Assembly: GCA_002401055.1 (NCBI GenBank)
Contig: NVRZ01000026.1
Span: 1-25,811, forward strand
From: Bacteroidota bacterium
GTDB taxonomy: Bacteria; Bacteroidota; Bacteroidia; NORP154
Direction: 5' to 3'
Length of the DNA: 25,811 nucleotides
Each line of letters starts with the position of its first letter. The first letter of the stretch is position 1. A program made the position numbers and the translations under genes. The notes beneath the pieces are model-generated. The model was not told the DNA's origin. It saw only the letters and a list, made by a program, of their open reading frames with translations, and made no database searches. Of the stretch, positions 1 through 25,811 are shown piece by piece.

Positions 1-482
1 ATGCTATGCTTAAGGCTTATTCCAAGGAAAACACAGCCATTTATTCCAAAGAGACCCGAAATACGCGGAGTGTGGTCCTGAAAATTGTTTAGTATCGCCA
101 AAATCTTCAGTGCAATATCAATAATAACCAAAGCCGTTTTTGATAATATTGAGCTTTGACCATTAAATTTACTCCTGTTACATTTTTTGACTAACATTTC
201 TGGTTATACTCTGATAACCTAAGAATTTTTCGGAAATATCTAAGAATTTAGCCGTGTATTTCGGCGTCAAAAATAATTGCGAATATTTCTCCCTTTTCTC
301 TTGCCTTACGGTTACTTCCGTCAGAACTTTGTATAAATAGTTCGCATTTAATTTGAAATTAAATTTTAAAATAAAAATGGAATTTAATTTGAAGTTGCAA
401 TAAATAATTTAGTATTCTTTTAAACGAAAATATTTGCTTGCACCAGATATAATTTGAAAACTTCGATAAGAGTTTTTAAGGC
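1..482. other. Left-edge region with no recognised gene
   Basis: No convincing gene is seen here. A frame opening at base 3 stays open to a TAG at 90-92, so the first 92 bases could be the last 29 codons of a gene cut by the window edge. The short peptide is not recognisable. Bases 202-219 form a six-base-pair hairpin (GGTTAT/ATAACC) that could be a weak terminator for it. The rest is very AT-rich and probably holds the promoter of the HTH gene at 483, but no clear Bacteroidota -33/-7 pair with correct spacing was found. Confidence 0.4.
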
Positions 483-779
483 ATGGAACGACTTCTGTTT
501 ACGACCATATCAGTTGATGAATTGACCACTTTAATACAGGAAAGTGTTAGGGCCGAGCTTTCAAGGATAGAGGAGAATAAACCCTCTAAATTGAGCAGTG
601 GTGAGTTGATTACCATCGACGATGTCGTGAAATTGTTCCGAATATCCAAAGTCACCCTTCATGATTGGAAGAAGAAGGGAATTTTACCCTATTACCGGAT
701 TTCGAGAAGGGTTTACTTTAAGCTTTCCGAAATAAATGAAGTATTGGAAGCAAATCGCAGGAATTCCACTAAACAGTAG
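483..779 (+). CDS. Small helix-turn-helix DNA-binding protein, excisionase/MerR-like (HTH_17 type)
   Basis: This 98-residue protein has a helical N-terminus (about 10-32) and a winged HTH at about 41-88. It shows the typical order of this family: a T-I-D-D-V start, the recognition-helix phrase S-K-V-T-L-H-D-W-K-K-K-G, then P-Y-Y-R-I-S-R-R-V-Y-F-K leading to the last helix. Small proteins of this kind are common in Bacteroidota mobile elements, where they act as excisionase-like or regulatory factors. It lies just left of the cassette-like array and is the only gene there resembling a mobile-element accessory factor. A link to the array is inference. It could equally be a leftover from an unrelated integrated element. 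Confidence 0.8.
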   Translation: MERLLFTTISVDELTTLIQESVRAELSRIEENKPSKLSSGELITIDDVVKLFRISKVTLHDWKKKGILPYYRISRRVYFKLSEINEVLEANRRNSTKQ

Positions 780-1079
780 CCAAATACTCAAATACATCAA
801 GCTAACGTGAATACTGGTTGCATATCCTTGCAATACGTTGATTTACGGCCTTTGCTCAATTACTTACAAATAGTCTATCAATTTGAGAGTAATCCTATTC
901 CCCAGGTAGCATTTCCAGATTGAATAAATGAATAATTGAATAAATGAATGTAAAAGTGGCATATTTAGTACTTTAAGTTATAACAAAAGGTTATAACTTT
1001 TTGCTATGTCATTTCAATAAGGTTGATTATCTTAGGAAAGCGAATCGTACACTTTGTAACTAGTTACATATTATCAGCA
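780..1079. other. Gene-free stretch with a possible degenerate cassette site and a terminator
   Basis: No gene is seen over these 300 bases. At about 801-850 a GCTAAC arm, an inner hairpin (GTTGCA/TGCAAT) and a GTTGATT arm resemble the repeats found after each downstream gene, so this may be a degenerate first site. Bases 918-948 contain a direct repeat of the 14-mer TTGAATAAATGAAT. A strong hairpin with a T tract follows at 973-1002. The frame of the next gene extends upstream to a TTG at 1023, but its signal peptide begins at the ATG at 1080. Confidence 0.4.
973..1002 (+). terminator. Hairpin with T tract, probable intrinsic terminator
   Basis: Bases 975-984 (AAGTTATAAC) pair perfectly with 990-999 across a five-base AAAAG loop, followed by T residues to 1002. 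It lies about 190 bases after the HTH gene and before the first array gene, so it would separate their transcription. The stem is AT-rich, so its strength is uncertain. Confidence 0.5.
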
Positions 1080-1916
1080 ATGACACGTTGGATATTTTAC
1101 ATCTTGACGGCGACTTTTCTCCTATTTGGACACAAAAGTAATGGGCAAGCCGCAAAAGATTTCACGACCGACTGTAATACTTTTAAAACGGGAATTTTCA
1201 AATTAGTGGACTATGGTGTTTATACAATTGTTCGTTCGGACAATAAACAAAGAGAGAATGATGCACTGACTGGACTAATAAGTGAAATGGATATTAAGTG
1301 GTTGACTGACTGCACTTACATTTTATTTAACAGAAAAGTTATCAAAGGGGTTGATAAGGCACCACCCAAAATGAATCTTGACACTTTCTATAACGAGATT
1401 ATACACATTGATGGAAACAGATATACTGTTGCAACTACTTTCAAGAAACTTGATTTTACCGCCGAGGCGATACTCGTTAAAGTTGACAGCTCATCTTTAT
1501 TCAGAGATATCAGCGATTTGCCAGAGTTCAAAGAATTTAATGGTACTACAAGAGGCGGAACTCTAATAGACGTTAATTATTCTGTTGCATATAGACAAAA
1601 AACGGAGAAAAAGAACGAGTATCTATTAGCATTTGAGGAGGTATTTACTATCGATCACAGAGGAAGTTTTTTGTTATTAGATACTACAACATTTCAAATG
1701 AAAGCAAAACAATATATTGCCACAAGTGATTGCAGATATGACGGAAAACAAGACAAGGAAATAGTCGCGATTTACGCATCAAATAATGACAATGAAGAGG
1801 CTAAAATCATTCGCGCTTGGCGAGTTAACAGAAAGACACTGAAAATCGAGGGCGTAGAAATAGGCAAAGTCAAGTATAAGGTAGCAGACAATAATTTGTT
1901 TTATTGGAATGAATAA
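1080..1916 (+). CDS. Secreted protein of unknown function (cassette 1)
   Basis: This 278-residue protein has an N-terminal signal peptide (hydrophobic stretch about 4-17, likely cleavage after N-G-Q-A). The ATG at 1080 is preferred over an in-frame TTG at 1023 because the signal peptide begins there and the leader ends in cagca, as for other genes in the array. The mature part starts with a cysteine-containing segment (C-N-T-F-K-T-G-I-F) and continues with beta-rich sequence. A similar N-terminal arrangement is seen in small secreted Bacteroidota proteins, but no domain can be named. It is the first of ten co-directional genes separated by hairpin repeats, and its stop is followed 22 bases later by repeat A. 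Confidence 0.75.
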   Translation: MTRWIFYILTATFLLFGHKSNGQAAKDFTTDCNTFKTGIFKLVDYGVYTIVRSDNKQRENDALTGLISEMDIKWLTDCTYILFNRKVIKGVDKAPPKMNLDTFYNEIIHIDGNRYTVATTFKKLDFTAEAILVKVDSSSLFRDISDLPEFKEFNGTTRGGTLIDVNYSVAYRQKTEKKNEYLLAFEEVFTIDHRGSFLLLDTTTFQMKAKQYIATSDCRYDGKQDKEIVAIYASNNDNEEAKIIRAWRVNRKTLKIEGVEIGKVKYKVADNNLFYWNE

Positions 1917-1938
1917 TATCAAAAATAAGGAAGTACCG

Positions 1939-1979
1939 GTACTCACAAGACCTTTGGCACAACGCCGAGCCGCTAGTAC
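1939..1979 (+). repeat. Cassette-like hairpin site A
   Basis: The outer arms GTACT (1939-1943) and AGTAC (1975-1979) are perfect inverted repeats. Between them lies the shared core of the family: CTTTGGC, a short loop, GCCGAGCC and GCTAG. It sits between the stop at 1916 and the ATG at 1998. The core matches the other copies while the outer arms differ in sequence but still pair, so the structure appears to be conserved rather than the arm sequence. Confidence 0.7.
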
Positions 1980-1997
1980 ACATAAAAAAAACAAAAA

Positions 1998-2918
1998 ATG
2001 AATAAATTAATTACAGTAATTATCCTAAGTCTTTTCTTCTCAAATCTGTTCGGTCAAATAAATATGGACGATTCAACCGTCCAAGTGATTGGGTATTGGA
2101 GTATTGGAGATAAAGAAAGTTACAATGTTTCACTTCAAAAATTTAAATTAAGAGAAACAGATACTGTTTCAAATGAATTAATGACTTATGAGGTTGATGT
2201 AACTGTAATTGATTCAACTACTAATTCATATTCTATAGAATGGTTTTACCACAACTACAAAACCAATTCGACTAACGAACTTGTCAAAAAAATAACCTCT
2301 CTAGCAGAGGACTTAAAAGTTATTATAGAAACAGATGAATATGGTGCGATTAAAGGTGTTAAAAACTGGGAAGAAGTAAGAGATTATTTAAAAAAATCAA
2401 TCGGGCAAATGGAAAATGACATCAAGGACATTCCCAACATGGATAAACTATTAAAAAAAATAGAGGGGACGTTTACATCAAAAGCGGCAATAGAATCCGC
2501 TTCAATTCAGGATGCTCAACAGTTTTACACTTTTCACGGCGGAAGATATTTACTGAATGAAGTTCTTGAGTTCTCCATGCAAGTTCCTAATATCTATAGT
2601 CCCAGCACACCTTTCGATTCAAAAACGACATTATATCTAGATGAACTTAATCCAGAAGAAAATAATTGTATAATACGCTCTAGTCAAGAAGTCGACTCTG
2701 ACCAATTGACGAACACAACTTTTGAGTATCTGAAAAAAATGGCAAAGACACTGAAAACTAAAGCACCTAATAAAGAGGAAGTAGGAAAGTTGACCAATAT
2801 GACGACAATAGATTCAAGAATTCATGGAACAGGTTGGTTAATTTATAGTATCCTGTCAAAAACTATAAGTACAATGGGAGCAACAAATATTGAGGAAAGA
2901 ATAATTGAAATAAAGTAA
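1998..2918 (+). CDS. Secreted protein of unknown function (cassette 2)
   Basis: This 306-residue protein starts with a clear signal peptide (hydrophobic residues 4-18, cleavage after F-G-Q). The remainder is polar, with alternating beta segments in the first 100 residues, a lysine-rich helical stretch around 130-155 and no internal membrane span. No known domain was recognised. The start is supported by the signal peptide and an A-rich leader. The gene fills most of the interval between repeats A and B, leaving fewer than 20 bases on its left and 7 on its right, which is the tight packing expected of a one-gene cassette. Confidence 0.8.
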   Translation: MNKLITVIILSLFFSNLFGQINMDDSTVQVIGYWSIGDKESYNVSLQKFKLRETDTVSNELMTYEVDVTVIDSTTNSYSIEWFYHNYKTNSTNELVKKITSLAEDLKVIIETDEYGAIKGVKNWEEVRDYLKKSIGQMENDIKDIPNMDKLLKKIEGTFTSKAAIESASIQDAQQFYTFHGGRYLLNEVLEFSMQVPNIYSPSTPFDSKTTLYLDELNPEENNCIIRSSQEVDSDQLTNTTFEYLKKMAKTLKTKAPNKEEVGKLTNMTTIDSRIHGTGWLIYSILSKTISTMGATNIEERIIEIK

Positions 2919-2925
2919 AAACGTG

Positions 2926-2964
2926 TGCTAACAAAGGCCTTAGCGTAAAGCCGGAACGTTAGCA
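2926..2964 (+). repeat. Cassette-like hairpin site B (best-formed copy)
   Basis: The outer arms TGCTAAC (2926-2932) and GTTAGCA (2958-2964) are perfect seven-base inverted repeats. The inner stem pairs GGC with GCC (AAAGGC on the left, AAAGCC on the right) around a CTTAGCG-type loop. The spacer between stems is three bases (AAA) on the left and five (GGAAC) on the right, so the folded form is asymmetric. Total length is 39 bases, eight bases after the previous stop codon. Confidence 0.75.
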
Positions 2965-2978
2965 GCAATCTAAGACAA

Positions 2979-3395
2979 ATGACAAAGACAATTTCCCTTA
3001 TAGTACTTCTATTCAATATGTCATTTTTGTATAGTCAATCGGTAATAACAGAACCATTTGAAAAAGAAAAGTGGGATTCTAGTGGGACTTATAGATATGA
3101 TTTAGTCTTAAGGTCATACGATATCTTCAGTGCAGTAACATATCTCAAAAGTGAAAACGAAATTATTGAAACTTTAGGTCATCCCGTACAGCGATATTTA
3201 AGAAAAAACTCACCAGTTCATCTAAAACAGGGTTGGACAACAGCAGATGAAGTAATCGATTTGATATATTGCTTAGGTACACAATTAAATAAAACGTCGG
3301 AAAATGAAAATCGAAATAGATGTATTGGTTCATGGATTACATTGCACTTATATCAAGACTCAGTAGTTGATGTAACAATTGCTAATGTTGATTAA
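2979..3395 (+). CDS. Small secreted protein of unknown function (cassette 3)
   Basis: This 138-residue protein has a signal peptide (hydrophobic core 4-16, cleavage near L-Y-S-Q). The mature chain has two cysteines far apart (about residues 96 and 115) that could form a disulfide in the periplasm. It contains E-T-L-G-H-P-V-Q-R-Y, reminiscent of small periplasmic binding-type folds, but this is too weak to name a family. It starts 14 bases after repeat B and ends 4 bases before repeat C. Confidence 0.75.
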   Translation: MTKTISLIVLLFNMSFLYSQSVITEPFEKEKWDSSGTYRYDLVLRSYDIFSAVTYLKSENEIIETLGHPVQRYLRKNSPVHLKQGWTTADEVIDLIYCLGTQLNKTSENENRNRCIGSWITLHLYQDSVVDVTIANVD

Positions 3396-3399
3396 AAGC

Positions 3400-3478
3400 A
3401 GCTGCCTACAAAGGCTAAAAATCATGAGCGAAACCAACCAAACCGCTTCTACGCTTTATAGCCGAGCCGCTAGCGGCT
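3400..3478 (+). repeat. Cassette-like hairpin site C (long-loop form)
   Basis: The left arm (3400-3409) and right arm (3469-3478, GCTAGCGGCT) pair imperfectly. The inner stem pairs GGCTA (3413-3417) with TAGCC (3459-3463), and GAGCC follows as in sites A and G. The loop between the inner stems is about 40 bases, far longer than in sites B, D, F and H. Length variation confined to the terminal loop is what classical attC sites show in their variable terminal structure. Confidence 0.65.
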
Positions 3479-3486
3479 CTTACATT

Positions 3487-4002
3487 ATGAGAACAAAACA
3501 CTTAGTAATCGGGTTGTTTTTACTGTTTGGCTGCACCAATAGTGTTCAAGAAAAATCTGAAAATAATGATCTAGAGACTTCTGACAATGATACGATTATG
3601 CCTTCGGAGTCGGATATTGAAAATTCTATGGTGTATAATCGTGCAATAGCTATATGGGAATACGGTTGGAACTCTGAGTTAAGAGAACAAGAGGTAATTA
3701 AATTACGAGAGGTTAGCAATGATACCCTAACTCCCAAAATGCTAGAGCGTATTGTCAATTACACATGGCCAAGAGTTCAAATCAAATATTTAAAATCCTC
3801 TGGTGATACAGCTTTTATTCTGATTCCTGATAGTGAAGTTCTGACACAACAAATGGGAACTGCCGGAGCTGAAGAATTCATGCTTTCAACAACATTTACA
3901 TTTACTGAATTGCTCGGAATATCATATGTGTCTTATAAATTTGAAGAAGGTGATCACGCAGCTCCTGGCATTTATAATAGGAGTTCATGGAATAGAGATT
4001 AG
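3487..4002 (+). CDS. Lipoprotein of unknown function (cassette 4)
   Basis: This 171-residue protein begins at the ATG at 3487, giving M-R-T-K-H-L-V-I-G-L-F-L-L-F-G-C, a textbook lipoprotein signal with the lipidated cysteine at residue 16. The open frame extends upstream to 3379, but that extension would translate through the hairpin repeat and has no signal. After the cysteine comes an acidic, serine-rich linker and a compact domain containing two W-x-x-x motifs. No family was recognised. It is probably anchored in the outer or inner membrane and faces the periplasm. Confidence 0.75.
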   Translation: MRTKHLVIGLFLLFGCTNSVQEKSENNDLETSDNDTIMPSESDIENSMVYNRAIAIWEYGWNSELREQEVIKLREVSNDTLTPKMLERIVNYTWPRVQIKYLKSSGDTAFILIPDSEVLTQQMGTAGAEEFMLSTTFTFTELLGISYVSYKFEEGDHAAPGIYNRSSWNRD

Positions 4003-4007
4003 AGCAG

Positions 4008-4048
4008 CCGTTAACAAAGGCTTTGGCGCATAGACCGGCCGTTAGCAG
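4008..4048 (+). repeat. Cassette-like hairpin site D
   Basis: The left arm CCGTTAAC (4008-4015) pairs with GTTAGCAG (4041-4048) with one mismatch and one G-T wobble. The core reads AAAGGC, TTTGGCGC, ATAGACC, then GGCC before GTTAG. The previous stop is five bases upstream and the next ATG (4056) seven bases downstream. Confidence 0.75.
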
Positions 4049-4055
4049 TAATGAA

Positions 4056-4583
4056 ATGAAGCAATTTATTGCCATATTATTTTTTATAATACCCTCTACA
4101 ATTTGGGGGCAATTTCCAGAACTTAAGGAACAACAAGACAGAGCGATTACTTTTAATAAAGTCAAAACCTTAAAAGTATATATCTATGATTATCAGAATA
4201 AATCTGTAGACACTACATTTTCAACCTTTCAAAGCTATAACGAAAAAGGAAATTTGATAGAAAGAAGGGACTATTTTGAAAATGACTCCATTAGCTATGA
4301 AAGAGTTGTATATTCTTATGATACATTGGGTTATGACGTACTAAAAAAAACTTACATGGATACGGCATCTCCTTTTAACTGCTATTCATATCAAGGTCAT
4401 CCAAGAAAAAAGATTGAAGAAGGCAATGAGAAAGGACAATTAATTATAACAACAGAATATCATGATGAAGGGTTATTAAAAATGACATACTCATATTATG
4501 ACAATGATTTATTAAAACAAGTCGATATGTTGATTGATACAAAATTGACTTGGATTTATAAAATCCTATATGAATATTATTAA
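4056..4583 (+). CDS. Secreted YD-repeat-like protein (cassette 5)
   Basis: This 175-residue protein has a signal peptide (hydrophobic core 4-14, cleavage after I-W-G-Q). The ATG at 4056 is used; the frame is open upstream to 4023 but that part lies in repeat D. The mature chain has short tyrosine-rich strands of the YD/RHS type, such as Y-N-E-K-G-N-L-I-E-R and Y-Y-D-N-D-L-L-K-Q, which in Bacteroidota occur in small secreted or surface proteins of unknown role. It is much too short to be an RHS toxin. The repeat assignment is by pattern only. Confidence 0.7.
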   Translation: MKQFIAILFFIIPSTIWGQFPELKEQQDRAITFNKVKTLKVYIYDYQNKSVDTTFSTFQSYNEKGNLIERRDYFENDSISYERVVYSYDTLGYDVLKKTYMDTASPFNCYSYQGHPRKKIEEGNEKGQLIITTEYHDEGLLKMTYSYYDNDLLKQVDMLIDTKLTWIYKILYEYY

Positions 4584-4594
4584 ATGGAACGCGA

Positions 4595-4634
4595 CCAGTA
4601 ACAATGCCCTAAGCGCAATGACATAATTGACTGC
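4595..4634 (+). repeat. Cassette-like hairpin site E (degenerate)
   Basis: The left arm CCAGTAAC (4595-4602) is followed by AATGCCCTAAGCGCAATG and a right arm TTGACTGC (4627-4634). The spacing and the TAAC and GCGCAA elements match the family, but the inner right stem and GTTAG are eroded. It is followed by an interval with no gene, so this may be an old, inactive site. Confidence 0.5.
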
Positions 4635-4902
4635 AATGAAAGCTATAAGGCCAATCTGAGGCTCCAATACCACCTTACCTCGGTCTCAACTCTTCGATCA
4701 CAATAAGACAGTACCTTTCATTTGTGCAAACTCATTGCAAGTCGCAAAAGGAGTCTCTTAGCTTAAAGTAGGACCCAATAGCCCCGGTGCAAGGTTTCGA
4801 CTCAGAAAGGTCCAAAAGAGGGTGCCTAATCCGAGCAGCAACACTTACTCGGGGATATCCGTATATTTATTACCGTTATAACAAGTTGGAAGTTATTTAA
4901 AA
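4635..4902. other. Gene-free interval, possible decayed cassette
   Basis: No open frame of useful length is seen on either strand between degenerate site E and the GTG start at 4903. An ATG directly after site E opens a frame of only seven codons. The tight gene packing of the rest of the array is lost here. A stretch ending CCGTTATAAC near 4874-4883 faintly resembles a right arm. The simplest reading is a cassette whose gene has decayed. A non-coding cassette or an RNA is an alternative without positive support. Confidence 0.4.
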
Positions 4903-5688
4903 GTGAAAAAACTAATTCAAAGGTTACTGGATAATAAAGCAGGTGCATTTCTGGTATTAATTCTAGGAATTTTGATCTCTCCTTTCGTTGCTATTTTCAA
5001 ATGGAAGGAGATTACGGAAAGACTGAAAGAAGAGAACAAAGAGCCGGATTTCACCAAATACTTGGAAAGAAATGCGGATAATGAAACAAGCTTTATAAAT
5101 ATAACCGTTGAAGACACTTGGATTAGAGTTGAAGAGGGCGAGTTCTTGGGACAGGTTTCAAAATCCTCTCACGGCAAAAATTCAAAGGAAAGTGCATTAA
5201 ACTGGGCAAATCAGCTGGTAAACGATAAAATATCTGAAGGATTCCGGATAACAAAGTACATTGAAACTCAAGAAAACACGCTGACTAAATATGATGATTG
5301 GGATTGGCACGAAGTTCCAGAAGATTTGGATGAATTCCAGGGTTATGTGCCTGGAGGCCTGTATTTAGGTTGGGCAATTGACAGGGGGCTACTAAATCAT
5401 GAATTCATAAAGGAAAGTGGACTAAATAAGGTAATTGCGGACTTTAAAGATCGAAAGATTACAGGACCAAAAATTTATGAAAACATTGATGGTGTTTTAG
5501 ATAAAGAGTTATTGAATAAAGCAGGAAATAGATTCAGCCTTGAGTATTTTGACTCTTACTTGAGCGATCTTAAAATTGGGGTTGCTGGGGATTTGCCAAG
5601 CATCTATCATTTGGATGACACATGGGACAATTTTACTAAAGTCTCAGAAATGCTCGATAAAAAACTAAATAAAATGGACAACCGCTAA
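4903..5688 (+). CDS. Membrane-anchored protein with WGR-like and DUF7832-like regions (cassette 6)
   Basis: This 261-residue protein uses a GTG start preceded by GGAAG. A single membrane span at about 14-32 is followed by a charged linker. Residues about 66-118 resemble a WGR domain (G-Q-V-S-K-S, then S-K-E-S-A-L-N-W-A-N-Q-L and K-I-S-E-G-F). Residues about 127-261 resemble the family annotated as DUF7832, with W-D-W-H, Y-L-G-W-A-I-D-R-G-L, and L-P-S-I-Y-H-L-D-D-T-W-D-N-F near the end. These assignments are from memory of the families. With no signal cleavage site, the bulk is probably cytoplasmic. It differs from its exported neighbours. Its stop codon lies inside the left arm of repeat F. 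Confidence 0.75.
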   Translation: MKKLIQRLLDNKAGAFLVLILGILISPFVAIFKWKEITERLKEENKEPDFTKYLERNADNETSFINITVEDTWIRVEEGEFLGQVSKSSHGKNSKESALNWANQLVNDKISEGFRITKYIETQENTLTKYDDWDWHEVPEDLDEFQGYVPGGLYLGWAIDRGLLNHEFIKESGLNKVIADFKDRKITGPKIYENIDGVLDKELLNKAGNRFSLEYFDSYLSDLKIGVAGDLPSIYHLDDTWDNFTKVSEMLDKKLNKMDNR

Positions 5689-5722
5689 CCAAGGCTTTGG
5701 CGCAAAGCTGGGCCGTTGTGTG
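5682..5722 (+). repeat. Cassette-like hairpin site F, overlapping a stop codon
   Basis: The left part CCGCTAAC (5682-5689) contains the TAA stop of the preceding gene. The core follows closely: CAAGGC, TTTGGCGC, AAAGCTGGGCC, then GTTGTGTG (5715-5722). The inner stem is AAGGCTTT against AAAGCTG around GGCGC. The outer right arm diverges from GTTAG to GTTGT. Confidence 0.7.
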
Positions 5723-5733
5723 CAATTACAAGA

Positions 5734-6399
5734 ATGAAAAAAACACTAATATATATTCTTTCACTAATGGTTATTGGATGTTCTGTGGATAATGAGCAGA
5801 ACCCTGATTTAATAGAAGTCCTTGAAATAGTAGAGGATAAATCTACACCTCACCCTCTTTCCTGCGCGTTAAATATTGAAGCATGGAAATATAACCCTGT
5901 AATTAATGCTGTTGAAATGAACGTGACTCGTACAGTTGATTCAAGATTAATTAAGACTGACTCACTTTGTTATTGGATTGATAAAAACGATTGGTATTCT
6001 GAAATTCCAATGGAAGAGGGAGATATAGAGTATTATTTAGAAATGAGTTTGAAAGATATTGACACAAATAAATTTACAGTAAAAGTGAAAAATGATGAAT
6101 TCCTAATAGGAGTCTATCTTCTTCCTAATAAAAAAATGAATACTTCTAAAATCACTTGGGAGGGTCCTAAAATGAAAAAGATTTGGACAATTCAGTCGGA
6201 CTCGATAAAGATTGATTTTCCTACAGATTTAGACAGAATTAGAAGAAATTTTAAAACCTATAAAATGTTTGACGGTTCTGAGAAATGTAATATTGACTAT
6301 ATGGATAACTCTGTCGACTCGATCCCTATAGAAATCATGAGTAAGTCTATAATAAACCGATTTAAAAGAGCAATAAAAAAAGCACACAGCAATGGCTAA
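5734..6399 (+). CDS. Lipoprotein of unknown function (cassette 7)
   Basis: This 221-residue protein starts at ATG 5734 with M-K-K-T-L-I-Y-I-L-S-L-M-V-I-G-C, a lipoprotein signal with the lipidated cysteine at residue 16. An upstream in-frame TTG at 5716 lies in repeat F and is rejected. The mature part is mixed alpha/beta with repeated D-S-x-x-I-D phrases and two further cysteines (about residues 42 and 75). No domain was recognised. The last codons and the stop (S-N-G-stop) lie inside the left arm of repeat G, so coding sequence and repeat overlap. Confidence 0.75.
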   Translation: MKKTLIYILSLMVIGCSVDNEQNPDLIEVLEIVEDKSTPHPLSCALNIEAWKYNPVINAVEMNVTRTVDSRLIKTDSLCYWIDKNDWYSEIPMEEGDIEYYLEMSLKDIDTNKFTVKVKNDEFLIGVYLLPNKKMNTSKITWEGPKMKKIWTIQSDSIKIDFPTDLDRIRRNFKTYKMFDGSEKCNIDYMDNSVDSIPIEIMSKSIINRFKRAIKKAHSNG

Positions 6400-6452
6400 A
6401 AAATCATAGCTGCCCTGTGGGACAGCGACACTTTTAAGCCGAGCCGTCAGAT
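6384..6452 (+). repeat. Cassette-like hairpin site G (long-loop form)
   Basis: GGCTAAAAAA (6394-6403) pairs with TTTTAAGCC (6432-6440), and a second hairpin, GCTGCCC against GGGACAGC, sits in the loop. GAGCCGTCAG follows, as GAGCCGCTAG does in sites A and C. Its start GGCTAAAAA-TCAT is very like that of site C, so C and G form a long-loop subtype. The outer arms pair only weakly. Confidence 0.6.
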
Positions 6453-6464
6453 AAAATTAAATCA

Positions 6465-7253
6465 ATGAGGATAATATTATATATAGCATTTTTAGTTCTC
6501 GTCCTGTCATGTGGCGACTCAAAACAAGGATTTAACTCTTCAAGCGAAAGTGAAGAAGTCACTAAAGAATCTGACAAGAAACGAGAACTATCGGAAGACT
6601 TTAAAAAGAGCATGCATGGGATTTGGGCTTCCGAAGAATATCGGAAACTACTATTTGAAACTAATTCTGTGACCAAGGCAGAAAACTCAATAACCATTTA
6701 CACAGATATAGTATTTGACGGTGAGGAAATTCTTCATTGTAATAAACCAAGCTACATGGAAGAAGCTTATTTATTTGTTAAGCCGGATTCAACGGTTCTA
6801 GATCATGGCGGACAATTGATTTTCACAATTACCTCATTCAAGGATGAAACTATGGTCATAAAGGATACTTCAAACCTATATTACAACTATACTAGAGTTA
6901 TTGAAGATCCTGATTTGACCCGAATCTTTATGGAGGTAATTAAAGGAGCAAGGAGCATAAAAAATGATTGGATCTCCGGCAATTATTCGATTAAGCTTGA
7001 TGCCTTAGAATTTTACGCGGAACTGATGAAAAACGGAGATGTGCTTTCCACTTTGGAATTTATGTGGATATCTCCTGGTTCATATTTGGAAAGGGATATC
7101 ATTGAGTTTCGCTTTACCAATGACTCCGTTTTATTGTATCTGATAAATTCTCATACAGATACATTAATCCATTTAGAAGAAATTGAACGGATAACTGAAA
7201 TGGATGCTCCAATTGTACCAACGGGTAAATTCGGTACTATGAAAAAATTATAA
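6465..7253 (+). CDS. Lipoprotein of unknown function (cassette 8)
   Basis: This 262-residue protein begins M-R-I-I-L-Y-I-A-F-L-V-L-V-L-S-C-G-D, a lipoprotein signal with the lipidated cysteine at residue 16, followed by a serine- and glutamate-rich linker to about residue 45. The folded part contains H-G-I-W-A-S-E-E-Y near its start and later strands consistent with a lipocalin- or beta-sandwich-like fold of the kind seen in Bacteroidota lipoproteins. That is suggestive only. No family name can be given. The gene starts 12 bases after repeat G and ends just before repeat H. Confidence 0.75.
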   Translation: MRIILYIAFLVLVLSCGDSKQGFNSSSESEEVTKESDKKRELSEDFKKSMHGIWASEEYRKLLFETNSVTKAENSITIYTDIVFDGEEILHCNKPSYMEEAYLFVKPDSTVLDHGGQLIFTITSFKDETMVIKDTSNLYYNYTRVIEDPDLTRIFMEVIKGARSIKNDWISGNYSIKLDALEFYAELMKNGDVLSTLEFMWISPGSYLERDIIEFRFTNDSVLLYLINSHTDTLIHLEEIERITEMDAPIVPTGKFGTMKKL

Positions 7254-7257
7254 AACG

Positions 7258-7298
7258 GCTTTCAACAAAGGCATTGCGCTTAGCCGGGCCGTTAGTGG
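7258..7298 (+). repeat. Cassette-like hairpin site H
   Basis: A left arm ending TTTCAAC (to 7265) is followed by AAAGGC, ATTGCGCT, TAGCC, GGGCC and GTTAGTGG (7291-7298). The inner stem is AAAGGC-A against T-TAGCC-G. It lies between the stop at 7253 and the ATG at 7311. The outer arms match only in AAC/GTT and weak flanking pairs. Confidence 0.65.
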
Positions 7299-7310
7299 TA
7301 ATTTATAATT

Positions 7311-7739
7311 ATGATAAGAAAATACTATTTAAGTTCGGTGTTATACCCTTCCATAATTTCAATTATTGTTGGTGCAACCTACGCCGCGTTTGATGAAGGT
7401 AGCTATATCGAGGAGTATGATACGGCGAGCTCTGTATTTATAGAAGCTGCCTTCTATACCCTGTTGTTCTGTTCGGTTGGTTGGATAATATCGCTTGGTA
7501 TTTTCTTCAATAAGATTCAACAAATCAAAAACAATAAGCTGCTACGCTCTATATCTTGGTTTTTAATGCCATTTGCGATTTCTATTTGGTATGTATTTCA
7601 TGAAATAACTACGCGAATAAAATTTGGAGTGTTTAATGAATATGTTATTTCCATGTTAATTATAATTATTCCCTTTTTAGTTGCGTTGATTTTATCATAT
7701 TCTAAGTATTCTCGTGAGCAATTTGGCAAGAATGAGTAG
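7311..7739 (+). CDS. Polytopic membrane protein of unknown function (cassette 9)
   Basis: This 142-residue protein has about four hydrophobic segments, at roughly 10-27, 41-65, 78-97 and 110-131, with a charged C-terminal tail. There is no cleavable signal and no recognised family. It is one of two cassette genes in the array coding for an integral membrane protein rather than a secreted one. It ends with a TAG six bases before repeat I. Confidence 0.7.
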   Translation: MIRKYYLSSVLYPSIISIIVGATYAAFDEGSYIEEYDTASSVFIEAAFYTLLFCSVGWIISLGIFFNKIQQIKNNKLLRSISWFLMPFAISIWYVFHEITTRIKFGVFNEYVISMLIIIIPFLVALILSYSKYSREQFGKNE

Positions 7740-7744
7740 AAACT

Positions 7745-7787
7745 ACCACCAACAAACTCTTTGGCGCATACCCAGGCGGTTACCTGC
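7745..7787 (+). repeat. Cassette-like hairpin site I
   Basis: A left arm ending ACCAAC (to 7753) is followed by AAACTC, TTTGGCGC, ATACCCAGGC and GGTTACCTGC (to 7787). The TTTGGCGCA core is identical to sites D and F. The inner stem is weak and the outer pairing mostly limited to AAC/GTT, so this copy is recognised by sequence and position more than by perfect folding. Confidence 0.6.
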
Positions 7788-7797
7788 AACCCTTATT

Positions 7798-8838
7798 ATG
7801 ACTAGAACGACCACATTGCTACTACTGTGCATCTGGACAATGTGTTCATGTAACAGTGAATTAGAAAAAGAAACAATAGAGGGAATTGTTGTGGAAAGAC
7901 TAAGCGAGTGGGCGGAAAATCCATCATTCAGTAATGATATTCTCGACCCGAAGATCATTGAACAATTTCAAGACAGTGGACTTTTAGAGAATGGTTTAAA
8001 AGAGGGGCTGTGGATTGAGTACTCGCTTGACAACTCTTTGGTAAGAACTATAACTGTCGAAGTTGGAGACAAACAAACACCGCTGAAATTAGGGGCTACA
8101 CTCGAAAAACAAACTGGTACATATTTTAAAGGCAAAAGGCAAGGTGCTTGGATAATGTACAACTCCCGTGACAAGAAAGCCCCATTCTATTGGAACAGAG
8201 ATGGTGAAACAGACTACCGACAGGATGAGAAGCACGGAAAGGAAATAATATATCAGGGATTCGGAGAGGAATACCAACGCCCTCTCTTGATAAGACACTG
8301 GGAAAATGGAGTAGAAAACGGCATTGGCAAGATGTACTTTCCAAATCACCCATATGAGCTTCAGCAGGTTTATAATGCCGTAGATGGTCATTTATGGCTT
8401 CTTGAGAAATTTTATCCCAATGGACAGCTGGAAACAAAGTTCACGGATACAATATTGGAGGGCCGAGAGCTTAAATATATGCGAACTTATTACGAAAGTG
8501 GACAATTGAAGTTAATAGGATACTATACACTCAAAGAAGACCTTTTTGGAAGATGGACAAGTTTCTATAGAAACGCACAGATTGAAATAATCAAGAACTA
8601 TGAAAATGGCAAGCTCCATGGGAAATATGAATATTTTCACGACAATAGGCAAGTCTGGACGGAAAGAACTTACAAGGAAGGAAAGCTTTGGAATGTTCAT
8701 TCTAACTTTAATAGAAGAGGGCGAAAAAAGGATAGGGGAACAATAATCAACGGGACAGGAACGCTGAATCTTTATGACACTGAGGGCATGCTAACGGAGA
8801 GCGTGGAATATGTGAATGGCCTTGAGAAGAAAGATTAA
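7798..8838 (+). CDS. Lipoprotein with MORN_2 (YwqK-type) repeats (cassette 10)
   Basis: This 346-residue protein starts at ATG 7798; the frame is open upstream to 7714 but that part lies in repeat I. The N-terminus is a lipoprotein signal, with cysteines at residues 16 and 18 as candidate lipidation sites. The rest is a series of repeats of the form G-x-x-x-G-x-W-x-x-Y, seen at N-G-L-K-E-G-L-W-I-E-Y, G-K-R-Q-G-A-W-I-M-Y, N-G-V-E-N-G-I-G-K-M-Y, P-N-G-Q-L-E-T-K, S-G-Q-L-K-L-I-G-Y-Y and N-G-K-L-H-G-K-Y-E-Y-F. These match the MORN_2 family, often annotated as an antitoxin component though that role is not established for secreted forms. It is the last gene of the array. Confidence 0.85.
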   Translation: MTRTTTLLLLCIWTMCSCNSELEKETIEGIVVERLSEWAENPSFSNDILDPKIIEQFQDSGLLENGLKEGLWIEYSLDNSLVRTITVEVGDKQTPLKLGATLEKQTGTYFKGKRQGAWIMYNSRDKKAPFYWNRDGETDYRQDEKHGKEIIYQGFGEEYQRPLLIRHWENGVENGIGKMYFPNHPYELQQVYNAVDGHLWLLEKFYPNGQLETKFTDTILEGRELKYMRTYYESGQLKLIGYYTLKEDLFGRWTSFYRNAQIEIIKNYENGKLHGKYEYFHDNRQVWTERTYKEGKLWNVHSNFNRRGRKKDRGTIINGTGTLNLYDTEGMLTESVEYVNGLEKKD

Positions 8839-8845
8839 TAGGTAT

Positions 8846-8870
8846 GCAGCTAACCATGCCTTTGGCTTAA
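8846..8870 (+). repeat. Left half of a cassette-like site (J), right half not found
   Basis: GCAGCTAACC, ATGCC, TTTGGCTTAA match the left half of the repeat family directly after the last gene of the array. No GCC-GGGCC-GTTAG partner follows within the expected distance, so the array seems to be broken here, perhaps by a rearrangement that brought in the minus-strand genes. Confidence 0.5.
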
Positions 8871-8966
8871 TCCTCATTATCCACCCCTACCTATTTTCAT
8901 ACACGCACGCTTAGAGGTTGAGTGATACCTCGTTACCAAATGGGGGTTAAGTTGCTGTCTTACCTA

Positions 8967-9362
8967 CTAATCATCATCAGGTATCCATTTTAAATTAGTC
9001 GTAAACTCAAGCTCACCTCCGCAATTGCATTTCATATCGGAATTACTCTCTTGTGGATTGCTACATTTCATACAGATACAGGAATTACTATTTGAAATGT
9101 GATCCAGCATGCCCCTCTTCAGGATAATTACAAACATCACAAAAATAATTACTGATACCCCTATCAGGTCATACGGAACCTCCTCCATTATATCTTGCCA
9201 TTTCATCGGCAATGCTCCCGGTCGCCAACCTCTTAAACCAATACTTTTAACTACCGCAACCAGAGCTACGGCTACAATTGTGAAACCTACGAACTCTCGT
9301 GCGCCAAATCGTCGCTTTTGCACATTATTACTTAACTCTTCTTCTGTTTTTTTAACCCACAT
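8967..9362 (-). CDS. Membrane protein with C-terminal zinc-ribbon-like motif
   Basis: This 131-residue protein has two membrane spans, at about 24-41 and 67-84, and a C-terminal cytosolic tail with the cysteine pattern C-x-C-x-x-C, about ten residues, then C-x-C-G-G. The last part (K-C-N-C-G-G-E-L-E) is typical of small zinc ribbons. It lies 22 bases after the stop of the membrane-protein gene at 9385-10008, so the two may be cotranscribed. No named family was recognised. Confidence 0.65.
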   Translation of the reverse strand: MWVKKTEEELSNNVQKRRFGAREFVGFTIVAVALVAVVKSIGLRGWRPGALPMKWQDIMEEVPYDLIGVSVIIFVMFVIILKRGMLDHISNSNSCICMKCSNPQESNSDMKCNCGGELEFTTNLKWIPDDD

Positions 9363-9384
9363 TTCTGTAATTAATCTCTACCCA

Positions 9385-10008
9385 CTACACCGTATTGGGG
9401 TTAGTTGAAATGGTTTTATACTTGACATACACCAATCCACACATAAGCCACGCGATACTTAATCCCATGTAAATATTAAACATTGTTTCACCCGTCTCCA
9501 TGGCTTTTGGCGAGTATCTAAATGCAAACCCAGTCAGAATTAATCCAAGCATAATCAGAATTATTGGCAACATTTGAGGTGCGACCATGAAGTTCTTCAT
9601 ACCGTAGTACAAGCATCCTGCTAACAGCGCGAATGAAATGACATTACCAAGTGAATAAACTTGTCCATCTGATAATCCATCAAGCAAGTTACCGTTGATT
9701 GCCAGAGTCAGAAGTATTAAAATAAATATAGGTATTCTCGATATGGTAAATGAATTGGTCTGGATTAAAATTTCAGATTTATCTTTATTTCCTACTACGT
9801 GCTCTCCAAATGTTAAGAAATTAAACCTCACTCTCATCAACTCATAGATTATAGATACACCTAGTGAGGATAGCATAGCGACCACAACGAACATAGAGTT
9901 CAATCCACCTATGACAACAGTGCTTAGCATTAGTAGAATACCTATGAAGTAGGACAAAATGTAGAAGTTTGTCAATACAACTACGATATGTGTGAGAGCT
10001 TTCTTCAT
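9385..10008 (-). CDS. Polytopic membrane protein, possibly RDD-like
   Basis: This 207-residue protein has about six hydrophobic segments: roughly 8-30, 33-56, 92-108, 119-137, 145-163 and 178-197. A polar loop between the second and third spans contains F-L-T-F-G-E-H-V-V-G-N, which resembles the loop of RDD-family proteins. This is a weak resemblance only. Upstream of its start is the GC-rich repeat at 10018-10110, and its last codons form part of a related repeat at its 3' end. Confidence 0.65.
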   Translation of the reverse strand: MKKALTHIVVVLTNFYILSYFIGILLMLSTVVIGGLNSMFVVVAMLSSLGVSIIYELMRVRFNFLTFGEHVVGNKDKSEILIQTNSFTISRIPIFILILLTLAINGNLLDGLSDGQVYSLGNVISFALLAGCLYYGMKNFMVAPQMLPIILIMLGLILTGFAFRYSPKAMETGETMFNIYMGLSIAWLMCGLVYVKYKTISTNPNTV

Positions 10009-10017
10009 TTCCGTGTG

Positions 10018-10110
10018 CTACACTGTATTGGGCCTGCCTGCCGGTGGTCACTGAGCGCCCGCCTGAACCGGTACGGGCAGGCAGCCGAAGTGCAGGCAGG
10101 GTTAGTGGGG
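10018..10110 (-). repeat. GC-rich inverted-repeat element upstream of the membrane-protein gene
   Basis: On the minus strand it reads CACTAACC at one end (from 10107) and CAGTGTAG at the other (10018-10025). Inside, several TGCCTGC/GCAGGCA blocks can pair in alternative ways. It is far more GC-rich than its surroundings. The segment CTACACTGTATTGGG (10018-10032, plus strand) recurs with one mismatch at 9385-9399, the 3' end of the gene it precedes, so that gene is bracketed by related sequences. Confidence 0.6.
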
Positions 10111-10133
10111 GTTGGTTTCAGGATATATCTTAA

Positions 10134-10973
10134 TTAAGACGTTTGTAATTCGAAAAGAGTTATTTCCGGCCTAACATTAAATCGTATTTGCCATAAATGA
10201 CCCAGCGCTCTATTTATATATAAAGTTCGTCCGTCTTCCAAATCAATTTCTCCAGATGAATACTTCTTGTTTTTTACTGGCAGCATTGGCGCCTGTAGGA
10301 ATGGAGGTTTACATTGTCCCCCATGCGTATGACCTGCTAAAATCCAACCTTCATATCCATTCCACACATTCAAATCGCAAACATCAGGGTTGTGGCACAG
10401 CAATATATTTGCCTTTCCTGTGTCATATTTAGTCATTACTGCTTCTGGGTTGAAATTAGTTGCCCAATAATCATCAAAACCAATAAAATTCAATCCACTA
10501 ATCTGGGTTTGATCATTTCGCAATAGGGCTATGCCCGAGCTAGATAATTGGGCTGACACTTTGTTAGCGACTTCATCTTGTGACCAATTTCTACCATAAT
10601 CGTGATTCCCTAAAATTCCTACTGTTCCAAGACTTCCCTTAACTGTATGTTTTAAAACTTCGGCTAGCTGATCAAACTGTTCTGTACTCTCGTAACTTAT
10701 GTAATCCCCAGTATAGACTACAAAATCGGGATTAAATGCTTGAGCTTTCTTAAATGACTCAATTATATACTTATAGTCAAACCTATTCCCAACGTGCATA
10801 TCACTAATTTGCATTAGCGTTTTACCATTCAAATGATTCGGGAGATTCTTAACCAGCATTTTTTTCTTCACAAACTCAAGCCAAAATGGCTCAATCTGCC
10901 AAGCGTATAACCCTGTCATGACACTTAAGCCCGTAAATCCTAATATTGCTTTAATGAGGTTTCGCCTGTTCAT
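10134..10973 (-). CDS. Tat-exported calcineurin-like phosphoesterase, YaeI type
   Basis: This 279-residue metallophosphoesterase begins at ATG 10973. The N-terminus M-N-R-R-N-L-I-K followed by a hydrophobic stretch is a twin-arginine signal, as in Escherichia coli YaeI. The five metallophosphoesterase motifs are present and complete: D58-x-H60, G-D90, G-N-H-D (N123, H124), H194 and G-H215-T-H217. Family members hydrolyse phosphodiesters, with YaeI acting on lipid A precursors in vitro. The enzyme should carry a two-metal centre and act outside the cytoplasmic membrane. An in-frame extension to 11018 is rejected because it would bury the Tat motif. Confidence 0.9.
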   Translation of the reverse strand: MNRRNLIKAILGFTGLSVMTGLYAWQIEPFWLEFVKKKMLVKNLPNHLNGKTLMQISDMHVGNRFDYKYIIESFKKAQAFNPDFVVYTGDYISYESTEQFDQLAEVLKHTVKGSLGTVGILGNHDYGRNWSQDEVANKVSAQLSSSGIALLRNDQTQISGLNFIGFDDYWATNFNPEAVMTKYDTGKANILLCHNPDVCDLNVWNGYEGWILAGHTHGGQCKPPFLQAPMLPVKNKKYSSGEIDLEDGRTLYINRALGHLWQIRFNVRPEITLFELQTS

Positions 10974-11051
10974 ATACTTTCCATAACGGCTAAACAGCCT
11001 TAAAATTATTGAAAACACAAGTGTCAGCGTTATTGGGTATATTTAGAAAGC

Positions 11052-11540
11052 ATGAAAAGAATATTATTAATAACCGTCATATTAGGTCTATGCTTTGGAT
11101 TGACATATGCTCAAAACGAAAGACCAAGTCGATCAGAATATACTCTCAAACTTCCCGTCGATAGTGAGCTAATGTATGAGCAGAAGGTTGAAGTTTCCCC
11201 CTATTTTGTAAAAGAAAATGTGCTTCAGATATATCCTGGCGAAAGATTATTTATAGAAGTTAAAGCAAGTAAGAAGGAGATAATTTCGATGAAAGTTGTG
11301 AAGGAAAACCTGAATCCTAACTTAACGATTGAAGTAGAGCTCACTCAATCGGTTAAAGATGGAAAAGGCGAGTTAATGATGTTGAAAATTGTGAATCCTT
11401 TTAAGAAAGATTTAAAGTATAAAGCCATGATGTTTATCGTTGGGCAAGATAAATGGATAAATACGACCGTATTACCTGTTAAATCCAAATTAACGGGATA
11501 CGAAACTTGGATGAAAGAAATTCATAACATTAAAAAATGA
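11052..11540 (+). CDS. Small secreted protein of unknown function
   Basis: This 162-residue protein has a signal peptide (hydrophobic core 4-18, cleavage after T-Y-A-Q). The mature chain is predicted to be a beta-sandwich: strands alternate with phrases such as Y-P-G-E-R-L-F-I-E-V and N-P-F-K-K-D-L-K-Y-K-A. No family name was recognised. Its stop overlaps the start of the next gene (ATGA), so the two are translationally coupled. It is transcribed divergently from the phosphoesterase gene across 78 bases. Confidence 0.75.
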   Translation: MKRILLITVILGLCFGLTYAQNERPSRSEYTLKLPVDSELMYEQKVEVSPYFVKENVLQIYPGERLFIEVKASKKEIISMKVVKENLNPNLTIEVELTQSVKDGKGELMMLKIVNPFKKDLKYKAMMFIVGQDKWINTTVLPVKSKLTGYETWMKEIHNIKK

Positions 11541-12199
11541 ACATGAAGCTAATCTCAACAACTTTTCTGACCCTAGCTATTTTAACGTCTGCTCTTTCTC
11601 AGACTACTACATTCTACAAGGATGAATATCTGACCAAGGTTGTAGATGAAAGGAAGGGGAAATTCAAGAAAGTAGAAACTGAAAATGAGGGTGGTGTAAT
11701 CAGTATAAAAGTTTATGCTCTGAGAGAGAATATCCTGTTAAGAGAATCTAATTATAAAGATGCTAATCCTTGTGGTATTTGGAAAACCTTTGATTCCCAG
11801 GGAGCGTTAATGATTGAAAGGGACTTCAGTAGCGTTCGTTACACTAAAGAGGGCCCACCAGATGTTTTTGATAATGTAATACCTGAGGATAATACTGATA
11901 ACTATACGATAGCCGCATTTTACAATGGGGAAAATGACATGTTTAAATTCATAGGTACAGAAATTCGATATCCTATGGAGTCCCGCGAATCAGGAAGTTC
12001 TGGTATTGTATATATTCAGTTCATGGTCGACGAAGAAGGAAATACAACTCCTTATTCAATTGTTCGAGGTGTAGATCCATATATTGACTATGAAGCCTGG
12101 AGATTAATTAATAAAATGCCACCGTGGAAACCTGCGACAAAAAATGGGGAGCCCATAAAATCGTATTCGACATTACCATTTCGGTTTGTCCTGAGGTGA
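11537..12199 (+). CDS. Secreted protein with TonB C-terminal domain
   Basis: This 220-residue protein has a signal peptide (to about residue 21) and a middle region with a MORN_2-like segment (about 65-100: C-G-I-W-K-T-F-D-S-Q-G). A TonB C-terminal domain occupies about 137-219. Its hallmarks are I-R-Y-P, S-G-I-V-Y-I-Q-F-M-V-D-E-E-G and M-P-P-W-K-P-A-T-K-N-G-E-P-I. There is no N-terminal membrane anchor or proline-rich spanner, so it cannot be a classical energy-transducing TonB. Such anchor-free forms are common in Bacteroidota with unknown roles. The start overlaps the previous stop by four bases (ATGA). Confidence 0.85.
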   Translation: MNMKLISTTFLTLAILTSALSQTTTFYKDEYLTKVVDERKGKFKKVETENEGGVISIKVYALRENILLRESNYKDANPCGIWKTFDSQGALMIERDFSSVRYTKEGPPDVFDNVIPEDNTDNYTIAAFYNGENDMFKFIGTEIRYPMESRESGSSGIVYIQFMVDEEGNTTPYSIVRGVDPYIDYEAWRLINKMPPWKPATKNGEPIKSYSTLPFRFVLR

Positions 12200-12236
12200 A
12201 ATGATGCTAGAATGTCATAGCACCACATTTATAAAA

Positions 12237-13172
12237 ATGAAAAATATCTATATTCTATATCTGTTATGTGTTTCCTTGTCAGTATTAGGGCAATCAGGGG
12301 GATCTTCAAACAATCCAAATTATACGATAAAACTTAATCTTGAGCTTAGTACAGAATCATCTGACTTTGCTCCAAGATTCGCAGATGCTGGTAATATCGG
12401 AATGGTCTTTACGTCATCCAGAAATTCTAGTGATCTGAATTTAACTAGCCTTTTTTACACGGAACGGAAAGACAATAAATGGCAGAAGCCTCTTTCTATA
12501 GTAGATTCTGATAAAAAGAATGGAATTGGAATAATTACGATGGACTATTCACGTAACGTAATACTCTTTACGAAATGTCCTCTGAAATACTGGCATGATA
12601 GCGGTTATGTATGTAACATTTACTATTCTTTTCTGGAAGGGGATATGATTGGAGAAGCTATCCCATTAAATATTCCAATTGATCTCAAAAATATTGAAAG
12701 CGAAGTTAATCTTGGACATCCTTATTTTTCAAATGAAAAGGATGTTTTGTTTTTTGCTACAAATTTGCCTGGAGGATATGGTGGTAAAGACATTTGGTTT
12801 TCAATATATGAACGAACCTCAGATACATGGGGTAAACCTCAAAATGCGGGAGCAAAGATTAATACTTCGGGCGACGAATTATATCCGATGGTTCATTCGG
12901 ATGGTAGCCTGTACTTTACCTCTAGCGGACATGATGGTTTTGGTGGGTGGGATATATATAAATCGGAGATGGAGGGAGAATTATCCTGGGGTGATGCCCA
13001 AAACCTTGGAAAACCAATAAATTCAAAATCTGATGACTTTGGTATTGTTTTTAATGGCAATTCTTTAACGGGTTATTTTGCATCTAATAGGAAAAAGGGA
13101 CTAGGCAGCGATGATATTTATGAATTTTCTGTGGATGGGGGCTTGAATCAGTATCAATCGACCCCAAAATGA
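12237..13172 (+). CDS. Secreted PD40 beta-propeller protein, probably truncated by a frameshift
   Basis: This 311-residue protein begins at ATG 12237 (M-K-N-I-Y-I-L-Y), with a signal peptide cleaved after L-G-Q. The frame opens at 12201 but the earlier start would precede the signal. Repeats of the WD40-like PD40 type follow: D-F-A-P-R-F-A-D, H-P-Y-F-S-N-E-K-D-V-L-F-F-A-T-N, and L-Y-P-M-V-H-S-D-G-S-L-Y-F-T-S, each followed by G-G-x-D-I-W or G-G-W-D-I-Y. This layout is typical of secreted propellers in Bacteroidota. It ends at a TGA just after a CCCC-AAAA run. The next frame continues in-phase with a T9SS sorting domain, so the intended protein is likely longer. Confidence 0.8.
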   Translation: MKNIYILYLLCVSLSVLGQSGGSSNNPNYTIKLNLELSTESSDFAPRFADAGNIGMVFTSSRNSSDLNLTSLFYTERKDNKWQKPLSIVDSDKKNGIGIITMDYSRNVILFTKCPLKYWHDSGYVCNIYYSFLEGDMIGEAIPLNIPIDLKNIESEVNLGHPYFSNEKDVLFFATNLPGGYGGKDIWFSIYERTSDTWGKPQNAGAKINTSGDELYPMVHSDGSLYFTSSGHDGFGGWDIYKSEMEGELSWGDAQNLGKPINSKSDDFGIVFNGNSLTGYFASNRKKGLGSDDIYEFSVDGGLNQYQSTPK

Positions 13173-13197
13173 TTCAATAGTCACTTCATTTGAAGCT

Positions 13198-13506
13198 ATG
13201 TTAGCTGTCTTTAACAAAGATGAATGTAATGACAATACGGTGTCATTAAAGATCATAGATTCAAGAATTTATCCCAATCCGAATAGCGGTCAATTCATTC
13301 TGGAGTTAACCTCAAATAAAAAAGCCAAACTGAAAATCAGAATACATAATAATTTGGGGCAAGTACTGATGACAGAAGATATATCAGTAACCGAGGAGAC
13401 CTTTAAACGGGAATACAGTTTTGATAATGCCAGCAAAGGAATTTACTATGTCCAGATTCTATACGGTTGTGACATCGTCAGCATTGACAAGATGATATTG
13501 GAATAG
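13198..13506 (+). pseudogene. Detached T9SS type A sorting domain, probable 3' part of the PD40 gene
   Basis: The 102 residues from ATG 13198 hold a standard T9SS C-terminal sorting domain. Key phrases are I-Y-P-N-P-N-S-G-Q-F, L-K-I-R-I-H-N-N-L-G-Q-V-L and K-G-I-Y-Y-V-Q-I, ending in a lysine-containing strand. On its own it lacks a signal peptide and could not reach the T9SS. The same frame is open upstream to 13147, overlapping the 3' end of the PD40 gene. Skipping one base in the run at 13162-13169 joins the two into one secreted protein with a signal peptide, propeller and sorting domain. A sequencing error, a true mutation or recoding are all possible. Confidence 0.75.
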
Positions 13507-13583
13507 ACGTTAACCGTTTTATAGTATCACTCAACCCTCGTCAGCTTTAACACCGAAACATTCGCAATCTTCTTCAAGGCCTC

Positions 13584-14093
13584 TTACTTTTCCATTTTAG
13601 TGAGCTCACTAAAATGGATTTGTTTTTTCTTAGCCACACCTAATTGATTCTTATGTACCACCAATGCGCCTTGCTCATTGATCCCAGCTATTCTGGCTTC
13701 GATGATCTTGCCCACACTGTTTTTAAATGCAACCCTGTCCCCAATTCCAAACTCAATTTTCAAATTCACGTTAGTCGTAATATTTGTATTAACTGGAGGG
13801 ATGCCCCAAACGTCACCTTCAACTTTTATCTTTTTGCCATTATCTTTGACATAGATTTTGATATTCTTGAGAAACTCCCCACCCGTAACACTCTCTGTAG
13901 CTTCATCTAGGGCCCTTTCTAAGGCATCACCTCTCTTGGTAGATGCTTTGCCCTTCACATTGTGTTGAATTAGCTTGTAATCAGTTTTAGAATCAATGTT
14001 TCTATTGGCTATCATCGTTAAGTCCCCAATTCTGTTATAGGAGCATCCGGCTATTAATATCATAGTGGCCGCGAGTATTAAGACTGTTTTCAT
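13584..14093 (-). CDS. Lipoprotein of unknown function
   Basis: This 169-residue protein starts M-K-T-V-L-I-L-A-A-T-M-I-L-I-A-G-C, a classic lipoprotein signal with the lipidated cysteine at 17. A helical region (about 45-75, S-T-K-R-G-D-A-L-E-R-A-L-D-E-A-T) precedes strands containing G-D-V-W-G-I-P. Residues about 120-165 look like a small SH3/Tudor-like barrel (G-I-G-D-R-V-A-F-K-N and A-R-I-A-G-I-N-E-Q-G-A-L-V-V). Similar lipoproteins are common in Bacteroidota, function unknown. Its final codons, H-F-S-E-L-T-K-M-E, are encoded by a palindrome that terminates the opposite operon. Confidence 0.75.
   Translation of the reverse strand: MKTVLILAATMILIAGCSYNRIGDLTMIANRNIDSKTDYKLIQHNVKGKASTKRGDALERALDEATESVTGGEFLKNIKIYVKDNGKKIKVEGDVWGIPPVNTNITTNVNLKIEFGIGDRVAFKNSVGKIIEARIAGINEQGALVVHKNQLGVAKKKQIHFSELTKMEK
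13591..13627 (+). terminator. Perfect palindrome with T tract, terminator of the plus-strand operon
   Basis: Bases 13591-13618 are a perfect 28-base palindrome with half-site TCCATTTTAGTGAG. It is followed on the plus strand by TTTGTTTTTT, which makes a strong intrinsic terminator for the 11.0-13.5 kb genes. On the minus strand it is followed by AAAAG, so it should not terminate the convergent gene. It lies inside the last codons of that convergent lipoprotein gene. Confidence 0.8.
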
Positions 14094-14148
14094 GGTATAG
14101 TAGATTTAACACTTTCAGTCCCAGAAAGCGGGTTTATGAATAAAAAAA

Positions 14149-14283
14149 GCGTGGGACAATAACCCATCCGTCGTAGAGGTTCTCACAAACCCGATCAACA
14201 AAATAAAGTCAAGCCCACGCATTAACGTGAGCATTAACACTTTACTCCTTGTTGATCTAATAGATTGTGAGATTCCTACGACC
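14149..14283. repeat. Long imperfect hairpin element
   Basis: Blocks on the left pair in order with blocks on the right: GTCGTAG (14170-14176) with the CTACGAC near 14276-14282, TCTCACAA (14181-14188) with TTGTGAGA (14265-14272), and GATCAACAA (14193-14201) with TTGTTGATC (14249-14257). A small inner hairpin CACG/CGTG around CATTAA sits near 14215-14228. An alternative pairing joins GCGTGGG (14149-14155) with CCCACGC (14214-14220). The layout suits a palindromic mobile element of the REP/MITE kind or a structured RNA. No transposase gene is nearby. Confidence 0.6.
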
Positions 14284-14577
14284 TGAATAAAAGCTAACGC
14301 TTTGATATGTTTACTCTTTGTAATCTTTACATATTACGGTATTTCAGTTCGTTTTAAGATGTAATCAAATTTAGTAAAGAATGTTTACAAATGAATTTGC
14401 AGTTACAATACTCCAATTACAGTTGAATAAAGTCCATTATTGCAGTTTAGTTTTTACCCACCTGTATCTATCCCATTTCTCTGACAGATTAGCCCACTTT
14501 TGCAAATAACTTCACAAAAACAAGGGGTTGTCTGCCATATCGGCCCACATTAATTAAAAATGTCAGCCATTATTCAC

Positions 14578-14596
14578 TTGGCATATCCCTTGCACC
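14578..14596 (+). promoter_or_regulatory. Sigma-54 (RpoN) promoter of the TIR-containing gene cluster
   Basis: TTGGCA (14578-14583) and TTGCA (14590-14594) give the invariant GG (14580-14581) and GC (14592-14593) separated by exactly ten bases, as sigma-54 requires. Upstream, TGTCTGCCAT (14529-14538) and TGTCAGCCAT (14561-14570) are direct repeats 32 bases apart, and CTGACA (14481-14486) is the inverted half-site. They are candidate activator sites. Transcription would start near 14605, about 30 bases before the first gene. Confidence 0.7.
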
Positions 14597-14635
14597 ATTC
14601 TCTTGAAAATCAATAGTTAACTAAAACTAAAGAAA

Positions 14636-14992
14636 ATGGTTTCTCTAAATATGGGTAAGACTATTTATATCCTTTCAGATGAGGATATAGACTTTAACGT
14701 TACAAGTAGAATAGGAAACTACGCTTGTGGTTTCATTCGCAATGGAAAGTTCCGCGTTCAATACGTAGGTCGTTCTGATACAGACTTAAATGATCGTCTA
14801 AAGGACTATGTAGTAACATATAAGCGTTTCAAGTACAGCGATACTCCCAGCGTACTCGCTGCATGGAGAAAAGAATGTGAGAATTATCACGATTTTGAAG
14901 GCAGTATTGATAACAAAATACATCCCGGACGCCCTGAGGGATATTCAAAGAAAGAGTATCCATGTAACGCACGTGTAACTTGTAACGATTAA
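14636..14992 (+). CDS. GIY-YIG-like nuclease-domain protein
   Basis: This 118-residue protein shows the outline of a GIY-YIG domain: G-N-Y-A-C-G-F at 27-33 in place of the GIY strand, Q-Y-V-G-R-S at 42-47 in place of YIG, R54 in L-N-D-R-L as the catalytic-helix arginine, and a glutamate (E88, F-E-G-S) followed by H-P-G-R-P as candidate metal-site region. The spacing suits a minimal single-domain nuclease-like protein. Whether it is active is uncertain because the first motif is altered. An alternative start is M6 at 14651. It is the first gene after a sigma-54 promoter and is followed closely (10 bases) by the next gene. Confidence 0.6.
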   Translation: MVSLNMGKTIYILSDEDIDFNVTSRIGNYACGFIRNGKFRVQYVGRSDTDLNDRLKDYVVTYKRFKYSDTPSVLAAWRKECENYHDFEGSIDNKIHPGRPEGYSKKEYPCNARVTCND

Positions 14993-15002
14993 TATAAATA
15001 TC

Positions 15003-15434
15003 ATGCAAAAAATACAAGATATATTGAAGAATGTTTATGATGAATTGGGAAAAACCACCTATCATGGAATAACAATAATGTCTGCCAAAAGTGGTCATAT
15101 TGAATTTGAACTTCTAGGGGGTAAATTTACCATTGTTCAATCCTTGGTTTGGAATGACAAGGGAAGTGCCGAAGGTCGCTTGACGTTGTATCACGACAGA
15201 GGGTTACCGATTAAGGATAGGGTTGTCAAGGTTGAAGATTTTGAAGTCAGGATTCCAAATAGAGGAACCTTATGGATTAAGAACCACTTATCAAATCCTA
15301 ATTTGCTACAGAGGTACACTGTCAATCATGATGATGAACTTTTGACAGATGAAGGGTTCATTGGTGAAATGTTCTTCAGACAATTGGAATCATATATAAT
15401 TGAAGGGAAATTGGAAATATTTCCTACCGCATAA
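15003..15434 (+). CDS. Small protein of unknown function in the TIR gene cluster
   Basis: This 143-residue protein has no signal peptide or membrane span. It opens with a helix (I-Q-D-I-L-K-N-V-Y-D-E-L-G) followed by strand-rich sequence and a C-terminal helix (E-M-F-F-R-Q-L-E-S-Y-I). The overall pattern resembles small cytoplasmic alpha/beta proteins. No family was recognised. It lies 10 bases after the GIY-YIG-like gene and a few bases before the winged-helix gene, so the three form an operon. Confidence 0.7.
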   Translation: MQKIQDILKNVYDELGKTTYHGITIMSAKSGHIEFELLGGKFTIVQSLVWNDKGSAEGRLTLYHDRGLPIKDRVVKVEDFEVRIPNRGTLWIKNHLSNPNLLQRYTVNHDDELLTDEGFIGEMFFRQLESYIIEGKLEIFPTA

Positions 15435-15443
15435 GTAGTGACA

Positions 15444-16073
15444 ATGTATTTTAGATTTCAAAGAATCGATAGTAAAAAAGATGCTAACCTTAGGGATAGT
15501 ATTCTTTTACCCCTTAAAAATGATCCTGATAAGGGTTGGACTTCCCAACGGGTCTATGATGCAATCAAAGACACCAATCTGGGGTTTGATTTTACTTTTG
15601 ATACGGTGGTTCTTCACCTTAAGGTAATGAGGAAAGATAATCTTATAGAATTACCTGAAATAGACGATTTAGGCGGGAGAGATCATTATGTTGAATTAAC
15701 GGAACTAGGAAGGGAATTTATTAGGGAGGATCATTCGTATCTAGCTATATATCGAAATCAAGAATATGAAGATAAACCAGGTATACTAGACAAATTCAAT
15801 ATGTTCTTTGATAAGTACAATAAACTTGGTCAATTTGGAGTGGGATGGTTAGGTGCGTTAGGAATAATTATCGGTCTCTGGTTATCCTTAGGGTCAAACG
15901 AATCTAAAATTAAAATTAGAGAACTTGAAGTTGCAATTGACTCTCTTAAAACTCTACCTCCGCAAATTGATACAGTTATTGTAACTAAGGTAGACACAAT
16001 TTATATCGAGGCACCTACAAAGGGTAATCCATTACAAAAAACTAATCCTCCGCAAATACTTCCTCCAGGATAA
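15444..16073 (+). CDS. Winged-helix domain protein with a C-terminal membrane span
   Basis: This 209-residue protein has an N-terminal region (about 20-100) with a winged-helix outline: G-W-T-S-Q-R-V-Y-D-A-I-K, F-D-T-V-V-L-H-L-K-V-M-R-K-D-N-L-I-E and a strand pair ending Y-V-E-L-T-E-L-G-R-E-F. One membrane span lies at about 132-150 (G-W-L-G-A-L-G-I-I-I-G-L-W-L). A short coiled-coil-like helix (K-I-R-E-L-E-V-A-I-D-S-L) and a proline-rich tail follow. The ATG at 15444 is used; a GTG at 15438 is possible. The DNA-binding-like domain would be cytoplasmic and the tail outside, which suggests a membrane-tethered sensor or effector. Confidence 0.65.
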   Translation: MYFRFQRIDSKKDANLRDSILLPLKNDPDKGWTSQRVYDAIKDTNLGFDFTFDTVVLHLKVMRKDNLIELPEIDDLGGRDHYVELTELGREFIREDHSYLAIYRNQEYEDKPGILDKFNMFFDKYNKLGQFGVGWLGALGIIIGLWLSLGSNESKIKIRELEVAIDSLKTLPPQIDTVIVTKVDTIYIEAPTKGNPLQKTNPPQILPPG

Positions 16074-16163
16074 TGGACAATTCTAGTTTCAAAAGAAATC
16101 GAAAAACTCAATTTGATTATATCATGAGCAGATATTTCAATTAATTGGCAACGCCAACTCTCA

Positions 16164-17126
16164 ATGAAACAGGATTTCAAATATGAAGTTGCCTTTTCAT
16201 TCCTCGCTGACGATGAGGAATTGGCCGTTGAACTTAGCGATCTTATATCAGATCGGGTTCCAACTTTTATCTACTCAAAGAGACAAGAGGAACTTGGGGG
16301 CAGTGATGGAGAAATTACCTTTAACAATATTTTTGGAAAGGAATCTAGAATGGTCGTGGTTTTATTTAGAGACGGCTGGGGCGAAACTCCCTGGACAAGA
16401 ATAGAAGAAACGGCAATAAGAAACCGATCATTTAACGAGGGTTGGGACTTTACTATATTCATCTTACTCAATCAGAGTTCAACAATTCCACAATACGTTC
16501 CCAAAGCACAAATTTGGGTGGATTATGATAGATGGGGCTTGAAAGGTGCCGCTCCGATAATTGAACAAAGAGTCAAAGAATCGGGAGGAGAAGTTCGAAC
16601 CGAAACCGTTCAAGACAAGGCGGACAGATTACATCGATTAAAAAAGTCAGAACAAGAAAGAGAGGCATACCTCAGAAGTGCTGAGGCCTTGGAGAATGCG
16701 CACGCTGAATTTGATAGCATTGTGATTAATCTAAAAACCATAAAACCAACGTTAGAGGATAAAGAAAGCAGACTAGTCTTTAGTACAAGTGAGGATGAGT
16801 TTCGTTATTACGAATTTGGCTATATGGGTTTCTTTTTACTTTTCAAATGGGTAAGTCGCCATCATGTGCAGTTTCTTAATGAAACAAAACTAATAATCAC
16901 CATATATCAGAAGAATGGACACAAACCCTTTGATTATGAAGAAACCGTGTACTTTGAAAAGGAGTATAATTTTGACCGATCCTTAAGCGGTACAGTTGGC
17001 TGGTCAGATTATCATTCTGGCGAGAGCTTTATTACATCTAAACAGCTGATAGAATACTGGATTAGCAGATATCTTGACGAACTGGAAAAAAACAAAATTA
17101 GAAGGGTGGGCAACAAATCCAGATAA
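16164..17126 (+). CDS. TIR-domain protein, candidate NADase-type defence effector
   Basis: This 320-residue protein opens with a TIR-like domain (about 5-138). Visible features are the first strand Y-E-V-A-F-S-F-L-A-D-D-E-E-L-A, the M-V-V-V-L-F-R-D strand, and W77-T-R-I-E81, where the tryptophan and glutamate have the spacing of the catalytic glutamate region in NAD-hydrolysing TIR domains. A helical linker, probably a coiled coil (about 145-190), leads to a C-terminal domain with two strand-rich halves that I do not recognise. Bacterial TIR proteins commonly deplete NAD to stop phage spread. The neighbours (GIY-YIG-like, winged-helix membrane protein, HEPN-like) fit a defence cluster. Confidence 0.7.
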   Translation: MKQDFKYEVAFSFLADDEELAVELSDLISDRVPTFIYSKRQEELGGSDGEITFNNIFGKESRMVVVLFRDGWGETPWTRIEETAIRNRSFNEGWDFTIFILLNQSSTIPQYVPKAQIWVDYDRWGLKGAAPIIEQRVKESGGEVRTETVQDKADRLHRLKKSEQEREAYLRSAEALENAHAEFDSIVINLKTIKPTLEDKESRLVFSTSEDEFRYYEFGYMGFFLLFKWVSRHHVQFLNETKLIITIYQKNGHKPFDYEETVYFEKEYNFDRSLSGTVGWSDYHSGESFITSKQLIEYWISRYLDELEKNKIRRVGNKSR

Positions 17127-17192
17127 TTTAAAAAACTCCGTGGTAAGTTGTAAACGCTTCCATAGTTATTATTCTTTTGAAAAAAACTAGTG

Positions 17193-17933
17193 ATGAATCT
17201 TATGAACAAGAAAAGTTTGATTTATCGGTGCGAACAAATAATAAGGGATTTGGCTAACGATATAGCCGGAAGTATCCATGATAAGCCATTCAAAGAAACG
17301 GTAATTAAGAAATTAAAATTTTCCAAGCTTGATGACTGGAATGTACTTTGTAGTCTTATGGACGTTCTAAGTGATACTGAATTGGCAAAGGAGAATTTCT
17401 TAAAATATAGTCTGACAGGGCCAACCAAGATACTTGACTATGGAGAGCAATATTTGAGATTATATGGACTTGTCAATGCAATTTATTTGCAAAAATCTGC
17501 CTTAATTTCTTTTATTGAATTGGTTAAGCTGAGAGGGAAAAAGGAAATTATTAATAAGATTGAAAGTCTAAAGCTAATTGAATTACGTCATGTGGTTGGT
17601 GCACACACAATTGATTTTCTAGACAATGGAACTAGAAATCCTCATCAATTACAAAGAGCAATGTTGGAAGGAAGGATCATAAAGACATCGGATTCAAGAG
17701 GGAATTTTAAAGAATATGATTTAAAAGAATTGCTGCTTGAATACAATCAACTTGCCGAGAAGTTAATAATAGAGGCAACCAATCAGTTTATAAAGACTGT
17801 TCTTAAGAATGGGGGAAAAAGGAAGGAGAAGTACCTAGAAAGATTAGATGCAGTTAAATCTGCGCACAATGGTGCTATCGTGATCTGGAATGAAGAAGGA
17901 ACTGAACAATTCATTGTGAGAATCGTTAAGTAA
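17193..17933 (+). CDS. Helical protein with HEPN-like R-x5-H motif
   Basis: This 246-residue protein is almost entirely helical, with no signal or membrane span. Starts at 17190 (GTG), 17193 and 17202 are possible; 17193 is chosen. The phrase E-L-R132-H-V-V-G-A-H138 fits the R-x4-6-H active-site motif of HEPN ribonucleases, set in a helix after a helical pair, as is usual for that fold. A lysine-rich C-terminal part follows. HEPN proteins are frequent toxins in defence and toxin-antitoxin systems. It lies 66 bases after the TIR gene in the same direction. The assignment rests on one motif and predicted helicity, so it is tentative. Confidence 0.5.
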   Translation: MNLMNKKSLIYRCEQIIRDLANDIAGSIHDKPFKETVIKKLKFSKLDDWNVLCSLMDVLSDTELAKENFLKYSLTGPTKILDYGEQYLRLYGLVNAIYLQKSALISFIELVKLRGKKEIINKIESLKLIELRHVVGAHTIDFLDNGTRNPHQLQRAMLEGRIIKTSDSRGNFKEYDLKELLLEYNQLAEKLIIEATNQFIKTVLKNGGKRKEKYLERLDAVKSAHNGAIVIWNEEGTEQFIVRIVK

Positions 17934-18144
17934 ATTGAGGGGTTACATGGTTGCTATACTTATTTGAGTCTTCAATCGAAATGATAGGCAATATTGCTTT
18001 ACGCATTAGATAAAACATAACTACTGAAGCCGGTTCTGTGCCTTATACAACGTTGGTGAAAATGTTGATAACTCAACAACCAAATCAAATGTACTTTTTA
18101 CTCGGAATCCTATCCAGTCGGAAAAACCGTATGTAAATCCGTAT
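17934..18144. other. Intergenic region between the defence-type cluster and tRNA-Ser
   Basis: No gene is seen. The right part has a tandem direct repeat, CCGTATGTAAA at about 18127-18137 and CCGTATGTAAA (from 18139), directly before the tRNA terminator. tRNA-Ser 3' ends are common insertion sites for integrative elements, but no copy of the tRNA 3' sequence was found elsewhere in the window. Confidence 0.4.
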
Positions 18145-18187
18145 GTAAAAAATAAAAGCCCCTGCAAACACTTGGTTTACAGAGGCT
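18145..18187 (-). terminator. Intrinsic terminator of tRNA-Ser
   Basis: On the minus strand the arms 18187-18175 (AGCCTCTGTAAAC) and 18169-18157 (GTTTGCAGGGGCT) pair over 13 positions with two G-T wobbles around a CAAGT loop. They are followed by TTTTATTTTTT. It lies 14 bases after the tRNA 3' end. Confidence 0.85.
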
Positions 18188-18201
18188 TCAAAATTAGGTA
18201 G

Positions 18202-18286
18202 CGGAGAGTAAGGGATTCGAACCCCTGGTACCTTGCGGTACAATGGTTTTCAAGACCATCGCGATCGACCACTCTGCCAACTCTCC
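18202..18286 (-). tRNA. tRNA-Ser(TGA)
   Basis: On the minus strand the acceptor stem GGAGAGT pairs with ACTCTCC, followed by discriminator G, as is typical of serine tRNAs. The anticodon loop reads CTTGAAA with anticodon TGA, which reads UCA and related codons. A long variable arm (TGTACC-GCAA-GGTAC region) confirms a class II tRNA. The T loop contains GGTTCGAATCC. The CCA end is not encoded. The length is 85 bases. Confidence 0.95.
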
Positions 18287-18475
18287 GGCGCAAAAATATT
18301 ACTTTTTAGAGTTACCCAATGAAGAAAATGCACTGTTTGCATTATTTTTTCATTAAACAGTAGCTTAAAAAGCTTCAAACTAGAGAGATGAGTATCGATA
18401 TCTGCCTCAACAATGTGAACCTAAGAAAAATTACATTCCAATTATAGATTGCAGAGATTGAAACAATTGCTCCTT

Positions 18476-19024
18476 CTAAGCCGCAAATGAAACTTCAAGG
18501 TTATCTTTAAAGGAATCGTTCGTACTGAGTTTTTTGTGTTCCTTAATGATTCCACTGATGTTCTCTTTTGTAACTAAGTTACCGGTTTCCAGATGGTATT
18601 TCAGACCAATAAGCATTTTGAACAGCATTTTGCGCATCATGCCTTTCATTAAAAAAGCCATGAATGCAGGTTTAGTATTAAACTTCATTATAAAAGTAAC
18701 CCTCGTCTTGTTGGGCTCTAACGCCTCCAGCTCAAAAGTACCACCCATTTTATCCATCATTGGCAGTCCGCCTTCGATGATTTCTATGTCAAACGCATCA
18801 TCTCCTCGGGCAGCCACGATTTTCTCATGGACAGAGGTCTTGGAGTCAATTGCACAAAAGCGCTCACAGCCCACCTCTCCAGGAGTTCCCTTAGTGTGGT
18901 GAGATCCGTCAATAATGGGATTAAATACGTTTACTTCACCAAAACGATTAAATAACAGGTCCCATACCTTTTCCTTGCTTGCACTCGTTATTATTTCGAT
19001 TGTTACTTCCTTTAGACTTTTCAT
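18476..19024 (-). CDS. SRPBCC (START-like) family protein
   Basis: This 182-residue protein starts at ATG 19024 (M-K-S-L-K-E-V-T-I-E-I). It carries the polyketide-cyclase/SRPBCC pattern: an opening strand, then A-S-K-E-K-V-W-D-L-L-F-N-R-F-G-E-V-N-V-F-N-P, the G-x-x-R-x-C-like turn at G-C-E-R-F, and the strand E-P-N-K-T-R-V-T-F-I-M-K-F. A long C-terminal helix closes the fold, which encloses a hydrophobic ligand cavity. The ligand is unknown. An upstream in-frame extension to 19084 is not needed. It lies about 110 bases after the AraC-type regulator gene and may be its target. Confidence 0.8.
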   Translation of the reverse strand: MKSLKEVTIEIITSASKEKVWDLLFNRFGEVNVFNPIIDGSHHTKGTPGEVGCERFCAIDSKTSVHEKIVAARGDDAFDIEIIEGGLPMMDKMGGTFELEALEPNKTRVTFIMKFNTKPAFMAFLMKGMMRKMLFKMLIGLKYHLETGNLVTKENISGIIKEHKKLSTNDSFKDNLEVSFAA

Positions 19025-19133
19025 GATTACTTGCTTTAAGATTAATTTAAACTGATAATTGGTTACACTACAAAGTAAAGGCAAGATGTCAGGACATGCT
19101 TTGCTTGGAAGCCCAAAGACCTTTCAAATTAGG

Positions 19134-19967
19134 TCAAATGCGGTACTCCTTTGGGGATTTGCCGAAATGCGTATGGAAAGAGTCGCTAAAATGCGCTGCA
19201 TTTTCAAAACCGCTGTCCCACGCTATTTCATTTATTTGAAGAGAGGTTGTGGTTAAGAGCTCAGCAGCTTTTTCCAAACGTTTCGTTTTGAAATACTTAG
19301 CAGGACTTTGCTTATACCATTTCTGAAAATCCCGTTTAAACGTAGAGTCGCTCCTTAAAGTAAGGTGAGCAAGTTCAGATATTGATAAACTGTGATATAT
19401 GTTAGCCTCGATTATTTCATTGAATGCGATTTCTTCGGGACTATATAATGTTCCGATAATCTGTGTTGCTAATTGGTTTTTGCCTGAGTTGGACAATATG
19501 TAAACCAGCTCTTGAAGCTTAACTGATAACAATGCTTCATTGGCAAGATCAGGATTTTCAAAATATGGTTGCATGGATTGAACAAAGCTGTCCAGCAGTG
19601 AGCTTCTGTCAATTTTTAATGCTGGATCAATACCCTTGCGTCTCTCACTAATTTTTAGAAAGCTAAGGTCCTTGTCGCCAAATGCTTTTTTAATGGATTC
19701 GGGATCTAGGTGAAATATTACACTTTTGAATTGAGATGTTGGTGTAATGTCCACAAAATTGGCAATGTAGTTTCCACACTTCATTAAAATGCTCTCCCTG
19801 TCTTTTATCACCAGCTTTTGAGTAGATGAATAAACTTCTTGTTTTCCAGTATGAACATAGGCCAAGCATGCATCGTTGCGCATTACGCTTGGTAGTCTAA
19901 ATTCCTGATCTAGCGTAAATGACTCAGCAAATACATGTCCGAAAAGGCTTAGAGAGGTCTTTTGCAT
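19134..19967 (-). CDS. AraC family transcriptional regulator
   Basis: This 277-residue protein has an N-terminal ligand-binding-type half (about 1-170; strands such as E-V-Y-S-S-T-Q-K-L-V-I and E-S-I-L-M-K-C-G-N-Y). Two HTH motifs typical of AraC follow at about 190-275: S-I-S-E-L-A-H-L-T-L-R-S-D-S-T-F-K-R-D-F, then I-N-E-I-A-W-D-S-G-F-E-N-A-A-H-F-S-D-S-F with F-G-K-S-P-K-E-Y-R. The gene stands immediately upstream of the SRPBCC gene on the same strand, so a regulatory link is likely. The effector is unknown. Confidence 0.9.
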   Translation of the reverse strand: MQKTSLSLFGHVFAESFTLDQEFRLPSVMRNDACLAYVHTGKQEVYSSTQKLVIKDRESILMKCGNYIANFVDITPTSQFKSVIFHLDPESIKKAFGDKDLSFLKISERRKGIDPALKIDRSSLLDSFVQSMQPYFENPDLANEALLSVKLQELVYILSNSGKNQLATQIIGTLYSPEEIAFNEIIEANIYHSLSISELAHLTLRSDSTFKRDFQKWYKQSPAKYFKTKRLEKAAELLTTTSLQINEIAWDSGFENAAHFSDSFHTHFGKSPKEYRI

Positions 19968-20014
19968 ACCACAAATGTAATTGAAAGATTCTGCTAATGC
20001 TTTTCAATTTGGAC

Positions 20015-20051
20015 CAAAAAAATCCCCATACACCATTCGGTATATGAGGAT
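20015..20051 (-). terminator. Intrinsic terminator downstream of the small alpha/beta protein gene
   Basis: On the minus strand ATCCTCATATACC (20051-20039) pairs with GGTGTATGGGGAT (20034-20022) over 13 positions with G-T wobbles and a GAAT loop, followed by seven T residues. It lies about 20 bases after the stop at 20074 and separates that gene from the AraC gene. Confidence 0.85.
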
Positions 20052-20073
20052 CCAAAATATAATTTAGTAGTCC

Positions 20074-20340
20074 CTAGTTGGCTCCAACAAACAACCTGCC
20101 TCCAGGTAACACACCTGCGGCCTCCATTTTTTCGCCTAGCTCAGGTGAAGTTGAAAATCCATGTGCTATAGCAGCATCGCTAGCCTCCATAATAACACAT
20201 ACTTCATTTGGATTGGTGTGTCCGCGAGTAACACTAACTACAGTTATACCTGCTTCTTCTCTTTTCGCATTATCCTCATCAAAGGATTCCCTCCAATGAT
20301 CGTAATCTTTAACTTCTTGAATACCTACAAACACTGACAT
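20074..20340 (-). CDS. Small dimeric alpha/beta-barrel-like protein
   Basis: This 88-residue protein starts at ATG 20340; the GTG at 20349 is probably part of the leader. The sequence V-G-I-Q-E-V-K-D-Y-D-H-W-R-E-S-F-D, then V-V-S-V-T-R-G-H-T-N-P-N-E-V-C-V-I-M-E and A-A-I-A-H-G-F-S-T-S-P-E-L has the beta-alpha-beta-beta outline of ferredoxin-like small proteins (ABM/Dabb/DUF3764 types). These usually dimerise; the function is not known. The gene stands alone, with its own terminator after it. Confidence 0.7.
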   Translation of the reverse strand: MSVFVGIQEVKDYDHWRESFDEDNAKREEAGITVVSVTRGHTNPNEVCVIMEASDAAIAHGFSTSPELGEKMEAAGVLPGGRLFVGAN

Positions 20341-20459
20341 AATTTCCACTTTTGGTTAAACAATGAATTTGATCAGTAAATATAGAATTAATTGCATCAA
20401 ATTCTACTTTATAAATGTGGGTTTAAAGGCATTATCTGAGATCAGAAAATTCTTTTCTG

Positions 20460-21644
20460 CTAAGTAGCCTCATCAATACTTTTGATTATTATTTTACATG
20501 CCACCTTAATTTGTTCATATGTAATAATCAGGGGAGGAGAAATTCTTAAGGCGTTCTCCGCAAAAAGAAACCAGTCGGTCAGCAACCCATTGTTAAGGCA
20601 ATTTTTTGTAACTGCTTGCGCAAACTCATTTGTTTCGAAATGGATAGCAAGGAGCAATCCTTTCCCTGTGATTTCTTTGATGTTTTTGTGGGTGAGAAGC
20701 TCCCTGAAAACAGCTTCCTTTTCTCTTACCTTTCCGACAATATTTGGTTTTGAGAGCTCATCCAAACTGGCAATTGCAGCGGCGCAGGACACCGGATGTC
20801 CACCAAATGTGGTAATATGACCCAAAACGGGGTTTGTGGTTAGTGATCTCATGATTACTTTAGATGAAATAAATGCTCCAAGTGGCATTCCTCCGCCCAA
20901 GGCCTTCGCCAATATCAGTACATCTGGAGTAATACCATAGTCTTCAAAGCAAAACAGGGAGCCAGTCCTTCCCATTCCAGTCTGTACCTCGTCAAATATG
21001 AGAAGGCTTCCATGTTTTGTGCAGACTTCTCTTAATTTTTCCAGGTAAGACCGTTCAGCTGGAATAGCTCCAGCTTCACCCTGAATCGGTTCTGCGATTA
21101 CGCAGCCGGTTTGGTCATCTACCTTGTTCAAGTCACCCTCATTGTTGAACTCCATAAATTCAACACTTGGCAGCAGTGGAGCAAATGCTTGGGTGTACTT
21201 TCGGCCACCCATTACGCTCATTGCGCCAAAGGTGCTTCCATGATACGCGTTTTGCATGGCAATAATCTTGCTTTTGCCGGTATACCTGCGAGCCAATTTC
21301 AGGGCTCCTTCGACTGCCTCGCTTCCTGAATTCACAAAAAAAGCACAATTCAGAGTTTCGGGAAGTAACTCTGAAAGTCGTTTAGCAAGATTAATCTGAG
21401 GCTCTTGAATGTATTCACCATAGGCCATCACGTGTAAATAATTGCTAACCTGCTGATTAATAGCACTTATAATTTCAGGATTTTGATGCCCTAAATTATT
21501 CACTGATATGCCTGATATGAGGTCTATGTATTGATTTCCACCCTGATCGTACAGATAGATTCCTTTGGCCTTGTCAACCCTAAAATTGACCGGGCTATCG
21601 GAGGTTGGAGCCAAATTGCTCAAATTGCCTTCTGCTTTAAACAT
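20460..21644 (-). CDS. Class III PLP-dependent aminotransferase (ornithine/acetylornithine type)
   Basis: This 394-residue enzyme is complete for its family. The N-S-G-S-E-A motif at 105-110 binds the cofactor phosphate. Y-H-G-S-T at 134-138 stacks on the ring. F-D-E-V-Q-T-G at 217-223 holds the aspartate (D218) that contacts the pyridine nitrogen, and K247 in L-A-K-A-L-G-G-G forms the Schiff base. Members transfer an amino group from acetylornithine, ornithine, GABA or similar to 2-oxoglutarate. Neighbouring genes give no arginine pathway context, so the substrate is undecided; Bacteroidota often annotate such copies as aspartate aminotransferase family. Confidence 0.9.
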   Translation of the reverse strand: MFKAEGNLSNLAPTSDSPVNFRVDKAKGIYLYDQGGNQYIDLISGISVNNLGHQNPEIISAINQQVSNYLHVMAYGEYIQEPQINLAKRLSELLPETLNCAFFVNSGSEAVEGALKLARRYTGKSKIIAMQNAYHGSTFGAMSVMGGRKYTQAFAPLLPSVEFMEFNNEGDLNKVDDQTGCVIAEPIQGEAGAIPAERSYLEKLREVCTKHGSLLIFDEVQTGMGRTGSLFCFEDYGITPDVLILAKALGGGMPLGAFISSKVIMRSLTTNPVLGHITTFGGHPVSCAAAIASLDELSKPNIVGKVREKEAVFRELLTHKNIKEITGKGLLLAIHFETNEFAQAVTKNCLNNGLLTDWFLFAENALRISPPLIITYEQIKVACKIIIKSIDEAT

Positions 21645-21842
21645 TTAGGGAGATACTCGTGAATGAGGAAAAGTCCTTTAACTCCTGAATTAGCGGCCCA
21701 AAAATATGAATTAATCAAATAATGACTGATGTATCCTATTTATCATATATTTTTGTTTATTTGTAACTGTAACTTATTCGTTGAATTACAAGTATAATGG
21801 TTCTCGGATAAGTTTCTCGGATTTAAGAGCTAATAGCGAACT

Positions 21843-22406
21843 ATGCCAGAGCAAGATCATCAAGAGTTTAATACGTGGTTTGAATCTTTTCAAGCCAATA
21901 ACATACTCTTTATGTTCAAAGGTGATTTCAATCAAGAACTCATAAATTCTATAGTGTTGTTAATAGAAGGGTTGCCTGAAGTTGAACATGAGGAGATTAT
22001 TGTTAAGAAAAGAATGTCAGGGGTGGTGGTAGAATGCTTGCAAAATATTTGTCGGCATGGTGAGAATATAATAGATGGTTCTGAATTGAAGCCAGGTATG
22101 TTGTTGCTCAGAAAGAAAAATGGCGACTATCTGATTTCGATTGGAAATAATGTGAAAACGAATAAGGTTTCAAAGCTAAGAGATTACATAGCAAAGGTGA
22201 ACGGTATGGATAACACGGGATTAAAAGATTTTCACAAAGACGTTTTGATCAATACGGAGTTGTTTGGAAAATACGGAGCAGATTTGGGATTAATTAACAT
22301 CGCGAGAAAATCAAATAGAAATTTTGATTTTGATTTTCGAGAGGTCAGTGACACGCATTCATTTTTCTCTTTTGAAGTAAGCATTCATGGATCTGAGAAT
22401 AATTAG
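21843..22406 (+). CDS. siaB: SiaB family protein kinase (DUF6272)
   Basis: This 187-residue protein matches the SiaB family of small GHKL-type protein kinases. The N-box E64-C-L-Q-N68-I-C-R-H72 is clear, and G-A-D-L-G-L at 145-150 is in the place of the second glycine box. In Pseudomonas, SiaB phosphorylates SiaC and the phosphatase SiaA reverses this, controlling the diguanylate cyclase SiaD. Here the gene is followed 43 bases later by siaC and then a propeller sensor. The start ATG is preceded by an AT-rich divergent intergenic region shared with the aminotransferase gene. Confidence 0.9.
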   Translation: MPEQDHQEFNTWFESFQANNILFMFKGDFNQELINSIVLLIEGLPEVEHEEIIVKKRMSGVVVECLQNICRHGENIIDGSELKPGMLLLRKKNGDYLISIGNNVKTNKVSKLRDYIAKVNGMDNTGLKDFHKDVLINTELFGKYGADLGLINIARKSNRNFDFDFREVSDTHSFFSFEVSIHGSENN

Positions 22407-22449
22407 GGTAAATCATAATCGAGAAGAGTAGAGGATAATTAAACAGGAA

Positions 22450-22824
22450 ATGGAAGCAATAAACTTGAAAGGTACTTACGACACACCAAGTGTCACACTT
22501 GACCCGGAAAATGGAAATTTTGAGATATCTGGCAGGTCCTACCCTGAAGATACTGCGGAATTCTACATCCCTATTCTCGAATGGTTGAGTAATTATATTC
22601 AGCATCCTAACGAACACACCAAATTTGTTTTCAAGTTAGATTATTTTAACTCATCCTCATATAAGCCGTTTTTGGATATGTTCTTAAAACTGGCGGAAGC
22701 CAAGGAAAAGGGCCACGATGTTAGTATTGAGTGGTTTTTTAAGGAAGGTGACTGGGATATTAAGGAAGCCGGAGAAGAGTTTTCTGAAATTGTAGAGCTT
22801 CCATTTGAATACAGTTCGTTTTAA
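22450..22824 (+). CDS. siaC: SiaC family regulatory phosphoprotein (DUF1987)
   Basis: This 124-residue protein matches SiaC/DUF1987. It opens with the phrase D-T-P-S-V-T-L-D-P-E-N-G and continues with G-R-S-Y-P-E-D-T-A-E-F-Y-I-P-I-L-E-W, both characteristic. The phosphorylation segment reads Y-F-N-S68-S-S, where Pseudomonas SiaC has threonine 68, so serine replaces threonine at the modified position here. The partner kinase gene is directly upstream. In Bacteroidota the target is not established; a downstream sensor with a PAS domain follows 187 bases later. Confidence 0.92.
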   Translation: MEAINLKGTYDTPSVTLDPENGNFEISGRSYPEDTAEFYIPILEWLSNYIQHPNEHTKFVFKLDYFNSSSYKPFLDMFLKLAEAKEKGHDVSIEWFFKEGDWDIKEAGEEFSEIVELPFEYSSF

Positions 22825-23011
22825 ACGGCGTATTTACCCGTAGACTTTATTGTTTAAAACTTATCGTCCAGCATGAACAGTGGTTGGGAGTTTTATTCAG
22901 AATTTAGCTAGTCCAGTCTTTCGGGTGTGATAGCATAACAAAATCTCCTGTTTCACGTATAATTAATCTTGTTCCACTCGTTATGAGTATGAGCAGTGTT
23001 TGTTTCCTGAA

Positions 23012-25811
23012 ATGAATATGAATCCGCTTAAGCAATACAGACCATATCGCCACTGCTTAGCCCTAATAGCGTGCTTATTCCTGCTAATGGTAGCGGAATT
23101 ACCGTCCAATGCCCAAATAATTCACTTTAATAGATACTCCATTGAGCATGGTTTGGCTCAATCTCAAGTCAGCACCATGTGTCAGGATAAATATGGAAAT
23201 ATTTGGTTTGGTACTTACGGCGGTGGAGTGTCCAGGTTTAATGGGTTGTCGTTTGAGAATTTTACTACTGAAGATGGGTTGGCTAACAACCAGGTAAATA
23301 AAATTATCAAGGACAAGGATGATAACTTATGGTTCTGTACAGATGGTGGAGTTTCATTTTTATCCGTTGCATTCCTTAATAGAGAGGATACTTCTAGTCA
23401 AACTTTTATTAATTATACCGAAGAGCATGGCTTGGCCGGAAATAATGTATGGACTGGCTTGGAAGACAAGGATGGTACTATGTGGTTTGGTACCAATGAA
23501 GGATTGAGCCAAATGGTGGGAGCATCTGTAACGGGAACTAAAAGCCTGTTTATCAACTCAAAGCTGGGGCTAAGCCATAATGTTGTTAGGTCTTTGCTGC
23601 AAGATAACAATGGGATATATTGGATAGGCACGGAAAGCGGATTAACAAGGTATGATCCGTCAGAGTCTAAGGGCGATAACTATTCCTATTTCAGTACAAA
23701 ACATGGACTTGACAATGATTTTATCTGGTCAATCTTTGAGGATTTAGAAGGAAATATTTGGATTGGAACTGGGGAAGGGATCGCAAGAATTGAGGCAGCC
23801 AAAAGGTCAAGCCCAGAGGAAATTAAGTTTGAGTTCTTCGATAAGGTTAATGGTATTGGATTGAATATTGTTTATTCAATCATGCAGGATAAAGATCAGA
23901 ACATCTGGTTTGCTTGCTGGGGAGGAATAGGAGCAATAAAATACAGTTCTGGTTCAGGAAGGTTCTCAAGACTAACCACAAATGATGGATTGTGTGATAA
24001 TAATTTGATGTCGCTGCTGGAGGATGTTGAAGGCAATCTATGGTTTGGTACTTATGGTATGGGAGCGTGCAAGATCAATAATCGCTGCTTTGAAATATTC
24101 TCAAGGACAGCTGGACTAGCAGATAATTTTGTTTGGTGTGTGATTGAAGATCAAAACTCAAATATATGGGTTGGAGGTAATCAAGGAGGAGTGACTAGAA
24201 TTATTAAAAACAAAAGTGGTTTAAAGCTAGATCAAAAATCCGTATTGCAGACCTTTAGTGAGGAGCAGGGCCTGATAGGTGAAAGAGTATATTCAATATT
24301 AATGGATCATGCTGGGGATCTTTGGTTTTCCACAGAAGATGGAGTATCGAGATTAAAAATGCCCTTGCCTGATTTTGCCCCTGATGGGGTGAGTAGACCC
24401 AAATTGAACTTTATTAACTATAACAATAGAAATGGATTGTCACGCAACAGTACACGGACCATGTTCCAGGACAGTTATGGAAATTATTGGATCGGATATG
24501 TTGGAGGAGGGGTAGCATTATTTAACATTAATAGCGCTGGTAGAATTACTAACTATTCACCCGTCGACAATGAGACCCTAAACACTTATGATACTTATAA
24601 AATTTATGAGGATAAACATGGTGACCTATGGTTTGCAACAGCAGGAGGAGCAATCAAGGCACTGATCAGTGATGAAAAGGGAGACATTTCAAGTTTTGTT
24701 CCTTTTACAACAAGGCAAGGGCTTATACATAATGACGTACGTGCTATTGTTGAAGATAAAAACGGTAGCCTCTGGTTCGGTACCGGAGGTGGTATATCAA
24801 AATATAACCCAGGCAGAACCGGGCAAAAATTTGAAAACTACTCGGTCAGAGAAGGTCTTAGCTCTAGCAGGGTGTATTTGCTATTATTTGACAATGGTCA
24901 AAACCTTTGGGTTGGCACCAATGTGGGTATAGATAGGCTGGACATGAAGCAGTATTTTGGTACATCGCAAAAGTTTGATGCTGCTCAGAATGAGTTTATG
25001 TCCCGTGGTGTCTTGAAGTTTAAGCATTATGGCTTCTCTGAAGGATTTACGGGTAACGAAACCAACACCAACGCCGTTTGCAAGGATGAGGATGGTAATT
25101 TATGGTTTGGAACCATAAGAGGAGTGATTAAGTGTGTATCCGAGGAGGATAAAATCAATTCTCAGGCACCGGTAGTACAAATATTGAGCCTGAATATATT
25201 GAATGAGGCCATGCCCCTGTTGGCAGAGACTGAACTTAGTTATGATAAAAATCATTTGACGTTTAAATTTATCGGAATAACTCATGTCTCTCCAGAGAAG
25301 GTGCTTTATAAACATAGACTACTTGGACATGATGAGCACTGGTCCAATCCATCTGGTGATAACTTCACAGTATTTTCCGGTTTATCTCCCGGTAGCTATA
25401 CATTTCAACTTATTGGTTCTAACTCCGATGGAGTATGGAGTGAAGAGGCAGTTACCTTCAGTTTTTCAATTTTACCTCCATTTTGGAAATCAGTTTGGTT
25501 TTATTTATTGGTCGTATTCTCTTTTGCCTCCTTGGTGTTGGGTATAATCAGGTTTCGTGTAAGAAGCCTCAAAAAAACTGCGGTAAAACTACAAGAGCAA
25601 ATTACGCTTAAGACGAGCGCCTTGCAGGCCAGTGAAAGCCAATATAGAACACTATTTGAGCGGGTGGGAGATAGTATTTTTGTACTTGATAAGAACGATC
25701 ATAAAATTTTGGATTGCAATGCAACGGCACTTAAGATTTATAAATATTCAAAAGAGGAGTTAAGAGCGATGACGCTTTATGATCTTCATCCTAAAGCGCA
25801 AATTAAAAATG
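23012..25811 (+). CDS. Propeller sensor with Y_Y_Y region, membrane span and PAS domain (3' end outside the window)
   Basis: The frame is open from ATG 23012 to the window edge (933 codons). A signal peptide (about 1-35, cleavage after S-N-A-Q) leads into 14 two-component-regulator propeller repeats of the form D-x-x-G-N-x-W-F-G-T-x-x-G, which would form two seven-bladed propellers in the periplasm. A Y_Y_Y-type immunoglobulin-like region (about 735-820) precedes one membrane span (about 826-848), a linker helix and the start of a PAS domain (from about 873, Y-R-T-L-F-E-R-V-G-D-S-I-F-V-L-D). The output module is beyond the edge: SpoIIE phosphatase, histidine kinase or GGDEF are all possible. 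Confidence 0.92.
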   Translation, partial: MNMNPLKQYRPYRHCLALIACLFLLMVAELPSNAQIIHFNRYSIEHGLAQSQVSTMCQDKYGNIWFGTYGGGVSRFNGLSFENFTTEDGLANNQVNKIIKDKDDNLWFCTDGGVSFLSVAFLNREDTSSQTFINYTEEHGLAGNNVWTGLEDKDGTMWFGTNEGLSQMVGASVTGTKSLFINSKLGLSHNVVRSLLQDNNGIYWIGTESGLTRYDPSESKGDNYSYFSTKHGLDNDFIWSIFEDLEGNIWIGTGEGIARIEAAKRSSPEEIKFEFFDKVNGIGLNIVYSIMQDKDQNIWFACWGGIGAIKYSSGSGRFSRLTTNDGLCDNNLMSLLEDVEGNLWFGTYGMGACKINNRCFEIFSRTAGLADNFVWCVIEDQNSNIWVGGNQGGVTRIIKNKSGLKLDQKSVLQTFSEEQGLIGERVYSILMDHAGDLWFSTEDGVSRLKMPLPDFAPDGVSRPKLNFINYNNRNGLSRNSTRTMFQDSYGNYWIGYVGGGVALFNINSAGRITNYSPVDNETLNTYDTYKIYEDKHGDLWFATAGGAIKALISDEKGDISSFVPFTTRQGLIHNDVRAIVEDKNGSLWFGTGGGISKYNPGRTGQKFENYSVREGLSSSRVYLLLFDNGQNLWVGTNVGIDRLDMKQYFGTSQKFDAAQNEFMSRGVLKFKHYGFSEGFTGNETNTNAVCKDEDGNLWFGTIRGVIKCVSEEDKINSQAPVVQILSLNILNEAMPLLAETELSYDKNHLTFKFIGITHVSPEKVLYKHRLLGHDEHWSNPSGDNFTVFSGLSPGSYTFQLIGSNSDGVWSEEAVTFSFSILPPFWKSVWFYLLVVFSFASLVLGIIRFRVRSLKKTAVKLQEQITLKTSALQASESQYRTLFERVGDSIFVLDKNDHKILDCNATALKIYKYSKEELRAMTLYDLHPKAQIKN

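Follow-up and report, generated by a model that had tools for sequence, protein, structure and literature searches.

Is a run of ten genes on one strand of a Bacteroidota contig, each trailed by a copy of the same degenerate repeat, a cluster of integron cassettes, and which enzyme could have assembled it? The window analysed here (the whole stretch of 25,811 nucleotides) had been read in a first-pass annotation as an integron-like array, either an integrase-less cluster or a cassette system proper to Bacteroidota. We consider it probable, at roughly 0.87, that the window holds clustered integron-type cassettes with no integrase of their own and that, judging from sequence signatures, these cassettes were joined at G^TT, the enzyme in Bacteroidia being most likely a tyrosine recombinase other than IntI.

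Cassettes and sites in the window

The array spans positions 807–8870 and consists of ten plus-strand genes (1080..8838), nine whole attC-like sites (s1–s9) and one cut copy, s10 (Table 1), which bears out the annotated succession of about ten genes with one site each. The minimal spacing that had been described also holds, as a site lies at most 25 bases 3' of each gene or overlaps its end. The site annotated at position 801 does mark the left end of the array, but it is the junction at which cassette 1 begins and not a whole hairpin. Eight of the ten cassette proteins have no Pfam family over cut-off, and a search of all ten for defence families returned one weak match (PDC-S02, E 0.0026) and none that was convincing.

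Table 1. Features of the cassette array. Site lengths are counted from R'' to R'.
Feature	Position	Strand	Basis or remark
Left junction of array, R' half of cassette 1	807..818	+	best complement of s1 R'' in 560–1930, 10/12; 1/200 shuffles as good
Gene 1, 278 aa	1080..1916	+	no Pfam family over cut-off; signal-peptide-like start by eye
s1, attC-like, 39 nt, cores CAC / GCT	1940..1978	+	R1 38.9 bits (s1 in R1 training); s1 R' fits s2 R''
Gene 2, 306 aa	1998..2918	+	no family over cut-off
s2, attC-like, 39 nt	2926..2964	+	R2 27.8 bits; strict structure test
Gene 3, 138 aa	2979..3395	+	no family
s3, attC-like, 73 nt, long loop	3403..3475	+	R2 17.1 bits
Gene 4, 171 aa	3487..4002	+	no family; lipoprotein-like start by eye
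s4, attC-like, 39 nt	4009..4047	+	R2 22.1 bits; s3 R' fits s4 R''
Gene 5, 175 aa	4056..4583	+	no family
s5, degenerate attC-like, 37 nt	4596..4632	+	R1 26.8 bits (s5 in R1 training); not found by R2
Candidate attI-like element ending AACAA^GTT, before gene 6	4859..4887	+	23/29 vs stretch behind recombinase of locus L069 (G002)
Gene 6, 261 aa, DUF7832	4903..5688	+	PF25191, E 5e-21
s6, attC-like, 39 nt	5683..5721	+	R2 27.8 bits; s6 R' fits s7 R''
Gene 7, 221 aa	5734..6399	+	no family; lipoprotein-like start by eye
s7, attC-like, 69 nt	6384..6452	+	R2 20 bits; core relatives in genomes G010, G001, G005
Gene 8, 262 aa	6465..7253	+	no family; lipoprotein-like start by eye
s8, attC-like, 38 nt	7260..7297	+	R2 28.3 bits; s8 R' fits s9 R'' 10/12
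Gene 9, 142 aa	7311..7739	+	no family over cut-off; membrane protein-like by eye
s9, attC-like, 39 nt	7747..7785	+	R1 38.2 bits (s9 in R1 training); not found by R2; s9 R' fits s10 R''
Gene 10, 346 aa, MORN-repeat-like	7798..8838	+	PF07661, 30.7 bits, cut-off 29.6
s10, R'' half and site start, right half lost; right end of array	8848..8870	+	sequence, arm fit to s9

A tblastn search with 68 recombinases detected no recombinase gene in the window (best E 0.011), as the annotation had supposed. With nine attC-like sites and no integrase nearby, the window has the composition by which a CALIN is recognised (at least two attC sites, no integrase nearby). The match before gene 6 exceeds that of 20 shuffles, which reach at most 22, and is no more than suggestive of an attI-like element; no remnant of a recombinase was found near position 4859.

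Most window sites keep the core TAAC / AAA / GGC..loop..GCC / 5 bases / GTTAG. The proposed spacers of three bases on the left and five on the right are present wherever sites can be aligned in register, whereas s5 is too degenerate to show them; over the whole site family, the right spacer ranges from five to six bases. A MAFFT alignment of sites with mixed 5- and 6-base spacers was misaligned at its right end and was discarded. Seven of the nine sites measure 37–39 nt, below the 55–150 bp reported for attC sites (PMC2674596), and s3 and s7 fall inside that range. Sites of other arrays are mostly 55–140 nt long, with those of C231 at roughly 100–125 nt, so the 37–39-nt sites represent the short end; the annotated length of about 40 bases, shorter than classical attC sites, thus describes these seven and not the other arrays.

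We searched for sites with R1, a model trained on window sites only, and with R2, a covariance model trained on 19 sites, all from outside the window and partly selected for pairing. R2 recovered six of the nine window sites (E≤0.033), all on the plus strand. Relatives of the window sites occur in other contigs of the same genome and in other genomes, where those sharing the core of s7 stand behind different genes.

Pairing within the sites gave a different picture. Among the nine window sites, 66.9% of cells pair within a site compared to 64.1% after shuffling (85/500 shuffles as high), covariation among the window sites by themselves did not exceed shuffles, and neither did a structure-only scan of the window, so what identifies the short sites is their sequence together with the complementarity of cassette ends. 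Outside the window, covariation of the L''/L' stem reached 0.413 versus 0.123 for shuffled sites (0/500), in a set of sites partly selected by pairing. A first scan of intergenic gaps for structured sites gave a weak signal; a strict scan of 483 gaps gave 16 forward and 2 reversed matches, against 1.2 in shuffled sequence, and a relaxed scan within array zones gave 32 matches versus 5.7. Both of the latter fixed the left spacer at three bases, as did the first, and are therefore no test of that spacer. One of the 16 strict forward matches lies in the window, and another, at locus L145, lies upstream of its recombinase.

Complementarity of cassette ends

The two arms that flank a gene are complementary to each other, and hence R' of one site fits R'' of the next. 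In the window, the mean score out of eight was 4.78 for R' against the next R'' (n=9), 3.00 within the same site (n=9) and 3.16 for other combinations (n=72); 7 of 20000 permutations were as high for the next site and 15926 of 20000 for the same site. The outer arms had been annotated as pairing within each site, and we rejected such pairing as evidence, since it is at chance; the complementarity of the arms spans the gene. When whole inter-site regions were searched, the top or tied-top partner of R'' was exactly the R' of the previous site for six of the nine sites s2–s10, and the top partner of s1 R'' was position 807. Three of the nine junctions (s4/s5, s5/s6 and s7/s8) are without a match. 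Sites s5 and s10 are degenerate.

The same pattern was seen in nine other arrays with 46 sites, which were chosen without regard to their arms and include some doubtful ones that we retained: the mean was 5.66 for the next site (n=37), 3.33 for the same site and 2.88 for others (n=229), with 0/5000 and 2462/5000 permutations as high for the next and the same site, respectively. In the window and in these arrays, the two ends of a cassette would thus form one attC site when circular, and this cross-gene pairing is the sequence signature of cassettes that were circular and were joined at G^TT.

As a positive control, we applied the procedure to seven canonical IntI loci, which gave no cassette-end signal. 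Three of them, with 9, 7 and 3 candidate sites, scored 2.12, 2.42 and 2.25 for the next site versus 2.70, 2.81 and 2.75 for others, and the remaining four had fewer than three candidate sites per strand; the test is therefore uncalibrated on known integrons. Most likely, the detector, tuned to Bacteroidia sites, picks false sites in IntI loci.

A tyrosine recombinase linked to the arrays

In named Bacteroidia, among them Algibacter, Winogradskyella and Rufibacter, arrays of this kind are situated downstream of a tyrosine recombinase with an N-terminal extension and share its strand. Searching 80 recombinase loci and one phage with R2, we obtained 22 locus matches in 11 loci at E≤1, and every one of them lies downstream of the recombinase with the same orientation. 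Tightening the threshold to E≤0.1 left 15 locus matches in nine loci, seven of which are outside the training set; given a null fraction of 0.198, simple arithmetic on these seven gives a probability of ~1e-5. A contig-end bias downstream of the enzyme was also present in loci not counted as N-extended (24 vs 11 of 52).

The junction of the first cassette, corresponding to attI, was then sought in 15 loci, four of which had no site over threshold. In six of the 11 with a site it lies +33 to +128 bases after the recombinase stop codon, so that an attI adjoins the recombinase with insertion at G^TT; the partner is matched 10/10 in four of these six, and 0/23 control arms were as good. The junction lies farther off in L122 (+300) and L100 (+276), and the script did not place it near the recombinase in L085, L087 and L081, although it is visible by eye in L085.

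The linked enzymes lack the insert of IntI. In the L085 enzyme, 26 residues separate the aligned stretches, compared to 69 in IntI4 (2a3v), the match of TIGR02249 to these recombinases is split in two stretches and stays under cut-off, and a structural model predicts a 16-residue linker at the insert position. A strict definition of the integron, IntI with its specific insert, therefore does not cover them, and in a phylogenetic tree IntI (18 rows, support 100) and the linked enzymes (32 rows) fall on opposite sides of a branch with support 97. Canonical IntI over cut-off was detected in 1/395 genomes of the class and in 0/80 relatives, compared to 105/395 genomes in a sample of the phylum. 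A HARP-like N-terminal domain passes the Pfam cut-off in the L099 enzyme (28.7 vs 25) and appears weakly in two other enzymes among 22. The L099 locus is labelled Spirochaetota and shows no R2 site, and the wider recombinase family contains a transposon-type member, annotated TnpF.

The source genome, a metagenome-assembled genome (60% complete, 269 contigs), has one such recombinase. The suggestion that a tyrosine recombinase might stand beside the same sites elsewhere in this genome was borne out as far as the candidate enzyme is concerned, which lies on contig C264 and not on the window contig, but there is no cassette behind its attI-like spot and no adjoining attI junction was seen there. 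Its neighbour is the same divergent zinc-ribbon protein as in genus mates. A search for the whole array in the DNA of 12 relatives and of the genome itself matched only the s7 site and short stretches, and consequently the comparison revealed no single units gained or lost between strains.

Alternative explanations

The sites follow stop codons directly and a structure-only scan places them at chance, as might be expected of REP-like intergenic repeats or terminators trailing the genes of a stable cluster. Such elements would, however, have no reason to carry an arm that matches the arm beyond the next gene instead of their own, the two arms of one copy do not pair above chance, and relatives of the s7 core follow different genes in other genomes, which makes this explanation very improbable. 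Equally remote is the idea that every unit is a one-gene transposon, bounded by terminal inverted repeats and moved by an unrelated transposase: the unit ends are indeed inverted repeats, but the units run head-to-tail on one strand, share a single junction with conserved AAC/GTT cores and show stem covariation outside the window (with the selection caveat given above), and an attI adjoins a recombinase in the linked loci.

An ordinary CALIN, in which a genuine IntI, either working in trans or later lost, placed canonical cassettes and the neighbouring recombinase of other genomes is irrelevant, deserves more weight, yet we regard it as unlikely. An attC site from a phage of a Bacteroidia host was used by IntI1 in E. 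coli (PMC9892861), and IntI is frequent in other classes of the phylum. Against this stand the near absence of IntI from the class and from the relatives, the position of R2 sites in recombinase loci, solely downstream and on the recombinase strand, and the start of the first cassette just behind the recombinase in six loci.

Proposed mechanism and relation to known systems

In the reading we favour, namely cassettes joined at G^TT with a non-IntI recombinase as the likely enzyme, a unit would start at the TT of an R' core, take in a single gene and R''-L''-L', and end with the G of the next R' core. Circularised, its two ends would form one complete attC hairpin, and units were joined, as their sequence signature shows, by site-specific recombination at G^TT. 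The enzyme, with an Xer/IntI-like core that lacks the IntI insert and an N-terminal domain of ~75–100 aa, would be encoded directly before the attI site, and the cassettes would extend outward from the 3' end of its gene; its linkage, strand and junction are observed, and its catalysis is inferred. Since the copy in the source genome is on C264, the window array may have been separated from it or filled in trans. The site anatomy suggests that a folded single strand is recognised, with polarity given by spacers of three versus five to six bases. More tentatively, at slightly less than even odds, this could be a second, independently arisen integron of Bacteroidia, in which a non-IntI recombinase took over, or invented, attC cassette capture without the insert; the N-terminal domain, HARP-like in the few enzymes named above, would then replace the insert as reader of the boundary between single and double strand in the folded site, with the divergent zinc-ribbon protein as a partner or regulator.

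The resemblance to the integron (IntI-attI-attC), which the annotation had rightly seen in the logic of the cassettes, extends to one-gene cassettes in one direction, R''/L''/L'/R' sites with AAC and GTT cores, an R' taken over from the next cassette and an attI adjoining a tyrosine recombinase. In contrast, the Bacteroidia recombinase has no IntI insert, carries an additional domain at its N-terminus and branches outside the IntI clade, the cassettes run downstream of its 3' end, and most window sites are shorter than reported. Similarly, the window shares with a CALIN several attC-like sites and cassettes without an integrase, but its sites belong to a Bacteroidia family whose likely enzyme is not IntI, in line with the proposal of a system proper to Bacteroidota.

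The linked enzymes may belong to the 'integron-like' subgroup of tyrosine recombinases of Smyshlyaev et al. 2021 (PMC8138268), who describe the insertion as essential to the function of integrons and, in the text covered, mention no cassette arrays among members that lack it. The NCBIfam family NF040815, 'site-specific tyrosine recombinase/integron integrase', includes the L085 enzyme (243.2 vs a cut-off of 220), with the source-genome enzyme just under it at 213, but it names a broad XerA-like family and is silent on cassettes. A literature search, covering mostly freely available journal articles, returned no paper that connects cassette arrays in Bacteroidia with a recombinase other than IntI.

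Searches that require the IntI-specific domain, as an archaeal survey did (PMC9668308), would miss these elements, and a whole class of common bacteria therefore looks nearly integron-free. If the linked recombinase does move cassettes, their capture does not depend on the IntI insert, and comparison could be used to test how integrons arose and how folded attC sites are read. The cassettes themselves form an unexplored gene pool.

The bottom strand of attC2 from Polaribacter phage P12002L was recombined into attI1 by IntI1 (PMC9892861). R1 has a match in this phage between two methyltransferase genes, which may or may not be the published attC2. The phage CALIN differs from the recombinase-linked arrays in that no linked recombinase was seen in the published text covered; its site belongs to the window family, and one R' fits the next R'' at 7/8 positions.

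An array of one-gene cassettes, most with inverted ends of their own

The window corresponds to contig C19 of the source genome, a Bacteroidota MAG (2.49 Mb, 269 contigs, completeness 60%). Its array comprises ten plus-strand genes, every one of them with a degenerate attC-like site behind it (s1–s10, nine whole and s10 cut). A site consists of an outer arm R'' that ends in YAAC, a 3-base spacer (AAA in most), an inner stem of L'' (GGC..) and L' (..GCC) around a loop, a 5-base spacer (GGGCC or similar) and an outer arm R' (GTTAG..). Site length is 37–39 nt in seven of the nine whole copies and 73 and 69 nt in the other two. Pfam matches exceeded the cut-off in 2/10 cassette proteins (DUF7832 and MORN_2).

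In integrons, the R' half of each site derives from the next cassette, so that a match is expected between R' of site n and R'' of site n+1. Comparing the eight bases past GTT with the eight bases ahead of AAC, we obtained window scores of 4.78 for the next site (n = 9), 3.00 for the same site and 3.16 for all other pairs (n = 72), with permutations reaching as high in 7/20000 cases for the next site and 15926/20000 for the same site. When whole inter-site regions were searched, the previous site's R' was the best or tied-best partner for s2, s3 (tied), s4, s7, s9 and s10, and not the top partner for s5, s6 and s8; the best partner of the s1 R'' lies at 807, which marks the left end of the array. 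Tested singly, s1 and s9 alone outscored almost every shuffle (1/200 as good in each case). Nine further arrays (L019, L020, L063, L082, L085, L087, L089, L095 and L111; 46 sites selected on the core and inner stem alone, with a few clearly doubtful ones retained; L122, with one site only, left out) scored 5.66 for the next site (n = 37), 3.33 for the same and 2.88 for other pairs (n = 229), with permutations as high in 0/5000 and 2462/5000 cases for next and same site, respectively. These scores indicate that, in most units, the flanking inverted ends are the unit's own, the trace expected of circle insertion at G^TT. Terminators and REP-like repeats were considered as explanations of the sites, and neither predicts inverted ends framing each unit. 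On seven canonical IntI loci, used as a control, the signal was absent, leaving the test uncalibrated on textbook integrons.

The site family within and beyond the window

A covariance model trained on the nine window sites (R1) recovers all nine by construction and, in the rest of the source genome, matches mostly longer relatives on contigs C231, C253 and C20, the first two of which are further cassette arrays. A second model (R2), for which 19 sites from outside the window served as the training set, recovers 6/9 window sites (E ≤ 0.033), all on the plus strand and all at gene ends. The C231 array has five sites with 88–112 bases between cores, and R' matches the next R'' 7/8 at 4/4 junctions.

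Within-site pairing of the window sites showed no excess over shuffles. Outside the window, inner-stem covariation was 0.413 versus 0.123 in shuffles (0/500) for a set in which many sites had been chosen by pairing, and 0.027–0.111 with the partner slid. When 483 co-directional gaps from the window and 95 loci (96 sources) were put through a strict structure test, 16 forward matches were obtained, compared with 2 for reversed and 1.2 for shuffled sequence. In Algibacter and Winogradskyella, inspection by eye shows near-identical sites behind different genes. Sites related to the s7 core sit behind other genes in three other genomes (G010, G001 and G005), and cassette-gene homologues occur in different arrays (L063/L065, 56%; L059/L087, 51%). 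R2 sites at E ≤ 0.01 were found in 19/198 genomes of the class, a lower bound because R2 is tuned to this site family and the filters were strict.

R1, derived from the window sites alone, also matches Polaribacter phage P12002L between methyltransferase genes (E 0.003). In the published experiments, IntI1 inserted the bottom strand of the phage's attC2 into attI1, the attC2 top strand yielded zero recombinants and attC1 was inactive (PMC9892861). Without equating the matched site with attC2, the match and this activity together suggest that sites of the window family can probably act as attC.

A tyrosine recombinase linked to the arrays

In other genomes, the arrays are linked to a tyrosine recombinase and form a junction with it. 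In genus and family mates of the source genome (G001, G002 and G003) and in G068, whose recombinase gene is broken, the recombinase and a divergent zinc-ribbon gene are followed by genes and sites or by the contig end; the source genome carries the same pair on contig C264. The C264 enzyme keeps residues invariant across ten aligned relatives, including R248, H337, R340, H363 and Y372, which we take to be catalytic. A scan with ten such enzymes returned at least 80 named loci, and arrays lie behind the recombinase in Algibacter onchidii, Winogradskyella ursingii, Flavobacteriaceae S0862 and Rufibacter. With R2 and a limit of E ≤ 1, 80 of these loci and one phage yielded 23 matches, of which the phage accounts for one and 11 loci for the other 22; all 22 locus matches lie downstream of the recombinase on its strand, and the weakest of them, for instance the partial match in L074 (E 0.51), could be fortuitous. 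Tightening to E ≤ 0.1 leaves 15 locus matches in nine loci, two of which (L087 and L122) contributed training sites. A contig end lies within 2.5 kb of the enzyme on the downstream side in 15/28 loci with N-terminally extended enzymes and on the upstream side in 5 (discordant 11 vs 1, p 0.006), as repeats would cause; this is weak evidence, since the other 52 loci have a similar bias (24 vs 11). We propose that the linked recombinase would carry out cassette recombination on a folded strand, that the C264 enzyme may have built the window array, and that the shortest sites would be active now or have been so formerly.

The zinc-ribbon gene is small, lies near the recombinase on the opposite strand, and is present in the source genome and relatives; a motif search found it in 7 of the 80 named loci searched. 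Besides L005, it occurs at L059, L060, L067, L068 and L069, and at L082, L085, L091, L095, L096, L103 and L143. Two of three tested proteins gave Pfam matches, sub-threshold only (DUF2116 and Ta0938). At L061 (G005:C54), a recombinase with an array behind it has no zinc-ribbon gene in front, and transposase-like ORFs were seen there by eye.

An attI-like junction

A first cassette inserted next to the recombinase would necessarily leave the partner of the first attC's R'' in the stretch that separates the enzyme from that cassette. We looked for this partner at 15 loci, of which 11 had a site and four (L111, L084, L070 and L074) had none over threshold. A partner was found near the recombinase in 6/11 loci (+33 to +128), and two had one farther out. 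The automated search placed no partner close to the enzyme in L087, L081 and L085; a ten-base match in L085 was seen by eye. Cassettes lead away downstream from the enzyme's 3' end.

Positions of attI partners and other features
Feature	Location	Position	Match	Control arms as good
attI partner	L059	+33	10/10	0/23
attI partner	L095	+63	10/10	0/23
attI partner	L082	+64	10/10	0/23
attI partner	L068	+103	10/10	0/23
attI partner	L061	+38	9/10	1/23
attI partner	L089	+128	9/10	2/23
attI partner, farther out	L122	+300	9/10	0/23
attI partner, farther out	L100	+276	9/10	1/23
Cassette array, ten genes	window	807–8870		
attI-like stretch	window	4859–4887	23/29 to L069	
GGATATCCGTATATTTATT stretch	window	4853–4887		
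GGATATCCGTATATTTATT stretch	G005:C161	3732–3750		
GGATATCCGTATATTTATT stretch	G006:C34	13327–13345		
Interval between s5 and attI-like spot	window	4633–4850		
Second array, five sites	G000:C231 (L020)	whole 5.5 kb contig		
Cassette array, minus strand, six sites	G000:C253 (L019)	21000–27500		
Single site	G000:C20 (L021)	12988–13118		
Zinc-ribbon gene	L005	16599–16991		
Helix-turn-helix-like gene (by eye)	window	483–779		
G+C-rich repeat	window	10020–10110		

On C264 of the source genome, a similar attI-like element (..CATATAAACAAGTT..) comes after the recombinase and an ORF6N gene; the sequence beyond this element shows no cassette. The window itself holds an attI-like stretch resembling that of L069, a likeness for which 20 shuffles reach 22 at most. 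The GGATATCCGTATATTTATT stretch, exact in two of its three occurrences and with one mismatch in the third, lies between genes and is followed by ATAAC-like letters and GTT; it resembles the sequence behind the L069 recombinase, yet no recombinase adjoins. The ~220 bases between s5 and the attI-like spot contain no ORF of 60 aa and no recombinase remnant. Neither flank of this interval gives a cassette-end match, so a deletion or a decayed cassette may lie there.

The recombinase differs from IntI

A survey of archaeal integrons tells IntI apart by an IntI-specific domain (PMC9668308), and a passage of Smyshlyaev et al. calls the IntI insertion essential for integron function (PMC8138268). The enzyme described here lacks that insert: in an alignment with IntI4 (2a3v), the segment between aligned stretches at the place of the insert is 26 residues long in the L085 enzyme and 69 in IntI, TIGR02249 matches in relatives are broken there, and 0/80 relatives passed the TIGR02249 cut-off. 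The predicted L085 structure (pLDDT 83.8, pTM 0.54) has a beta-rich N-terminal domain and places a 16-residue linker at this position; its closest solved folds are XerA, IntI4 and XerH. IntI is also rare in the class, with canonical IntI over cut-off in 1/395 genomes of the class and in 105/395 of a phylum sample, one of the latter labelled as the same class.

In a 68-row tree (quick search, SH-aLRT only), IntI (18 rows) formed one clade with support of 100, and a branch of 97 separated IntI together with archaeal and CPR enzymes from 32 enzymes of the kind described here (31 Bacteroidota and one Spirochaetota-labelled), a group that needs three changes, so that a single clade is not established. 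The array works like an integron; we tested the integrase criterion of the strict sense, and since this recombinase falls outside it, we do not file the array as a strict-sense integron. HARP (Pfam) was detected in 3/22 members at E ≤ 5, over cut-off once, in the Spirochaetota-labelled L099, and not in the source genome's own enzyme; this HARP-like match might offer a lead on how a folded site is read, and nothing beyond.

Outside the array, by eye, the gene directly to its left looks as though it encodes a helix-turn-helix protein of the excisionase type, and a G+C-rich repeat (GCCTGCCTGCCGG ... GGCAGGCAG) lies between minus-strand genes.
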